In this document: in pieces, positions 1 through 64,000 of the stretch
Numbering within the stretch: position 1 is the first letter of the stretch
Layout of the letters: each line of letters begins with the position of its first letter
DNA from: Prevotella sp.
GTDB lineage: Bacteria; Bacteroidota; Bacteroidia; Bacteroidales; Bacteroidaceae
Reading direction: 5' to 3'
NCBI GenBank assembly: GCA_017428925.1
Contig: JAFRPY010000113.1
Span: forward strand, 1 to 64,000
Length of the DNA: 64,000 bases
Program-made: the position numbers and the translations under genes
Notes under the pieces: model-generated
What the model was told of the DNA's origin: nothing
Database searches by the model: none
The model's input: the letters and a program-made list of their open reading frames with translations, nothing else

Positions 1-49
1 AAATGCTTTTTATTCCCATTCCCATAGCGTAACATCGGAATAAATTTTT

Positions 50-57
50 TAACTTTG
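50..57 (+). promoter_or_regulatory. Promoter -7 box of the truncated nuclease locus
   Basis: TAACTTTG matches the Bacteroidetes TAnnTTTG box. It lies upstream of a GC-rich stem-loop (CCCCTG at about 123 pairing with CAGGGG at about 143) and of the remnant nuclease gene, so it probably drives the first two genes of the window. Confidence 0.5.
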
Positions 58-139
58 TCATGTGAAATGTAAGTTTTGAGTTTGTCCGCCGGTCAGGACG
101 GTCCCCAAAACTACAAAAAAGCCCCTGAAAAGCAATCGC

Positions 140-222
140 TTGCAGGGGTCATTTTTATTTTGCCGCAGAGGGTCAATGTATTTTTGCCCGCAGGGGTCAT
201 CGTCGCTTGCCCTCGGGGGTCA
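140..222. repeat. Four imperfect about 24-bp direct repeats ending in GGGTCA
   Basis: AGGGGTCA (144-151), AGGGTCA (169-175), CAGGGGTCA (191-199) and GGGGGTCA (215-222) recur every 23-24 bp, each preceded by a TTGC or TGCC motif. The block sits exactly where the N-terminal part of the following nuclease gene should be, so it may mark the deletion junction. The first unit is also the right arm of a strong hairpin followed by a T-rich stretch. Confidence 0.6.
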
Positions 223-232
223 AACTCGCGCG

Positions 233-526
233 GCTTTTCCATTGATAGACCTGAAAACTTCAAAACTGAGATATCAGGATGTGGGACAGATGGATATGTA
301 TGTAAAGATGTACGATGACTTAATGCGTCCAAAAGGTCATAATCCAACTATTGGTATCTTGCTCTGTGCGGAAACAGATGAGGATGTGGCCCATTACTCT
401 GTATTGAACGGCAGCGATCAACTCTATGCTGCCAAGTATCTGACATATATGCCAACAAAAGAGGAACTGCGTAGGGAGATTGAGCAGCAAAAGGAGTTTT
501 TTAGGCTTCAAAACGATAAGGTATAA
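233..526 (+). pseudogene. C-terminal remnant of a DUF1016 (YhcG-type) PD-(D/E)XK nuclease
   Basis: From about position 236 the frame reads a block typical of the DUF1016/YhcG C-terminus: LIDLKTSKLRYQDVGQM, then MYVKMYDD, then NPTIGILLC. Full members are about 330-370 residues; only about 95 remain, and everything before LIDLKT is replaced by short GC-rich direct repeats with no homology. The family contains PD-(D/E)XK nucleases often found near restriction systems. The LIDLK segment includes part of the nuclease core, but the upstream catalytic residues are gone, so the product is probably inactive. An ATG at 290 could start a 78-aa peptide. Its stop codon TAA shares one base with the ATG of the next gene, so the remnant may survive because translating it couples to the nuclease downstream. 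Confidence 0.75.
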
Positions 527-2874
527 TGTATATCCTGTTTGAAGAACACCAGTACGAAAGCCGCCTTGTGGAGAAGGTCTTGAAGGACATATATGTCTTG
601 CAGGATGTTGACAAGAAGGTGAGTGTGCAGTATGTGGGGTATTTCTATAATCCACATTTGCAAGACTGTGTGTTTATTCTTCCAAAGGTGTTGCTGACGG
701 AAAAGGAAACGCTTGTTGGCGTGAAGCTGGATAATGATGCTCCCGTTACTCCAGAGATGATACTGACACCAGAGGGGCAGAAAGCGCTAAGCAAAGAATA
801 CAGGAAGTTTATCTATGAATTCTCTGTCTGGATATATCGGGCACTGAGCGTTTTCTATAAAGACAACCCTAAGAGCAAGGCGATACTCTACAAGCATCTG
901 CCACAGGCAGGCAGAGGACGCAGACACAAGGCCAAGACATATCTTGACATTGTGCTGTCGCTCATCAATTTCAATCAAGAGAACCGCGACTTTGTGCTAT
1001 TCACCATCAAGAACCTACATAGAGGGAACAACAAAATCAACTGGACGCGAACCATCAGCCACTCGCAGGCTTTCGTGCAGGGCAATGATGTGGTATATCT
1101 GAATCCAGTTAATAAGAAGCGTATTGTGAACTACGAAGAAGAGTTGTTTGTCATCTTCTATAGCATCTTGAATTATCTGAATAACGAGTATGGTTTTCAT
1201 ACGCCTATCAATATCCAATATGAACTTATAACAGGTAAGCAGTTCAGACAATATCTGCGAGGCATGGGTAAGACGAGGCTGATGCAAATCAAATACAAGT
1301 ACTTCTCAGACAAAGCCTTGCAGCTATGGGACTTGTGCTATGCTTTCTTCGACAGTTCATATCGTATCGCCATCAACACCAATGCTCAGGAGTATATCCT
1401 GGCCAAAAGTTTCAACGTGGTGTTTGAGGCCATGATTGATGAACTGATAGGAACGCCTCATGATAATATTCCCAAAGGTTTGGCAGATCAAGAAGACGGC
1501 AAACGGGTGGATCACTTGTATACAGACTTGGCTCTGACATCGGCTGATGCTCAGTCAAGTCGCGCGGTTTATTATATAGGAGATAGTAAATATTATAAGA
1601 GCGGACATTCGCTAACCTCGGAATCCGTCTATAAGCAGTACACTTATGCCAGAAATGTTATTCAGTGGAATATCAATCTGTTTCTGTCGGATGACACGGC
1701 ATTTGACGAAGAAGACAAGCGCCAGCGAAAGGCTGACCGCGAACGCTTTAAGGACATACGGCTTCAAGATACAACTGTGACGGAAGGTTACGATGTGATA
1801 CCAAACTTCTTCATCAGTGCATTTGTCTATGACGATCACAAGTATAATGCTCGAGAGAACATACGCAAACATAAAAATAAGAATGATGAGCATTGTACAA
1901 AGGTGTCGTATCAGTTCCCTGACAGATTGTTTGACAGAGATACGCTATTCTTGTCACAGTATGATGTAAACTTCCTTTATGTGCTGTATCTTTATGCTCG
2001 TAACAAGTCTAACGAAAAAGCACAATGGAAGGAACATGTAAGAAAGATATTCCGTGACGAAATACGGGCTGTCATACAAAAAGAATTTAAGATATATGCC
2101 ATGCGGGCACGTCTTGGAGTGGATGGTGAACAATACTTGAGACAACATTTCTATGAATTGAATGGACGGGTGTTCCAACCGTATGGTGAGGAGCGCAGCA
2201 TGTTTTTTGCGTATGCCAGACCTGCCAAGGATTTGGAAAAGGCAAAAGGACAATATGAAGAACTTTCAAAATACTTTATTATTCAGCCCTGCAATATGGG
2301 GCAGGACCCGCAGAACGTCTTGAAGACGGACATAGAGCAGGAGCTGAAACAACCCGTTGTTACGCCACAATGGTTGACGATACACTATCTGGAGCGGGAC
2401 CTGAACAGGGGTGTATTGGTGGGCTACTACAAGAACAAAGAGCATCTACAGTGGATTTTAGGCAATAACGACAAAGGTTCTCTCATTTATAATGTCCGTT
2501 TGCAGTTGAAGAGCGATGTGGAGGTTCGTGATGGTGCGCATACTGAAGGTTTCTATAAAAAGAAAAATATCCAATTTGTCATACTTTATACAGACGGAGT
2601 GGAAATGACAGGTGAGTATCGTGTGTTCCATGTCAAGGATATGGCTGGAAAGGTGACTGAAGAAAGAATGCGTGCAACCGGCTATCCGTTGGATTTGAAC
2701 GGAAACTACACTTTTTTCCGCTTTGATGAGGAGGTGAGCATCGGACGTTTGGATATAAATGCCTTACTCACGGATGTGAAACATAAACACATAGAAGAGT
2801 TTAAGGAATATGTTGCTTACGAGCCATTGTTCTGTACGGCTGAGGATGTTTTAAGGTATAGGATTAGTTTGTAA
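526..2874 (+). CDS. LlaJI-like PD-(D/E)XK restriction endonuclease
   Basis: A 782-residue protein with a LlaJI-type layout. The N-terminal region around residues 35-55 (VQYVGYF then VFILPKV) resembles the small beta domain of that family. INWTRTI (171-177) and SFNVVFEAM (295-303) resemble conserved family blocks. The PD-(D/E)XK core is visible: E301, VDH with D329, then GDSK with D353 and K355, and a trailing Q371 in VYKQYTYAR. The roughly 400 residues after the nuclease core are longer than I expect for LlaJI enzymes and I recognise no domain there. LlaJI proteins are restriction endonucleases, but no methyltransferase or McrB-like GTPase is visible in the window, so this could be a solitary modification-dependent or defence nuclease. 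The start overlaps the stop of the DUF1016 remnant by one base. Confidence 0.6.
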   Translation: MYILFEEHQYESRLVEKVLKDIYVLQDVDKKVSVQYVGYFYNPHLQDCVFILPKVLLTEKETLVGVKLDNDAPVTPEMILTPEGQKALSKEYRKFIYEFSVWIYRALSVFYKDNPKSKAILYKHLPQAGRGRRHKAKTYLDIVLSLINFNQENRDFVLFTIKNLHRGNNKINWTRTISHSQAFVQGNDVVYLNPVNKKRIVNYEEELFVIFYSILNYLNNEYGFHTPINIQYELITGKQFRQYLRGMGKTRLMQIKYKYFSDKALQLWDLCYAFFDSSYRIAINTNAQEYILAKSFNVVFEAMIDELIGTPHDNIPKGLADQEDGKRVDHLYTDLALTSADAQSSRAVYYIGDSKYYKSGHSLTSESVYKQYTYARNVIQWNINLFLSDDTAFDEEDKRQRKADRERFKDIRLQDTTVTEGYDVIPNFFISAFVYDDHKYNARENIRKHKNKNDEHCTKVSYQFPDRLFDRDTLFLSQYDVNFLYVLYLYARNKSNEKAQWKEHVRKIFRDEIRAVIQKEFKIYAMRARLGVDGEQYLRQHFYELNGRVFQPYGEERSMFFAYARPAKDLEKAKGQYEELSKYFIIQPCNMGQDPQNVLKTDIEQELKQPVVTPQWLTIHYLERDLNRGVLVGYYKNKEHLQWILGNNDKGSLIYNVRLQLKSDVEVRDGAHTEGFYKKKNIQFVILYTDGVEMTGEYRVFHVKDMAGKVTEERMRATGYPLDLNGNYTFFRFDEEVSIGRLDINALLTDVKHKHIEEFKEYVAYEPLFCTAEDVLRYRISL

Positions 2875-2999
2875 TGAAGAGAAAATTCTGATATCAGCTG
2901 AATCATATCTGGTTATAAGTCCCACTGTGTAGAGGCTATTCATTATCATCAATAGGATGAAGAGAATAAATAGATGCCGATGGCAGCAGAGAAAGTAAT

Positions 3000-3386
3000 A
3001 TGATGAAACAGATAGAAGTCGTAGCAGCGATTATACAAAAGGATGGATGTTTTTTCGCCACTCAGCGGGGATCCGGTGAGTGGAAAGACTGGTGGGAGTT
3101 TCCTGGTGGAAAGATGGAGGCTGGGGAAACACCGGAAGAGGCGTTGAAACGCGAGATTCGGGAGGAACTTTCTACGGATATTAGCGTGGAGGAGTTTCTT
3201 TGTACGGTGGAGTATGACTATCCGAAGTTTCATTTGACTATGCATTGCTATCTCTGCTCACTGCTGACTGAGGCTTTGCATCTGAATGAGCATGAAGCGG
3301 CAAAGTGGCTCTCGAAAGATGAACTGGACAGCGTGAAGTGGTTGCCTGCGGATTTGGAAGTGGTTGAAACCATTAAGGGCAAATAA
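3000..3386 (+). CDS. Nudix (MutT-type) (deoxy)nucleoside triphosphate pyrophosphohydrolase
   Basis: A 128-aa Nudix hydrolase, the usual length for small MutT relatives. The Nudix box runs from GGK at residue 36 through AGETPEEALKREIREEL; R51, E52, E55 and E56 supply the metal-binding core, and the canonical Gly after EEL is Ser. The family hydrolyses nucleoside diphosphates linked to another moiety; MutT-like members cleanse oxidised dNTPs. WEFPGGK immediately before the box is typical of the 8-oxo-dGTPase-like group, but the substrate cannot be read from sequence. An ATG-ATG pair (3000 and 3003) makes the start ambiguous by one codon. It lies in a defence-like island 125 bp after the LlaJI-like gene, with no obvious promoter of its own. 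Confidence 0.85.
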   Translation: MMKQIEVVAAIIQKDGCFFATQRGSGEWKDWWEFPGGKMEAGETPEEALKREIREELSTDISVEEFLCTVEYDYPKFHLTMHCYLCSLLTEALHLNEHEAAKWLSKDELDSVKWLPADLEVVETIKGK

Positions 3387-3412
3387 ATCATGGATAATCC
3401 AAATCTTTTGCT

Positions 3413-3420
3413 TAACTTTG
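3413..3420 (+). promoter_or_regulatory. Promoter -7 box of rhuM with an inverted repeat
   Basis: TAACTTTG precedes the RhuM gene by about 80 bp. The box overlaps the left arm TTTGCTTAAC (3407-3416) of a perfect 10-bp inverted repeat whose right arm GTTAAGCAAA lies at about 3471-3480, just before the start codon. The right arm would be in the 5' leader of the transcript. Confidence 0.5.
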
Positions 3421-3500
3421 CAGCTGAATAAGAAGAAACGGCTCGAAAGTGGCTATACCAGTTTCTGGGGTTAAGCAAATGAATGTAGTTACATAGAGAT

Positions 3501-4535
3501 ATGGATAATACAGAAAAAAACGGATTGGAGAAAAGAAATCAAGCATTTCTGATTTACCAAGATGATAATGGCATTGCTCGGGTGAATGTGCGATTCGAGG
3601 GTGAGGATGTGTGGTTGCCAGTAGAACAGATAATGGAACTATTTGACACTTCTCAACAGGATGTTAGCTATCATATTAAGCAAATATATGCAGAGGGTGA
3701 ATTGGACATCGAACGAACTCACAAAAAATTTTTGTTAGTTCGTCAGGAAGGTACCAGAAGCGTGAAGAGAAACATCAGTCATTACAATCTGGATGTGATA
3801 ATTGCCGTTGGCTATCGTGTGAAGTCACAGGTAGCCACCCGTTTCCGCCAATGGGCAACAGAACACCTCCATGAGTTTATCCAGAAGGGTTTTACACTGG
3901 ATGACAATAGGCTGAAGGGGAATCGTAACAGATATTTCCGCGAACTGTTGCAGCGTATCCGTGACATCCGTAGCAGTGAGAGGAACCTTTATCAGCAGGT
4001 AACAGACATATTTTCTACCAGCATAGACTACAACCCTCATGCAGACCTGACCCGATTGTTTTTTGCTACTGTTCAGAACAAACTGCACTATGCTGCCCAT
4101 CAACATACGGCCGCCGAAGTTATCTACGAGCGGGTGGACGCTGAAAAACCAATGGTGGGAATGACCAATTTCAAGGGTAACTATATAACTAAAGAAGATG
4201 TGCAGATAGCAAAAAACTACCTGACAGAACAAGAATTGACATACCTGAATCTGTTGGTGTCACAGTATCTTGATTTTGCAGAAATTCAGGCTCTTCAGCA
4301 GATTCCAATGAGGATGACAGAATGGATAGAAAAGTTGGATGAGCTGATGAAACTTTCAGCTAGGCAGTTGCTTGTAGGCAAGGGGACTATAAGCCATGAA
4401 GAGGCAAAGCAAAAGGCAATCGCTGAGTTCGAGAAATACCGAAAAATGGAAATGCTTCAATTCGAAAGTGACTATGACCGAGCAATAAGAGAACTAATTC
4501 AGAAAGAAAAGAGTTTGCCTAAAGGAGAGAAATAG
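3501..4535 (+). CDS. rhuM: RhuM family protein
   Basis: A 344-aa member of the RhuM family (named after a Salmonella pathogenicity-island protein and found widely in mobile and defence islands). Recognised from the N-terminal block FEGEDVWLPVEQIMELFDTSQQ, the VSYHIKQIYAEGEL segment, RNISHYNLDVIIAVGYRVKS and TRFRQWATEHLHEFIQKGF, all family hallmarks. The first half resembles a winged-helix/KilA-N-like DNA-binding fold and the second half is helical (residues 150-330, rich in charged heptads). Biochemical function is not established; a toxin or regulatory role is often proposed. No signal peptide or membrane segment. It has its own promoter and is the last gene before tRNA-Leu, consistent with the edge of an accessory island. 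Confidence 0.85.
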   Translation: MDNTEKNGLEKRNQAFLIYQDDNGIARVNVRFEGEDVWLPVEQIMELFDTSQQDVSYHIKQIYAEGELDIERTHKKFLLVRQEGTRSVKRNISHYNLDVIIAVGYRVKSQVATRFRQWATEHLHEFIQKGFTLDDNRLKGNRNRYFRELLQRIRDIRSSERNLYQQVTDIFSTSIDYNPHADLTRLFFATVQNKLHYAAHQHTAAEVIYERVDAEKPMVGMTNFKGNYITKEDVQIAKNYLTEQELTYLNLLVSQYLDFAEIQALQQIPMRMTEWIEKLDELMKLSARQLLVGKGTISHEEAKQKAIAEFEKYRKMEMLQFESDYDRAIRELIQKEKSLPKGEK

Positions 4536-4654
4536 AATGGATCTATTGACGATACAACACCAGGATTTCACGCAGTACGTTGAATGTATGAAGTTCGACG
4601 TCATTTGGAATAAGGCTAATCGGAATGTGGGCGAAGAGGCTCTTTTGTCTGTAT

Positions 4655-4691
4655 ATAAAAAAGACGGGGAAAGACAAAATCTTTCCTCGTC
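4655..4691 (-). terminator. Rho-independent terminator of tRNA-Leu
   Basis: On the minus strand GACGAGGAAAGA pairs with TCTTTCCCCGTC (12 bp, one G-U) around a 5-base loop, followed by TTTTTTATA. It sits just after the 3' end of tRNA-Leu. Confidence 0.85.
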
Positions 4692-4696
4692 ATCGG

Positions 4697-4778
4697 TACC
4701 CAGACCCGGGGTCGAACCGGGACGCCTTGCGGCATTGGTGTTTGAGACCAACGCGTCTACCAATTCCGCCATCTGGGC
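4697..4778 (-). tRNA. tRNA-Leu (anticodon CAA)
   Basis: Reverse complement begins GCCCAGATGGCGGAATTGG and contains the D-loop, an anticodon loop CTCAAAC on a TTGGT/ACCAA stem, a variable arm, and the T-arm GGTTCGACCC. The acceptor stem GCCCAGA pairs with TCTGGGT (terminal G-U). The anticodon CAA reads UUG. The 82-nt length and long variable arm fit leucine. The 3' CCA is not encoded. It borders the accessory genes to its left and so is a plausible integration landmark, though no direct repeat of the tRNA end was seen. Confidence 0.93.
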
Positions 4779-4813
4779 ATAGAGTAGGGTTGCATCTCTT
4801 CGAAAATGCGGTG

Positions 4814-4844
4814 CAAAGGTAATACAAAAAAATGAAAAAGCAAA
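4814..4844 (-). promoter_or_regulatory. Promoter of tRNA-Leu
   Basis: Minus strand shows TTTG (4844-4841), 19 bp, then TACCTTTG (4821-4814), an almost perfect Bacteroidetes promoter. Confidence 0.8.
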
Positions 4845-4860
4845 CTTTTCATCTAAAAAA

Positions 4861-4892
4861 TTTGGACAAACCGAAAAAACTCCTTATCTTTG
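4861..4892 (+). promoter_or_regulatory. Promoter of greA
   Basis: TTTG (4861-4864), 20 bp, TATCTTTG (4885-4892). A start site near 4898-4900 would give a leader of about 130 nt that contains a terminator-like hairpin. Confidence 0.75.
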
Positions 4893-4918
4893 CAGCGGAT
4901 AATAAAAAATCAGAACAC

Positions 4919-4961
4919 GGAGTTCCGACGTTGAAAGAGATGTCGGAATTCTTCGTTTTTT
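4919..4961 (+). terminator. Terminator-like hairpin in the greA leader (possible attenuator)
   Basis: GAGTTCCGAC (ending 4929) pairs with GTCGGAATTC (starting 4942), about 10-11 bp with G-U pairs, loop GTTGAAAGAGAT-like, and is followed after a few bases by TTTTTT (4956-4961). It lies between the promoter and the greA start codon, so some transcripts may stop at about 65 nt. Confidence 0.55.
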
Positions 4962-5029
4962 CTGCTCTACAGGAGCAGGTCATGGAAAACCTATCGGGAA
5001 ATAACTAAAATTTTAAAAATAAAGAAATT

Positions 5030-5494
5030 ATGGCTTATATGTCACAAGAAGGCTACGACAAGCTCGTGGCCGAACTGAAGAGATTGGAAAGCATTGAGCG
5101 ACCGAAGGCTTCGGCTGCTATTGCTGAGGCTCGAGACAAAGGCGACTTGAGCGAGAACGCGGAATATGATGCCGCCAAGGAGGCACAGGCCAAGCTGGAG
5201 AGCAAGATTGCCGCGATGAAGAACACGCTTGCCGAGGCGAAGATTATCGACACCAGCCGGCTGAGCAATGACAGTGTGCAGATTCTGTCGAAGGTGGAGA
5301 TGACCAACATTGCCACGAAGGCCCGCATGACTTATACCATCGTCAGCGAGAGCGAGGCTAACCTGCGCGAGGGGAAGATTGCCATCACCACTCCCATTGC
5401 CCAGGGATTGCTGAACCACAAGGTGGGCGACGAGGTGGAGATCAAGATTCCACGCGGCGTCATCAAGTTGCGTATTGAGAGTATTACCTATTGA
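5030..5494 (+). CDS. greA: Transcription elongation factor GreA
   Basis: A 154-aa protein of standard GreA length. The N-terminal coiled coil (residues 1-75) carries the loop DKGDLSENAEYDAAKE, whose acidic residues reach the RNA polymerase active site and stimulate cleavage of backtracked RNA. The C-terminal FKBP-like domain (about 80-154) contains the block ITTPIAQGLLNHKVGDEVEIKIP. Cytoplasmic; rescues stalled elongation complexes. The start ATG at 5030 follows an A-rich leader with no strong Shine-Dalgarno, as usual in Bacteroidetes. The HIT-family gene follows 25 bp downstream on the same strand, probably in the same transcript. Confidence 0.96.
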   Translation: MAYMSQEGYDKLVAELKRLESIERPKASAAIAEARDKGDLSENAEYDAAKEAQAKLESKIAAMKNTLAEAKIIDTSRLSNDSVQILSKVEMTNIATKARMTYTIVSESEANLREGKIAITTPIAQGLLNHKVGDEVEIKIPRGVIKLRIESITY

Positions 5495-5519
5495 TTTGTT
5501 TCACTCAATCACTGAAATC

Positions 5520-5912
5520 ATGGATATTTTTGCAAAGATTGCTGCCGGTGAGATTCCCAGCTATAAATGTGCTGAAAACGAGGAGTTTTATGCGTTCCTC
5601 GACATTAACCCTCTGGTGAAAGGTCATACACTCGTGATTCCGCGCCGTGAGGTGGACTATTTCTTCGACATGGACGACGAAGAACTTGCCCACTACCAGC
5701 AGTTCGCCAAGCGGGTGGCCATTGCCATCAAGAAGGCATTCCCCTGCCGCAAGGTTGCACAGGTGGTTTTGGGACTGGAAGTGGCCCACGCCCACATCCA
5801 TCTGATTCCCATGCAGACCGAGGGCGATGCTGACTTCCGCCGCGAGAAGCTGAAGCTGACCGAAGCGGAATTCAAGGAGATTGCCGGAAAAATCAGTGAG
5901 GCGTTTGTCTAA
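5520..5912 (+). CDS. HIT family hydrolase
   Basis: A 130-aa histidine-triad protein. The signature HAHIHLI (H90, H92, H94; the catalytic His is the middle one) lies near the C-terminus, and IAAGEIPSYKCAENEEFYAFLDINPLVKGHTLVIP is the canonical N-terminal block. HIT proteins of this Hint-like type hydrolyse purine nucleoside phosphoramidates or dinucleoside polyphosphates. An in-frame upstream ATG at 5475 would overlap greA; the ATG at 5520 places MDIFAKIAAGEIP at the N-terminus as in relatives and is preferred. Its stop overlaps the stop of the convergent mannose-1-phosphate guanylyltransferase gene by a few bases, so the two genes share no terminator. Confidence 0.93.
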   Translation: MDIFAKIAAGEIPSYKCAENEEFYAFLDINPLVKGHTLVIPRREVDYFFDMDDEELAHYQQFAKRVAIAIKKAFPCRKVAQVVLGLEVAHAHIHLIPMQTEGDADFRREKLKLTEAEFKEIAGKISEAFV

Positions 5913-7000
5913 ATATACTCTTCGCCGAAACGGATGTGCACCTCGTTGATGTATTTCCTGACGAGGGCACTCGAATCTTCTTTGTGGCAGATAAGGAGCA
6001 CGTTATCCTTTTCTGCCACAATGTAGTTTTCAAGGCCGTTGATGATGCCGACATGGTCGGAAGGCAGCTTGATGATGTTGCCGTGGCTGTCGTCGAGAAG
6101 TACCTTTGAATCGATGACCACATTATCGCCCGGGCCCTTGGCCTGACTCTCATAGATGGAGTGCCACATGCCGAGGTCGGCCCATCCGAAGTCGCATTTC
6201 ATCACATAGACGTTTTCGTTTTTTTCCAGGATACCGTAGTCGATGGAGAGATGCGGGTATGCGGGGAAGTTTTCTTGAATGAACTTTTGTTCAAGCTCCA
6301 GACTGTAGGGCGTGTCGTCGTTGTCTATTTTGCGCAGCACAAAGGGCAGCACAGCCTGCATGCAGTGAATCAGATGCTTCACGTTTGAGAGAAAGATACC
6401 CGTGTTCCAGAGAAATTCGCCGCTCTCCATGAACATCTTGGCAAAGTCGCGGTCGGGTTTCTCGGTAAACGATTTCACTTTCCATACATCGGGAGCGTCT
6501 TTCTCGTCGCCTATCTGTACATATCCGTAGCCGGGTTCGGGACGAGTCGGCTTTACGCCCATGGTGAGCAGGTAGTCGTTGTGCTCAACCAGTTCGAGTC
6601 CGGCCAGCATATTTTTCTGGAACACGTCTTCCTTGAACACGGCCTGGTCGCTGGGTACCACAATCACGTTGGCATCTTTGTTGGTATGATAGATGCGGAA
6701 ACTGGCCCATGCCACACTGGGGGCAGTATTTCTGAAAATAGGTTCTGCAAGGATGTTCTGGCGGGGAAGTTCGGGAAGTTGTTCGGCTACCAGGCTCTCG
6801 TAGTCCTGATTGGTGCTCACCAGTATTCTTTCCGCTGGAATTATTTTCGTCAAACGGTCGAAGGTGGACTGCAGCAGTGTGCGTCCTGTAGAAAAGAAAT
6901 CAAGAAACTGTTTGGGCTTTTTCTCTCGGCTGCATGGCCAAAGTCTACGGCCTTTGCCGCCAGCCAGTATTAAGCAGAAGTCGTTATGTCTGTTTACCAT
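5909..7000 (-). CDS. manC: Mannose-1-phosphate guanylyltransferase
   Basis: Makes GDP-mannose from mannose-1-phosphate and GTP for glycan, O-antigen or capsule synthesis. The nucleotidyltransferase motif LILAGGKGRRLWPCSREKKPKQF is at the N-terminus, followed by NILAEPIFRNTAP, VPSDQAV and FTEKPD. The 363-aa protein is the single-domain type and lacks the phosphomannose isomerase domain of bifunctional enzymes. The start at 7000 (MVNRHNDF) is preferred over an upstream ATG at 7051, which adds 17 residues with no family match. There are no glycan genes next to it, so it appears to act as a housekeeping GDP-sugar enzyme. Confidence 0.92.
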   Translation of the reverse strand: MVNRHNDFCLILAGGKGRRLWPCSREKKPKQFLDFFSTGRTLLQSTFDRLTKIIPAERILVSTNQDYESLVAEQLPELPRQNILAEPIFRNTAPSVAWASFRIYHTNKDANVIVVPSDQAVFKEDVFQKNMLAGLELVEHNDYLLTMGVKPTRPEPGYGYVQIGDEKDAPDVWKVKSFTEKPDRDFAKMFMESGEFLWNTGIFLSNVKHLIHCMQAVLPFVLRKIDNDDTPYSLELEQKFIQENFPAYPHLSIDYGILEKNENVYVMKCDFGWADLGMWHSIYESQAKGPGDNVVIDSKVLLDDSHGNIIKLPSDHVGIINGLENYIVAEKDNVLLICHKEDSSALVRKYINEVHIRFGEEYI

Positions 7001-7109
7001 GAATATTAAATTAAGTGCCGCTAAATTACACAATACTTCCGAACCATGCAACTTTTTTAAACATTTTTCTATATGGCAAGTCTTTTTTTAAGCAATTATT
7101 TCGTTTTTC

Positions 7110-7311
7110 CACTCATTTGCACTATTTTTATGTCTCTTTGAGCCATGAAGTTAGGCTGCATTCGGGAACCAACGGTCATCGGCCACGAAGTGGGAAAGAT
7201 AAAAATCCAAATAAATTTGGTTTTTCCACTCATTTAGATAAATTTCTCACGCTCAGGAGAGCAAATTTATTTGCTTTCCTTTCGCTTAATCGAAATTTTG
7301 CACTAACTTTG
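7110..7311 (+). repeat. Dispersed promoter-bearing palindromic element, copy 1
   Basis: This fills the 320-bp gap between manC and rnhA. It has a stem-loop at 7123-7153 (TATTTTTATG, inner CTC-TTT-GAG, CATGAAGTTA), then GGCTGCATTCGGGAA, then TTTTTCCACTCATTT, a second palindrome at 7255-7280 (AGGAGAGCAAAT pairing with ATTTGCTTTCCT), and ends in TCGAAATTTTGCACTAACTTTG, the promoter of rnhA. The same order of modules recurs upstream of pdxK (53.3-53.6 kb), and parts recur upstream of metG (36.0-36.2 kb). Confidence 0.75.
7281..7311 (+). promoter_or_regulatory. Promoter of rnhA, at the end of the repeat
   Basis: TTCG (7281-7284), 19 bp, TAACTTTG (7304-7311). The start codon is only 9 bp past the box, so the transcript would have almost no leader. 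Confidence 0.65.
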
Positions 7312-7320
7312 TGCCACGAA

Positions 7321-7791
7321 ATGAATAAGAAATTACAGAATCCTCCCGACTATCGCCACGATACGGTTCTGCCTTTACCGCTTGAAGTGAAGGCAGACGC
7401 ATGGGCTGTGGATGCCGGATGCTCAGGAAATCCCGGTCCGATGGAATACCAGTGTGTGGATTTGCAGACGGGAGCACAGGTCTTTCACTTCGGCCCCATG
7501 AAGGGAACCAACAATATCGGGGAGTTTCTTGCCATCGTACATGCTCTGGCACTCTGCTGGAATCAGGGACTGTACGACAAGACAATCTATAGCGACAGCT
7601 ATAATGCCATATTGTGGGTAAATAAGCGAAAGTGTAAGACCAAGCTTGAGCGCACGCCCGAAACGGAACCTTTGTACCAGATTATTGAAAGGGCCGAGAG
7701 GTGGCTTGCCACCCACAACTACCGCAATCCTATCATCAAATGGGACACGTCGGTCTGGGGTGAGATACCTGCCGACTTCGGACGGAAATAA
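7321..7791 (+). CDS. rnhA: Ribonuclease HI family protein
   Basis: Degrades the RNA strand of RNA-DNA hybrids. The 156-aa protein shows the four catalytic acidic residues of type 1 RNase H: D31 in VDAGCSGNPGP, E68 in NNIGEFLAI, D92 in IYSDSYNA and D142 in KWDTSVWGE. LYQIIERAERWL precedes the last one. ATG 7321 is chosen because upstream in-frame sequence is the dispersed repeat. The 3' end overlaps the convergent GH25 gene by 73 bp. No second domain or viroplasmin-like N-terminus is present. Transcription begins at most a few bases upstream of the start codon if the TAACTTTG box is used. Confidence 0.85.
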   Translation: MNKKLQNPPDYRHDTVLPLPLEVKADAWAVDAGCSGNPGPMEYQCVDLQTGAQVFHFGPMKGTNNIGEFLAIVHALALCWNQGLYDKTIYSDSYNAILWVNKRKCKTKLERTPETEPLYQIIERAERWLATHNYRNPIIKWDTSVWGEIPADFGRK

Positions 7792-8609
7792 TCTAATTGT
7801 AGTCCCCAAGCGAAAGGCCTGGTCTTCGGATTGGGAATGAGGAGGTCCTGAATGGTGCCCCCATTGATGAACACGTCTAAGTCGACATAGGTCCATATTC
7901 CCCTGACATGTCCAATATCTCCTTTTTGCCATAGTATGGGTATTGGACCGTTAAGGACGGGCCGCCTGCTGTAGTTGGCTATCCATAGGGGATAGTCGTC
8001 GAACCAGGGCGACAGGCGTTTGCGGTAGAAATTCTGATTGCTGTAAATGACAGGTTTGCAGCCAAAATACTTTTCCAGGAGTTCGGAAAACTTCATTACA
8101 CTATCCTTTAAATACTCATTTCCCTCTGTGGCCAGGCTCAAGTCTTCGATGTCGATGACGGGGCGCAGGTCTTGATGCTCGTACGCCGCCATACTGATGA
8201 ACCTCCGGTATTGGTCTTCTGCGGTATGCTCCATGTTGAAGAAATGATAGCTGCCCACCTTGAGGCCGTGGCTATGTGCCTGTTTCATGTTGTAGCCATA
8301 AAGACTATCTACAGCCTTTTTCCCTATCGCGCGTATATATATTAGCTGTAGTTCTGGGTTGTTCGCCTTCAGGGTGTCCCAGTGAATCTTTCCCTGATGG
8401 GCGGAGATATCGATGCCGTCGAATCCGGTACTGAAGGGATTGCCTTGGTTTTGGTCGTTTTCAGGCCAGCAATTCTTCTGGGGATGATGTGAGACCACAG
8501 GCTTGCCCTGATAATTCTTTACCCAAAACAACCCTGCTCCCAAGCAGATGAGTAACAGCATCAGCAGGAGCAGAAGGATTAGTTTTTTGCTGTCGGAGGG
8601 ACGCTTCAT
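7719..8609 (-). CDS. Glycoside hydrolase family 25 lysozyme, membrane anchored
   Basis: A 296-aa protein with an N-terminal transmembrane segment (residues 9-30, almost all Leu/Ile/Met) and a GH25 domain from about residue 62. FDGIDISAHQGKIHW holds the first catalytic-site Asp (D67) and PVIDIEDLS (D153, E155) the acid/base pair; SYHFFNMEHTAEDQ and LWIANYS are further GH25 blocks. GH25 enzymes cleave the N-acetylmuramic acid to N-acetylglucosamine bond of peptidoglycan. There is no cleavable signal, so it probably stays anchored facing the periplasm. It is the last gene of an operon with a DUF697 membrane protein (4-bp gap) and a dynamin-like GTPase, which suggests a link between envelope remodelling and the GTPase. 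Confidence 0.88.
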   Translation of the reverse strand: MKRPSDSKKLILLLLLMLLLICLGAGLFWVKNYQGKPVVSHHPQKNCWPENDQNQGNPFSTGFDGIDISAHQGKIHWDTLKANNPELQLIYIRAIGKKAVDSLYGYNMKQAHSHGLKVGSYHFFNMEHTAEDQYRRFISMAAYEHQDLRPVIDIEDLSLATEGNEYLKDSVMKFSELLEKYFGCKPVIYSNQNFYRKRLSPWFDDYPLWIANYSRRPVLNGPIPILWQKGDIGHVRGIWTYVDLDVFINGGTIQDLLIPNPKTRPFAWGLQLDYFRPKSAGISPQTDVSHLMIGLR

Positions 8610-8613
8610 GGGC

Positions 8614-9663
8614 TTATTCTATCGGAGCGGTGGCCTCTTCCTTTTGGGCGGAAGGATGCAGCATGGCTTCAATCTTGTCTGTAATCAGTTTGTAGGATTG
8701 TTCAGTCATATTGGAACCCGTCTCCTTGGCGATGGCAAGGAAGTCGGTGGCGGCCTGCAGCATGGCCTTGCGGCGCACTTTCACACCATTCTTGCCTGCC
8801 AATGCCTTGGAACCAGACTTCAGATAGGCTAAGGTGACGTAGCCGATGCGCAAGGTCAGCAGCGTGTTGAGTGCTCCGTCGATGAGTGAGGTGGACACTA
8901 AGCCTGAGAGCTTAATGCTGGAAATGGAACCCAGGAAACCTGCCTCTGAGAAGGTGTCGAGGTCGGCGTCAATCATTCCATCGGCAGCAGAGTCGGCACT
9001 GTTGGCCAGAGTGTTTAATCCGTCGGAGATATAGTAACTGAAAAGTGAGGTAGCCAAGATGCGGCAATACTGATTGAAAAGTTGCCGGTTGGTGGGACGG
9101 AAACCCGAGCAGCGGATAAGGTCGGCAATCATCCTGAAGTTGATGACCAGCGAGGCGATGGCGTCGATGCGGCTGCTCTGTGAGACGGTGGTGATGAGGA
9201 ATTCTGTTTTTGCCCATTCGTGAATGTGCGACTTCACCTTTTTATAGCGTTCGTCGAGTTCCTTCTGCACGATGCGCTTCATGTCGTCGGCATTGTAGTA
9301 TTGCTTCACCTCGGCGAGGAAGGCTTCTTTGTGCTGTTGGCGTTCTTCCTCGGGCAGGTAATAGAGATTGTTGGAGAGTTTCTTGGAGAACTTCGTGAGT
9401 CGCGCTATCTGCTTGTCGTCATCGAGTTCCTCGTCCTCATTGACCTGCAGTTGTGGGAATGTTGGCGTATGGTGAAGTTTGGCAAAGGGCACGATGATGA
9501 CATAGATGAAAAGCAGCAGGATGAGCAGGTAGAACCCGTATTCGATGTATTTCACGCCTGTCAGTTCGTAGATTTTCTCTCCAATGGTGATGACATTTCC
9601 TGCCAGGAGGATAAAGAGGATGCACAGGAAGACGGTGGCGATGAGGAAAAGGTTCCTTTTCAT
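8614..9663 (-). CDS. DUF697-like (YcjF-like) membrane protein
   Basis: A 349-aa protein with two N-terminal transmembrane helices (about residues 5-25 and 43-62), a charged helical region (about 75-150) and a C-terminal domain (about 150-330) that resembles DUF697: TEFLITTVSQSSRIDAIASLV, then repeated small-residue helices and LSGLVSTSLIDGALNTLLTLRIGYVTLAYLK. In YcjX/YcjF-like pairs DUF697 proteins accompany GTPases. The GTPase gene lies directly upstream (12-bp gap) on the same strand, which supports a functional pair at the inner membrane. The exact molecular activity is unknown. Confidence 0.65.
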   Translation of the reverse strand: MKRNLFLIATVFLCILFILLAGNVITIGEKIYELTGVKYIEYGFYLLILLLFIYVIIVPFAKLHHTPTFPQLQVNEDEELDDDKQIARLTKFSKKLSNNLYYLPEEERQQHKEAFLAEVKQYYNADDMKRIVQKELDERYKKVKSHIHEWAKTEFLITTVSQSSRIDAIASLVINFRMIADLIRCSGFRPTNRQLFNQYCRILATSLFSYYISDGLNTLANSADSAADGMIDADLDTFSEAGFLGSISSIKLSGLVSTSLIDGALNTLLTLRIGYVTLAYLKSGSKALAGKNGVKVRRKAMLQAATDFLAIAKETGSNMTEQSYKLITDKIEAMLHPSAQKEEATAPIE

Positions 9664-9675
9664 GGCAGCGGTTTT

Positions 9676-11478
9676 TTAAATGAGAATATTGGTGAGCTGA
9701 GTCCTGAGCCGGCCGAGTGTCTCAAGCGAGGCGGTCTGCTCCTCGGTGATGATGGTGGGGAGGAAGGCAGCATACTGCGACTTGATTTCTTTCAGGTAGA
9801 TGGCTTCGAGGCGTTTGATTTCCTTCTTCAGCAGTTCTTTCAGCTGGTATGTGGATGGTGATTCCTTGGTGCCATAGAAGTAGTTCTCCATCTTGCTGAT
9901 GTAGCTCTTGATGTCTTTCACGTTATGCGTTCCGTGCCACATGTCGCGGATGAACTCGAAGAGTTTCTTGTTCATGAACGAACTGACATCGTCGTCGTAG
10001 ATGTTCTTGGCAGTGGAAGCCTCGGCGGGGGTGATTTTCACGTTCATCTTGTGGAAACCGGTCTTATCAGCAACCATTTCGCGGAAAGCCTCTTCCTTGT
10101 TCCTGAACGTGCTGAAAAGGTTAAGCGTCAGTTTCTGGTCGACGTCGGAGAGGAACTGGACAAGTACACCCTTGAGCAACAAGATACACTCGTCGGTGGA
10201 TGCCGGCTTGTTGACTTGCGTCGTTGATATGGTACGGAAAACAGAGCGGTTGGCGGATGACTCCACGGCACCGATAATCTCATCCTGTTCGGTCATTGAG
10301 ATAGTGAGTTCTTTCTCCAGATGATCCACGTAATTGGACATAAGGTCCTTGGCATTCTTCTTCTGCTGCAGCGAAGCCACTTCGTCGCTGATGGTGGACA
10401 CGAGTGAGTCGCGCAGTCCGCGAGTACGGTCCTCACATCTTTTCAGCCGTAGTTCGCTGATGTTGGATGTGATTTTCTTGTAGAGTTTCTCTTCTATTTC
10501 CTCAAACTTGGCGAGTTCCTGCATGAGTTCTTCCTCATAGCCTGACAAATAGGCTTCCTTGCCAAGCAGTGCGTCGGTGACTTTTCCCAGATTGACCTTG
10601 CTGATGAATTCCGACTCAATGTTGAAGCCCTTGCTGCGAATTTCCTCGTATTCCTTCTGTACTTGGCGGTCGATGTCACGCTGACGTTCTTCGGGTGTCT
10701 TCCAATAGGTGGAATCGAAGATGTTGTGGACGAGGTATACGGGTACGGCCTCGTTGTATTCCCTGAGTTTGTCGAGATAAGAAGCTGAAGTAAGGTTGAA
10801 GGCAGAAACCGAACTATGGACGAAGAGAATGAGGTCGACGCGCTTGGAAATGGCATCGTAGAGGGGGTCGTTGAGGTTGGAACTGTTGCCGTCGAATCCC
10901 GGCATGTCGGCGAGGAAAATCTTTCCGCCGTCTACATGGTCTTTCTCCAGCAACTTGCTGCCCGTGGTGGTGATGGACGTGATGATGGTGCGGTCTTCCT
11001 TGTTGTAGGAGGGCGAGATGACGTTGTTGACGGTGTCGTCGGAATAGTTGGGATATTCATCCTTCTCAAGAAACTGCTCCAGTTCATGTTCAGAAACGAT
11101 GCCCCGTAGTTCATCCACAATGAGATCAAGGTCTTCGGCTTTCCTGCCTTCGGTTCTCGACTTATAGATTTCAATCTTACAGTCTTTGGCATTGGCTACA
11201 TTTGAGATAATGGAGGGCCTTACCGTGCATTCGAGTTTATCGGTAGGACTCACATACCGGTGGGCGAGCAGGTTGACGAGCGTGGATTTGCCCGACTTGA
11301 CGGGTCCCACCACCAGCATGATGAACGAGCCGTTCTTGTATTCAAGTGACCTGCGGCTCAGTTGGACGAGCTTGTTCTTGATGGTCTCTTCCGTCAGCAG
11401 GGGAGAATATTCGGATGCCAATTCGCCTAATTGCGCGGAAATGGATTCTATCTTCTTTAGGTTCGCTTTTTCGCTCAT
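9676..11478 (-). CDS. Dynamin-like GTPase
   Basis: A 600-aa protein with a dynamin-type GTPase domain in the N-terminal half: P-loop GPVKSGKST (58-66), a Thr-containing switch near residues 165-171 (TIITSITTT), G3 DMPGF (191-195) and a G4-like HNIFD at 251-255. The C-terminal half is helical (KLRE, coiled-coil stretches around 340-400 and 540-590), as in bacterial dynamin-like proteins and YfjP-type GTPases. These assemble on membranes and couple GTP hydrolysis to remodelling. It heads a three-gene operon with a DUF697 membrane protein and a GH25 lysozyme. The promoter is TATCTTTG at 11543-11536 on the minus strand. Confidence 0.8.
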
Positions 11479-11535
11479 ACTCCATAAATGATTTTGTCAG
11501 GGCACTTCCTGGTCAATATGATTCTTATTCTGGGG

Positions 11536-11543
11536 CAAAGATA
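11536..11543 (-). promoter_or_regulatory. Promoter box of the GTPase operon
   Basis: The minus strand reads TATCTTTG about 60 bp upstream of the GTPase start. It diverges from the metK promoter about 45 bp away. Confidence 0.6.
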
Positions 11544-11584
11544 AGAAAAAATCACAAAAAAGATGGTGATTGGGTGTTTTTTTG

Positions 11585-11592
11585 TAACTTTG
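11585..11592 (+). promoter_or_regulatory. Promoter box of metK
   Basis: TAACTTTG, 17 bp before the metK ATG, preceded by a T-rich stretch. The short leader (about 10 nt) leaves no room for a SAM riboswitch, so none is predicted here. Confidence 0.65.
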
Positions 11593-11609
11593 CACCCAAA
11601 ATTTGGAAT

Positions 11610-12869
11610 ATGGCATATTTATTTTCATCAGAATCAGTTTCAGAGGGCCATCCCGACAAGGTGGCCGACCAGATAAGTGATGCATTGCTCGACCAGTTCC
11701 TGGCCTATGACGAGAAGTCGCATTGCGCCATCGAGACGTTTGTTACAACAGGACAGGTAGTGATTATGGGCGAGGTACGCAGTTCGGAATACATTGACTT
11801 GCAGACGATTGCCCGAAAGACTATCAATAAGATTGGCTATACGAAGTCGGAATATCAGTTCGACGGCAATTCGTGCGGTATCTTGACCGCCATCCACGAA
11901 CAGAGCGAAGACATCAATCAGGGTGTCTCACGAGAAGACGAGGAGAACCAAGGTGCTGGCGACCAGGGCATGATGTTCGGCTATGCGACTAACGAAACGG
12001 AAAACTATATGCCCGTCTCGCTTGACCTGTCGCACCGGCTGGTGTATACCTTGGCACAGATTCGAAAGGAAGGCAAGGAGATGACCTATCTCAGACCCGA
12101 CTCGAAAAGTCAGGTTACAGTAGAATATAGTGACGACGGCGTGCCCCAGCGCATCGACACTATCGTGGTGAGTACGCAACACGACGAGTTTGATACCGAC
12201 GACGAGCGTATGTTGAACAAGATTCGCGAGGATGTCATTAATATCCTTGTGCCCCGCGTGAAGGCTCAGATCAAGAGTGAGAAAGTGTTGGCACTGTTCA
12301 ATGACAAGATTAAATACCACGTTAATCCCACGGGTAAGTTCGTCATCGGCGGACCTCATGGCGATACTGGTCTCACTGGCCGTAAGATTATCGTCGACAC
12401 TTACGGTGGAAAGGGTGCCCATGGCGGTGGAGCCTTCTCGGGCAAAGACCCGTCGAAAGTGGACCGCTCGGCTACTTATGCAGCCCGTTGGATTGCCAAG
12501 AACATGGTGGCTGCTGGAGTTAGCGATGAACTGCTCCTTCAGGTCAGTTACGCCATCGGTGTAGCTGAGCCAGTCAGTGTCTATGTGAACACCTACGGCA
12601 AGAGCCATGTGAAGATGACCGACGGCGAGATAGCCCAAAAAGTGATGGAAATGTTCGACCTCCGTCCGAAGGCCATCGAGCGCCAGCTGAAGTTGCGCCA
12701 GCCAATGTATCTTGAGTCGGCCGCCTACGGACACATGGGACGCAAGAACGAGGTGGTGGAGAAAACCTTTACCTCGCGCTACCACGAGACGAAGACCATC
12801 CCCGTGGAACTGTTCACATGGGAGAAACTGGACAAAGTGGACGAGATTAGGAAAGTGTTTTTTGATTAA
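11610..12869 (+). CDS. metK: S-adenosylmethionine synthetase
   Basis: Forms S-adenosylmethionine from methionine and ATP. The 419-aa protein starts [25 protein letters not shown], with the conserved His of the GHPDK motif, and carries [12 protein letters not shown] (methionine-binding signature) and [15 protein letters not shown] (P-loop-like signature). It is longer than the about 384-aa E. coli enzyme, as in Bacteroidetes. The ATG at 11610 is supported by the N-terminal match and a promoter just upstream; longer in-frame starts run into the divergent GTPase gene. It is followed by DUF4271 and hemD on the same strand. Confidence 0.97.
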
Positions 12870-12906
12870 TCGCGAGCAGAGACTTCCCTAATCTCTCATC
12901 GATAAT

Positions 12907-13998
12907 TTGAGAATGACCATTGAGTGGATACAGCTGACAGACAGTCTGCACAAAGCTACGGCTCCTTCCACGAAGGAGGGCGAGGAAACAGAACAGCAGT
13001 CTCACACCGGAGAGGCCGCTATTTCTGTAAATCGGCAGTCCGTGGCCAAGCCCAAGCATCCCTATCAGGTGCTTCAGCAATTGCCACCCGATGCCACACC
13101 AGCCCAGCAGGATTCTGCTATTCAGGCCACCTTCCACCCCGAGAACACTCACCTCAGCACTCGCCCTGACACGCTTCATCTGCCTGGTCACGACAAAGGC
13201 AAAAGCTATAAGGATATATCACTGCCGCAGTATTATCGCGAGACTTTCTTTGCCAACGACTCCTTGCTGCATCCGGAAATCTATGGCGGACGCTATGGCG
13301 TGGCCGGCGATCCCGTGCCTTATACCATACGCGGCGACAACACCGTGACCATGCTGCTGCTGGGCATTTTCATCATAGCTATGTTCTCTTTTGCCTGGAG
13401 CCGAAATTTCATCATCTATCAAGCCAAGGAGTTCTTTAAGTTGCCACGAAGTGGACAGACCACCGAGATTACTGAGACCACCAGCGAGTTCCGTTTCCAG
13501 TTCTTTCTGGCCATTCAGACGTGTGTGGTGGCAGCCATTGTCGCCTTCTTCTATACCCAGCAGAACATTGCCGACACCTTCGTCCTGAAGTCGCAGTATA
13601 TGCTCATCTGGATATTCTTCGGCTGTTTCTTGGTCTACTTTCTGTTCAAGTCGTTCCTCTATGCCCTCGTCAATGGCGTTTTCTTCGACCGGAAGGATAA
13701 TCAGTATTGGCAAAAAACTTTACTTTTCCTGGTTAGTGCCGAAGGTGTGGCACTCTTCCCCCTCGTAATGCTGAAGAGTTATTTCAATATTAGCACCGAG
13801 AATGCAATTATTTATGTGTTAGTGGTTGTGATTTTGATTAAAATACTGACTTTTTATAAGTGTTACGTTATCTTTTTTCGCCGAAATGCCGCTTTTTTAC
13901 AAAATATTTTGTACTTTTGCGCCCTAGAAATTGTGCCGATGCTTTCCCTGTGGGGATTTTTGGTGATAATTGTTGATTATTTGAAAATAAATTATTAG
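12907..13998 (+). CDS. DUF4271 membrane protein
   Basis: A 363-aa protein with a hydrophilic, Pro/Gln/Thr-rich first 135 residues and about six transmembrane helices from about residue 138 on (MLLLGIFIIAMFSFAW, FFLAIQTCVVAAIVAFF, YMLIWIFFGCFLVYFLF, LFLVSAEGVALFPLVML, AIIYVLVVVILIKILTF, IVPMLSLWGFLVIIVDYL). That helical core matches DUF4271, a Bacteroidetes family of unknown function that commonly sits directly before hemD, as here (5-bp gap). A TACTTTTG box at 13912 inside the gene could give hemD its own promoter. Function is not known. Confidence 0.8.
   Translation: MRMTIEWIQLTDSLHKATAPSTKEGEETEQQSHTGEAAISVNRQSVAKPKHPYQVLQQLPPDATPAQQDSAIQATFHPENTHLSTRPDTLHLPGHDKGKSYKDISLPQYYRETFFANDSLLHPEIYGGRYGVAGDPVPYTIRGDNTVTMLLLGIFIIAMFSFAWSRNFIIYQAKEFFKLPRSGQTTEITETTSEFRFQFFLAIQTCVVAAIVAFFYTQQNIADTFVLKSQYMLIWIFFGCFLVYFLFKSFLYALVNGVFFDRKDNQYWQKTLLFLVSAEGVALFPLVMLKSYFNISTENAIIYVLVVVILIKILTFYKCYVIFFRRNAAFLQNILYFCALEIVPMLSLWGFLVIIVDYLKINY
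13912..13919 (+). promoter_or_regulatory. Possible internal promoter for hemD and downstream genes
   Basis: TACTTTTG preceded by the palindrome ACAAAATATTTTGT (13899-13912) lies within the last 90 bp of the DUF4271 gene. Confidence 0.45.
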
Positions 13999-14003
13999 GA
14001 CAG

Positions 14004-14753
14004 ATGATTAAAAAGATTCTGATATCGCAGCCCAAGCCAGCAAGTGAGAAATCGCCATATTATGACATTTCCAACGATTATGGCGTAGAGCTGGTTTTCC
14101 GTCCGTTTATCAAGGTTGAGGGTCTTTCTTCGAAGGAGTTCCGTTCACAGAAAGTGAGCATTATGAACCATACTGCCGTGGTGTTCACCTCACGTCATGC
14201 CATTGACAATTACTTCAAGTTGGCAAAGGAAATGCGTATCGAGATTCCCGAGGACATGAAGTATTTCTGCGTGACCGAGCAGATAGCCCTCTATATTCAG
14301 AAATATGTGATGTACCGCAAACGCAAGGTGTTTTTCGGTAACACTGGAAAAATTGCTGACTTGGTGCCGCAGATGGTAAAGCACAAGACGGAGAAGTATC
14401 TGATTCCCATGAGCGACGTCCACGACAATTCTACGGCAGAACTTCTTGACTCGAAGAAACTGAACCACACCGAGTGCGTGATGTATCGCACGGTGAGCAA
14501 CGACTTCACCGAAGAAGAGGTGAAAAGTTTCGACTACGATATGTGCGTTTTCTTCAGTCCGTCGGGCATCAATGCTTTCGAGAAGACATTCGGCAACACC
14601 AAGAACGACTCTGTGGTGGTGGCTACCTTTGGTCCCAGCACAACTAAGTCGGCCCACGATGCCGGATTGAAAGTGGTTATCGAGGCTCCCACCAAGGAGT
14701 TCCCCTCGATGACGGCTGCACTGAAAAACTATTTGGAGAAGAATAAGAAATAA
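14004..14753 (+). CDS. hemD: Uroporphyrinogen-III synthase
   Basis: A 249-aa member of the HemD family, which closes and inverts hydroxymethylbilane to uroporphyrinogen III in tetrapyrrole synthesis. Recognised from the N-terminal KKILISQPKPASEKSPYYDIS, VVFTSRHAIDNYF, GKIADLVPQMVKHKTEKYLIP and VFFSPSGINAFEKTFG plus VATFGPSTTKSAHDAGL blocks of Bacteroidetes HemD. No other heme gene is nearby; its conserved place between DUF4271 and rnpA is typical of Bacteroidales. Whether the organism makes heme cannot be told from this window. Confidence 0.88.
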   Translation: MIKKILISQPKPASEKSPYYDISNDYGVELVFRPFIKVEGLSSKEFRSQKVSIMNHTAVVFTSRHAIDNYFKLAKEMRIEIPEDMKYFCVTEQIALYIQKYVMYRKRKVFFGNTGKIADLVPQMVKHKTEKYLIPMSDVHDNSTAELLDSKKLNHTECVMYRTVSNDFTEEEVKSFDYDMCVFFSPSGINAFEKTFGNTKNDSVVVATFGPSTTKSAHDAGLKVVIEAPTKEFPSMTAALKNYLEKNKK

Positions 14754-14759
14754 AGTTTC

Positions 14760-15224
14760 ATGTCTGCATCCCGACCTCATAGCTTGGGTAAGGAAGAGCG
14801 GATATCGAGCATGAAACTCATCGAAAGGCTCTTTCAGGGTGGTCACAGTCGCTCGATGACCTTTTTCCCGCTGCGGCTTGTTTATATGAAATATGAGCGC
14901 GAGGGTGCCTGTCCACCAGCCCAGTTGCTGGTGAGTGTGCCTAAACGTTGTTTTAAGAGGGCAGTGAAGCGCAACCGCGTGAAGCGTCAGGTTCGCGAAG
15001 CCTACCGCTTGCATAAACATATCCTCTGGGACGCCATCGGGGAGAATAGCCGGGCGACGGCTGAAGGTGGCGAGAACTGGAACGCCATGGCCCTGGCCTT
15101 TATCTGGCTCGATGACAATCTCCGTGATTCCTCTGAAGTGGAGCGCCGCGTGAAGACGCTGTTGGAGCGGTTGGCCGAGAAGGTGAAAGTGAAATCACCC
15201 GTTGAAAACAAAACCGCTGGCTGA
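14760..15224 (+). CDS. rnpA: Ribonuclease P protein component
   Basis: The protein cofactor of RNase P, which helps the catalytic RNA bind pre-tRNA. It has 154 residues with the N-terminal [18 protein letters not shown], the [34 protein letters not shown] motif block, and the C-terminal helix [13 protein letters not shown]. An insertion around residues 88-108 ([16 protein letters not shown]) is common in Bacteroidetes homologues. It starts 6 bp after hemD and ends 2 bp before yidD, so the genes are co-translated or tightly linked. Confidence 0.92.
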
Positions 15225-15226
15225 CC

Positions 15227-15472
15227 ATGCTGAGAAAAATCATACGTGGCATATCGTGGTTTTTTGTGGCCATCCTGCTGATTCCCATCTGGATTTACCA
15301 GAAAGCCATATCGCCCTACACACCGCCCTCGTGCCGGTTCACACCAACCTGTTCCGAGTATGCCCGGCAGGCACTCATCAAGCACGGCCCCATCAAAGGC
15401 CTTTATCTGGCCGTCCGCCGTATTCTGAGATGCAACCCTTGGGGCGGTTCAGGGTACGACCCAGTGCCATGA
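15227..15472 (+). CDS. yidD: Membrane protein insertion efficiency factor YidD
   Basis: An 81-aa protein with the full YidD signature: [30 protein letters not shown] followed by [29 protein letters not shown]. An N-terminal hydrophobic helix (residues 8-24) precedes the motif. YidD aids YidC-dependent insertion of inner-membrane proteins. It is adjacent to rnpA, the usual genomic neighbour. The start codon lies directly after the rnpA stop. Confidence 0.93.
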
Positions 15473-15530
15473 TTTTGGAATTCCGAAATGCCGTAATAAC
15501 GTAATAACGAGATATAAAAATCATTCAAAG

Positions 15531-16829
15531 ATGAAAAACTTTGTAGAAGAACTGAAATGGCGCGGAATGCTGGCGCAGATTATGCCCGGCACCGAAGAAG
15601 CCCTGCAGAAAGAAATGATGACAGCCTATTTAGGCACCGACCCTACGGCTGACTCGCTCCACATCGGACACCTTTGTGGTATCATGATGCTGCGTCACTT
15701 GCAGCGTTGTGGTCACAAACCCATCATTCTTGTTGGTGGGGCCACGGGTATGATTGGCGACCCCTCGGGCAAGAGTCAGGAGCGCAACCTGCTCGGGCCA
15801 GAGACGCTCTATCATAACCAGGAGTGCATCAAGAAGCAGGTGGCCAAGTTCCTCGATTTTGAGTCGAAGGATGCCAATGCTGCCGAGATGGTGAATAACT
15901 ACGACTGGATGAAGGATTTCACCTTCCTCGATTTCGCACGCGAGGTGGGCAAGCACATCACTGTGAACTATATGATGGCCAAGGACAGCGTGCAGCAGCG
16001 TCTCAACGGAACCGCACGCGACGGACTGTCGTTCACCGAGTTCACCTACCAACTCCTTCAGGGTTACGATTTCCTCTATCTTTATCAGCACAAGGGTGTG
16101 CGCCTGCAGTTGGGCGGTAACGACCAGTGGGGTAACATGACCACCGGAACCGAACTTATTCGCCGCACGCTGGGCAACGACGCCGAGCCCGCCTTCGCAC
16201 TTACTTGTCCGCTCATCACCAAGGCCGATGGTAAGAAATTCGGCAAGACCGAGAGCGGAAACATCTGGCTCGACCCGAAGCGCACCACACCATACAGGTT
16301 CTACCAGTTCTGGCTCAACGTAAGCGACGACGATGCCGAACGCTATATCAAGATATTCACTTCTTTGGACAAAGAGACTATCGATGCCCTTATCGAAGAG
16401 CACCGTCAGGATCCGGGCCGCCGCGTGCTGCAGCGCCGTCTGGCTGAAGAAGTCACGGTGTTGGTTCATTCGCAGGAAGCACTCGACACAGCCATCGAGG
16501 CCTCAAGCATCCTTTTTGGCAAATCCACCAAGGAAGGTCTGGAGAAACTTGATGAGGCCACTTTTCTCGATGTCTTCGACGGAGTGCCCCATTTCGATGT
16601 TTCAAAAGACGTGCTCGGTCAGCCCGCCGTGGAAATCTTCACCCAGGCAGCTCCCGTCTTCCCTTCAAAGGGTGAGATGCGCAAGATGGTGCAGGGCGGT
16701 GGTGTCAGTCTGAACAAGGAGAAGATTGCCCAGTTCGACCGTCCCGTTACGGCCGACGACCTTATCGACGGCAAGTACCTGTTGGTTCAGAAAGGCAAGA
16801 AGAACTACTTCCTGCTGACGGTGAAATAA
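15531..16829 (+). CDS. tyrS: Tyrosyl-tRNA synthetase
   Basis: Charges tRNA-Tyr. 432 residues, class [13 protein letters not shown] (HIGH motif), [25 protein letters not shown] and KFGKTESG (KMSKS equivalent), with a C-terminal S4 RNA-binding domain (about 350-432, [19 protein letters not shown]). The start at 15531 matches family N-termini ([25 protein letters not shown]). It is the last gene of the metK-to-tyrS block and is followed by a small TTTGGC/GCCAAA hairpin and tRNA-Gln. Confidence 0.97.
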
Positions 16830-16845
16830 TATAATTCATCAAAAA

Positions 16846-16877
16846 TTTGGCAAAATGCCAAATTCTTATTACCTTTG
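16846..16877 (+). promoter_or_regulatory. Promoter of tRNA-Gln
   Basis: TTTG (16846-16849), 20 bp, TACCTTTG (16870-16877). The -33 element is part of a TTTGGC/GCCAAA hairpin (16846-16862) that could also end the tyrS transcript. Confidence 0.7.
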
Positions 16878-16896
16878 TCGCCGCAAAACGCATGAT

Positions 16897-16970
16897 TGGG
16901 TGATGGTGTAACGGTAACACTACAGGTTTTGGTTCTGTCATTCCCGGTTCGAATCCGAGTCACCCAACCA
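16897..16970 (+). tRNA. tRNA-Gln (anticodon TTG)
   Basis: TGGGTGA pairs with TCACCCA in the acceptor stem. The anticodon loop TTTTGGT on ACAGG/TCTGT gives anticodon TTG, and the T-arm contains GGTTCGAATCC. The CCA end is encoded. 74 nt. Confidence 0.93.
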
Positions 16971-16972
16971 AC

Positions 16973-17016
16973 AAAGTCCGCCAGTAACTACGGTTATTGG
17001 CGGACTTTAATTTTTC
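16973..17016 (+). terminator. Terminator of tRNA-Gln
   Basis: AAAGTCCGCCA (16973-16983) pairs with TGGCGGACTTT (16998-17008), with an inner AAC/GTT pairing, followed by AATTTTTC. Confidence 0.85.
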
Positions 17017-17420
17017 ATGAATGCTCAGAGAAGGAGCATCTCTTCTGACGGGTGAAGTATGATTGATAACAGCATTATTTGACAGGTCACTCCATCAGCT
17101 GTTCCAACGCTGAAAATGTTCAACCGTACAGGCCGAAAAAAACGGGGTTGCCCAAACTGGATAGTCGGATTGAACCTATATTTGCGCCATTATGTTGTCA
17201 CCAGAGGATGCTGTTTGCCCCTGCATGGAACTAATGTCAAGAAAAATACAGTTTTTCGTGCGCTGAGATTCGCGCGAAATCCTGCAAGCACACTTTTGGT
17301 GACAAATACGCGATTTTTGAGCTATTATCCGCAAGTTGTTGATAATGAATTAATTGCAAAATTTTACTCGCTTTTTATTCCTTTTTCCCATTTCCCCGAA
17401 CTTTAAAAGATAGGCTTTTG
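17017..17420. other. Intergenic region without recognisable gene
   Basis: First part of the 770-bp gap between tRNA-Gln and kduI. A 96-codon frame at 17116-17406 has no family resemblance or ribosome-site support and its composition (Arg/Pro/Phe-rich) is not like the neighbours. The sequence holds small inverted repeats but nothing I can name. Confidence 0.4.
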
Positions 17421-17447
17421 GACTGTAACTGACCGTCAGTTGCAGTC
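17421..17447. repeat. 27-bp odd palindrome next to array a
   Basis: GACTGTAACTGAC and GTCAGTTGCAGTC flank a single C and pair at 12 of 13 positions. It ends 17 bp before the first unit of the 22-bp array. Confidence 0.6.
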
Positions 17448-17464
17448 GGAATGCTCTTTATTTT

Positions 17465-17542
17465 GACTTGAAATCCTTATCATCCGGACTCAAAATCCTT
17501 ATTATTTGAAGTTCAAATCCCTATTATTTCAATTCGAATTAC
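17465..17542. repeat. 22-bp periodic array a (four units)
   Basis: Units begin at 17465 (GACTTGAAATCC), 17487 (GACTCAAAATCC), 17509 (AAGTTCAAATCC) and 17531 (AATTCGAATTAC), exactly 22 bp apart, joined by CTTATTATT-like spacers. ATTTGAAGTTCAAAT at 17503-17517 is a 15-bp odd palindrome (7-1-7). The same period and palindrome form, with different bases, occur at 34.1-34.3 kb and 56.04-56.12 kb. Confidence 0.7.
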
Positions 17543-17687
17543 GGTTTTTTTCCCCCTAAAAGAAACACCAGGGGGCAAAAAGGCAGATTCACGCGCACAG
17601 ATTGCGGCTGAAGAATGATGAGATTTTGTCGGGATTTTTCGATTCGACTTGTTTTTTTTGCTTTGTAGAGCGAGAGTTTTCTTATGG

Positions 17688-17763
17688 AAAGATACGAAAA
17701 AAATATCTCGATAAAAAAATAAACGAGTTTTATTTTGTTCTGCTCTCGATTTTTCGTATCTTT
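17688..17763. promoter_or_regulatory. kduI promoter region inside 14-bp inverted repeats
   Basis: AAAGATACGAAAAA (17688-17701) and TTTTTCGTATCTTT (17750-17763) are perfect inverted repeats about 48 bp apart. The right arm contains most of the promoter box TATCTTTG (17757-17764). Between them is a second palindromic stretch, AAAATAAACGAGTTTTATTTT-like. This could be an operator, since kdu genes are usually inducible. Confidence 0.6.
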
Positions 17764-17789
17764 GCAGACAAACAAATCAAAACCGTGAA

Positions 17790-18632
17790 ATGAAAACAAA
17801 TTATGAACTACGATATGCTGCCCATCCCGAAGATGCGAAACACTATGACACGGCTCGTCTGCGACGCGATTTCCTCATTGAGCGGGTTTTCGCCGACGAC
17901 GAGGTGAACATGGTATATTCAATGTACGATCGTATGGTGGTGGGAGGCGCAATGCCCGTAGAGGAAGCGCTGAAGTTGGAAGCCATCGATCCGCTGAAGG
18001 CTCCGTTCTTTACTTCGCGACGTGAAATCGGCATCTATAATGTGGGTGGAGCAGGAGTGGTCATGGTAGGCGATGAGGCTTTCCATCTGGACTATAAGGA
18101 GGCATTATATATAGGAAGCGGCGACCGCGATGTCGTTTTCAAGAGTGACGATGCGACAAAGCCGGCGAAATTCTACTTCAATTCCACGACGGCACATCAG
18201 GCTTATCCTTGCAAGAAGGTGACAAAGGCAGATGCCGTAGTGGCCCACATGGGGTCGTTGGAAATGTCTAACGAGCGCGATATCAACAAAATGCTTGTCA
18301 ATCAGGTGCTGTCCACCTGCCAGTTGCAGATGGGAATGACGGAATTGGCCACTGGTTCGGTATGGAACACAATGCCCGCGCATGTGCACAGTCGCCGGAT
18401 GGAGGCTTACTTCTATTTTGAATTGCCGGAAGATCAGGCTATCTGTCATTTCATGGGGGAAGTGGAAGAGACGCGACATATCTGGATGCGTGGCGACCAG
18501 GCCGTGTTGTCGCCCGAATGGAGTATCCATAGTGCTGCGGCCACTCACAATTACACGTTTATCTGGGGTATGGGCGGTGAGAATCTCGATTATGGCGATC
18601 AGGATTTCTCGGAAATCACGGAGTTGAGATAA
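17790..18632 (+). CDS. kduI: 5-dehydro-4-deoxy-D-glucuronate isomerase
   Basis: Isomerises 5-keto-4-deoxyuronate, the unsaturated uronate released by pectin and glycosaminoglycan lyases, to 3-deoxy-D-glycero-2,5-hexodiulosonate. The 280-aa cupin-fold protein carries the zinc ligands H198, H200, E205 (PAHVHSRRMEAYFYFE) and H247 (SIHSAAATHNYTFIWGMGGEN). The N-terminal YELRYAAHPEDAKHYDT is the family start. The promoter lies within inverted repeats 26 bp upstream. kduD follows 46 bp downstream, so the two steps are co-transcribed. No lyase, transporter or SusCD pair is visible nearby. Confidence 0.95.
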   Translation: MKTNYELRYAAHPEDAKHYDTARLRRDFLIERVFADDEVNMVYSMYDRMVVGGAMPVEEALKLEAIDPLKAPFFTSRREIGIYNVGGAGVVMVGDEAFHLDYKEALYIGSGDRDVVFKSDDATKPAKFYFNSTTAHQAYPCKKVTKADAVVAHMGSLEMSNERDINKMLVNQVLSTCQLQMGMTELATGSVWNTMPAHVHSRRMEAYFYFELPEDQAICHFMGEVEETRHIWMRGDQAVLSPEWSIHSAAATHNYTFIWGMGGENLDYGDQDFSEITELR

Positions 18633-18678
18633 AAAAACTTATAAACTCATAAATCTAAAATCTTAAAAACTTAACATT

Positions 18679-19479
18679 ATGGCAAATCCATTTTCATTAG
18701 AAGGCAAGAATGCCTGGATTACAGGCGCTTCCTATGGTATCGGTTTCAACATCGCCAAGGCTTTTGTAGGTGCCGGTATCAAGACTATTATCTTTAACGA
18801 CATTAACGAGGCAGCCCTCGAGCGTGGTCTGAACAACTACAAGGAGGCTGGCATCGAGAATGTGAAAGGCTACGTCTGCGACGTCACCGACGAGAATGCC
18901 GTGAAAGCGCTCGTAGAGAAGATTCATCAGGAAGTGGGGCAGATCGACATCCTCGTGAACAATGCCGGTATCATCAAGCGCATCCCGATGCACGAGATGA
19001 AACGCGCAGAGTTCCAGCAGGTCATCGACATCGACCTCGTTGGTCCGTTCATCTGCTCAAGTGCTGTCATTCCCGAGATGATGGAGCGCAAGGAAGGTAA
19101 GATTATCAACATCTGCTCGATGATGTCGGAACTGGGCCGCGAGACGGTCAGCGCATACGCCGCCGCAAAGGGTGGACTGAAGATGCTTACCCGCAACATC
19201 TGCTCGGAGTATGGTGAGTATAACATCCAGTGTAACGGTATCGGCCCGGGTTATATCGCCACTCCTCAGACGGCTCCCCTGCGTGAGCGTCAGCCCGACG
19301 GTAGCCGCCATCCGTTCGATTCGTTCATCTGCGCCAAGACTCCCGCAGGCCGCTGGCTTGATCCTTCTGAGTTGGGAGGTCCCGCAGTGTTCCTTGCCTC
19401 GCATGCCTCTGATGCCGTCAACGGCCACGTGCTCTATGTGGACGGAGGTATCTTGGCTTACATTGGAAAGCAGCCTTGA
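18679..19479 (+). CDS. kduD: 2-dehydro-3-deoxy-D-gluconate 5-dehydrogenase (SDR family)
   Basis: Reduces 3-deoxy-D-glycero-2,5-hexodiulosonate to 2-keto-3-deoxygluconate, the step after KduI. A 266-aa classical short-chain dehydrogenase: cofactor motif TGASYGIG (15-22), NNAG (94-97), catalytic S147 and YAAAK (Y160, K164). The kduI-kduD order and the SDR sequence support KduD; the related gluconate 5-dehydrogenase has the same fold and remains an alternative from sequence alone. It is followed by a terminator hairpin at 19499-19540. Confidence 0.9.
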   Translation: MANPFSLEGKNAWITGASYGIGFNIAKAFVGAGIKTIIFNDINEAALERGLNNYKEAGIENVKGYVCDVTDENAVKALVEKIHQEVGQIDILVNNAGIIKRIPMHEMKRAEFQQVIDIDLVGPFICSSAVIPEMMERKEGKIINICSMMSELGRETVSAYAAAKGGLKMLTRNICSEYGEYNIQCNGIGPGYIATPQTAPLRERQPDGSRHPFDSFICAKTPAGRWLDPSELGGPAVFLASHASDAVNGHVLYVDGGILAYIGKQP

Positions 19480-19498
19480 TTTCTTTCGACAGAACAAA

Positions 19499-19540
19499 AA
19501 AGGGGGACTATTCCGGATTCCGGTGCAGTCCTCTTTTCTT
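19499..19540 (+). terminator. Probable terminator of kduI-kduD
   Basis: GGGGGACT pairs with AGTCCTCTTT (with G-U pairs) around an inner CCGG-att-CCGG, followed by TCTTGTTATT. Confidence 0.55.
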
Positions 19541-19565
19541 GTTATTATTGTTGTTCGTTTCCAAA

Positions 19566-19599
19566 CAAAAGACCTGCAAGAACTCTTGCAGGTCTTTTG
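19566..19599. terminator. Bidirectional terminator between kduD and HU
   Basis: CAAAAGACCTGCAAG pairs perfectly with CTTGCAGGTCTTTTG around a 4-base loop; T-runs occur on both sides. Confidence 0.8.
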
Positions 19600-19621
19600 T
19601 GAATTTCTTTTACAAAATTGA

Positions 19622-19891
19622 TTAGAGAGCCTCAGCCAGCTCAGCACCAGCCTTAAACTTAGCAACCTTCTTTGCAGGAATCTGGATCTTCTGCTTGTTA
19701 GCGGGGTTGATACCTTCGCGAGCGGGACGCTCGTTAACGCTGAAAGTACCGAAGCCAATCAGTTGAACTTTCTCACCTGCAACCAATGCGCTCTTGATAG
19801 CTGCTGTGGTAGCTTCTAATGCTTTCTTAGCATCTGTTTTTGTAAGACCAGCACCTGCTGCAATCTTCTCGATTAATTCTGTTTTGTTCAT
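19622..19891 (-). CDS. hup: DNA-binding protein HU
   Basis: A 89-aa HU-family nucleoid protein: MNKTELIEKIAAGAGLTKTDAKKAL dimerisation helices, then GEKVQLIGFGTFSVNERPAREGINPANKQKIQIPAKKVAKFKAGAELAEAL containing the DNA-binding arm with the conserved Pro in NPAN. Binds and bends DNA as a dimer. Monocistronic, with promoter TATATTTG at 19959-19952 (minus) and a bidirectional terminator after it. Confidence 0.96.
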   Translation of the reverse strand: MNKTELIEKIAAGAGLTKTDAKKALEATTAAIKSALVAGEKVQLIGFGTFSVNERPAREGINPANKQKIQIPAKKVAKFKAGAELAEAL

Positions 19892-19951
19892 AAGTTTTAG
19901 AAATTTGTTGAAATATTAATGTTGAAATATGAGTTGTTCAGATTTTCTTCG

Positions 19952-19959
19952 CAAATATA
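19952..19959 (-). promoter_or_regulatory. Promoter box of HU
   Basis: TATATTTG on the minus strand, about 60 bp before the HU start, in A/T-rich DNA. Confidence 0.6.
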
Positions 19960-20064
19960 CTGCAATCATTTCATAAATCAAACAAAAAAACAAAAAAAAT
20001 TGAGAAATTAACGAAAAATAGTATCTAACGTGCCGATTTTGTGTGAAATAATGGATATTTTTCG

Positions 20065-20072
20065 TACTTTTG
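20065..20072 (+). promoter_or_regulatory. Promoter box of the rhomboid gene
   Basis: TACTTTTG. The leader contains an AAAGCG/CGCTTT hairpin (about 20079-20098) before the start codon. Confidence 0.55.
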
Positions 20073-20143
20073 CAGCCGAAAGCGTCATCATGGCGCTTTT
20101 GGTGTTAAACAATGATATGTAAACAGAAACTATAAAACAAGGT

Positions 20144-21070
20144 ATGCGTAGTATTCCTACAATAACGAAAAACCTGCTCATCATCAACTTTTTGATGTTT
20201 GTGGCAACGTTTGTTTTTCAGCGGGGTGGTATCGACCTTAATTATCTGCTCGGACTGCATTTCTTCATGGCGAGCGATTTCCATCTTTACCAACTGCTGA
20301 CCTACATGTTTATGCATGGAGGGCTGCAGCATATATTCTTCAACATGTTCGCCCTGTGGATGTTTGGTTGTGTTGTGGAGAATGTGTGGGGACCAAAGAA
20401 ATTCCTTTTTTATTACATTTCTTGCGGAATTGGTGCCGGTCTGATACAGGAATTGGTGCAATATATTTCCTATTTCGCCATTGACGGACTGAACAATTAT
20501 GAATATGTGAATTTGAACGGTGTAAGCGTCACCGTAGACTATTATCTGAACCAGTTGACCACGGTTGGTGCATCGGGTGCTATCTATGGCATCCTGCTGG
20601 CTTTCGGTATGTTGTTCCCTGAGGAGCGCATTTTCATCTTTCCACTCCCCGTTCCAATTAAGGCGAAGTGGTTTATACTGGCCTATGTGGGCATTGAACT
20701 GTTCTCAGCCCTTGGAACGTCGGGCGACGGCGTTGCCCATTTTGCCCATCTTGGCGGCATGCTCTTCGGCTTCCTGATGATTCGCTACTGGAAGAAACAT
20801 CCCGACGGCGGTGGAGGTTACGGTCGTTCGGGAGGACAGCAGTTCTTCGACCGGCTGCGAAACAACTGGGAGAAACGTTCGCACAAGAAGGCTGACGACA
20901 ACGGCGTGCACAGCCACACGGAAAGCGATAAGGATTGGCAGTATAACCAACAGAAGCAGGCCAATCAGAAAGAGATAGACGATATTCTTGACAAAATCCG
21001 TCGTTCGGGCTATGACAGCCTGACGGAAGAGGAGAAGAAAAAACTGTTCGACGCAGGAAAAAATAGATAA
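20144..21070 (+). CDS. Rhomboid family intramembrane serine protease
   Basis: Cleaves transmembrane segments of substrate proteins within the membrane. The 308-aa protein has six or so hydrophobic helices in residues 9-215, with the rhomboid hallmarks HGGLQHIFFNMFALW (H63, N67 of the oxyanion helix), GASGAIYG (nucleophile S144) and AHLGGMLFG (catalytic H202). A 45-residue insertion (about 105-135, YISYFAIDGLNNYEYVNLNG) lies before the GASG helix, as in other Bacteroidetes rhomboids. The C-terminal about 90 residues are hydrophilic and charged, ending in an acidic/basic helix. The EEP-family gene follows 4 bp downstream. Confidence 0.92.
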   Translation: MRSIPTITKNLLIINFLMFVATFVFQRGGIDLNYLLGLHFFMASDFHLYQLLTYMFMHGGLQHIFFNMFALWMFGCVVENVWGPKKFLFYYISCGIGAGLIQELVQYISYFAIDGLNNYEYVNLNGVSVTVDYYLNQLTTVGASGAIYGILLAFGMLFPEERIFIFPLPVPIKAKWFILAYVGIELFSALGTSGDGVAHFAHLGGMLFGFLMIRYWKKHPDGGGGYGRSGGQQFFDRLRNNWEKRSHKKADDNGVHSHTESDKDWQYNQQKQANQKEIDDILDKIRRSGYDSLTEEEKKKLFDAGKNR

Positions 21071-21074
21071 AGGG

Positions 21075-22160
21075 TTGAAGGGATTAAAGAAGTTCACGGT
21101 GAATATGATAGTGGGAGCCAACGTGGCTACCATTGTACTGATGCTCTTGGTGGGATATAGCGACAGGCTTGACCCCACAGTTCATCCCATGCTTTCGTGT
21201 CTGGGACTGATTTTCCCCATCTTTCTTCTGCTGAATCTCTGTTTTCTGATATTTTGGTCATTATTCAGCCTGAAGCGGACGATTGTCCCGATAGCTGGTT
21301 TCCTGATAGCCTATTCACCTGTGCGCACTTATTTCCCACTGAATTTTGGGGAGAAGGAGAAGCCTAACCTGAAAATGGTGAGCTACAACACGGGCGGCTG
21401 TTCGGTCGACGAAAAAGGCGTCAGGGGAGGTGGCCTGAAGGGGGCACTTGACTATATCCAGCGTAGTGATGTTGACATTGCCTGCCTTCAGGAAGTGACG
21501 CTCTCCGAGAAAACCCGTGAAATGTTAGGCAACCGTTTCCCATACTCGGCGTCCCTGTATTTCCGCTATTCCGACAGTGGAGTGACGCTCTTGAGCAAAT
21601 ATCCCATCATCAGGAAAGAAGTCATAGAATTTGAGAAAGGAAGCACCCAGAGCGCTGCCTTCTTTGTGGATGTCAACGGGACGGAAGTGATTTTCGTGAA
21701 CAATCATCTGGAGTCGACAAGACTCTCCCTTGAAGAGCGCAACGATTTCGAAAATATGGTTCATGGAGGGACGAAGAGCAGTACTGTCCGTGACGAGTCT
21801 AAGCGGCTGCTGGTGAAATTAGGCGACCGCAATGCCGTTCGTGCCCGCCAGGTGAAGGCCCTTTCCCGTTTCCTTGCTGAGCATGAAGGGGCACCAGTCA
21901 TCCTTTGTGGAGATTTCAACGACTCGCCGATTTCCTATCCCCATTACGCAATGTCAAGACGACTGACCGACTGTTTCCGCGAGTCGGGCAACGGTCTGGG
22001 ATGGACTTTCTTCCGCAATGCCATCCATGTGCGTATTGACCACATTTTCTGCTCGTCCCATTTTGTGCCCTGCATGTGCAAAGTTGACACAAAAGTCACT
22101 TCAAGTGACCATTATCCGCTCCTTTGTAGCTTGAAAATGCAGGGAAAAACACAAAAATAG
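21075..22160 (+). CDS. Membrane-anchored endonuclease/exonuclease/phosphatase family protein
   Basis: About 361 aa. Two or three N-terminal transmembrane helices (residues 11-27, 37-60 and 66-80), then an EEP domain from about residue 95: KMVSYNTGG, DVDIACLQEV (metal-binding Glu), VIFVNNHLEST, VILCGDFNDSP (metal-binding Asp and Asn), RIDHIFCS and SSDHYPLLCSL (catalytic Asp-His). EEP proteins cleave phosphodiester or phosphoester bonds of nucleic acids or lipids; the substrate is unknown. The frame opens with TTG at 21075, 4 bp after the rhomboid stop; ATG at 21105 is an alternative start. Confidence 0.82.
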   Translation: MKGLKKFTVNMIVGANVATIVLMLLVGYSDRLDPTVHPMLSCLGLIFPIFLLLNLCFLIFWSLFSLKRTIVPIAGFLIAYSPVRTYFPLNFGEKEKPNLKMVSYNTGGCSVDEKGVRGGGLKGALDYIQRSDVDIACLQEVTLSEKTREMLGNRFPYSASLYFRYSDSGVTLLSKYPIIRKEVIEFEKGSTQSAAFFVDVNGTEVIFVNNHLESTRLSLEERNDFENMVHGGTKSSTVRDESKRLLVKLGDRNAVRARQVKALSRFLAEHEGAPVILCGDFNDSPISYPHYAMSRRLTDCFRESGNGLGWTFFRNAIHVRIDHIFCSSHFVPCMCKVDTKVTSSDHYPLLCSLKMQGKTQK

Positions 22161-22203
22161 TGCAAATATTGCACTTAAATTTCGTTAAGTTGCGAAAAAT
22201 GAC

Positions 22204-22211
22204 TATCTTTG
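22204..22211 (+). promoter_or_regulatory. Promoter box of secDF
   Basis: TATCTTTG, 55 bp before the secDF start codon. Confidence 0.65.
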
Positions 22212-22265
22212 CACGCTATTTTGTGCATTTAATAAGAAATATTATTTAAATAACATAACAAAAAA

Positions 22266-25200
22266 ATGCAAAACAAAGGTATCGTAATCTGCGTAGCCGT
22301 CCTTTTGACGCTCGCAAGTATCTTCTACCTGAGTTTCTCTGCAGCAACCAGCTACTTTGATTCTCAGGCAGCAAAGATCAAAGACCCGGTAGCACAGCAG
22401 GACTATAAGGATTCTGTGAAGTATCTGGGTGTCTACTCTTACCAGAAATGCCTTGAGACACAGATTGGCCTCGGCCTCGACCTCAAGGGCGGTATGAATG
22501 TTATCCTCGAAATCTCTGTGCCCGATGTGGTAGAGGTTCTCGCCGACCACAAGACCGACGCGGCTTTCGTGAAGTCAATGCAAGAGGCTAAGAAGGAAGA
22601 GGAAACCAGTCAGAGTGATTTCATCACGCTGTTTATCAATGCTTACCACAAGAATGCCCCAGGTCATCGCCTGGCTGAAATCTTTGCCACTCAGCAGCTG
22701 AAGGGTAAAGTCAGCACACAGAGCACCGACAAGGAAGTGGAGAATGCTCTGCGCACTGAGGTGCAGTCGGCCATCGACAACTCGTTCAACGTGGTTCGCA
22801 ACCGTATCGATAAGTTCGGCGTGGTTCAGCCAAATATCCAAAAGCTTGAAGGCCAGCAGGGCCGTATCATGGTTGAAATGCCGGGTATCCGTGAACCGGA
22901 GCGCGTGCGTAAGCTGCTCCAGGGTAGTGCTAACCTTGAGTTCTGGGAGACCTATAACAGCAACGAGGTGCTGCCTTACCTGAACCAGCTCGACCAGCGT
23001 GTTGCCAATGGCGGTCAGGTTGAGGAAAAAGACACTGTTGCCGTCGACACTGCTGCCGTGAAGGCTGAGATAGCCAAGGCTGAAGCTCAGAAACCGAAGT
23101 TCGAGGTGAAGAAGAACGACACGAAGGCCGCTGCCGAAAAGCCTGCCGTTGAAGATGAGAAGGCTCTCGAGGCTGCAAGACAGCAGCACCCGCTGCTCTC
23201 CAGACTGCAGACAATGGGTAACCAGCTCAGCCTGGTGGGTCTGGCAAACGTTCGCGATACTGCTGCCATCAATGCCATCATCTATGGCGACGTGGCTAAG
23301 CAGGTTCTGCCTTCTGATGTGAAACTCGTTTGGAGTGCCAAGCCTACAGACTTGGTTTCTGGCGGTAAGAACATCTTCGAACTTCATGCACTGAAGGTTA
23401 CAGAATCCAGCGGTCGTGCTCCGTTAGAGGGCGACGTTATCGTGGATGCCAAGGATGAGTTCGAGCAGATGTCGGGCCGTCCCAGCGTTTCGATGAGCAT
23501 GAATTCCGACGGTGCCCGTCGCTGGGCACAGCTCACCAAGGCCAATGTGGGCAAGGCTGTTGCCATTGTCCTCGACGGCGTGGTTTATTCTGCTCCCCGT
23601 GTGAACAGCGAGATTTCTGGCGGTAACTCTCAGATTACCGGTAACTTCACTATTGAAGACACGAAAGACTTGGCAACGACACTGAAGTCGGGACGTATGC
23701 CTGCGCCTGCACGTATCGTACAGGAAGAGGTGGTTGGTCCTACGCTCGGTAAACAGTCTATTCAGCAGGGTATCTGGTCGTTCATCATTGCCTTCATTCT
23801 CCTGATGATTTACATGGTGGCTATGTACGGTCTTATCCCCGGTATGATGGCCAACTGCGCTCTTATCGTCAACCTGTTCTTTACGCTCGGTATTCTTACC
23901 TCGTTCCAGGCCGCACTGACCATGTCGGGACTTGCGGGTATTGTGCTTACGTTGGGTACGGCTGTGGATGCCAACGTGCTTATCTATGAACGTATCAAGG
24001 AAGAGATGCGTAACGGCAAGGACATCAAGAATGCCCTGAAGGCCGGTTACAGCAATGCGTTCAGCGCTATCTTCGACTCCAACTTGACGAGTATCATTAC
24101 TGGTGTCATCCTGCTCTACTTCGGTACAGGTCCTGTGAAGGGCTTCGCTACCACTTGGATCATCGGTATCTTCTGCTCGTTCTTCACCGCTGTGTTCCTG
24201 ACACGTATTGTCTATGAATGGCGTCACAAGCACGACAAGTGGCTCGGTCTTACCTTCAGCACTCCGTTGTCGAAGAACCTGCTGCAGAATATGAAGATTC
24301 CTTTCATGTCGTTCTACAAGAAGACCTTCATCATCATGGCCATTGCCGCCGTTATCTTCCTTATCAGTTTTGCTGTTCGCGGTCTCAGCCAGAGCATCGA
24401 CTTCACTGGTGGTCGTAACTATGTGGTGGCATTTGAGAATGGTGTGCAGCCTGAGGAAATCCGTTCAATCATCGCCGAGGCTTATCCCGGCAGCAACACA
24501 TCGGCTATCGCCCTTGGTACAGATGGCAAGACCATCCGTATTTCTACGAACTATAAGATTGAGTCTAACCTCCCGACTACCGACGACGAGTGTGAGACCA
24601 TTCTCTATAACGCCCTGAAGAAGCACGGCCTCGTCAGTCAGGCTGATGTGGAGTCGTTCAAGAATCCCGATGTACGCGAAGGCGGTTCTATTATTTCTTC
24701 GCAGAAGGTAGGTCCTTCTGTGGCTAAGGACATCACATACGGCGCTATCGTTTCCGTCATCATCGCCCTTATCGCCATCTTCCTCTACATCCTGCTCCGT
24801 TTCCGCAACGTAGCCTTCTCTGTAGGTTCTGTGGTGGCTCTGGCATGCGATACGCTCATCGTGCTCGGCCTCTATTCACTCTGCTGGGGTTGGATGCCGT
24901 TCTCGCTCGAGATAGACCAGACGTTCATCGGTGCTATCCTTACCGTGATAGGTTACTCTATCAACGATAAGGTGGTGGTGTTCGACCGTATCCGTGAGAA
25001 CCTCGGTCTCTATCCCAAGAAGGACAAGCAGCAGCTCTTCAACGAGTCTATCAACCAGACACTGGCCCGTACCATCAACACCTCTGTCTCTACGTTGATC
25101 GTGCTCCTCTGCATCTTTATCCTTGCAGGTGCCAGCATCCGCTCGTTTGCTTTTGCAATGATTCTCGGTGTGATCTTCGGTACACTTTCTTCTATCTTCA

Positions 25201-25274
25201 TCGCTTCTCCCGTTGCTTACCTTGTGATGGGTAGAAAGATTAAGGATAGCGACGTTGAGGTGGCCAAGAAATAA
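22266..25274 (+). CDS. secDF: Protein translocase subunit SecDF (fused)
   Basis: Accessory subunit of the Sec translocon that uses the proton gradient to pull proteins across the inner membrane. The 1002-aa protein is the SecD-SecF fusion typical of Bacteroidetes: an N-terminal helix (residues 6-24), LGLDLKGGMNVILE, the periplasmic P1 domain (with an Ala/Glu/Lys-rich insertion around 255-305), five SecD helices beginning after VGPTLG (about 495), GTAVDANVLIYERIKEE (conserved Asp), then the SecF half with DFTGGRNYVVAFE, VGPSVAKDI and GYSINDKVVVFDRIREN. Monocistronic with a strong hairpin terminator after it. Confidence 0.97.
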   Translation: MQNKGIVICVAVLLTLASIFYLSFSAATSYFDSQAAKIKDPVAQQDYKDSVKYLGVYSYQKCLETQIGLGLDLKGGMNVILEISVPDVVEVLADHKTDAAFVKSMQEAKKEEETSQSDFITLFINAYHKNAPGHRLAEIFATQQLKGKVSTQSTDKEVENALRTEVQSAIDNSFNVVRNRIDKFGVVQPNIQKLEGQQGRIMVEMPGIREPERVRKLLQGSANLEFWETYNSNEVLPYLNQLDQRVANGGQVEEKDTVAVDTAAVKAEIAKAEAQKPKFEVKKNDTKAAAEKPAVEDEKALEAARQQHPLLSRLQTMGNQLSLVGLANVRDTAAINAIIYGDVAKQVLPSDVKLVWSAKPTDLVSGGKNIFELHALKVTESSGRAPLEGDVIVDAKDEFEQMSGRPSVSMSMNSDGARRWAQLTKANVGKAVAIVLDGVVYSAPRVNSEISGGNSQITGNFTIEDTKDLATTLKSGRMPAPARIVQEEVVGPTLGKQSIQQGIWSFIIAFILLMIYMVAMYGLIPGMMANCALIVNLFFTLGILTSFQAALTMSGLAGIVLTLGTAVDANVLIYERIKEEMRNGKDIKNALKAGYSNAFSAIFDSNLTSIITGVILLYFGTGPVKGFATTWIIGIFCSFFTAVFLTRIVYEWRHKHDKWLGLTFSTPLSKNLLQNMKIPFMSFYKKTFIIMAIAAVIFLISFAVRGLSQSIDFTGGRNYVVAFENGVQPEEIRSIIAEAYPGSNTSAIALGTDGKTIRISTNYKIESNLPTTDDECETILYNALKKHGLVSQADVESFKNPDVREGGSIISSQKVGPSVAKDITYGAIVSVIIALIAIFLYILLRFRNVAFSVGSVVALACDTLIVLGLYSLCWGWMPFSLEIDQTFIGAILTVIGYSINDKVVVFDRIRENLGLYPKKDKQQLFNESINQTLARTINTSVSTLIVLLCIFILAGASIRSFAFAMILGVIFGTLSSIFIASPVAYLVMGRKIKDSDVEVAKK

Positions 25275-25290
25275 GTTCACCTAAATCATA

Positions 25291-25342
25291 AAACAATTCG
25301 TCCGCAAGACTCTTTCAAGTTCTTGCGGACGAATTGTTTTAT
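25291..25342. terminator. Bidirectional terminator between secDF and deoD
   Basis: AAACAATTCGTCCGCAAGA (25291-25309) pairs perfectly over 19 bp with the sequence at 25321-25339, loop of 11 bases, with T-runs on both strands. Confidence 0.9.
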
Positions 25343-25357
25343 ATCTGCTATAACTAT

Positions 25358-26068
25358 CTATACGATGCCGAAAGCCACATCCATCATCTTGGTGAAGCCT
25401 AATTGCCGCTCCTCGGCAGTGGTTGCCTCGCCCGTGATAAGAGAGTCGCTGATGGTGCAGATGCACAGCGCACGTGCTCCGCAGCGGGCGGCGTTCATAT
25501 AGAGGGCGGCAGCCTCCATCTCTACGGCCAGCACGCCCATCTTCTGCCACTGTGGGGTGGCGGGGGTCTCATCGTAGAAAACATCAGAAGAATAGATGTT
25601 ACCCACCATGTAGCGATGGCCTAACTTGTCAGCGCAATCGGCAGCGGCCCGCAGCAGCCCGAAGTCAGCGATGGGGGCAAAGTTGCCGGGTAGCTGATAC
25701 TGGGCAGCATAGTTGCTGTTGGTGCAAGCACCCTGACCAAAGACGAGGTCGCCGATATGCAGGTCGGGACACATGGAACCGGCAGAACCAACGCGGATGA
25801 TGGTCTTAACGCCGAAAAAGTTGAACAGCTCGTAGGAATAGATACCCATTGAAGGCATGCCCATGCCGTGCCCTTGCACAGAGAGGGTTTTGCCCTTATA
25901 GGTTCCTGTGTAGCCTAACATTCCGCGCACATTGTTGTACTGTACGGGATTTTCCAGAAATCGCTCTGCCATGAATTTGGCACGCAGGGGGTCGCCCGCC
26001 ATGATGACGGTCTCAGCAATCTCGCCATACTTGGCTCCGATGTGCGGGGTTGGTGTTTTGTCTTTCAT
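25358..26068 (-). CDS. deoD: Purine-nucleoside phosphorylase (DeoD type)
   Basis: Phosphorolysis of purine (deoxy)nucleosides to base and (deoxy)ribose-1-phosphate in salvage. The 236-aa hexameric-type enzyme shows [52 protein letters not shown] (phosphate site), [11 protein letters not shown] (ribose-binding Glu) and CTISDSL (catalytic Asp). It is the last gene after two CotH-family genes on the same strand, only 14 bp from the upstream stop, so it may be co-transcribed with them although the functions look unrelated. Confidence 0.95.
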
Positions 26069-26082
26069 AATGAATCGGATTT

Positions 26083-28536
26083 TTAGTTTTTTATCTTAAT
26101 GCTCTCACTGCCCACTTTCAACACGTAGACACGGTGGGGGATAAGTGGGAGCGTTATTTCTGTTCCGTTGCTTACAGATTCCGAAATGAGTACGCCTTGA
26201 AGGTCGTAGAGTGCCACACGGACACCGTCGGAAACATTGCTGACAGTGAGCTGGTTGCCCGTAGAACGCCACGACCACGGTCTCACTTCCTGTTGTTGGA
26301 TGCCGTCGGCAGGTCCCAGTTTGGCATTGATGATCAATCTTGAACATGCCGGCATTGTGAAAGTGCAGGCAGAGCCTTCATAGTCGACGGTGGAAGTACC
26401 GTTATTGGTGATGATGACTGCTGTCCATCCAATAACTTGCTGCCCGTCTGCGTGAGTACCTTCCAGCTTCACCTCTCTTCCCTGGAAGAACTTACCGTCG
26501 AAATAGCCCTTTGTCAGTTTGATGCCGTTAAAGCTAATATCCAGGTTGGCAAGGGTAGAGTTGATAACCATTTGAATGGTACTGCCAAGTTTGTAGTAAT
26601 TTTTGAGGTGCTCGTAGAAATAATCGGTACGCTTTTTCAGCCAGTTACGCGAATTGTTCAGTTCCTCAGAATAGTTGGGCCACCACTTGTTGAAGAGCTC
26701 ACGGTGGTAGGGATATTCGGTTTTAATCATGTTGTACATGGGATCCCAGATGGCTCGCACGCTTTTTTCGTTAAGGAAATCGCCCATGTATATGGCGCAG
26801 CGGTCGATGAACTCTCGCTTCAGGTTGCTGTCTTCCATCATTCGGCGGAACAGGCGTGTGCCCGACCATGCGTTTCCCCAGCCATTGTGGTCGTTGTCGT
26901 AACCGTCTTCATTCACCCATGCTATGGTATTATAGTTGGGATTGGCCCCGTAGAGTCCGAGACCAAAATCAGTGTCCTTAGCTATCCAGCGCCATTTGCC
27001 GTTTTCCGTACGCGGACGCCACATGACGATGTTGTTGCACGGGAAGTCCTCGTTGTCGAAGTAGAGGTTCATGATCATCAGGTTGAAGAACTCCTCCCAG
27101 TCCATCCACTGTGCATACTCGGCCAGTGTGTGGTTGTGTTCGGCATAGAACTCCTTGAATGCATTGTAGTTATCCCACGTGCCTTCCTTCAGCTCGTTCC
27201 AGTTCTCAAACATGTCGATGTCTTCCAGTCCGTCGTAGTTGGTGTAGATGTTGTCCTCGTTGGAGCGCTCGCGAATGTTAAGCATGCCGCGGTATTTACC
27301 ATTGATATAGATAATGGCAGGGCGCCATGCTTGCCAGTCGAGGTCTGCGTTTTGGGCCATGGCGCGCTGGATGATGGCATCTCGGTTGTAGAGATAGTCG
27401 AAGTCGTTGCCCGAATTGCGGAGCACGAGCGACTTGAATTCGATTAGTCCCGGCTTTTGGTCGGGGAAGAATTCGTAAGTGAACCGTTTGGTGCCAAAGC
27501 GCTTATTGGCGTAGATGGCCAGCGACTTCAGTTTGTTGCTACGCGTAGCACCGCCTTGTATGCGGGTTTCGCATAGTTGGTTGATAAAACTCTGCTTTCC
27601 TGCTGTTTCGAACATCTCGATATTAATCGGACGGCGCCAGTTGAATTCGTAGTTCTTTTTTCCGTTCTGATATGTCCCATCCACATAGATGCCTATCATT
27701 GCATCGTTTAAATAGCGGTCGTTCGTCATGATGGAGATGACGGGAAGTGTCAGCTGACGGTTGGTGGGGAAGAAGATGTACGAGTGACAAGTGGAACGGG
27801 GCGACAGATAGCCGTCGCAGAAAAGCTTGGCCCGAACCACCTTGGTGTCTTCGATGTAGAAGGAACTGAAGATGTCGCTTGTAGCCGTAGGCTCTGAACC
27901 GTCGGTAGTGTAGCGAATCACCGTACCCTCAGGAGCACCCTCTGGCAGTGATATGTCCAGCCGGAATTTTGTGCCGTTCTCAAACACCTGGCCCGTCTTG
28001 CTGAATACGGGCATGCCGAGGAGGTTCTTTGCATCGCAAATTTCCCCTGTATTGGCCTTGCCGGGTGTCGGCGTGAGCTGATAGCCCCACTCGTCGGCAC
28101 CGTCGGTCTTGCGTCCGTAGGCGATGTTGGGGGCGGGCTGCTTCTTCATCTCAGCCTTGTCAACGAGTGTGTTGTCTTGAAACAGGTAGGCTCCGCCTTT
28201 TCCTGAGTCTATTCGGAAGTCCGTGTGCAGTCCGCTGGCTTCTTTGTCACAATAAATCAAGACATATTGTTTGGGTTGCACGGTTTGGCTGGGCAACTGC
28301 CAGGCCCCATTGGCATTTTCGCTGAGGCCAAGTTTGTATTGGTTGAGATTCACCGACGTGGAACCAGCATTATACAGTTCCACCCAAGAGTCGGGAAAAT
28401 CGTTGAGATCGTCCATTATGCAGTCGATGTTCGACTGCATCAGCTCGTTGATAACCAGTGTCGGGGTTTCGTTAGCAGCATGCGTAAACGATGCTGCTAA
28501 CGATAAGACAGTTAAAAGAATAATGGACGGTCTCAT
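26083..28536 (-). CDS. Secreted CotH kinase family protein with lamin-tail domain (paralogue 1)
   Basis: An 817-aa exported protein: signal peptide (about 1-20), lamin-tail domain (about 27-135, [10 protein letters not shown] then DSWVELYN), a chitobiase/hexosaminidase-C-like beta segment (about 200-245, [15 protein letters not shown]), a CotH domain (about 250-640) and a C-terminal type A-like sorting tail ([11 protein letters not shown] ... [17 protein letters not shown]). CotH proteins are atypical protein kinases; the equivalents of the active-site motifs are [15 protein letters not shown] and [15 protein letters not shown] (Asp-x-Asp). The C-terminus suggests export through a type IX-like route. 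It lies 11 bp after a close paralogue. Substrates are unknown. Confidence 0.85.
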
Positions 28537-28547
28537 TCTGTTCGGAT

Positions 28548-31010
28548 TTATTTTGAAATAATCTTTTTTCCTTTCGTAATATAGATTCTGCCGGCCTGCG
28601 GGGTGTTCACCTTGTTGCCCAACAGGTCGTAGACAGCCGATGGGTCAATCTTCGATGATGACTGCTCAATGGTCTGGATGCCGGAAGCATCGCCGATGAT
28701 GGGTTCAATGGTCAATGCGCTCGATGTCATCTGAAGTGTCAGTTCGCTGCCTTCCACCTCTTCGTTCTTTCCGCCGGTGAGTTTCCAGCCAGTTACTACT
28801 TTTCCTTCAGGAGCCGTACCCGTGATGGTGAGCTCGCGGTTGGGGAAGAACTTGCCGTCGAACGTGTTCTTCGTCAGTTTGATATCGTTCATGGTGATGT
28901 CGACATCCTGCTTGGTCTTGTTAATGGTCAGGGCGACAGGTGTGCCCAGGCTCCATTGCTGGCCAATGTATTTGTAGAAGTAGTCCGTACGGGGATCGTA
29001 TTTTGTGGTAGTACCACCGCCGCCCCAAGGCCAGCCGCCCCAACCTTGCTCTTCATATCCTGCCATCCATTTCTTGGCATTTTCGAACTTGTTGTTGATG
29101 TCACTGCGGTTATCACCCCATGGGTTGTATTTGTCGCGGTGGGCCACAAACTCCTCGATGGCTTCTGCCTTGATGGCATCAATCACTTCGCCCGTTCCCT
29201 CGGCGTTCATGAAGTCGCCCATGTAAACGCAGCACTTGTCGATGAACATCTTCAGGATATCCTCATCTTCCAGCATGTTTTTAATCAGGCGCGTCGCCGG
29301 TTCGGTGAAGGCCCAGTTGTCGCCACCATGGTTGTTGGGGTTGTAGAGCAGATCGATGGTGTTGTAGTCCGGCTTTCTGCCATAGAGTCCGAGTCCGAAG
29401 TCGGTATCCTTAAGGATGAAACGCCATCTCTTGGGCAGGCCTGAATCTGTGTCGTCGTCGTTGGGACGCCAGAACACGATGTTGTTGCCAGGGAAGTCGA
29501 TGTTGCCGTAGAAGAGGTTCAGGATCATCACGTTCAGGTATTCGCTGACATCCATCCATTGCTCGTATTCAGCCAAGGTGTGTCCCTTCTCGCTGTAGAA
29601 AGCCTTGAAAGCCTCATAGTTGTCGGCAGTACCTTCTTTCAACTCTTCGATGAACTGATCTACGTTATCCACTTTTTCATGGCCAATCTCAACCATGTCG
29701 ATATCCTCCAGTCCGCCGTAGTTGCTGTAGATATTGTCTTCGTTGGAACGTTCGCGAATGTTCAGCATACCCATATACTCACCGTTAATATAGAGCACAG
29801 CCGTATGGCCGGCCTGCCAGTCAAGATCCACGTTCGGTCCCATCGTGCGCTGAATGATAAGATCGCGGAAATACAGGTCGCCGAAGTCGTTACCGCCGTC
29901 GCGCAGCGAGAACGACTTGAACTCCGTGACACCCGGCTTCTGGTCGGGGAAGAACTCATACGAGTAACGCTTGTGGTCGGGATCGAAACGCTTGTTGGCA
30001 TAGAATACCATCGACTTCAGCGCATTCGAACGCGACTGTCCGCCCTGGATGCGGGTTTCACCTAACTGGTTGAAAACACTCTCCGTACCTGCGGCGGTGA
30101 ACATCTCGATGTTGACGGGGCGGCGCCAGTCATGTGTCTTCTTGTCTTCCTTACTGTTGTTATTCGCAAAAAGTCCAAGTTCCTTGCTGTTCAGATACCT
30201 GTCGTCGGTCTGGACCGAGAAGATGGGAACCGTCACGGCCCTTGGGTGGAAGATATACGACTGGGCGGTGCTGACGGGCGAGAGCCAGCCGTCGCAGAAC
30301 AGTTTGGCCCGAATCACCGTGGTGCTCTCCATGAAGATGGCCTTGCTGAAAATCTCGCTCGATGCCGTAGGCTCTGAACCGTCGGTGGTGTAGCGAATCA
30401 CCGTACCCTCAGGGGAATTTTCGGGCAGCGAGATGTACAGCCTGATTCTCTTGCTGTTCTCATATACCTGCCCAGGTAAATTGAATACGGGAGCACCCAA
30501 GATGTGTTTCGCATCGCAAATCTCGCCCGTATTGGCCTTGCCAGGTGTCGGTGTGAGCTGATAGCCCCACTCGTCGGCACCGTCGGTCTTACGGCCGTAT
30601 GCAACGTCGGGAGCCGGCATCTTGGCCATAGTTTCCAGTTTGTCGACGACTTCGCCACCCTTGAAGAGATAGAGATTGCCGTCCTTGCCCGATTCCAGGC
30701 GGAAACTGGTGTGAAGACCGTTCTCCTCCTTGTCGCAATAGATCACGACATAGCCACCGGCAGGTATCGACTGGTCGGGCAGTTGCCAGGCCTTCTTTTC
30801 CTTGTTCTTGTTACTGATCTTGTAGTCAGCCAGGTTGATGGCTGCATCAGTCGGGTTATACAATTCCACCCACGAATCGGGAAACTCATTCAAGTCATCC
30901 ATTATGCATTCCACATTCGACTGCATCAACTCGTTAATCACTAACTGGGCATGGCCGGGTACGGCCATGCCTAACAATACTACTGCAAGTACATTCTTTA
31001 AAAAACTCAT
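28548..31010 (-). CDS. Secreted CotH kinase family protein with lamin-tail domain (paralogue 2)
   Basis: An 820-aa protein with the same domain order as its downstream neighbour: signal peptide (MSFLKNVLAVVLLGMAVPGHA), lamin-tail domain, beta segment [15 protein letters not shown], CotH domain with [15 protein letters not shown] and [15 protein letters not shown], and the tail YDLLGNKVNTPQAGRIYITKGKKIISK. It differs by a Trp/Gly-rich insertion (EEQGWGGWPWGGGGTTTKYD) near residue 660 and an extra acidic stretch around 435-455. Several blocks ([19 protein letters not shown]) are identical to the paralogue even at DNA level over tens of bases, which points to a recent duplication or gene conversion. 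Confidence 0.85.
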   Translation of the reverse strand: MSFLKNVLAVVLLGMAVPGHAQLVINELMQSNVECIMDDLNEFPDSWVELYNPTDAAINLADYKISNKNKEKKAWQLPDQSIPAGGYVVIYCDKEENGLHTSFRLESGKDGNLYLFKGGEVVDKLETMAKMPAPDVAYGRKTDGADEWGYQLTPTPGKANTGEICDAKHILGAPVFNLPGQVYENSKRIRLYISLPENSPEGTVIRYTTDGSEPTASSEIFSKAIFMESTTVIRAKLFCDGWLSPVSTAQSYIFHPRAVTVPIFSVQTDDRYLNSKELGLFANNNSKEDKKTHDWRRPVNIEMFTAAGTESVFNQLGETRIQGGQSRSNALKSMVFYANKRFDPDHKRYSYEFFPDQKPGVTEFKSFSLRDGGNDFGDLYFRDLIIQRTMGPNVDLDWQAGHTAVLYINGEYMGMLNIRERSNEDNIYSNYGGLEDIDMVEIGHEKVDNVDQFIEELKEGTADNYEAFKAFYSEKGHTLAEYEQWMDVSEYLNVMILNLFYGNIDFPGNNIVFWRPNDDDTDSGLPKRWRFILKDTDFGLGLYGRKPDYNTIDLLYNPNNHGGDNWAFTEPATRLIKNMLEDEDILKMFIDKCCVYMGDFMNAEGTGEVIDAIKAEAIEEFVAHRDKYNPWGDNRSDINNKFENAKKWMAGYEEQGWGGWPWGGGGTTTKYDPRTDYFYKYIGQQWSLGTPVALTINKTKQDVDITMNDIKLTKNTFDGKFFPNRELTITGTAPEGKVVTGWKLTGGKNEEVEGSELTLQMTSSALTIEPIIGDASGIQTIEQSSSKIDPSAVYDLLGNKVNTPQAGRIYITKGKKIISK

Positions 31011-31079
31011 CTTTTTCCTTAATTATTATTCTATCCTTAATTTGGTCAGTCTATGAAGACGATTCATCGTTTCTGCTGA

Positions 31080-32663
31080 TTATTTTCCTTTCGTCAAATT
31101 ACCCAAAATGTCGCGGGTGAGTTCCTTGGTGATCGAGCGGGTGGCTGCCGACGTGGCGTTCTTCACCACACGGCCGGTGGCCGAGGTCGACGATTTGGTC
31201 TTCTTGCCCGTCACCTTGTTCGAAACCCATGTGCCCAGTATGGTGGCCAGCGTTCCGGTGATGGCCGTCATAATGGCCTTCGATACCTTCGAGAACATGC
31301 CGGGTTTCTCCTTCTTGCCTTTCTCAGCCTTCTCGGCTTCGGCAGCGGCTTTCTCGGCCTCGGCCTTCTGCAGTGCCTGCTCATTCTCTTTTTGAAGAAT
31401 CTCGTAGGCACTTTCGCGGTCTACCATCGTGTCGTATTTGCCATAGATGCGGCTCTGCTTGATGATGTCAAGACGCTGCCCCTCGGTCACGGCACCTATC
31501 TGCGACAGTGGGAACAGGATTTTTGCGCGCTCCACAATCGAGGGCGCACCCTTCTCGTCGAGGAAACTCACCAGTGCCTCGCCGGTCTCAAGGTTCATGA
31601 TAGCCTCGTCGGTCTTGAATTCGGGATTGGCGCGGAATGTGTCGGCGGCGGTCTTCACGGCCTTCTGGTCTTTCGGTGTGTAGGCGCGCAGGGCGTGCTG
31701 CACACGGTTGCCCAATTGTCCGAGGATGTTCTCGGGAATGTCCGTTGGACTCTGTGTGATGAAATAGATGCCCACACCTTTCGAGCGGATCAGACGAATC
31801 ACTTGCTCAATTTTGTCGAGCAGGGCCTTGCTGGTGCCTTCGAAAAGCATGTGGGCCTCGTCGAAGAAGAATACCAGTTTGGGCAGCGGCAGGTCGCCAA
31901 CCTCGGGCAATGTGGAATAGAGCTCTGACAGCAGCCACAGCAGGAAAGTGGAGTAGAGCTTCGGCTGCATCATCAGTTTGTCGGCAGCCAGCACGTTCAT
32001 GATGCCCTTTCCGCCTTCGGTCTGCATCAGGTCGTAGATGTCGAATGCAGGCTCGCCGAAGAACTGGTTCGCGCCCTGGGCTTCCAGTTGCAGCAGGGCA
32101 CGCTGGATGGCACCCACCGATGCAGCCGAAATGTTGCCGTATTGGGTGGTGTAGTCCTTCGCATTTTTCGAGACATAGTCGAGCATCGACCGCAAATCCT
32201 TCAGGTCAAGTATGAGCAGACCGCGCTCGTCGGCAATGCGGAAAACAATGTTCAGCACGCCGTCTTGCGTCTCGTTGAGTTGCAGCAGGCGTGAGAGCAG
32301 CTGCGGGCCCATCTGGCTCACGGTGGCGCGCATGGGGTGACCTTGCTCACCGTAAACGTCGAAAAACCTGACGGGGCACGATTGGAATTCGGGGTTTTCG
32401 ATACCAAATTCGGGCAGTCGTTTCTCGATGAAACCGCTCATTTTGCCCACTTGTGAGATGCCCGAGAGGTCACCCTTCATGTCGGCCATGAAGCAGGGTA
32501 CGCCTACCTGACAAAAGGATTCGGCAATCACTTGCAGGGTTACGGTCTTACCCGTTCCGGTGGCACCGGCAATGAGTCCGTGGCGATTGGCCATCTTTCC
32601 GTTGATACTCAGCGCACCGTTGGCGCAATGGGCGATATAGAGCCCGCGTTCTTTGTCGTACAT
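31080..32663 (-). CDS. HerA-like ATPase, DUF853 family
   Basis: A 527-aa member of the DUF853/YjgR family of HerA-FtsK-type ATPases. Walker A is [12 protein letters not shown] near residue 33, Walker B is [13 protein letters not shown] near 265, and [29 protein letters not shown] contains the sensor region. The C-terminal 120 residues are an Ala/Glu/Lys coiled coil followed by a small hydrophobic stretch ([18 protein letters not shown]) and a Thr/Ser/Lys-rich tail. The family's function is not established. Promoter TATCTTTG lies upstream at 32714-32707; the CotH pair begins 70 bp downstream with no visible terminator. Confidence 0.88.
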
Positions 32664-32706
32664 TTTCTTATAGGTTTAGGTTTTTGATTATTCGATTTTA
32701 CGAGCA

Positions 32707-32714
32707 CAAAGATA
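32707..32714 (-). promoter_or_regulatory. Promoter box of the HerA-like ATPase gene
   Basis: TATCTTTG on the minus strand about 45 bp before the start codon. Confidence 0.6.
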
Positions 32715-32734
32715 GGAAAAAAAAGGCATTAATC

Positions 32735-32756
32735 CAAATAAAACGGGTTTTATTTG
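32735..32756 (-). terminator. Probable terminator of trmO
   Basis: CAAATAAAAC and GTTTTATTTG flank two G bases in a perfect palindrome; on the minus strand a run of nine T follows after 9 bases. It lies just after trmO. The AAATAAAACGGG core resembles palindromes near kduI and metG. Confidence 0.55.
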
Positions 32757-32779
32757 CGGTGTCTGTTAGGAAAATCGGT

Positions 32780-33460
32780 TTATCTGTTATTTTTGGCCTC
32801 AATCACTTTCAGACAGTCCCCTTCCACACGGAAACGGATGTCGACGCCACAGAAAGTCAGGCCATATTCTTTTCCGGCATCGTCGTGATAATGCGGCCGG
32901 GGGTCCAGTTCCAGTATTCTTTTTAGTGTTGAAATTTGTGTGGAGGTGAAAAAATCGCCCATTTCATCGGGAATTTTCACATTCAGCAAGTTCCATTGGC
33001 GTTCTTCGGTGAAGCCGCCTCGGGCATCCGGGTGGCTGTCCACGTATGGCAGATAGGGTTTCAGGTCGTAGATGGGCGTCCCGTCCATCAGGTCGGCGCC
33101 CAGAACCTTCACAACCGGGCCGTCTGTTGCTTCATAGTCGATACCCGAGAGTCGAACGGAGGAAAGCCCCAGGTTGTTAGGGCGGAAGGGCGAGCGCGTG
33201 GCAAACACGCCCATGCGCCGATTGCCTCCCAGCAGGGGAGGGCGCACCGTGGCTGACTTTTTTGCCCCGACATGCTCCGAGAATCCCCAGATGAGCCAGA
33301 CGTAGTCGAAATCTTCAAGTCCGCGCAGTGCCTCTGCCTTGCGCCATTCGGGCACAAGGAAAATTTCTCCTTCCAGTTCCTCCACCAGTCCGCTTTGCCG
33401 TGGAATTCCGAATTTTTGGGCGAATGGAGAGCGGAAAAAACCTATGGGCTGTATCTCCAT
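32780..33460 (-). CDS. trmO: tRNA (N6-threonylcarbamoyladenosine-37) methyltransferase TrmO
   Basis: Methylates t6A37 of tRNA-Thr in the E. coli case, using S-adenosylmethionine. The 226-aa protein has the TsaA/TrmO beta-barrel domain: IQPIGFFRSPFAQKFGIPRQ, LEDFDYVWLIWGFSEH, RPPLLGGNRRMGVFATRSPFRPNNLGLSSVRL and VLGADLMDGTPIYDLKPYLPYVDSHPDA. The C-terminal about 60 residues (DPRPHYHDDAGKEYGLTFCGVDIRF) form the small extra domain. Starts 10 bp after an HU-related gene on the same strand. Confidence 0.92.
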   Translation of the reverse strand: MEIQPIGFFRSPFAQKFGIPRQSGLVEELEGEIFLVPEWRKAEALRGLEDFDYVWLIWGFSEHVGAKKSATVRPPLLGGNRRMGVFATRSPFRPNNLGLSSVRLSGIDYEATDGPVVKVLGADLMDGTPIYDLKPYLPYVDSHPDARGGFTEERQWNLLNVKIPDEMGDFFTSTQISTLKRILELDPRPHYHDDAGKEYGLTFCGVDIRFRVEGDCLKVIEAKNNR

Positions 33461-33470
33461 TTCGAAACGC

Positions 33471-33914
33471 TCAGCCCTTCAGTTTTTTCAGTTCGTCCTT
33501 CCATTTCGGGTTCCAGGTCCACTTCACGTTTTCCAGGAAATTGCGCACGATGCGGCGGCCCAACTGCTGATTGCGTCGGCCTGCCGGAGTGAACTTGCAG
33601 AAAGGTTTGCGCACATGCCGCTTCAGGTCGAACTGTTCGGGACTGTCCACCCCGTCGCTGTGCACGGCAATATAGAACGAGCCGAAATCGTCGAGCACCA
33701 CTTTCTGCCCGTCCTGCAACCGCTGTTTCATTTCCTCCACCAGTGCCGTAATCACGCCCTCCACGTCGGCCTTCGTGAATGTTGCCGAGTCGCTGATGCT
33801 CTTTGCCAGGTCCTCCGTATGTGCCGTCATCAGCGGTGTCGCCTTGGCATACCACTTCCCCGCGGTCTCCCGCGTCTTGAAGTTCTTCTGTTCCATTTTC
33901 AAGAAAATGCTCAT
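33471..33914 (-). CDS. HU-related DNA-binding protein
   Basis: A 147-aa member of the HU-related histone-like family of Bacteroidetes. Residues about 35-125 are HU-like: LAKSISDSATFTKADVEGVITALVEEMKQRLQDGQKVVLDDFGSFYIAVHS. The first 30 residues and the basic/aromatic tail (VKWTWNPKWKDELKKLKG) are family-specific. It lacks the canonical NPxT arm. It probably binds DNA but its role is unknown. MEQKNFKTRE (residue 7, about 33896) could be the true start, since the preceding residues are atypical. No clear promoter found in the repeat-rich 700 bp upstream. Confidence 0.75.
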   Translation of the reverse strand: MSIFLKMEQKNFKTRETAGKWYAKATPLMTAHTEDLAKSISDSATFTKADVEGVITALVEEMKQRLQDGQKVVLDDFGSFYIAVHSDGVDSPEQFDLKRHVRKPFCKFTPAGRRNQQLGRRIVRNFLENVKWTWNPKWKDELKKLKG

Positions 33915-34111
33915 TTTCTCCTTATTATAATAGGTTAATATTAATTATGTCGGCTAAGTTTTTTATATCTGTCGCCCAATGGTTTTAAGATTACGGGCTA
34001 TCGTATTTCAGAAAAACAACTGCATCCTTTGTGTTACAAAGGGCCGAAGCCATTCTGTTCCCATAACGCCCCCGCCCCGCATTTATTGCCTTTTCAATCC
34101 AAAATTTTCTA
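33915..34111. other. Intergenic region upstream of array b
   Basis: No gene seen. A perfect small hairpin (CCTTTGT, GTT, ACAAAGG at about 34026-34042) and a C-rich patch CGCCCCCGCCCCGC (about 34066-34080) are present. Confidence 0.4.
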
Positions 34112-34330
34112 TTATTTTAGTCTAATTTAATGTTTCATTTAGTCTGAATCCTATTCTCTTTTAGTCTGAATTATTTTCTCTTTTAGTCTAAATTACTTTC
34201 TTTTTTAGTCTAATTAATTTTTAATTCAGCCTAATCTTAAAAGTAATTTAGTCTAATTTACAAAGTAATTTAGTCTAAATTGAAAAGTAATTTAGTCTAA
34301 TTTACAAAGTAATTTAGTCTAAATTACTTT
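34112..34330. repeat. 22-bp periodic array b (ten units) of odd palindromes
   Basis: TTAGTCT-type cores recur near 34117, 34139, 34161, 34183, 34205, 34223 (degenerate: TTCAGCCTAA), 34247, 34269, 34291 and 34313, the clear ones 22 bp apart. The core AATTTAGTCTAAATT is a 15-bp odd palindrome (7-1-7). The last unit extends to arms AAAGTAATTTAG (34306-34317) and CTAAATTACTTT (34319-34330) around one T. Spacers are CTTTTC-like or ACAAAG-like. No open frame covers the region. Confidence 0.85.
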
Positions 34331-34523
34331 TTCGCCGAAAATCCTTAAGATGACAGGGCAAAATGATGGGTCAAAAACTATCCACCCTCTTCCGAATCTT
34401 CAGATGACTTGATTTGGAAAACCATTTTGTGTTTTTCTTCATTCATGAAATACCGTATTTCTTTGTTTTTTTTCGATTTTGAGCGAATTATTACCTTGGA
34501 TTTTTTCATTTTCCGGCAAATTA

Positions 34524-34555
34524 TTTGTTTGGATTATTTTATTTTTATATCTTTG
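34524..34555 (+). promoter_or_regulatory. Promoter of the first DUF4143-type ATPase
   Basis: TTTG (34524-34527), 20 bp, TATCTTTG (34548-34555). Confidence 0.7.
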
Positions 34556-34609
34556 CGCCATGAATTCACGGTGCTGGCCTCGGCGGTGCCTCAGTAACAG
34601 GAATGATTT

Positions 34610-35986
34610 ATGTATTACGAACGAATTATTGATCATCATCTTAGCGAGTGGGCTGCACGTTCAAGCCACAAACCCGTGTTACTACGAGGTGCCCGACAAG
34701 TAGGAAAATCTACTGCTGTGAAGCATCTGGGAGAGCAATTTAAGTACTTCGTTGAAATTAACTTGGAGAAACAGCCCGGCTACAAGACCTTGTTCCAACC
34801 AGATCTTGACATAAAGCGTATCGTGCCTCAAATGGCCGCTATGCATGGTACGCCCATCATTCCAGGTCAGACGCTTCTGTTTATCGATGAGATTCAAGAT
34901 TGTCAAGAAGCCATCATGGCCCTGAGATTCTTTAAGGAAGATATGCCCGACCTGCATGTTGTTGCTGCAGGTTCGCTTCTGGAGTTCGTATTAGACGATA
35001 TACCGACATTTGGCGTAGGCAGAATTCATTCGATGTATATGTATCCAATGACTTTCGATGAATTCCTTTTGGCTAATGGTGAAAAAATTCTGATGGATGC
35101 CCGTAATCAGGCATCACCGGCATCACCATTGCCAATACCTCTACACGACAAGTTAATTAGTCTATTGCGTACCTTCATGTTGGTAGGTGGCATGCCGGAA
35201 TCTGTAGCAAAATGGGTGGAAACGCACGACTATCTGCAATGTCAGGAAGTTCAGGATGACATCATCACTGGTTATGAGGCCGACTTCCCCAAATATAAGA
35301 AAAAGGTAGATCCACAACTGCTGAGAATGACCATGAGGAGTGCCGCCCGGCAGGCCACAAAGAAGTTTATGTATTCTCAGGTGCCAGGCGAATATAAGAC
35401 GGCCGACGTGAAAAAAGCCCTCGATTTGCTCATTAAGGCCAACATCATTATTCCTGTCACTCATACTAACGCCAACGGTCTGCCTTTGGGTGACGAAAGA
35501 GACGACAGTGTCCGCAAGATGCTGTTGCTTGACACGGGATTGATGCTGCGCCTATTGAATATGCTAATGGGCAACATCACGGAGATGACGACACATATTC
35601 TAACCTCTACTGCTGCCGATTTGGTTAATAAGGGGCCGATGGCTGAGATGTTGGCAGGTCTCGAACTTTTACATTATCGCACTCCGAATCTGCAACACGA
35701 GTTGTTCTACTGGGTACGCCAAGCCAAGAATGCAACTGCCGAGGTAGATTATGTCATGCCCCATGATATGCATATTCTGCCGTTTGAAGTAAAGGCGGGT
35801 GTCCAAGGCGGCATGAAAAGTCTGTGGGATTTTATGCGCGAGAAAGAACTCTCGCAGGCCATCCGCTGTTCATTGGAAAATTATGGAGAGTTCGACTATA
35901 CGGACGAGAAGGCTGCTGGAGCCATCAGGCACGTTAGCATATTCCCTTTATATGCGATACAAACTGCCATTTGCTCGATATTTTGA
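34610..35986 (+). CDS. AAA ATPase with DUF4143 C-terminal domain (copy 1)
   Basis: A 458-aa protein with an N-terminal AAA_14 ATPase domain: Walker A GARQVGKST (27-35), Walker B LLFIDEIQD (89-97) and the sensor-like AAGSLLEFVLD with YPMTFDEFLLANGE. The C-terminal DUF4143 region (about 230-430) ends in a PD-(D/E)XK-like pattern: AEVDYVM followed by LPFEVKAG. Such ATPases are very common in Bacteroidetes and archaea, often many per genome, with no settled role. It lies alone between array b and metG with its own promoter and a divergence in base use from metG. A second, distant family member is at 54.5 kb. Confidence 0.85.
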   Translation: MYYERIIDHHLSEWAARSSHKPVLLRGARQVGKSTAVKHLGEQFKYFVEINLEKQPGYKTLFQPDLDIKRIVPQMAAMHGTPIIPGQTLLFIDEIQDCQEAIMALRFFKEDMPDLHVVAAGSLLEFVLDDIPTFGVGRIHSMYMYPMTFDEFLLANGEKILMDARNQASPASPLPIPLHDKLISLLRTFMLVGGMPESVAKWVETHDYLQCQEVQDDIITGYEADFPKYKKKVDPQLLRMTMRSAARQATKKFMYSQVPGEYKTADVKKALDLLIKANIIIPVTHTNANGLPLGDERDDSVRKMLLLDTGLMLRLLNMLMGNITEMTTHILTSTAADLVNKGPMAEMLAGLELLHYRTPNLQHELFYWVRQAKNATAEVDYVMPHDMHILPFEVKAGVQGGMKSLWDFMREKELSQAIRCSLENYGEFDYTDEKAAGAIRHVSIFPLYAIQTAICSIF

Positions 35987-35999
35987 ATAGATTTCTTGC

Positions 36000-36182
36000 A
36001 TTCGGGAAGAATTTCTCGCTTGATTGAAATTTTGCACTAACTTTGGATAAGTTACTCCATCTCTGCAAAAAATAAACGAGATTTTTTGTAACTTTACGTT
36101 GCTCCGCACCGTGAAGTTAGGCTGCATCTCAACAAAAAAAGAAACTTTTTCTTTGTTTTGTCTTCGATTTGCACTAACTTTG
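36000..36182 (+). repeat. Dispersed promoter-bearing palindromic element, copy 2
   Basis: Starts with GCATTCGGGAA and CGCTTGATTGAAATTTTGC, then ACTAACTTTG (unused promoter copy), a palindrome CAAAAAAT/ATTTTTTG (36066-36088) and a stem-loop 36089-36119 (TAACTTTACG, inner TGC-TCC-GCA, CGTGAAGTTA), followed by GGCTGCATC, an A-rich/T-rich palindrome and CGATTTGCACTAACTTTG, the metG promoter. Compare the copies at 7.1 and 53.3 kb. Confidence 0.75.
36152..36182 (+). promoter_or_regulatory. Promoter of metG
   Basis: TTTG (36152-36155), 19 bp, TAACTTTG (36175-36182), 20 bp before the start codon. Confidence 0.7.
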
Positions 36183-36202
36183 CACCCAAATTAAGATTTT
36201 CT

Positions 36203-38272
36203 ATGGAAGAGAACAAGAAATTCAAGCGCACTACCGTGACTTCGGCACTGCCCTATGCAAACGGCGGTGTGCATATCGGACACTTGGCCGGTGTGTATGT
36301 TCCGGCTGACATCTACGTGCGCTACCTCCGGCTGAAAGGTGAGGAAGTGATGTTTATCGGCGGCTCCGACGAGCACGGCGTGCCCGTGACCATGAGAGCG
36401 CGCAAGGAAGGCATTACGCCGCAGGATGTGGTGGACCGCTATCATAAGATGATCAAGGACTCTTTCGAGGAGTTCGGCATCTCGTTCGACGTGTATTCAC
36501 GAACCACTTCGAAGACTCACCATAAGTTTGCCAGCGACTTCTTCCGCAAACTCTACGACGAGGGAAAGTTGGTGGAAGAGACTTCCAAACAGTATTACGA
36601 CGAAGAGGCCAAGCAGTTCCTGGCCGACCGCTATATCACCGGCGAATGTCCTCATTGCCACAATGAAGGCGCCTACGGCGACCAGTGTGAGAAATGCGGC
36701 CGCGACCTTTCGCCCACGGAACTCATCAATCCGAAGAGCACCATCAGTGGTTCTCAGCCTGTGTTGAAGGAAACCAAGAACTGGTATCTGCCGCTGAACG
36801 ACTATCAGGAATGGCTGAAGCAGTGGATTCTGGAAGGTCATAAAGAGTGGCGCCCGAATGTGTATGGGCAATGCAAGAGTTGGCTGGATATGGACTTGCA
36901 GCCCCGTGCCATGACGCGTGATTTGGACTGGGGCATTCCCGTTCCCGTAGAGGGAGCAGAGGGCAAGGTGCTCTATGTATGGTTTGATGCGCCCATCGGT
37001 TATATCTCCAATACGAAGGAACTCTGCGAGAGTAATCCCGAACGCTGGGGTACGTGGCAAAAATGGTGGCAGGACGAGGATACCCGGCTGGTGCATTTCA
37101 TCGGAAAGGACAATATCGTGTTCCATTGCCTTATCTTCCCCGTGATGATGAAAGCCCACGGCGGCTATATCATGCCCGACAACGTGCCGGCCAACGAGTT
37201 CCTGAATCTGGAGAACGACAAGATTTCCACCTCCCGCAACTGGGCCGTCTGGCTTCATGAATATCTGGAGGAAATGCCCGGCAAGCAGGATGTGCTGCGC
37301 TATGTGCTGACGGCCAATGCCCCCGAGACAAAGGACAACAACTTCATGTGGAAGGATTTCCAGGAGCGCAATAACTCTGAACTGGTGGCTATCTACGGAA
37401 ACTTCGTGAACCGTGCCCTGCAACTGACAAAGAAATACTTCAACAGCATCGTTCCCGAATGCGGCGAACTGCAGGGCATCGACCGTCAGGCCATTGAGGA
37501 ATTCAAGGACGTGAAACAGAAGGTGGAGCAGTTGCTCGACCAGTTCAAGTTCCGCGATGCCCAGAAGGAAGCCATGAACCTGGCCCGTATCGGCAACAAA
37601 TACATTACTGACTGTGAGCCTTGGAAGGTAGCCAAGACGGATATGAAGCGCGTGGAGACCATCCTCAATATTTGTCTGCAACTTTCGGCAAACCTCAGTA
37701 TTGCCTTCGAACCATTCCTGCCTTTCTCTTCGAAGAAACTCCGCGACATGCTCAACTTGAAGGAATGCAACTGGGAGGAATTGGGCAACACCGATATCCT
37801 GCCGGCAGGCCATCAACTGGGTGAGCCTTCGCTGCTCTTCGAGAAACTCGAGGACGATGTCATCCAGAAGCAAATTGATAAATTGGAAGCCGCCAAGAAA
37901 GCCAACGAGGCTGCCAACTTCAAGGCTGCGCCCGTGAAGGAAAACGTTTCGTTCGAGACTTTCGAGAAACTCGATATCCGCGTGGGACTCGTCAAGGAGT
38001 GTCAGAAAGTGAAGAAGTCGAAGAAACTCCTGCAGTTTACCCTCGACGATGGCAGCGGCACCGACCGCACTATCTGCTCGGGTATTGCCACTTTCTATGA
38101 GAATCCCGAGGAACTCATCGGCAAGCGCGTGCTTTTTGTAGCCAACTTCGAGCCGCGCAAGATGATGGGCATCGAGAGTCAGGGTATGATCCTCTCTGCC
38201 GTTGACAGCGACGAGAGTCTTAGCGTGGTCACTACCACCAAGGACGTGAAGCCCGGCAGTCAGGTGGGGTAG
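36203..38272 (+). CDS. metG: Methionyl-tRNA synthetase with C-terminal tRNA-binding domain
   Basis: Charges initiator and elongator tRNA-Met. The 689-aa class I enzyme has [14 protein letters not shown] (HIGH motif), a zinc knuckle ECPHC ... [32 protein letters not shown] (KMSKS equivalent) and a C-terminal EMAPII-like OB fold (about 580-689, [17 protein letters not shown] ... GMILSA). The ATG at 36203 ([21 protein letters not shown]) follows the promoter; an upstream in-frame ATG at 36158 lies before the promoter box and is rejected. tRNA-Arg follows 8 bp after the stop. Confidence 0.97.
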
Positions 38273-38280
38273 CTTAGAGG

Positions 38281-38352
38281 GGTCCTATAGTTCAATGGAT
38301 AGAACAAGTCTCTCCTAAAGATTAGATCCGAGTTCGATTCTCGGTGGGACCA
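38281..38352 (+). tRNA. tRNA-Arg (anticodon CCT)
   Basis: GGTCCTA pairs with TGGGACC (one G-U). The anticodon loop CTCCTAA on AGTCT/AGATT gives CCT (reads AGG), and the T-arm has GAGTTCGATTCTC. The CCA is not encoded. It starts 8 bp after metG, so it may be read through from that gene. Confidence 0.92.
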
Positions 38353-38438
38353 CAATCCGAAACCACTACTATTATCAAAAAACTAATCCGTTATTAAACT
38401 TTTCCGCTCGAATACTGCTTGCTGTTCGAATTTTTTTG

Positions 38439-38446
38439 TATATTTG
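38439..38446 (+). promoter_or_regulatory. Promoter box of the DUF4450 gene
   Basis: TATATTTG, 24 bp before the ATG at 38470. Confidence 0.6.
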
Positions 38447-38469
38447 TGCTCAAAACGACAGAAGTACTC

Positions 38470-41400
38470 ATGGGAAGAATGTTTTTAGGGGTTTTGCTGG
38501 CCGTTATGGCTGTGCTGACAGCACATGCCGACAACACTAACGGCAACACGGACGCTCCTGCCGACCGGATGGTGGCAAGGGAGATGCAGTATATGCCACA
38601 CTACGACGTGGTGGTGTGCATGAATGGCAACAACCGCTATACAAGGGCACTTTACGGAGGCACGTCGGCCTACCGGCTGGAAACCAGTGATCGTCCTGTT
38701 TTCGCCCTGTTCCAAGATTCCCGCAACTGTCGGAACATTAGTTTCAAACTCACTTACAAAGGGCATACCGTGGCGCTCGACAGTACAACCACCTGCGAGG
38801 CAAGATATGCCCGTGGACAGCGGTGGTACAAAATAGAGGACCGGCACTGGGGCGGCGCAAGTTTGTTGCTTGACGTGTGCTGCCTGGTGGATGCCGACCG
38901 GGCCGCCTGGCACTTCTGGACGGTGGGCTTCACCGAAATGCCCCAGATTGAAGCCATAGTGACGGGCGTCAGGGAAAAGCGTCTCTCACGCAATGGCGAC
39001 ATCGGTGTTGATTCCAAAGGATGTCTGGAAAGCGACGGCGTGGTGCATCAGCGAGTTCGCCTGAATTGGGAGAAAAGGGGATTTGGCCAGCTGATGAGCG
39101 ACAGCCTGCGGTTGGAGAATGTGGAGTGGACGATGTTCTGCCGACGCATGAAGGCCACCGAGGAAAAGATAGAGGAATACGGCCGGCAAATTGTTTTTCA
39201 TACTCCTGATGCCTTCTTCAACCCGTTGGGCTCGGCCATCGTAGCGGCTGCCGACGGGTCATGGGACGGACAGACCTGGCTGCATGGTGCCGTGGGGTGG
39301 CGTATGCCATTGGCAGGATGGCGCGCCGGTTATCTGGCCGATGTGCTGGGATGGCCGGATCGTGCCCGAAGTCATTTTGATGCATACGCTGCCAGTCAGG
39401 TGACCACTGTCCCGCCCACTATTCCCCATCCCTCGCAGGATGCGTCGATGAACATGGCACGATCGGAGAAGAAATGGGGAACACAGATGTACAGCAACGG
39501 CTATATCTGCCGCAATCCCAACCGCAACGACCAGATGCACCACTACGACATGAACCTGAACTACATCGACGAACTGCTGTGGCATTTCGAATATGATGCC
39601 GATACGGCCTATATGCGGAAGATGTGGCCAGTCATTACCCGACATCTGGAATGGGAAAAGCGAAATTTCGACCCCGACGGCGACGGGCTCTACGATGCCT
39701 ACTGCTGCATCTGGGCGAGCGATGCGCTCTACTATAGCGGTGGTGCCGTCACTCACTCTTCAGCCTATAACTACCGCGCCAACCGATTGGCAGCAAAGAT
39801 TGCCAATATGATTGGTGAAGACGGGAAACGCTATGAGGCGGAGGCCAACCATATTCTGACGGCGATGAACAGCCGGCTATGGCTAAAAGACAAGAACCAT
39901 TGGGCGGAGTACCAAGACCTGATGGGACTGAAGCGCGTGCACGAAGATGCTGCCCTTTGGAGCATCTATACGCCCATCGACTGCGGTGCCTGTTCTGAAC
40001 AGCAGGCTTTTGATGCGACGCACTACGTTGACTCCTTTATCCCGCACATCCCGCTGAAATACACCATCCCGAAGAAATATACATGGCAGAAGGCAGCACT
40101 GACCGAGACCTTCCGCCAACAGCAGTTCTCGACGGTGAGCACGAGCGACTGGATGCCATACGTCTGGAGCATCAACAATGTGGCTACGGCAGAAGACCTG
40201 AACATGTCGCTTGCCTATTTCAAGGCAGGACGTCCGCGCGAGGGTTTCCAGCTGCTGAAGGCAACGGTGCTCGACCAGATGTATCTGGGCAGCAGTCCGG
40301 CAAACTTCGGCCAAATCAGTTATCTCGATGCGGCACGGGGAGAGTGCTATCGCGACTTCTCAGACTGTACGGGAACGGCGGCCCGTGCACTGATTCAGGG
40401 CCTTTATGGCATTGTGCCCCATGCGCTCGACAGCGTTTGCATCATCCGTCCGGGATTCCCCATCGAGTGGGACCAGGCCACCATCCGCACGCCTTATTTG
40501 TCATATTCTTACCGAAGGGAGGCCGGTGAGGACATCTACCAGATTGAGCAGAACTTCCGCCAGCCGCTGAAAATCATCCTTCGGCTGAATATCGGAAACG
40601 GAAAATACGTGGATCATGAAGGCACCGACCGCAAGGTACAGGAATTCAGGATGCCGGCAGCCATTCTGGAGGAATACGGCTATGAGTCGGCATACGCAAA
40701 GATGGGACTGAAACACGACATCGGCCAACTGTCGGAAAAGGGATATAAATGGGAATCTACGGTCAGCAGATGCCCATATTCTGCCGAGCAGTTGGGGCTT
40801 GCCGAACCGTCGGAAGGCAATAAGGCAAAGCGCTACCCAATAACCATCGGCAAGCAGTTGAATGCCAGTGTCAGTGATATCTTCAAGCAGCGATATCTGA
40901 AACCACGACCTCAGGTGACCACCTTGCAGATACCCTCACAAGGTGTGGGCGAATGGTGCCATCCGGATTTTTGTCCGGTCATTAACGACAGTGTGATGCG
41001 AACAAAGGTAAAGAATAACCGGATTTATGTGGCGGGGGTTCCATTTGAGACGGTGCGACAGGGCAAGAACATTGCCTATACGTCGCTTTGGGAAAACTAT
41101 CCCGACGAAATCACGTTCAAGTTGAAGGGTATGCCCAAGGAGAAGCCTGCCGGGGGTGTGAAGGGCGGTTTCCGTTATGCCTACCTGCTGATGGCGGGTA
41201 GCACCAACCACATGCAGACACATATAGACAATGCCGTTGTCATTGCCATGTATAAGGACCATACCACCGACACGCTCCACCTGATGCCGCCCTACAACTG
41301 GTGTCCGATAGAGCAGGACTACTATGTCGACGGCATGGCCTTCAGCACTATGGAACCCCGTCCCTATCGCCTCAGTCTAGGCACGGGCGATGTAAGTCGC

Positions 41401-41574
41401 GATTTGGGCAAGACGTTAGGCATCGAGGGCGTATATGGCCGCGAAATTCCTGGAGGCGCAGCCCAGATGCTGAAGATGCCGCTCAACCCGAAGAAAAAAC
41501 TGAAATCCATCTCCCTCCGCACCCTCTCCAATGACGTTGTCATAGGATTAATGGCGGTGACGCTGGAAAATTGA
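38470..41574 (+). CDS. Secreted DUF4450 protein, probable glycoside hydrolase
   Basis: About 1034 aa. Signal peptide MGRMFLGVLLAVMAVLTAHA, then a DUF4450-type N-terminal beta region (YDVVVCMNGNNRYTRALYGG, RNISFKL) and a large helical barrel (about 280-680) with HLEWEKRNFDPDGDGLYDAY, DALYYSGGAVTHSSAYNYRAN and WSIYTPIDCGACSEQQAF, resembling the alpha/alpha barrels of rhamnosidase- or glucuronyl hydrolase-like enzymes. The C-terminal third is beta-rich. DUF4450 genes occur in polysaccharide utilisation loci. The ATG at 38470 is preferred because it begins the signal peptide and follows the promoter. The esterase-like gene follows after about 40 bp. Substrate unknown. Confidence 0.72.
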   Translation: MGRMFLGVLLAVMAVLTAHADNTNGNTDAPADRMVAREMQYMPHYDVVVCMNGNNRYTRALYGGTSAYRLETSDRPVFALFQDSRNCRNISFKLTYKGHTVALDSTTTCEARYARGQRWYKIEDRHWGGASLLLDVCCLVDADRAAWHFWTVGFTEMPQIEAIVTGVREKRLSRNGDIGVDSKGCLESDGVVHQRVRLNWEKRGFGQLMSDSLRLENVEWTMFCRRMKATEEKIEEYGRQIVFHTPDAFFNPLGSAIVAAADGSWDGQTWLHGAVGWRMPLAGWRAGYLADVLGWPDRARSHFDAYAASQVTTVPPTIPHPSQDASMNMARSEKKWGTQMYSNGYICRNPNRNDQMHHYDMNLNYIDELLWHFEYDADTAYMRKMWPVITRHLEWEKRNFDPDGDGLYDAYCCIWASDALYYSGGAVTHSSAYNYRANRLAAKIANMIGEDGKRYEAEANHILTAMNSRLWLKDKNHWAEYQDLMGLKRVHEDAALWSIYTPIDCGACSEQQAFDATHYVDSFIPHIPLKYTIPKKYTWQKAALTETFRQQQFSTVSTSDWMPYVWSINNVATAEDLNMSLAYFKAGRPREGFQLLKATVLDQMYLGSSPANFGQISYLDAARGECYRDFSDCTGTAARALIQGLYGIVPHALDSVCIIRPGFPIEWDQATIRTPYLSYSYRREAGEDIYQIEQNFRQPLKIILRLNIGNGKYVDHEGTDRKVQEFRMPAAILEEYGYESAYAKMGLKHDIGQLSEKGYKWESTVSRCPYSAEQLGLAEPSEGNKAKRYPITIGKQLNASVSDIFKQRYLKPRPQVTTLQIPSQGVGEWCHPDFCPVINDSVMRTKVKNNRIYVAGVPFETVRQGKNIAYTSLWENYPDEITFKLKGMPKEKPAGGVKGGFRYAYLLMAGSTNHMQTHIDNAVVIAMYKDHTTDTLHLMPPYNWCPIEQDYYVDGMAFSTMEPRPYRLSLGTGDVSRDLGKTLGIEGVYGREIPGGAAQMLKMPLNPKKKLKSISLRTLSNDVVIGLMAVTLEN

Positions 41575-41615
41575 GAAAAATCGACGCGAAAGAGTCAAAT
41601 TGAGAAAATGAGAAA

Positions 41616-42773
41616 ATGAGAAATGTGGGTCTTCTTCATATCGTTCTTTTTTGCCTGCTGACAGCCACGACGGCATCAGCCCAAGAGAGACGCGAGAAGT
41701 ATGAGTTTATGCGCAATCTGCCTGTCTATGCCGACTCGCTGATAGCCGACATGGACTATCCCCTGGCTTGGGGAAACAGCGACATCAAGGATTTTGAAGA
41801 ATGGAAACGTGTGGCCCGTCAGAAAGTATTTGACTGTATGCTGACACCTCCGCCATCACCTGCCGACGGCTACAATGCGAGGGTGCTCTTCGAGGAACAG
41901 CGAGAGGGCTACAAAGCCCGCAAGATAGAAATCCGTCTGTCGAAATACTATGCAGTTCCTGCATACGTTCTTGTACCTGATGGAAAGGGTCCCTTCCCTG
42001 CTATTAATGTCCTGCACGATCATGGTGCCCACCTGTTTATAGGCAAGGAGAAGGTGATACGTCCCCTGGCTTGTGAGGATTCAACGGTGATTAAGGATGC
42101 TGAGGCGTGGTCTGCAGGCTACGAAGGCCAGTTCTTTGGCGACTATTTAGCTCAGCATGGCTATGTGGTATTCTCTGCTGATGCCCCCATGTGGGGTGAG
42201 CGTGGACAGAAGGAAGGCCCTCTCCGCGACCGTTACGACATGATAGCTGGCAATATGATGATGTACGGCATCGACCTTTCCGCCTATATGACCTACGACG
42301 ACATTGCCGGTACAGAGTTTCTGGCCACGATGCCAGAAGTGGATGCCAGTCGCATCGGCTGCACAGGATGGTCGATGGGAGGTTATCGTGCCTGGATGCT
42401 GTCTGCACTGAGCGATAGGATTAAAGCAGGCGCATCCGTCTGCTGGATGGTGACAACCGACGAACAAATGACGTTCAAGTACAGCCGGACGGAGAATGGA
42501 GGCTTTGCCAATTGCTATCCTGGCCTACGTCGTTGGCTCGACTATCCCCATGTGGCCAGCATCGCCTGTCCTAAGCCCATGCTCTTCATCAACGGTTCTC
42601 AAGACAAACTCTTCCCTGTGGCTGGTGTTGAAAAGGCATTTAGCATCATGCATGACACGTGGAAGAGCCAAGGTGCCGGCGACAAGCTCCAGACAGAACT
42701 CTGGGAGATGCCTCATAGCTGTGGCAAGAAGTCGCAGAAACGCGTGTTGGATTTCTTCAAGAAGTATTTATAG
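41616..42773 (+). CDS. Secreted alpha/beta hydrolase (esterase-like)
   Basis: A 385-aa protein with a signal peptide (about 1-22, ending ASA) and an alpha/beta hydrolase domain: YYAVPAYVLVPDGKGPFPAINVLHDHG, nucleophile elbow GWSMGG (S253), acid D330 in INGSQDKLFP and H367 in EMPHSCG. The layout resembles dienelactone-hydrolase-like and acetyl xylan esterase-like enzymes of gut Bacteroidetes. It follows the DUF4450 gene on the same strand, so it may remove ester groups from the same glycan. The deacetylase or deacylase activity is an inference from the fold and context. Confidence 0.78.
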   Translation: MRNVGLLHIVLFCLLTATTASAQERREKYEFMRNLPVYADSLIADMDYPLAWGNSDIKDFEEWKRVARQKVFDCMLTPPPSPADGYNARVLFEEQREGYKARKIEIRLSKYYAVPAYVLVPDGKGPFPAINVLHDHGAHLFIGKEKVIRPLACEDSTVIKDAEAWSAGYEGQFFGDYLAQHGYVVFSADAPMWGERGQKEGPLRDRYDMIAGNMMMYGIDLSAYMTYDDIAGTEFLATMPEVDASRIGCTGWSMGGYRAWMLSALSDRIKAGASVCWMVTTDEQMTFKYSRTENGGFANCYPGLRRWLDYPHVASIACPKPMLFINGSQDKLFPVAGVEKAFSIMHDTWKSQGAGDKLQTELWEMPHSCGKKSQKRVLDFFKKYL

Positions 42774-42819
42774 CACCCCGTTCCATATCATCCATATATA
42801 GTTAATTTTTGTATTAAAT

Positions 42820-42850
42820 TTTGATTGCAAGGATATTTTTTATATATTTG
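42820..42850 (+). promoter_or_regulatory. Promoter of the small-protein / giant-protein operon
   Basis: TTTG (42820-42823), 19 bp, TATATTTG (42843-42850). No other box is seen before 53 kb on this strand, so it probably drives all three genes. Confidence 0.7.
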
Positions 42851-42918
42851 CAACCAATACAATCTTGCCCGTTTATATCCGGCATTTGGAGGGATTTTTA
42901 ATTGAGTTTATCAGACTA

Positions 42919-43173
42919 ATGACAAGAAAAAGCATAACGAAAAGAAGGTATGCAAAGCCATACATCCAACTGAAAGAAATTTCCGTGGAGCCGTTTCTTA
43001 CGAACACGGAAACACTGCCTTTTGACAGAGAAGATCAGACCGGAGAAGCGCTGTCGAAGGGAGGCAGCATTTGGGACGATTTCATCCTAAAGGACTCCAT
43101 CGGCTTCTCAGTGGATTTTGATGAAATGATAGAAAAAACGTTTAATAACATAAGCTTATCCCCAAATGAATAA
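42919..43173 (+). CDS. Small acidic protein of unknown function
   Basis: 84 residues from the ATG at 42919: a basic start (MTRKSITKRRYAKPYIQLK), then EISVEPFLTNTETLP, a Gly/Ser patch (GEALSKGGSIWDD) and an acidic C-terminus. No signal peptide or membrane helix. The layout (Lys-Pro near the N-terminus, a V/I-E-x-E segment, then a Gly/Lys and Trp-Asp-Asp tail) is like small uncharacterised proteins I associate with Bacteroidales, some of which precede genes for large surface proteins; I cannot confirm family membership. It overlaps the giant secreted protein gene by 8 bp, so the two are translationally linked. Confidence 0.65.
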   Translation: MTRKSITKRRYAKPYIQLKEISVEPFLTNTETLPFDREDQTGEALSKGGSIWDDFILKDSIGFSVDFDEMIEKTFNNISLSPNE

Positions 43174-46100
43174 GATACACATGTTTTCCCGATTGCAGCT
43201 GCTGGTGCTGCTTTCGCTTTTCGGCACCATGGCACAAGCGCAAGACTTTAAGCTCTACTTTGCCAACAACGTCACCGATGTGAAAGACTTCACGAAGATT
43301 GAGGACGCCTCGTCTCCGCTCATGTGGCGCGAAGTGAAGAACAAGGACATTAGCGGCAACCTGGCCGAGGTGGTTGAGGTGAGGAAGATGTTCGACTCGA
43401 AGGAGATGAAGTTCAGAAAAGAGCAACGGCAGTTCTGGACCATGCGCGACCATTGTCTACTCTGTTTCCGCATCAACGACGGCCAGGGGAAGACTGGCAG
43501 CTACGTGGTTGAGGTGCAGGACAATGCCACCAAGTCGCCACAGATACTGACGGTGAGCCGCTATTTCTATGTGAATGCGCCGCGTCAGGGTGAGGATGTG
43601 AAAATAAAGGTCTATAAGACCGACAACGAAACCGACAGCATCGCGTTTAAATACAGCGTGCACGACTGGGACGATGACAACCTCTACATCTTCCAACTCG
43701 ATTCGAAGCGTCAGCTCGCCAAGGAGGAATATCGTCTGCAGTATGTGCTCGGACATACCGACGAGGAGGGAACGTTACAACGCGACACCACGACGCTTGC
43801 CCTGCGTGACAGTACGTTCCAGAGTTTCTACGTGAACGACGGACAAGACCTGATGGACGTGTTCCTCATTAGCGGCGACCCCAACTATCCTCAGGAGGAG
43901 CACAAATTGCGACTCAACAAGGCGCGGCTGCATACGGGCGTGACGCTGGACCCCGACTACAGCCATACGACGCTTACCTCAACCTTCCAGCTGGACAAGC
44001 ATGAGAACCGTGAGCTGGTGAATTTCAACTGGATTGGTTCTGGTCTGTATGAGCGCTACGACACGCTCTACGTAAAACTGCTGAACAGTGAGGGTGAAGA
44101 CATTACACGCGCCACGTTCCATATTGAGGCTATCGACGAGAAAGGAGAGCGCATTCCCAATACTGACGGAATGAAGTATATCAGCTACGACCGCAAGCTT
44201 AAACAGCATAAACTGCTCACCTATGGGCGTCCCGCTTACACGGAGGTAGTGGCCTCAGGCTATGTGCCCAGGCTCTTCAAATACCCCGGTGCCGCCGACC
44301 CCGTGACGCGCATCGTTGATGAGTCGCTCTGCTCTGCCACCATGCAGTTGCTCACCAACCGCAATGCCGACGGCAGCATCGCCATGAGCAGCACACACGT
44401 GGAGGTTCTGCACGACACGAAGAACGTAATCTACATCTATGAAGACGATCATGCTGTGTGCGACATCGAGGATTTCGACATCACCTTCCGGCCCACCGCC
44501 GACACGCTCTACTATGTGCAGGATGCAGGTCACCAGTATCCGAAGGTGCTGTACAACGGCGAGATTGAGAAATACGCCAAGATAAACCTGTCGTTTGCCA
44601 TTCCAAGGGGACAGTCCATTAGTTCGGTGAAACTTTTCGGCAAGGATGTGGGCTCGGGTAAGGAGTACGAGTTCGACCGCCCCTATTCGAAGACGGTGGA
44701 CATCTCGGACTTCCCCTCGTTCACCTACAACTATGTGGATATGAGGTTCGACATGGAAGACGTTCTGCCCCTGAACAAACTCTGCCGGCTGAACATGAAG
44801 GCAGGCAACTACGAGTATGCCGAGTTCCCCTATTTCTACCCCCTCTACATCGACCGCAAGAAAACCAGGGAGGAGGTGGAAAAGAAAGCCAACGAGCATG
44901 TGCCCGGTGTTGACAACAATGAACGCAACGCGTCGTTTGCCGATGCGGGCTTTAGCTTCAACCTGCCGGCCAACTTCACGCTGAACTTCAAACCCATCTC
45001 GGTATCCACGTCGGTTAATGTCGACTTCAGAAGGCAGGTACTCAGCGCGTTGACAACAATGGCCTGGGGAACACAGGGCGGTAGCGAGGTGGGCAAAACG
45101 CTGCGCGAAGAGGCGAAGCAGTTCCACGGTAACGGCAACCAGATGCTTTGGCAAAGAGACGAAGACCATTTCCTCATCCACAATGCAAAGGGAACGGTGC
45201 AGCTCGAAGACTGGATTATGGCCGAGATGGATGACATCTTCACCTACAATCCTGCAGCTATAGGAATGGGCATCACGTTTAGTGGATCACTGGGCATGTC
45301 GATGCCATTCGGCCCCGATGCAGGAACGGACGGCAACTACTTCATCCTCGACCAGCTCAACCTGAAGGGAGGCTATGGTCTCTCGATAGCCTCGCCCGAC
45401 CTGATGAAGAGCTACTTGGGTGCTGGCGGATTTGGTGGAATCTTTAGGAAACTTCCCTTCTTCCACATTGGTTTCGGTCTCGACATTCATGCCGAGGTGG
45501 AAGGTGGCGCCAAGATGTACGACCAAAGTGGAGAGACCTTCAACTGGGACAGTTATGGCTACTACGGCCAGGTGTCGCTCAAGGCAAAGGTGGGGGCATG
45601 GGCCGAGTTCTCTACACCACCCAACCCGATTCTGCACTTGTCGGCCGGTGTCAGGGGCGGATTCAAGTTTGGCATCGGATATGGATTTGCAGGACCTTTG
45701 AAGGCACAGGCGCCCGACCACGGCGGCTATTTCCTTGTTGTGGGAGGACTACAGGCTTATGCCAATATCCACACCTTCCTGTTCAACTGGTCGGGACGCG
45801 CCGGCCTCAACTTTGGCAAGAGGTGGCTCTTCCCGAGAAAAGACAACCACAACCCCTTCCATAGTGAATATCCCTGGTGGGTTTCAAAGAATCCGAGTGC
45901 AAAGACCGTGGCTGAGAGCTACCGACGCATGCCCACACTCGGCGCCTCGACATTCGGTCAGACACTCATCGGCGATGTGGCTGCCGATGCCAACCCACAC
46001 TTCCTCGACGACACCCATGTGGTGTATAACGACCTAAGGAATCCTTCCGACTACAACGACGACTGCGTGACGGTGCTGAACATGGGTGACAACACGACAC

Positions 46101-48160
46101 TCAACCTCTCGCAATCGGACAAGACCACCATGAACCACATGCGCTCGAAGCGCGGTGAGCATGAGATTGTGGTATATGAAGAACTAGCTCGCAAGGTGGA
46201 GACCAGCGAAGTGGAGGCCGAGACGGCTGTGGAGAAGAACAATGAACTCTCGGCCCGCACCTTCCTTGCAGCTTCCATCAAAAACGGGAATAACGGCCAG
46301 TGGAAAAAGACTGTCATCACCACCGACGACGGAATCGTGGACAGCAAGCCCGTGGTGACCATGCAGGACGACGGCAAGGCTGCCTGTGTGTGGCAGCGCG
46401 GAAACCTGTATCTGCTCGATAAGGAAGTGCCCAACGACACGCTCTACAACAATGCCTTGCGCGGCAACTTGGTGCTCTCTATCTACAACGGAGAAAAATG
46501 GAGTAGCCCCGTGTCGCTCTTTAGCATCGATGAAGACCATGTGGCAGCCGAGTACGACCTCATCATGCGCAACGATACAGTGCTCGTGGGATCCCGTATC
46601 GTGGACTTTCCGCAGGATTCTCTGCGCATAATGCCTCACTTCAGCTATGCATCTGTCGATGAAGCGACAAAGCGCGTGAGCATCGTCAAGGATCCGATAA
46701 CGCCAATCCACTTCTTCATGAACCGCGTGGGGCAACACGGTGTCATTGCCATGCTCTATGAGAAAAACGACTCCACGCGCGACATCTATGTGAAGACGCT
46801 GGCCATGAGCGGTCGCGACAACGGCATTGCTGGTAGCGATATCGGGGCAAACCTGGTTTCGCCTAACCGCGTGAAGATTATTTGTGACCGTGCGGTGGAG
46901 AATCAGAACGATTTCGCCATCCTCTGGACAGAGATGGACAACGTGGCGCATAACAGCGGCGAGGCCAGTACAAAGACTGACGAGGTGCGACTGATGCTCA
47001 ACGCCTCGCGTGTCAGCCTGTATCCAGCGCCCCACATCACGGCGCCCATCACCCTGGGTTGTGAACGCGACAGCCTGATTATGACCGACTTTGACGGATT
47101 CCTCGACGATGCACGTATCAAGGTGGTGTATTCGCTTTCGGACATTGAAACGGGAGCCGCTGTCATCATGAGCAACGAAAAATATTTCACCAACAGCTTC
47201 GAATACGATTTATCCTATCCGAGGGGAACGATGCTGTCCAGCAACAAGCTGCCGCTGAACCTCGAGGTGCGCAACACAGGAACGTCGGGCATCCGACAAG
47301 TGACGGCTACCATCAACGGCAGCGAGTTCGTTATCGAAGATTCCTATGTGCCGCCGCTTCGTGCGCGTTCGTTCGTGGTGAATTATCCCATCGACGAAAA
47401 GTTCGACGGATATATTTCCAGTGATGTTGTCGTCGACTACGACAATGTGTTCCGTGCCCAGCATCATCCTAAGCGCAGGAATATCAGTTTCCGTCGTCAG
47501 ATGAAGTCGAAGGAGCTCACCAACGTCTCGACAGAAGATGTGGAATGTCGTCTTATCGGTCACAGCGTGGAGAACGGAGTGAACAACTTCGTGGTGGAAC
47601 TGATCGACCATTCTGTCAGGGGAATGCTGCCGCGCAACTCCGTCCATGTGGGCATCTATGCACACCCGTCCAACATGGAGACGCTTCTTGACAATGCCAA
47701 GACCATCGTCAAGGCCGAAGACTTCACGGAAATCGGTGGACAGCGAAAGGCTTACGCCACGGTACGCGTGGCCGACATTAAGGAACCGATGCGTGCATAT
47801 CTCTCTACGCAGGTGTTCAGCACTATCGAGGCGGAAAACCTCTCCGACTATTATGTTGAGAACCGTAGCGCCAGCGGCAATGCCCATTACATCACGCTGT
47901 TGCCTCACAACAGTCCGACTGTCATTGAACAGCTTAGGAAAAACGGCGGACAAAACGAAGTTTCGTTCGCGGTGAAGGCCGAAGACCACGGTCTGCGCAT
48001 CAGTGGTCTGAAGCGAGGCACCCACCTGCGCGTCTATGGTGTGAACGGCGTCCAGATATATAGCAACAAGAATGTTGGTGAAGAGGTGTTCGTGCCCCTG
48101 AAGTCCGGTGCCGTGTACATGATCAGCGACGGAAAGGATGTGCTGAAGTTCGCTTTGTAA
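43166..48160 (+). CDS. Giant secreted protein of unknown function with C-terminal sorting tail
   Basis: 1664 aa. Signal peptide in residues 1-25 (LLVLLSLFGTMAQAQ); MFSRLQ at 43181 is a possible alternative start. No catalytic domain recognised. Residues about 30-600 are beta-rich with repeated Asp/Thr-rich strands, a Gly-rich stretch (about 690-900, FSGSLGMSMPFGPDAGTDGNYF and GAGGFGGIFRKLPFFHIGFGLDIHAEVEGG) looks like amphipathic beta strands, and about 930-1250 has propeller-like strand repeats. It ends in VYGVNGVQIYSNKNVG ... GAVYMISDGKDVLKFAL, a type A-like sorting domain. Probably surface-exposed or secreted. It overlaps the small upstream gene and is followed by another large secreted protein after 36 bp. 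Confidence 0.75.
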   Translation: MNKIHMFSRLQLLVLLSLFGTMAQAQDFKLYFANNVTDVKDFTKIEDASSPLMWREVKNKDISGNLAEVVEVRKMFDSKEMKFRKEQRQFWTMRDHCLLCFRINDGQGKTGSYVVEVQDNATKSPQILTVSRYFYVNAPRQGEDVKIKVYKTDNETDSIAFKYSVHDWDDDNLYIFQLDSKRQLAKEEYRLQYVLGHTDEEGTLQRDTTTLALRDSTFQSFYVNDGQDLMDVFLISGDPNYPQEEHKLRLNKARLHTGVTLDPDYSHTTLTSTFQLDKHENRELVNFNWIGSGLYERYDTLYVKLLNSEGEDITRATFHIEAIDEKGERIPNTDGMKYISYDRKLKQHKLLTYGRPAYTEVVASGYVPRLFKYPGAADPVTRIVDESLCSATMQLLTNRNADGSIAMSSTHVEVLHDTKNVIYIYEDDHAVCDIEDFDITFRPTADTLYYVQDAGHQYPKVLYNGEIEKYAKINLSFAIPRGQSISSVKLFGKDVGSGKEYEFDRPYSKTVDISDFPSFTYNYVDMRFDMEDVLPLNKLCRLNMKAGNYEYAEFPYFYPLYIDRKKTREEVEKKANEHVPGVDNNERNASFADAGFSFNLPANFTLNFKPISVSTSVNVDFRRQVLSALTTMAWGTQGGSEVGKTLREEAKQFHGNGNQMLWQRDEDHFLIHNAKGTVQLEDWIMAEMDDIFTYNPAAIGMGITFSGSLGMSMPFGPDAGTDGNYFILDQLNLKGGYGLSIASPDLMKSYLGAGGFGGIFRKLPFFHIGFGLDIHAEVEGGAKMYDQSGETFNWDSYGYYGQVSLKAKVGAWAEFSTPPNPILHLSAGVRGGFKFGIGYGFAGPLKAQAPDHGGYFLVVGGLQAYANIHTFLFNWSGRAGLNFGKRWLFPRKDNHNPFHSEYPWWVSKNPSAKTVAESYRRMPTLGASTFGQTLIGDVAADANPHFLDDTHVVYNDLRNPSDYNDDCVTVLNMGDNTTLNLSQSDKTTMNHMRSKRGEHEIVVYEELARKVETSEVEAETAVEKNNELSARTFLAASIKNGNNGQWKKTVITTDDGIVDSKPVVTMQDDGKAACVWQRGNLYLLDKEVPNDTLYNNALRGNLVLSIYNGEKWSSPVSLFSIDEDHVAAEYDLIMRNDTVLVGSRIVDFPQDSLRIMPHFSYASVDEATKRVSIVKDPITPIHFFMNRVGQHGVIAMLYEKNDSTRDIYVKTLAMSGRDNGIAGSDIGANLVSPNRVKIICDRAVENQNDFAILWTEMDNVAHNSGEASTKTDEVRLMLNASRVSLYPAPHITAPITLGCERDSLIMTDFDGFLDDARIKVVYSLSDIETGAAVIMSNEKYFTNSFEYDLSYPRGTMLSSNKLPLNLEVRNTGTSGIRQVTATINGSEFVIEDSYVPPLRARSFVVNYPIDEKFDGYISSDVVVDYDNVFRAQHHPKRRNISFRRQMKSKELTNVSTEDVECRLIGHSVENGVNNFVVELIDHSVRGMLPRNSVHVGIYAHPSNMETLLDNAKTIVKAEDFTEIGGQRKAYATVRVADIKEPMRAYLSTQVFSTIEAENLSDYYVENRSASGNAHYITLLPHNSPTVIEQLRKNGGQNEVSFAVKAEDHGLRISGLKRGTHLRVYGVNGVQIYSNKNVGEEVFVPLKSGAVYMISDGKDVLKFAL

Positions 48161-48196
48161 TTAGAGAAAATAAATAACCACAGTTGACGAAAAGAC

Positions 48197-51100
48197 ATGA
48201 AGAAATCCATATTGTTGAGCCTCGTGCTGGCTCTTGCCATTACCAATGCCAATGCCTACACCGAAATGGCTGGTTTCGACGGACCTACGTGGTACGATTA
48301 TCGTGCCACCACTTATGCTGGTGGTAACGGCGATGAGAATAATCCCTACCTGATATCCACGCCTGAGCAGTTGGCAAAATTGGCTTACGAAGTGAACGTT
48401 AACGGCGCAGAAGGCTACTATAAACTCACTGCCAATATTTCGTTGAATAAGCGCGTAGATGGTGAGCGTGTGCTTTGGGTGCCAATTGGCATCAGTAATG
48501 ACAAACCTTTTAAGGGAACGCTGACCAACCCTGACCGTTATGTCATCGAGGATATGATGATTAAGGCGAACAGCAAAGAAACAACAAGTTGCTTCGGACT
48601 CTTCGGTTATGTCAAAGAAGGAACAGTTGATGGTATCATTATGAATGAGGCGGACATTACTGTCAGCGGCGTTAGCGGAGAGTATAATGCAGGATTGATG
48701 TGTGGCATTATGGAAGGCTATATGAGGCACTGTAATGTACAGAAGGGTTATATCACTGCAAATAGTGTGGATGGTAAAGCTTATATCGGTGGTTTGGTAG
48801 GCAGATGTTACACCATTTATTATCAAGGCCAAAAGACTGGAGAACTCCTTAGTTGTTTCACTCACGCTGAAATCACCATTATTGGAAACAACGATTCGGG
48901 AGAGGCAAATGCTGGAGGTGTGGCAGGATACACATCGGGCCCTATCAGCGACTGTCATGCAATCATCACGATGAAAGCGTCAAAACTCTCCACGTCAGAC
49001 GCCAGTAAATGGAGTTGCCTCGGAGGTATCGTTGGTTCATGCTTTACTAATTCCAATGCGAACGTAGTACTGAAATATTGCTCTGCTGCAGGGGATATCA
49101 TTGTGGAAAAAGGTTCACATTCCCGGACAGGTGGACTTGTGGGTAGCACGGAGTACTCAAATATCTTCAAAATGAGCTTTTGTTGCTCAACGGTGACGGT
49201 GAGTGGTGGTCATACAGTCGGTGGAATGATAGGCTATTGCTGGGTGAGGTCAGCCGATGGTACACAGCTGGCGAATAATGCAAGTAGTTCTTATGTAGAT
49301 GCTCGTGATGCCACATATGCTGGAGGTTATTTTGGCTATTTACAATTTGCAAAAGTAAATGTTAGTACTTATGATAATTACTCTTTGACAAGTGAAAGCT
49401 GGGGGGAATGCAATTATTTCTTGGGAACTATGGCTAAGCCTACGTCCTCAAATTATTATGGAGTAATTTTTGGAAAATCTGAAAGAATCTCTAACCCCAA
49501 GAATCTTGGCTATTTGCATTATTTGGGAACGATGTGCGACTTCAAGACCAATGGAGATGGTTACAATTTAGAGAATAGTTCATCCTCTGGCGGCACTCTG
49601 CCTAACGACGATGGATATGGCTCTTTTGGTGTGGTTTGGGGGCATGTGAATAACGTAACGTTGTCGCATCCAGAAAACGAGGCCCTTGCAATGGATGGTA
49701 TAGAAATGTGCTACACAGATATCTATATACTTGCTGACTTGTTGTTCTACATTACTAACGATAACAAGACACTATACCATACAACAGATGTCACCGTCGA
49801 TTTCTCTATTGAGGATTTCAAGAACAGTTCCACAGGCGACCGATTGGCTGTCTTTGCTGTGCCCGACGACGTAGAGTGCGTGAAGGTAGTCGATAAGCAC
49901 CTCTATCCCGTCGACCCGGGTGAGGTGGTAGTAACCATCAAGTGGAACGGTCTGCAGCGCAAGGTGCACCTTGACATCACGTATGGAAAGGAGTGGCAAG
50001 GTGTCTCGAACTATGACTATGACCACAGCTATAACAACGATGGCACGGAATATTCCGATGGTTCAGAAGAAAAACCCTATCTCATCCACAATGCCGACCA
50101 ATTAAACGGTGTACTGCGCTCTACTAAGTATAATAAAGCCGGTGTGCATTTAAAGCTTGCCAGCGACATCTTCTTCAATACCCATCTGTTGCAAGAAGAT
50201 GGGACTCCGCGCAGCGATGCAATAGCATGGGAACCATGCGATTTCAAGGGGCATCTGGACGGTAACGGGAAAACCGTCTACGGGCTGTACGTGACAAAAA
50301 ACTCGCTGGGCGACGGGGAGAATTTGGGTTTTTTCAAAAATCTCTACGGAACGGTGGAGAACCTGGCCATAGTGGATAGTAATGTTTCAACTGACGAAGT
50401 ATCCAACCCCAACAGTTACGCTGGCCTGCTGTGCGGAACCTTGGCAGAGGGGGCATCGGTCAGCAACTGTCTGTTCCACGGACGTGTCAGTGCCGACAGC
50501 CATTGCAGCGGAATTGCCGGGCGTGCGGATGAAAGCAATACGTCGATTACCGACTGCTTCGCCAATGTGCATGTCACGTATCCGGTCGCAAGCAGCAATT
50601 CCTTCACTGCAAGTGGCTTGTGTTACAATACACCTGCCGCGATGGAATATTGCCTCTCTACGGGAAGGGTAGAGAATTTCATCATCAGATACGGCATCAG
50701 CGATGGTGCAGAAGGTTGTACGACCTGCCACTACGACAAGCAAATGATGGCAGGAGATGATTATAACCAGACAATGGGGAGCACCACCAGTGGGATTCTC
50801 TCTGGCAATCTTATGGGCGGCTCGAATGCTTGGCAGCAGGACGATGAGCACTATCCTATGCTGAAGACCTTTGCGGGCACGCCGTACGGCAAAATGCTCA
50901 CACTGCCCGTACTCTTCGATGGCAGCGATCGTGCCGGCAACGTCAACTATATCTTTGAATTCCCTGTCGAGGATGTCACTTGGAGCGCACTCAACGGCCA
51001 GACCTATATCGACGTCATCAACGACTGCGGAGCCGCCTCGATAGTGGAAAGGACGGACAATGATGTGGAAATACTCATTGCACAGGCCGAGAATGTGGAA

Positions 51101-52555
51101 AGCCAGTGCACCAGGGCCATGCGCACCTTGCCGCTCAACCTCCGCTCGGGACTCACCTCGTTCCGGTTTAAGGATCCCGTTGCACAGTCGGCAGCCTTCA
51201 CGGCCTTCAACAAGGAAGCCCCCACGGATGTCCTCACCCTGCGCGAACTGGTGCAGGCTACGAAGTCGGACTTCGATGTGTTTAACAGCGAAGCCGCCGG
51301 ACTGAAATGGTTCCCCGAGTTCCGCTACTTCACAACCATTACGACGCTTGAGGAAGGCATGCTCTCGGGGCTCGACCAGCTCTGCGAACTGCAGCTGCCG
51401 AAGAAGCTGCAGACCATCGGCACCAATGCTTTCGACGGCTGTACCAGCTTGGAAGAAATCATATTGCCGCAAACTTTTGAAACCCTGCAGGAAGCCGGAC
51501 TCTACGGTTCGGGCATCAAGAACCTGCTCGTCAACTACAAGCACCCAAGCATGCAGAGCATTGCCGGTATGCTCTTTCAGACCGACAACGACGGCAAGCT
51601 CCATCTGGTGGCCTATCCTCCGGGACGCGGCGAGGAAAACGCCACCGTCAGCACCCTGTTCCATTACATCGACGACTATGCGTTCTACAAGGTTCCCAAC
51701 CTGAAGAACATCTATATCGACAACTGTCTGCCCGAAGGCAATTTTGTTGATGCCGATGCTGAGTCCCCCATTGTCCCCGAGGATGGTACTGAGATTCTTG
51801 ACATCTATGTCAACGACGGTTCTTATGGACTGGTAGGCAGTTCGTATGGGTCGCTGCTCTTCTCCGAGTATGAGGACGAGAACTCCTTCTGGGGCTATTA
51901 TTACGAAGACCATCTCCATGTCTATTATCCGCTCAACATGACGAGTGCTGGATGGGCCACGCTCTACATCGGTTTCCCCACCCGGCTGCCTGAAGGATTC
52001 AACGCCTACGTGGTCACCGTCAGCGACGACGATGCCAAGATTGCCAAGCTGAAGAACATCGGTCGGGTGATACCCAAGACCACCCCCGTGGTCATCAAGA
52101 ATGCGGCAGGACTCGCCCCCGGCATCTATCCGCTTACCCGATGGGAGGGAGCCGTGCCTAACGTTCCGAAATACGACAACCGTTTCGTAGGTTCCTACAT
52201 CGGACAAGAGGGCAAGTGGGGAATTGAGGTCAATCAGGAGACTTCCATCACGGGAAGTGTTCTCACCCTGGGACGTAACAGCAAGGGCGTTGTGGGATTC
52301 TATAAGTATAATGGCGCCGTGATTCCTCCCTATCGTGCTTACCTCACCTCTAACACCGTGATAGAAGGAGCCAAGGGATTCACGTTCGTCATCGATGACA
52401 CCATCGACGAGACGCCCACATCCATCCAAAACGCCCCGTCTCTCCGCGAGGAACAATCCTCCGTCGTCTACGATATTACCGGCCGCGCCCTGCAGGGCAC
52501 CCCCACACGTCCCGGTGTCTATATCAGAAATGGTAAGCGGTTTGTGGTGAAATGA
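48197..52555 (+). CDS. Giant secreted protein with GLUG-like repeats and a BspA-type leucine-rich segment
   Basis: 1452 aa. Signal peptide MKKSILLSLVLALAITNANA. Two GLUG-rich regions (about 30-400 and 600-880): GNGDENNPYLISTPEQLAKLAY, LFGYVKEGTVDGIIMNEADI, YAGLLCGTLAEGASVSNC and SGIAGRADESNTSITDCFANV, as in Gram-negative adhesin-like surface proteins. A BspA/LRR_5 stretch follows (about 1050-1190; LPKKLQTIGTNAFDGCTSLEEIILP). The C-terminus SVVYDITGRALQGTP ... GVYIRNGKRFVVK is a sorting tail. Middle AT-rich DNA (about 49.3-49.6 kb) differs in composition from the rest and may be recombinant. A surface or adhesin role is likely. Confidence 0.82.
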   Translation: MKKSILLSLVLALAITNANAYTEMAGFDGPTWYDYRATTYAGGNGDENNPYLISTPEQLAKLAYEVNVNGAEGYYKLTANISLNKRVDGERVLWVPIGISNDKPFKGTLTNPDRYVIEDMMIKANSKETTSCFGLFGYVKEGTVDGIIMNEADITVSGVSGEYNAGLMCGIMEGYMRHCNVQKGYITANSVDGKAYIGGLVGRCYTIYYQGQKTGELLSCFTHAEITIIGNNDSGEANAGGVAGYTSGPISDCHAIITMKASKLSTSDASKWSCLGGIVGSCFTNSNANVVLKYCSAAGDIIVEKGSHSRTGGLVGSTEYSNIFKMSFCCSTVTVSGGHTVGGMIGYCWVRSADGTQLANNASSSYVDARDATYAGGYFGYLQFAKVNVSTYDNYSLTSESWGECNYFLGTMAKPTSSNYYGVIFGKSERISNPKNLGYLHYLGTMCDFKTNGDGYNLENSSSSGGTLPNDDGYGSFGVVWGHVNNVTLSHPENEALAMDGIEMCYTDIYILADLLFYITNDNKTLYHTTDVTVDFSIEDFKNSSTGDRLAVFAVPDDVECVKVVDKHLYPVDPGEVVVTIKWNGLQRKVHLDITYGKEWQGVSNYDYDHSYNNDGTEYSDGSEEKPYLIHNADQLNGVLRSTKYNKAGVHLKLASDIFFNTHLLQEDGTPRSDAIAWEPCDFKGHLDGNGKTVYGLYVTKNSLGDGENLGFFKNLYGTVENLAIVDSNVSTDEVSNPNSYAGLLCGTLAEGASVSNCLFHGRVSADSHCSGIAGRADESNTSITDCFANVHVTYPVASSNSFTASGLCYNTPAAMEYCLSTGRVENFIIRYGISDGAEGCTTCHYDKQMMAGDDYNQTMGSTTSGILSGNLMGGSNAWQQDDEHYPMLKTFAGTPYGKMLTLPVLFDGSDRAGNVNYIFEFPVEDVTWSALNGQTYIDVINDCGAASIVERTDNDVEILIAQAENVESQCTRAMRTLPLNLRSGLTSFRFKDPVAQSAAFTAFNKEAPTDVLTLRELVQATKSDFDVFNSEAAGLKWFPEFRYFTTITTLEEGMLSGLDQLCELQLPKKLQTIGTNAFDGCTSLEEIILPQTFETLQEAGLYGSGIKNLLVNYKHPSMQSIAGMLFQTDNDGKLHLVAYPPGRGEENATVSTLFHYIDDYAFYKVPNLKNIYIDNCLPEGNFVDADAESPIVPEDGTEILDIYVNDGSYGLVGSSYGSLLFSEYEDENSFWGYYYEDHLHVYYPLNMTSAGWATLYIGFPTRLPEGFNAYVVTVSDDDAKIAKLKNIGRVIPKTTPVVIKNAAGLAPGIYPLTRWEGAVPNVPKYDNRFVGSYIGQEGKWGIEVNQETSITGSVLTLGRNSKGVVGFYKYNGAVIPPYRAYLTSNTVIEGAKGFTFVIDDTIDETPTSIQNAPSLREEQSSVVYDITGRALQGTPTRPGVYIRNGKRFVVK

Positions 52556-52642
52556 TGGTAGCAGATACTTATTAAGAAAATTCGGGCCGTGAAGAATCTT
52601 CATGACCCGAATTATTTTTAGTGGATAAACAGAACTTATTGT

Positions 52643-52957
52643 TTATCGCGTTTGCCTTGCCTGGTTCTTCGGCTCACGGCGTGTGTCCCAGAAGGCAGCA
52701 ATGTGGAGCGTGTCATCCTTAACGTAATAAACGACCTTATTCAGTTTACGGATGATAATGCTGCGGTACGTCTGATTTCGATGGGCGAAAAGTGGATCGA
52801 GTTTGCCTATCGTAGGCATTTCAGCCAAAGAGAGCACGGTTTGTTCCACCTCGTCCATGAATTCTTGACGAATACGCTCGCCAAAGTCACTCAGAACGTA
52901 GTCCTCTACCTGATGCAGTTGGGCGACGGCCCGTTTGTGCCAGCGTATCTTCAACAT
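52643..52957 (-). CDS. RelE/ParE family toxin
   Basis: About 104 aa with the ParE/RelE layout: MLKIRWHKRAVAQLHQVEDYVLSDFG, then VLSLAEMPTIGKLDP, the strand YRSIIIRKLNKVVYYV and the C-terminal LHIAAFWDTRREPK. RelE/ParE proteins poison ribosome-bound mRNA or DNA gyrase. The start is uncertain: ATG at 52957 begins MLKIRWH, while ATG at 52975 would add MQNEKA and overlap the antitoxin stop. It is directly downstream of a probable antitoxin, the normal order for type II modules. Confidence 0.82.
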   Translation of the reverse strand: MLKIRWHKRAVAQLHQVEDYVLSDFGERIRQEFMDEVEQTVLSLAEMPTIGKLDPLFAHRNQTYRSIIIRKLNKVVYYVKDDTLHIAAFWDTRREPKNQARQTR

Positions 52958-52964
52958 AGCTTTT

Positions 52965-53219
52965 TCATTTTGCATTCTCAGCCATGGTGTTCTTTTCATG
53001 GTGAAATACTTCGTCCTGAGAAAGGTATTCACCAGCCTCGAATGCCGCTTCTGCCTCGTCAAGCATGTCGTCAATCTCCTCCATTGTGTAAGGTCGTAGC
53101 CGTTCTTCCTCCTCTTTCTTGGCATGCTCTATCAAGTGCTCGCCCACCCACCGCATATTGTTAATGCTGAGTGTGCCATAGAGATATTCAAGCAGACCTG
53201 ATAATGCTTTTGTACTCAT
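52965..53219 (-). CDS. Probable antitoxin of the RelE/ParE pair
   Basis: 84 aa from ATG 53219. The N-terminus (MSTKALSGLLEYLYGTLSINNMRWVGEHLIEHAKKEEE) looks like the Bacteroidetes antitoxin type that pairs with ParE toxins, and the C-terminus is acidic (TMEEIDDMLDEAEAAFEAGEYLSQDEVF), suited to binding the toxin. No ribbon-helix-helix motif can be identified with confidence. An upstream in-frame ATG (53306) would put residues inside the intergenic repeat and is rejected. Gene order and an 8-bp gap to the toxin support the pairing. Confidence 0.72.
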   Translation of the reverse strand: MSTKALSGLLEYLYGTLSINNMRWVGEHLIEHAKKEEEERLRPYTMEEIDDMLDEAEAAFEAGEYLSQDEVFHHEKNTMAENAK

Positions 53220-53282
53220 ATTATTTTCTATTAGATAATAATTCGACGTTGCAAAGATACAATTTTTTTTCAAATACCAAAA

Positions 53283-53565
53283 AAGAAAGTCTTTCTTTTC
53301 ACTCAATCGAAATTTTGCACTACCTTTATGTCGCTTTGCGCCATGAAGGTACTTACGTTCGACAAACGCAAAAAAAAGTACTTTTTTTTGCGTTTGTGCT
53401 CACTTAATCGTACCTTTATGTTGCTTCGCATCATGAAGGTAGGCTGCATTCGGGAAAAATCATAATTTATTTTGTTTTTCCACTCATTTTGATAAATTTC
53501 TCACGCTCAAGAGAGCAAATACATTTGCTTTCTCTTCGCTCAATCGAAATTTTGCACTACCTTTG
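53283..53565 (+). repeat. Dispersed promoter-bearing palindromic element, copy 3 (two stem-loops in tandem)
   Basis: Fills the 354-bp gap before pdxK. Order: palindrome AAAGAAAG/CTTTCTTT, CACTCAATCGAAATTTTGC, stem-loop 53321-53351 (TACCTTTATG, inner CGC-TTT-GCG, CATGAAGGTA), a perfect 36-bp palindrome at 53362-53397 (ACAAACGC, A8, GTAC, T8, GCGTTTGT), stem-loop 53411-53441 (TACCTTTATG, inner TGC-TTC-GCA, CATGAAGGTA), GGCTGCATTCGGGAA, TTTTTCCACTCATTTTGAT, a palindrome GCAAAT/ATTTGC (about 53509-53537) and the pdxK promoter box. Confidence 0.8.
53535..53565 (+). promoter_or_regulatory. Promoter of pdxK at the end of the repeat
   Basis: TTCG (53535-53538), 19 bp, TACCTTTG (53558-53565), only 8 bp before the ATG at 53574. 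Identical geometry to the rnhA promoter. Confidence 0.65.
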
Positions 53566-53573
53566 CAGCCGAA

Positions 53574-54392
53574 ATGGCAAAGAAACAGATATTATTGATT
53601 AACGATTTGGCGGGCTATGGCAAAGTGGCCACGGCCGCCATGCTGCCCATTTTGAGTTATATGGGCTACCCGATTTATAACATGCCCACGGCTCTTGTGA
53701 GCAACACGCTCGACTACGGGAAATTCAACATCATGGAAACCACCGACTATATGCAGGGGGTGTTTCCGGTGTGGAAGGAACTGGGGTTCTCGTTCGATGC
53801 CATTGCCACGGGATTTATCTGCAGCGAACGACAGGCACGCATGGTGGCCGACTATTGCAAGGAACAGGCACAACGGGGCACCATCATCTTCGTGGACCCC
53901 ATCATGGGAGACGAGGGAAAACTTTACAACGGCGTGACGCCGGAACGCGTGGAGTGTATGCGAGAGATGGTGGCTGTGGCCGACCTGATTTTCCCGAACT
54001 ACACGGAAGCAGCCTACCTGACGGATTCGGAATATCGCCCAGAAGGGGTGACATCAGATGAGGCTCGGCTGCTGTTGGACAAACTGCGCGCAATAGGCAC
54101 GAAGAGTGCGCTGATAACAAGCATACCCGTTGAGGGCCAGCCATCGGTGGTGGGCTACAACCATTTCAAGGATACTTACTTCGAATTGTCTTACGATGAG
54201 ATTCCCGTACACTTCCCCGGCACAGGCGACATGTTCTCGGCCATACTGATTGGTCATCTGCTCAACGGTGAGTCGTTACGAAAGAGTACGCGCGAGGCCA
54301 TGGACGCCCTCTACCGGCTGATTGACGCCAACAAAGACAACGAGGACAAAAACCGCGGCATCCCCGTAGAGCAGTGGCTGAGGTTGCTTTAG
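53574..54392 (+). CDS. pdxK: Pyridoxamine kinase (PdxK/PdxY family)
   Basis: Phosphorylates pyridoxal, pyridoxine or pyridoxamine in the vitamin B6 salvage route. The 272-aa ribokinase-fold protein starts MAKKQILLINDLAGYGKVA, with VDPIMGDEGKLY, LIFPNYTEAAYL, ITSIPVEG and the C-terminal anion hole VHFPGTGDMFSAIL (catalytic Asp in GTGD). The last 26 codons (RLIDANKDNEDKNRGIPVEQ plus WLRLL) are repeated at 55879-55957 in a decayed copy, the two copies bracketing a DUF4143 ATPase gene. The start codon lies 8 bp after the promoter box, so the mRNA may be leaderless. Confidence 0.9.
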   Translation: MAKKQILLINDLAGYGKVATAAMLPILSYMGYPIYNMPTALVSNTLDYGKFNIMETTDYMQGVFPVWKELGFSFDAIATGFICSERQARMVADYCKEQAQRGTIIFVDPIMGDEGKLYNGVTPERVECMREMVAVADLIFPNYTEAAYLTDSEYRPEGVTSDEARLLLDKLRAIGTKSALITSIPVEGQPSVVGYNHFKDTYFELSYDEIPVHFPGTGDMFSAILIGHLLNGESLRKSTREAMDALYRLIDANKDNEDKNRGIPVEQWLRLL

Positions 54393-54458
54393 TGAGTTGT
54401 CGCCTCTGGGCGGAAATCGTTAAAACAGTGTCTTTCCACAGAAAAATAGACAGGTTGT

Positions 54459-54490
54459 TTTGCCGAATTAAAAAATATACCTTATCTTTG
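54459..54490 (+). promoter_or_regulatory. Promoter of the second DUF4143-type ATPase
   Basis: TTTG (54459-54462), 20 bp, TATCTTTG (54483-54490). Confidence 0.7.
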
Positions 54491-54534
54491 CAGTCGAGAA
54501 AAATGTGTCTTTACACAAATAAATCATTCCTTGC

Positions 54535-55791
54535 ATGGAGATTAAACGTGATTATTATTTGCAAAAACTATTGAACAGTCGTAACAACGGTATGATAAAA
54601 GTAATCACCGGTATGCGACGAAGTGGCAAGTCGTATCTGTTGTTTAACCTGTTTGTTGATGCTCTTAAAGAGGAAGGTGTGCCTGACGACCATATCGTGA
54701 CTGTTAATTTGGAAGATCGGAGAAACAGCAGGTTGCGAGACCCGGATAACCTCCTCTCCTACATCGATGCACAATTGGTTGATGAGTGCATGTACTATAT
54801 CTTACTTGACGAGATACAGTTGGTCGATGAGTTTGAGGACGTGCTAAACAGTTATCTGCATATCAAGAACGTAGATGTCTTTGTTACGGGGTCTAATGCT
54901 AAGTTCCTTTCAAAAGATGTTATCACAGAATTTAGAGGACGTGGCCAAAGTATCATGGTTCATCCGTTGAACTATGCAGAATTTATGTCTGCACAGCATA
55001 ACCGTAGCAACTATGACACAAGTTTGCTGTTGGAATATCTACAGTATGGAGGCTTGCCCAAGGTGGTGACAACCGATGATGAGAACGAGAAAAGAGAATA
55101 TCTGCAAAGTCTGTTTGCACAGACATATCTGCGCGATATTAAAGAGAGGTATTCCATACAATTAGATCATGACTTGGAGGAACTGATAGATGTCATAGCA
55201 AGTGGCATAGGGTCTCTTACCAATCCACACAAAATACAACATACATTCAAGTCAGTGAAGCAAAGCAGTATCACACAGGATACTATAAAGAACTATCTGG
55301 ACTATATGCAAGATGCTTTCATCATCAACAAATCAGTGCGGTACGACATCAAAGGGCGACGCTATATTGATACCCCTGTAAAATACTATTTTGAGGATTT
55401 GGGACTTCGCAACGCGAGGCTAAGTTTTCGCCAGACAGAAGAGTCACACCTGATGGAGAATCTTATCTTCAATGAACTGTGTATCAGGGGATATTCTGTA
55501 GATGTAGGGCAACTGACAATCTTTGGCAAAGACAGTGACGGAAAAAGCGAACGTAGAACGTTAGAGGTGGATTTTGTGTGCAACAAAGGCTATGAACGCC
55601 TGTACATTCAGTCAGCCTTTGCTCTGCCCGCCATAGAGAAACAACAGCAGGAATTTAACTCTCTTAGGCGCATCAACGACAGTTTCCAGAAGATTGTAAT
55701 TGTTGGTGGCACGCAACCTACCTATAGGAATGACGACGGAATACTGATTCTCAATGTTTTTGATTTTTTATTGGGGAAAGTAGTTTTATAG
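54535..55791 (+). CDS. AAA ATPase with DUF4143 C-terminal domain (copy 2)
   Basis: A 418-aa protein with an AAA_14 domain: Walker A GMRRSGKS (26-33), Walker B YYILLDEIQLV (88-98) and the TGSNAKFLSKDVITEFRGRG sensor block followed by HPLNYAEFM. DUF4143-type C-terminus with RYIDTPVKYYFEDLGLRNARL and a PD-(D/E)XK-like end: TLEVDFVCNKGYERLYIQSAFAL. Codons are A/T-richer than the kinase gene next to it. It sits between the real and a degenerate duplicate 3' end of pdxK, so it looks like inserted cassette DNA. Function of the family unknown. Confidence 0.85.
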   Translation: MEIKRDYYLQKLLNSRNNGMIKVITGMRRSGKSYLLFNLFVDALKEEGVPDDHIVTVNLEDRRNSRLRDPDNLLSYIDAQLVDECMYYILLDEIQLVDEFEDVLNSYLHIKNVDVFVTGSNAKFLSKDVITEFRGRGQSIMVHPLNYAEFMSAQHNRSNYDTSLLLEYLQYGGLPKVVTTDDENEKREYLQSLFAQTYLRDIKERYSIQLDHDLEELIDVIASGIGSLTNPHKIQHTFKSVKQSSITQDTIKNYLDYMQDAFIINKSVRYDIKGRRYIDTPVKYYFEDLGLRNARLSFRQTEESHLMENLIFNELCIRGYSVDVGQLTIFGKDSDGKSERRTLEVDFVCNKGYERLYIQSAFALPAIEKQQQEFNSLRRINDSFQKIVIVGGTQPTYRNDDGILILNVFDFLLGKVVL

Positions 55792-55878
55792 GGACCTTCT
55801 ATAAATTATCTTTCAGGAAATGTTGAGGATTTCCCTACAAGATGGCTGTGCGGAGGGAGCAGTGCCGGGCATTCAGAC

Positions 55879-55957
55879 CGACTTATTGATGCCAACAAAG
55901 GACAACGAGGACAAAAACCGCGGCATCCCCGTAGAGCAGTGGCTGAGGCTATTGTAA
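55879..55957 (+). pseudogene. Decayed duplicate of the pdxK 3' end
   Basis: Encodes RLIDANK, then after a one-base insertion (a G after ACAAAG) KDNEDKNRGIPVEQWLRLL and TAA; the real kinase has the same 26 codons at 54315-54392 with few differences, several synonymous. Homology fades just upstream (about 55860). Confidence 0.85.
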
Positions 55958-56041
55958 TAACATCTTGCCATGAATCTGATTTTCAGCGAATTATTGGGTG
56001 CCTGTGGTGGTTATTAAGTAGTATTAAATAGTTTTGATAAG

Positions 56042-56119
56042 GAAAACTGGTAGTTTTAATGATTAGAACTGATAGTTTTACGGAGGAAAACTGACAGTTT
56101 TCTTTATTAGAACTGACGG
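56042..56119. repeat. 22-bp periodic array c (four units)
   Basis: GAAAACTGGTAGTTTTA (56042), TAGAACTGATAGTTTTA (56064), GAAAACTGACAGTTTTC (56086) and TAGAACTGACGG (56108) are exactly 22 bp apart. AAAACTGACAGTTTT is a 15-bp odd palindrome (7-1-7). Spacers alternate ATGAT and CGGAG-like. Confidence 0.75.
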
Positions 56120-56246
56120 AAACAATAAATCTTCAAAAATCTGTAAATAATATAGATGTTGACATCTGGGAGTAAAGAGCAGTTTTATCCAACTGTCTTG
56201 TGGGATTTTTGTAGATTTTTGTCCACAGGATGGGGCGGAGGAAAGG

Positions 56247-57878
56247 CTAAAAATCGGGAGCTTTCTCGAATTCCATGATTTCACCTGTCAACGGATGGGT
56301 GAAAGAAAGGTATTCGGCATGGAGATATAGGCGGTCGGAATGGAAACCGTAGAGGTCATCGCCCACGATGGGCATTCCCAGACCGTCTTGGTGGGCACAA
56401 TGCACGCGCAGCTGGTGGGTGCGGCCGGTATGGGGCGTGAGCACAACGCGATAATACGGTCCTTCCTGACCAATGATTTCATAATCGGTCACCGCAGGTT
56501 TTCCCTCTTCGTAATCCACCACTTGTCGCGGACGGTCGAGGTAGTCGGGGGAGAGAGGGAGGGAGACCCTCCCCCGTCCCCTCCCTATAGGGTGGGGAGT
56601 AATATCCTTTTCCGCTTCAGAGGTAATTGCTCCCTCCCTATAGGGAGGGCGGGGGGAGGGTCTGGTGGGTTTTGCGGCCTGTACCATCGCCACATACCGT
56701 TTCTTCACTTCGTGGTTCTCGAACTGCCGCTGCAACTGTTTATAGGCGAACTCGGTCTTGGCCACCACCATAATGCCGCTGGTGGCTTGATCAAGCCGGT
56801 GCACCATCATGGGGCCTGTGGCATTGGGGAAACGCTGGCGCATGATGTCGTAGAGTGAAATTTCCCCTGTCTTTCCTGGTACGGAGAGCAGTCCTTCGGG
56901 TTTTACCACTACGGCTATCTGGTCGTCGACAAAGAGGGTGGGGATAAAAAGACCCTCCCCCTTACCCCGCCCTATAGGGCGGGGAGTAATATCTTTATCC
57001 ACTTCAGAGGTAATTGCTCCCTCCCTATAGGGAGGGCAGGGGGTGGGTCTGGATGGATTGAGGTTGGGTGTTAACATCCATGTTAGTATCGGTTTGCATT
57101 TGCCGTTGCAGGCGGGATAGAACTGGAAATGGTGTCGGATTTCACGCTTCGGACTTTCGCCCCACCAGAATTCGGCAACGGCCAGCGGCTCGAGTCCATG
57201 CTGAAAAGCATACTGGAACAGTTTGGGTGCGCAGCATTCGCCTGTACCGCCAGGGGGCAGCGGGAATTTGCGCAACAGTTTCGGCGAGTTGTGATAGTCG
57301 CGCCAGATATCCACCACATTGCGCACCTCTCCCTTATAATTCATAAGGTTGTATTGCTCGAAAAGCCATAGTAGCAGGTTGTTCGACATTTGCTTGCGCT
57401 GGTGTTTTAAGTCCAAAAGCCCACCCCTGCCCTCCCGAAGGGGAACCCACCCCTGACCCTCCCGAAGGGAGGGAGTTTCTAGTGTGGAATCGGAAGATTG
57501 AAGCTGTGCTTGTAGGGCTTCAATTTCCTTGTTTAGAGCGGAGATTTTTGCTTCGGTCTGTTTGAAATGGCCGTCGGGCTGTTGTGCATCAAAAATAGGT
57601 GGCACGAACCAGTCCCAGTCGTTTCGCCCTGCGAGCAGTCCGGCGTAGGCGGCGAGGAAACCAAGGCTCACACTCAATCCAGAACCCACCTTTACTATCA
57701 ATACTCCGAACATTTCTCCTTTCTCGGCATCCTCCAGCAAATCCTTGTGTGCGCGTACATATTTCTTTACCTCTTCTGCAGCCAACAGGCACAGCGGATG
57801 AGGCTCATAGTTGAAAGGGTTGTTCAACTGTGAGGGCGGTTTGATGTCGGTATGTAGCGGATGAATTGCCGGCTCCAT
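56247..57878 (-). CDS. RluA-family pseudouridine synthase with in-frame palindromic insertions
   Basis: A 543-aa protein of the Bacteroidetes RluA type with a long N-terminal region (residues 1-310: NPFNYEPHPLCLLAAEEVK, GECCAPKLFQYAFQHGLEPLAVAEFWWGESPK, YPACNGKCKPIL) and a catalytic domain from about 315: VVKPEGLLSVPGKTG, MMVHRLDQATSGIMVVAK (catalytic Asp near residue 361), KKRYVAMV, GKPAVTDYEI and HTGRTHQLRVHCAH. RluA enzymes isomerise uridines in rRNA or tRNA. Three in-frame insertions are visible: about residues 136-153 (SLREGQGWVPLREGRGG), about 276-309 (RPTPCPPYREGAITSE ...) and about 405-438 (RPSPRPPYREGAITSE ...); the DNA of the last two is a palindromic element. Probably still active since motifs are intact. 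Confidence 0.85.
   Translation of the reverse strand: MEPAIHPLHTDIKPPSQLNNPFNYEPHPLCLLAAEEVKKYVRAHKDLLEDAEKGEMFGVLIVKVGSGLSVSLGFLAAYAGLLAGRNDWDWFVPPIFDAQQPDGHFKQTEAKISALNKEIEALQAQLQSSDSTLETPSLREGQGWVPLREGRGGLLDLKHQRKQMSNNLLLWLFEQYNLMNYKGEVRNVVDIWRDYHNSPKLLRKFPLPPGGTGECCAPKLFQYAFQHGLEPLAVAEFWWGESPKREIRHHFQFYPACNGKCKPILTWMLTPNLNPSRPTPCPPYREGAITSEVDKDITPRPIGRGKGEGLFIPTLFVDDQIAVVVKPEGLLSVPGKTGEISLYDIMRQRFPNATGPMMVHRLDQATSGIMVVAKTEFAYKQLQRQFENHEVKKRYVAMVQAAKPTRPSPRPPYREGAITSEAEKDITPHPIGRGRGRVSLPLSPDYLDRPRQVVDYEEGKPAVTDYEIIGQEGPYYRVVLTPHTGRTHQLRVHCAHQDGLGMPIVGDDLYGFHSDRLYLHAEYLSFTHPLTGEIMEFEKAPDF
56564..56663. repeat. Palindromic element A within the RluA-type gene
   Basis: 100 bp bounded by AGACCCTCCCCC and GGGGGAGGGTCT (perfect 12-bp terminal inverted repeats), with inner palindromes CCCCTCCCTATAGGGTGGGG and CCCTCCCTATAGGGAGGG around a conserved spacer (AGTAATATC ... 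CAGAGGTAATTGCT). Open in the gene's frame. Confidence 0.85.
56950..57050. repeat. Palindromic element B within the RluA-type gene
   Basis: 101 bp, about 85-90 percent like element A by eye. Ends AGACCCTCCCCC and GGGGGTGGGTCT; inner palindromes CCCCGCCCTATAGGGCGGGG (perfect) and CCCTCCCTATAGGGAGGG (perfect). Same orientation and same reading frame as element A. Confidence 0.85.
57420..57475. repeat. Shorter GC-rich element C in the N-terminal part of the RluA-type gene
   Basis: Two tandem units of CCCACCCCTG plus CCCTCCCGAAGGG, each with a CCCT/AGGG hairpin. Encodes TPSLREGQGWVPLREGRGGL in frame. Related in style to elements A and B but without the TATAGGG core. Confidence 0.65.
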
Positions 57879-57896
57879 GATGAAAGGTCTAATGAA

Positions 57897-57930
57897 AGAA
57901 GCCGCATCCTATGAAGGTGCGGCTTCTTCT
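57897..57930 (-). terminator. Probable terminator of enolase
   Basis: AGAAGCCGCA pairs with TGCGGCTTCT around an 11-base loop, 16 bp after the enolase stop on the minus strand; the following T-run is short. Confidence 0.6.
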
Positions 57931-57945
57931 ATGGGAAGTAATGGA

Positions 57946-59265
<1,320 letters not shown>

Positions 59266-59344
59266 TTAAGTTTATGAGTATATGAGTTTATAAGTTTACA
59301 AAATTACATTTTGTGATTTTCGGACTTACAATCTTTTCATCGTG

Positions 59345-59352
59345 CAAAGATA
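59345..59352 (-). promoter_or_regulatory. Promoter box of enolase
   Basis: TATCTTTG on the minus strand, about 90 bp before the start codon, immediately after the upstream terminator. Confidence 0.7.
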
Positions 59353-59356
59353 AAAA

Positions 59357-59389
59357 GAAAAAGGCAATAACGTGAGTGTTGCCTTTTTC
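59357..59389 (-). terminator. Terminator of the DUF2975-XRE operon
   Basis: GAAAAAGGCAA pairs with TTGCCTTTTTC around an 11-base loop; on the minus strand the 3' arm runs into TTTTTCTTTTT. Confidence 0.8.
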
Positions 59390-59441
59390 TCTTAATCTTT
59401 TTTAATACTATAACGGAATGATTGAAACCTTCAGTTTGCAA

Positions 59442-59609
59442 TTACTTCAACTTTATATGTTCGTTCAGCAGATTTAGAATCTCTTGTGGTTTCTTCGACA
59501 AGCCTGTCACGTAAATGTCGTATGGCGCATCAGGATGCAGATTCTCGGGATAACGGATGCGGAAGATACGGTTGCTTTCAATCTCCTGGTTATTCGTCTC
59601 TGTATTCAA
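59442..59609 (-). CDS. Possible small protein after the XRE gene (TTG start)
   Basis: A 55-codon frame from TTG 59609 that overlaps the XRE 3' end by 20 bp and ends TAA at 59442: the sequence includes ESNRIFRIRYPENLHPDAPY and DIYVTGLSKKPQEILNLLNE. GGGGA lies 6 bp before the TTG. It has protein-like composition and a terminator right after it. No ATG or GTG fits, and no family is recognised; it could also be the end of a broken gene. Confidence 0.4.
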   Translation of the reverse strand: MNTETNNQEIESNRIFRIRYPENLHPDAPYDIYVTGLSKKPQEILNLLNEHIKLK

Positions 59610-59799
59610 GTATATCCCCAGGCTGGCAACCCAGTTCGCGGCAGATAGCCTCGAGAGTGGTGAAACGCACGGCCTTGGCCTTGCCAGTCTTCAGGATTGA
59701 GAGATTGGCCAGTGTCAATCCTACCCGTTCCGCCAACTCGCTGAGCGACATCTTGCGTTTGGCCATCTCCACATCGAGGTTTACTATAATCTTTCCCAT
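59590..59799 (-). CDS. XRE-family helix-turn-helix regulator (YozG-like)
   Basis: A 69-aa single-domain Cro/C1-type repressor: MGKIIVNLDVEMAKRKMSLSELAERVGLTLANLSILKTGKAKAVRFTTLEAICRELGCQPGDIL, with the HTH at residues 19-45. This small type commonly follows a DUF2975 membrane protein gene, as here with a 6-bp gap, and such pairs are thought to be autoregulated. Targets are unknown. Confidence 0.9.
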   Translation of the reverse strand: MGKIIVNLDVEMAKRKMSLSELAERVGLTLANLSILKTGKAKAVRFTTLEAICRELGCQPGDILEYRDE

Positions 59800-59805
59800 A
59801 GCCGT

Positions 59806-60270
59806 TTAAATGGTTAATTCCTGTTCCTCCCGCAATTTCAGGCCTACGGCAAACACCTCGGCCATAATCAGATTAAATACGCCAAAGATGAAGGCATCGA
59901 AGAAGTGCTCGTACACTTCAACAAAGCTACAACCAGTATAGAACTCATCGCCAGCTGATACAACGGCAAAAATCATCAAACCACAAGCTGTGAGGCGAAG
60001 CAAGTTGACGTTCTCCCAAACAAACACATTGTTGCGATTTACGTTAAGGATAAATCGGATAAAACTGATGAACGACACCAGTGCTGCCACGACAGCAAAC
60101 ATCGCGACAATAAATTCCATGAACGATCCCCATTCTTTGACTGCGCCACCATTTCTGCCATCATTCCAACCTTCCATAAAAGCATCAGCACCGGTTACGA
60201 ACGTCATCACCACCTGTGTTGCCATCAGCAGCAACATCAAAACACAGAAAAAATTCAGTCTCTTTTTCAT
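59806..60270 (-). CDS. DUF2975 membrane protein
   Basis: A 154-aa protein with four transmembrane helices (about 8-24, 49-72, 93-108 and 120-142) separated by WNDGRNGGAVKEWGS and a LNVNRNNVFVWENVNLLRLTACG block, which is the DUF2975 signature. Function unknown; probably works with the XRE regulator encoded 6 bp downstream, as in other bacteria where the pair senses membrane or stress signals (inference). Confidence 0.82.
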   Translation of the reverse strand: MKKRLNFFCVLMLLLMATQVVMTFVTGADAFMEGWNDGRNGGAVKEWGSFMEFIVAMFAVVAALVSFISFIRFILNVNRNNVFVWENVNLLRLTACGLMIFAVVSAGDEFYTGCSFVEVYEHFFDAFIFGVFNLIMAEVFAVGLKLREEQELTI

Positions 60271-60458
60271 AATCTTATCGTTTTATTTTTAGAATTTATC
60301 GATTTTCGATATGCAAAAGTAGATGTTTCTTCTGAAACCACAAAATAATTTCAATAAAATTTTATCGAAAAGCGATAAATTTAACATTCGTTGTGTCTTT
60401 GGATGGTATGAGTTGCTACTCGGCCCCTTACTTTCTTAAACAAAAATCTAAGCAATGA

Positions 60459-61460
60459 TTATTGTGAGATTTTTGAAGATTTTTGTCCAAAGCCTTTTAG
60501 GTATGTGCGGATGATGTTGCCGTCGACGAACTGCTCCTGCTGAAGCACGGCGTCGGCTGGCAGTTGGGGAGCAGGGGTGCCATTGGTAACGGTAATCGGT
60601 GACGTCTCGATGCGGATTTCGTCCCACATACCAGAATCGATAAATGATTGCAGGGTGCATCGTCCGCCTTCGACTATAAGACTTTGAAGCCCCTCTCGTT
60701 CCCCCCAAAGGGGGGATGATAGGACAGATAATGAATCAATTTGGGCATTCTTTCCCAAGACGAGTCGTACAGGGTCTTTCCCGCTCCATTCGCGAACGTT
60801 CAGCTGGGGATGTTCGCGCTCGTCAGTAACACGCCCCACGAGGATGGCATCATATTCGCTGCGTAGCTTGTGGACCAGCATTTTGGTGTAGGGCGTGGAG
60901 AGGGCTATGGCCTTTCCGTGGTCGTCGATGATGGAATTTGAGGTTTGTGCCCATTTCAGCAGGATATAGGGACGGTGAAACTGGTGGAAGGTGAAGAAAT
61001 GCCTGTTGAGTGACTGGCATTCTTTTTCCAGGACGCCGACGGTTACTTCGATGCCTGCCTCACGAATCTTCTGGATGCCACGGCCCTGAACTTCGGCAAA
61101 AGGGTCAACGCAACCCACTACGCATCGTTTCACCCCCTTACGGATAATCAAATCGCAACAGGGCGGAGTCTTGCCATAGTGGGCACAGGGTTCGAGCGAG
61201 ACATAGATGGTGGCGTTTTTCAGCAGGTGTTCGTTTTCGGGAAGCACCGAGGCGAAGGCATTCACTTCGGCGTGTCCTTCACCGCAGCGCACATGATAAC
61301 CCTCGCCAATGATGAGGCCTCCCTCCGTCTTCCCTCTATAGGGGGAGGGCACAACGATTACTGCCCCAACCATCGGGTTGGGCTTGGCATTCTGCATACC
61401 GTTACGTGCCAGTTGCAGGCAACGCCTCATGTACATTTCATCTATCTGCTGCTGATTCAT
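60459..61460 (-). CDS. ribD: Riboflavin biosynthesis protein RibD with in-frame insertions
   Basis: Bifunctional diaminohydroxyphosphoribosylaminopyrimidine deaminase and 5-amino-6-(5-phosphoribosylamino)uracil reductase. The deaminase half has GEGHAEVNAF (H63, E65) and the zinc cysteines in EPCAHYGKTPPCC (C92, C101). The reductase half has YILLKWAQTSNSIID, STPYTKMLVHKLRSEYDAILVGR and LIVEGG. Two GC-rich hairpin insertions are encoded: PSPYRGKTEGG at about residues 38-48 and SSPLWGEREGL at about 248-258. The second sits where relatives have about 35-50 more residues, so the reductase domain looks shortened (333 aa in all). The last codons (QKSSKISQ) belong to a motif also found at 56.2 kb. 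Confidence 0.9.
   Translation of the reverse strand: MNQQQIDEMYMRRCLQLARNGMQNAKPNPMVGAVIVVPSPYRGKTEGGLIIGEGYHVRCGEGHAEVNAFASVLPENEHLLKNATIYVSLEPCAHYGKTPPCCDLIIRKGVKRCVVGCVDPFAEVQGRGIQKIREAGIEVTVGVLEKECQSLNRHFFTFHQFHRPYILLKWAQTSNSIIDDHGKAIALSTPYTKMLVHKLRSEYDAILVGRVTDEREHPQLNVREWSGKDPVRLVLGKNAQIDSLSVLSSPLWGEREGLQSLIVEGGRCTLQSFIDSGMWDEIRIETSPITVTNGTPAPQLPADAVLQQEQFVDGNIIRTYLKGFGQKSSKISQ
60689..60716. repeat. GC-rich hairpin insertion D in ribD
   Basis: CCCCCC-AAA-GGGGGG hairpin (about 60701-60715) next to GCCCCTCTCGTT; encodes SSPLWGEREGL in frame in the reductase domain. Confidence 0.6.
61321..61349. repeat. GC-rich hairpin insertion E in ribD
   Basis: CCCTCCGTCTTCCCTCTATA then GGGGGAGGG. It shares the CCCT-CTATAGGG style of elements A and B and encodes PSPYRGKTEGG between VIVV and LIIGEG. 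Confidence 0.65.
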
Positions 61461-61532
61461 GGTGCAAAAATAAGCATTATCCGCCGAAATACAAAACCAC
61501 CCCGTTAATTATGGTTAAATAAGTGGGAATTA

Positions 61533-61565
61533 TTTGGAAGATAGCAAAAGAAAGGCATATATTTG
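61533..61565 (+). promoter_or_regulatory. Promoter of the SPFH gene
   Basis: TTTG (61533-61536), 21 bp, TATATTTG (61558-61565), 39 bp before the ATG. Confidence 0.7.
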
Positions 61566-61603
61566 CAATATCAAAATGATATCACTTTTAATTAGATAAG
61601 ATT

Positions 61604-62551
61604 ATGGAAACAAAAGAATTTCAATTCCAAGGAATGGTACTAAATGGTATCTTGATGCTGATCATTAATTTGATTGCTTTCCTTGGCGGTATTGCATTGA
61701 TAGGATGGAGCATTGCTTCGGAAAACTATGTGCCCGCATTGGCCGGTGTGCTGCTGCTGATAGCAGCTATACTGATTGCCTGTGGCTACTTCCTGATAGA
61801 GCCGGGTGAAGCGCGGGTCATCATGTTTTTTGGCAAATATCGGGGCACTTTCACGAAGGCAGGTTTCTATTGGGTGAATCCGTTCTTCACAACCAAGAAA
61901 CTGTCGCTTCGTGCCCGCAACCTCGACGCCGAGCCTATCAAGGTGAACGACAAGACTGGTAATCCCGTGATGATTGGACTGGTGCTGGTGTGGAAACTGA
62001 GAGACACCTATAAGGCCATGTTCGAGGTGGATGTGCAGACAATGGCTGCCGGTCGTGCGGGTCAGAACATGGGTGGCGTGAATGCCTCAATGATGATGAC
62101 CGCCTTGGAGAATTTTGTGCGTATTCAGGCTGATGCGGCGCTCCGACAGGTGGCAGGTCAGTATGCCTACGACAACGAGGAGAACGAGGCCGAGATTACG
62201 CTTCGCGACGGTTCGGATGAAATCAACAAGGAACTGGAGGCAAAAATCGACGAGCGTCTGGCCATGGCCGGCATCGAGGTGGTGGAAGCCCGCATCAACT
62301 ATCTGGCCTATGCCCCTGAGATTGCCGCCGTGATGCTGCGCCGTCAGCAGGCTTCGGCCATCATCTCCGCCCGTGAGAAGATTGTGGAGGGAGCCGTTTC
62401 GATGGTGAAGATGGCACTCGACAAACTGAAGGACGAAGGTGTGGTGGATCTCGATGAGGAGCGCAAGGCTGCCATGGTGAGCAACCTGCTCGTGGTACTC
62501 TGCGGTGAAGACAATGCCCAGCCGGTAGTCAACACCAGTTCTCTTTATTAA
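61604..62551 (+). CDS. SPFH/Band 7 domain membrane protein
   Basis: A 315-aa protein with two N-terminal transmembrane helices (about 12-35 and 41-64), then a Band 7 domain from about 66: FLIEPGEARVIMFFGKYRGTFTKAGFYWVNPFFTTKKLSLRARNLD, PVMIGLVLVWKLRDTYKAMFEV and LEAKIDERLAMAGIEVVEARINYLAYAPEIAAVMLRRQQA. SPFH proteins form ring-shaped scaffolds at membranes and often regulate proteases or lipid domains. A 61-aa ribbon-helix-helix protein gene follows 39 bp downstream. Confidence 0.9.
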   Translation: METKEFQFQGMVLNGILMLIINLIAFLGGIALIGWSIASENYVPALAGVLLLIAAILIACGYFLIEPGEARVIMFFGKYRGTFTKAGFYWVNPFFTTKKLSLRARNLDAEPIKVNDKTGNPVMIGLVLVWKLRDTYKAMFEVDVQTMAAGRAGQNMGGVNASMMMTALENFVRIQADAALRQVAGQYAYDNEENEAEITLRDGSDEINKELEAKIDERLAMAGIEVVEARINYLAYAPEIAAVMLRRQQASAIISAREKIVEGAVSMVKMALDKLKDEGVVDLDEERKAAMVSNLLVVLCGEDNAQPVVNTSSLY

Positions 62552-62590
62552 ATAAAAACAGGGTAAAACAACTTCCATAACGGTTTTTCC

Positions 62591-62776
62591 ATGCCAAAGG
62601 AAGAGAAGAAAACCAAGAGTTTCGTGCTTCGCATCGACTCGGATACGATGGATGCCATTGAACGTTGGGCTGCGGACGAGTTCCGTAGCACCAACGGACA
62701 GTTGCAATGGATCATCAACGAAGCCCTGAAGAAACATAAACGGATGAAAAAGAAGAACGACGATGGAGAAAAATAA
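62591..62776 (+). CDS. Arc-like ribbon-helix-helix protein
   Basis: 61 aa: MPKEEKKTKSFVLRIDSDTMDAIERWAADEFRSTNGQLQWIINEALKKHKRMKKK. The strand SFVLRID and two helices match the Arc/MetJ-type ribbon-helix-helix fold; the tail is Lys-rich. It binds DNA as a dimer in the family. It follows the SPFH gene as in other Bacteroidetes, where the small protein may control its neighbour's expression (inference). Confidence 0.85.
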   Translation: MPKEEKKTKSFVLRIDSDTMDAIERWAADEFRSTNGQLQWIINEALKKHKRMKKKNDDGEK

Positions 62777-62839
62777 TCTGAATGACGTGCGACTGCCACG
62801 TACCAAAGAAAGCACGATCTTTGAGTGACGACACCAAAT

Positions 62840-62874
62840 AAAATGAGCAGTCCTTGTTTCGACTGCTCATTTTT
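62840..62874. terminator. Bidirectional terminator
   Basis: AAAATGAGCAGTC (62840-62852) pairs with GACTGCTCATTTT (62861-62873), loop of 8, between convergent genes. Confidence 0.85.
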
Positions 62875-62905
62875 GTATAGTTCTTCTTGATACCGTTTCC
62901 TGTTT

Positions 62906-64000
62906 TTATTTGATGATAACCTTGCGGCCATTCTTAATGTAGATGCCCTTGGTAGGTGTCGTGGTACGGCGTCCGTCAATAGTATAGTAATATGGAGAAA
63001 CTCCTGTGTGGGACAGGGCGCCAATGGCATGTATGCCTGATGTCGCATTGGCTAACATCACCTTGTTCATGCGTATTCCGTGACCATGCATGACGATGCC
63101 TTTCTGGGCAAGGATGTTGTAGACAGCCTCTTCGAAGGTAATGGTTGAGGTACAGTTTTCGCCGTTGCCTACACCGTGGACATCGCTGGGAACATATTCC
63201 TTGGTGAATTTTGCTCCGTTGATGATGAATGACGGGTTGGTGCTCCAGTCCCCGTAGAAAAATTGAATTATATTATAGTCTGTATAGTCAAGGGTGTATT
63301 GCAATATCAGCCTTACGTCCTTACCCATTGCCTCAAACTCTGTGTTAGGAATGTTGAGTTGAAAGCCGTTGCCCCAGTCCATCATAGCGTCGCCTTCCCA
63401 AATCACCGTTCCTCCGGTTGTGTCATCTCCGCCTGTGTCCTGTGGTCCGCTGTACTCAACACCGGCACCCTCGCAAATTCCTTTCAGGGCATAAGTGTTT
63501 CCGACGGATATACCAGAAGTGGAACGTTTGAAGATACCGAATTTCTCCGTGCCATTGCCGAAAGCATTGTTGTCCCAAGCAAAGGCTGCATAGCCGTATT
63601 TACGGGCTTCACTGACCATAGTCTTGTAGTAGTACTGCAGATTTTCCATCTGAGTTTGCTTGTCGTCGTTTTTATAGTGACAGGTGGCACCATATTCGCC
63701 CAAGACAACGCCCAGCCCTTTTTTCCACCAATCATAGAAAATGCGCAGAAAATAGCTTGACAATGTCGACTCATCGCTCGTAGGAACGCTCTTTCCCATG
63801 TCCTTGTACTTCTTCCCCCAGTAGTAATAGGTGGCACCGCCGGCATATTCGTACGGGTCGTAGCAGTGGAACTCCACGCTCATGCGGCCCTCTACCACGT
63901 CGGTGGGCACAGTAAAGCCGTCGAGACCGTAGTTTCCATTGCAGGCATACGTCTGTACCACAAGGTGACGGTAGTAGTTCTTGCCGCCGGTAGCACGCAC
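62906..64000 (-). CDS. Glycoside hydrolase family 5 cellulase-like enzyme (C-terminal part)
   Basis: The gene runs off the window, so only about 364 C-terminal residues are visible. The first part is the end of a GH5 barrel: EFHCYDPYEYAG, then GLGVVLGEYGATCHYK with the nucleophile Glu in GEYGA, and YGYAAFAWDNNAFGN. After a Gly/Thr linker (GPQDTGGDDTTGGT) a beta-sandwich domain of about 110 residues follows, then the tail YYYTIDGRRTTTPTKGIYIKNGRKVIIK, a sorting-type C-terminus as in the CotH and giant proteins here. Likely secreted and acting on beta-1,4-glucan or mannan. The N-terminus and catalytic acid lie beyond 64000. Confidence 0.85.
   Translation of the reverse strand: MRATGGKNYYRHLVVQTYACNGNYGLDGFTVPTDVVEGRMSVEFHCYDPYEYAGGATYYYWGKKYKDMGKSVPTSDESTLSSYFLRIFYDWWKKGLGVVLGEYGATCHYKNDDKQTQMENLQYYYKTMVSEARKYGYAAFAWDNNAFGNGTEKFGIFKRSTSGISVGNTYALKGICEGAGVEYSGPQDTGGDDTTGGTVIWEGDAMMDWGNGFQLNIPNTEFEAMGKDVRLILQYTLDYTDYNIIQFFYGDWSTNPSFIINGAKFTKEYVPSDVHGVGNGENCTSTITFEEAVYNILAQKGIVMHGHGIRMNKVMLANATSGIHAIGALSHTGVSPYYYTIDGRRTTTPTKGIYIKNGRKVIIK

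Follow-up and report, generated by a model that had tools for sequence, protein, structure and literature searches.

A hairpin repeat lying in frame in a Prevotella pseudouridine synthase gene: a probable REP/BIME-like family whose arms differ around a kept spacer

Protein-coding palindromes are known from Wolbachia, and the described systems that come closest to the locus reported here are found in several further groups of bacteria. The RPE of Rickettsia are palindromes of 105-146 bp with 12-bp terminal inverted repeats, carried in frame by 19 protein genes and found between genes as well (PMC2229807). The intragenic REPs described by Di Nocera in 2013 are short hairpins that occur singly or as dimers, in frame, in genes of several phyla; their hosts include pseudouridine synthases, two inserts occur in one gene, and the recB genes of two Xanthomonas carry different REPs at about the same place; Bacteroidetes are named once, for CGTC repeats (PMC3733652). 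REPINs and BIMEs are inverted doublets of palindromic units with a spacer, are predicted to form a long hairpin and reach hundreds of copies; in P. fluorescens SBW25 the REPs are GTAG-tagged and only 14 of 1,067 repeat 16-mers overlap genes (PMC3116915, PMC8266576). A MITE of Porphyromonas gingivalis is the subject of PMC4596501, and passages of PMC3686654 hold no match for terms of replacement or conversion.

The DNA analysed here (the window, 64,000 nucleotides) is part of contig C93 of a 3.56-Mb Prevotella draft genome in 122 contigs (85% complete, 5.4% contamination; own genome in what follows). The nearest named relatives are the assemblies RUG030, RUG249 and RUG12994, each called ‘uncultured Prevotellaceae bacterium’, where we take RUG to stand for rumen. 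In our view two elements, A and B, in an RluA-type gene of the window are likely to be copies of a non-autonomous, REP/BIME-like hairpin repeat spread over the genomes of a Prevotellaceae group, tolerated as in-gene inserts whose spacer was kept and whose arms were exchanged. The features are as follows.

56247..57878, minus strand: RluA-family pseudouridine synthase gene, a 543-aa ORF that is open despite three inserts
56564..56663, unstranded: element A, an inverted doublet of two hairpin units, synthase residues 406-439, predicted inside the catalytic domain
56564..56598, plus strand: hairpin unit of A, head AGACCCTCCCC, loop TATA
56599..56631, unstranded: spacer of A, encoding AITSEAEKDI, which resembles the B spacer and the spacers of the orthologous inserts of L071 and L072
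56632..56663, minus strand: opposite hairpin unit of A, a perfect CCCTCCCTATAGGGAGGG hairpin
56950..57050, unstranded: element B, an inverted doublet of two hairpin units, synthase residues 277-310, predicted linker before the catalytic domain
56950..56985, plus strand: hairpin unit of B, head AGACCCTCCCC, hairpin CCCCGCCCTATAGGGCGGGG
56986..57018, unstranded: spacer sequence of B, encoding AITSEVDKDI
57019..57050, minus strand: opposite hairpin unit of B, a perfect CCCTCCCTATAGGGAGGG hairpin
about 57420..57474, plus strand: third in-frame insert, of a related family with a GAA loop, with head CCCACCCC twice, hairpin CCCTCCCGAAGGGAGGG and peptide TPSLREGQGWVPLREGRGG

An earlier note had described A and B as palindromes of about 100 bp lying in frame in an RluA-type gene, each with 12-bp terminal inverted repeats, two inner palindromes and a spacer, and direct reading of the sequence together with the 543-aa ORF bears this out. 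Both elements begin with AGACCCTCCCCC (at 56564 and 56950), and they end with GGGGGAGGGTCT at 56663 and GGGGGTGGGTCT at 57050, the opposite ends having the form GGGGG(A/T)GGGTCT; the terminal 12-mer is exact at three of the four ends and has one mismatch at the fourth. Each element holds two TATA-loop hairpins in units of ~35-45 nt around its spacer, with 87% identity between the two elements over 102 nt (91% in the BLAST match). Folded as single strands, both form one long hairpin that none of 200 shuffles equals (z -7.7 for A, -4.65 for B). The ORF at 56247-57878 on the minus strand also confirms that A and B are read in one common frame as PPYREGAITSE-type peptides. Each element is open in two of the six frames, because one frame of the CCCTCCCTATAGGGAGGG hairpin meets TAG. 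The third insert, the doublet nature of the elements and the differences in arms between species go beyond what had been noted earlier. The fold of the third insert is not clearly better than those of its shuffles (z -1.23; 23/200 as good), and its identification therefore rests on a match to the unit profile at 57444-57486 (E 3.5e-6). In the whole 64-kb window, matches at E < 0.01 to this profile, itself built from the copies, are confined to the synthase. At 61320-61350 there is a weak core-like palindrome, TTCCCTCTATAGGGGGAGGG, under the profile threshold, and the Rfam models give no match at gathering score between 56000 and 58000.

Further copies, on which the idea of a repeat had been staked, are plentiful. 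Element B gives 60 BLAST matches in its own genome, or 49 distinct places when hits of the palindrome on the two strands are taken as one (40 of 63 candidates scored), and, with both strands counted, 54, 31, 22 and 11 matches in the three close relatives G100, G101 and G102 and in G034. The core hairpin, defined as CCCTCCC-N2..7-GGGAGGG, occurs 148 times in the own genome and 209, 114, 64 and 148 times in the same four genomes, against 0-1 per genome for a reversed-pattern control (1 in the own genome). It is present in 145 of 200 sampled genus genomes, the own included, at counts from 0 to 302, and its loop types vary between genus genomes among the matches listed. In one genus member a regular array of at least 8 core hairpins with loop TTGCA recurs every 57 bases (G188:C1:124239-124656).

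The unit of this family consists of a head, AGACCC[A/T]CCCC, a C-rich/G-rich stem with a loop of 3-7 nt, and an inner tail with little conservation (no position above 0.7 bits), which often reads GAGnnATTACTT; among 54 units the loop is TATA in 27, TATGA in 12, TATAT in 4 and another in 11. Over 31 stretches (30 fetched and the window) 32 of 64 units stand in doublets and the other 32 are without a close partner. Where units lie within 120 nt of each other, 16 of 18 adjacent pairs point heads-out, two run head-to-tail and none tails-out. What appears as an element with terminal inverted repeats is an inverted pair of units, which are also found alone. Among the 16 doublets seen, A and B alone have a spacer in common, and none of the other 14 has it. 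Heads are also stacked: in 7 of 49 units a further head stands at most 26 bases upstream, compared with 93 of 24,800 random positions. A strict pairing of A-type with T-type heads was considered and rejected, the 16 doublets being AT in 8 cases, AA in 4, TT in 2 and other in 2. One contig (L036) has two ORFs of ~535 aa, each with a unit in its 5' part (1997-2049 and 6067-6117). What follows the unit is alike in both, and the ORFs are perhaps duplicates that carried the repeat along.

How often the repeat lies within genes was assessed for 50 of the 148 core hairpins of the own genome, scored as intragenic where one open frame had coding hexamer composition over 180 bases on each side, with a cut-off of 0.15. 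Eleven hairpins are intragenic by this measure and 39 are not, with two of the sampled hairpins just under the cut-off (0.13 and 0.15 vs 0.15); since 376 of 670 random positions qualify, the repeat is depleted in genes, yet present there. A Pfam family was matched by 9 of 10 proteins searched. The unit falls inside the Pfam-matched stretch in an alpha-L-rhamnosidase (L015), a DUF218 protein (L023) and a GH2 beta-galactosidase (L027), directly after it in a radical-SAM protein that we take to resemble QueE (L029), and outside the matched stretches in an AAA helicase (L025). The GH2 beta-galactosidase gene (L027, 1163-4401) has several palindromic inserts and is open only when two different frames are combined; in this draft it is possibly broken.

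The signals of mobility bear on two further explanations. Were the elements MITEs, that is, deletion derivatives of an IS with terminal inverted repeats, moved by a target-duplicating DDE transposase, their AGACCC...GGGTCT ends, the 12-bp length of these and the size of ~100 bp would be accounted for. No target duplication was seen at the 16 doublets, where the summed flank match of 19 lies below the shuffled mean of 24.4 and is reached by 932 of 1,000 shuffles, and this flank comparison leads us to reject a MITE with target duplication; half of the units (32/64) are moreover without a close partner and spacers differ among copies, making an origin as MITEs improbable altogether. The second explanation is mobilisation in trans by a RAYT-type Y1/HUH transposase, in the manner of REPINs. 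Heads-out inverted doublets of hairpin units with a short spacer, the missing target duplication and the many single units all agree with it, as does the presence of two Y1_Tnp genes in the own genome. These two genes, however, sit beside other repeats, which leaves a RAYT link through them unsupported. Neither GTAG nor GTGG occurs 5' of the stem on either side in any of 54 units, and CGTC is at no stem end (0/54); GTAG is found 3' of the stem in 11/54. Y1_Tnp matches number 2 in the own genome, 3 in G100, 2 in G034 and 1 in G006, eight in total (6 above the cut-off of Pfam), and there is none in the drafts G101, G102 and G063, though the first two hold 114 and 64 hairpins. Within flanks of up to 1.5 kb, none of the 8 matches in the 7 draft genomes is a transposase flanked by the repeat; at L117 one hairpin lies about 460 bp upstream of Y1_Tnp, and at L121 an exact 9-base head without a hairpin follows the match by 13 bp. 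On balance we regard mobilisation by a RAYT as possible and rather doubtful. The repeats that adjoin the Y1_Tnp genes of the own genome (L039, 1965-2040; L040, 1027-1100) are a direct repeat around GAACCGTCCCCGTGATTTC and an inverted repeat around GGGTCATGGGGACAG.

Residues 321-496 of the synthase match PseudoU_synth_2 (PF00849, E 2.9e-31, Pfam), and TIGR00005 of NCBIfam matches the protein in two pieces, under its curated cut-off. Among solved structures the best sequence match is E. coli RluA (2i82, E 2.4e-39), also aligned in two pieces, with a break at query residues 400/433 that corresponds to RluA residues 99/104, where the E. coli enzyme has 4 residues. Judged from this sequence alignment, element A would sit in a short loop inside the catalytic domain and element B would form part of the linker ahead of it. 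The earlier note had placed both copies between domains, which is wrong for A. It had also held that the synthase motifs are intact, and HRLD, presumably the active-site motif, is indeed unbroken. The N-terminal ~310 residues (window 56947-57878) have no Pfam match, although parts of this stretch show good conservation across the genus.

At least one match to the synthase was found in each of the 100 genus genomes searched, a count that takes in other RluA-type genes. When the linkers of 32 homologue loci were examined, PPYREG-type peptides (PPYREG, PPFREG, PSRREG, PSQREG) occurred only in the three closest, L071-L073; absence from most homologues is what the view of the peptides as insertions had predicted, and no conserved domain carrying them emerged. 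A conserved-domain reading of the peptides is rejected with 3/32 homologues having them. Linker S1 is 6-8 residues long in 17/32 homologues, 3 in 2/32 and 13-30 in 13/32; S3 has 19-22 residues in 19/32, and S4 has 11-17 in 17/31. Between the window gene and its three relatives, the host segments show pN of 0.009-0.096 and dN/dS of 0.008-0.193, with dS saturated in three segments, and the S3 and S4 inserts show pN of 0.229-0.503 and dN/dS of 0.33-0.74, ratios that are only indicative because the insert arms need not be homologous. We take these values to mean that the enzyme is being maintained, with little constraint on the inserts at the protein level. Could the inserts nevertheless be a functional part of the enzyme under protein selection? 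The frame is kept, and at S3 or S4 the window and the three relatives retain the spacer peptide (TSEVDK, TSEADK or TSETDK). We think this very unlikely, however, as insert pN far exceeds that of the host parts, lengths and peptides are variable, and 29/32 homologues are without these peptides. Least probable of all is an artefact of assembly or binning: the genome is a draft of 122 contigs, but in the assemblies RUG030, RUG249 and RUG12994 the same linkers also carry inserts of this kind.

Perhaps the most revealing comparison is that between the orthologous inserts of the three relatives, in which spacer and arms part company. By DNA alignment, a spacer core starting TCTGAA is common to the window and L071 at both S3 and S4, to L072 at S4 and to L073 at S3 (the L073 contig ends before S4). 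The loop of the S4 downstream arm is TATA in the window and TAAACA in both L071 (from G100) and L072 (from G101), and the S4 upstream arm loops are TATA, TTTA and AAA; L071 has an additional hairpin within S3, L072 has an S3 without the spacer, and the linker that holds the third insert in the window differs in all three. Genome-wide, the TAAACA hairpin numbers 44 in G100, 15 in G101, 2 in G102, 2 in the own genome and 0 in G034, and the TATA hairpin 10, 1, 4, 20 and 2 in the same order (Fisher test of the own genome vs G100, 4e-9; vs G101, 1.3e-7). The loop of the S4 downstream arm thus agrees with its host genome, and beyond this single arm only site 2 of L071 backs the agreement. The genome-wide counts cover TATA and TAAACA; of the AAA, GAA and TTTA loops at other arms, AAA and GAA are present in the own genome too.

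Other genes and more distant homologues offer a different account, in which the same linkers are repeatedly hit by different repeats that come and go, with no exchange of arms in place. Palindromes of other sequence stand at S3 of L064 (stem 13, 0/200 shuffles), at S4 of L048 and L069 (stem 9, 0 and 1/200) and at S1 of L056 (stem 9, 0/200), and among the close relatives S1 is short in L071 (6 residues) and has 26 residues in L072 and 30 in L073, with palindromes of stem 17 and 19 (0/200 shuffles each), all at significance uncorrected for the number of tests. Long linkers with no palindrome or a weak one are found at S3 of L042 and L070, at S4 of L047 and L052 and at several S1 positions, and those without a clear palindrome count against a simple story. 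Relatives of three further genes carry a different repeat at the same site, namely the DUF218 gene of G100, the QueE-like gene of G100, G101 and G102, and the rhamnosidase gene of G100 and G101, where a TATA-type unit is common to G102 and the own genome; at these sites independent insertion could fit equally well. The more distant G006 is without the unit in two genes compared. The query ORFs ran from stop to stop, and stop codons occur in the ranges that matched in the rhamnosidase relatives and in the DUF218 relative from G100. Empty sites clean to the base were not obtained; in most cases seen, relatives at about 75-84% protein identity hold another repeat there. A spacer core that is common to species in the synthase while its arms differ is poorly explained by independent insertions, and we hold repeated hits to be a possible account, short of an even chance. 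At the site of the own rhamnosidase hairpin, the relatives L104 and L105 have a short ATCACCC-type repeat instead.

With about the same reserve we put forward a specific form of arm exchange, in which the inserts would be standing landing pads whose arms are rewritten in place to the types prevalent in the host, by conversion, template switching or nested insertion, while spacer and frame persist. If this is true, the loop peptide of an enzyme would be edited species by species by the repeat population of the whole genome. The inner tail GAGnnATTACTT, of which a similar form occurs in a GA-rich doublet of L064, may be a signal common to otherwise unrelated arms. That GA-rich element has unrelated arms, GGAAGGACGAAGGAGG, and occurs in three places, the first apparently only half, at ~1009-2480 of L064, which is the same synthase in genus member G094; its inner tail, GGAGATTACTTCTGA, is similar to the tail and the spacer found in the window elements.

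Returning to A and B as copies of a REP/BIME-like hairpin repeat, we propose the following course of events. Units stand singly or form heads-out inverted doublets able to fold into one long hairpin; most copies are not within genes, and about a fifth of the sample is, in frames left open and at spots likely to tolerate extra residues. Movement as a single-stranded hairpin through a putative enzyme seems most likely, with later conversion between copies. One doublet probably entered the synthase before the window organism separated from RUG030, RUG249 and RUG12994, in an ancestor of all four, and was then probably copied to a second loop, as A and B share spacer and frame. Its spacer core would have stayed, and its hairpin arms may have been swapped for other types of the family by conversion or by nested insertion between repeats.

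How does this family compare with the known systems? The Rickettsia precedent and that of Di Nocera mean that in-frame insertion and a same-site difference are not new in kind. Among the papers listed by our literature searches, a weak test, none deals with in-frame palindromic repeats in Bacteroidota, nor with this Bacteroidota family, its abundance or arms varying around a kept spacer. The earlier note had likened the elements to those of Rickettsia and called their sequence different. In kind the likeness holds, both being palindromes in frame in conserved genes and elsewhere; the sequence is different by inspection, and NCBIfam includes RPE models, of which none is among the hits for the synthase at E 1e-3, itself a weak test of sequence. 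The host group is also another one, and unlike the Rickettsia elements those described here are inverted doublets with arms that differ at the same site between species. With the GTAG and CGTC REPs the family shares short in-frame hairpins, single or in dimers, pseudouridine synthase hosts and same-site differences, whereas here neither GTAG nor CGTC stands 5' of the stem (54 units) and the spacer is kept with other arms. It is like REPINs and BIMEs in its inverted doublets, spacer and predicted long hairpin, and differs from them in that 11/50 hairpins lie in genes and no tag or RAYT link was found. In-frame palindromes are best known from Rickettsia, and here they are numerous in a group of Bacteroidota, as judged by hairpin totals and by an intragenic share taken from the own genome alone. 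Orthologous inserts of this sort provide a way to ask how new loops enter enzymes, and, set beside the known REP-like repeats, a kept spacer core with differing arms offers a direct way to study how such repeats are copied, replaced and homogenised.
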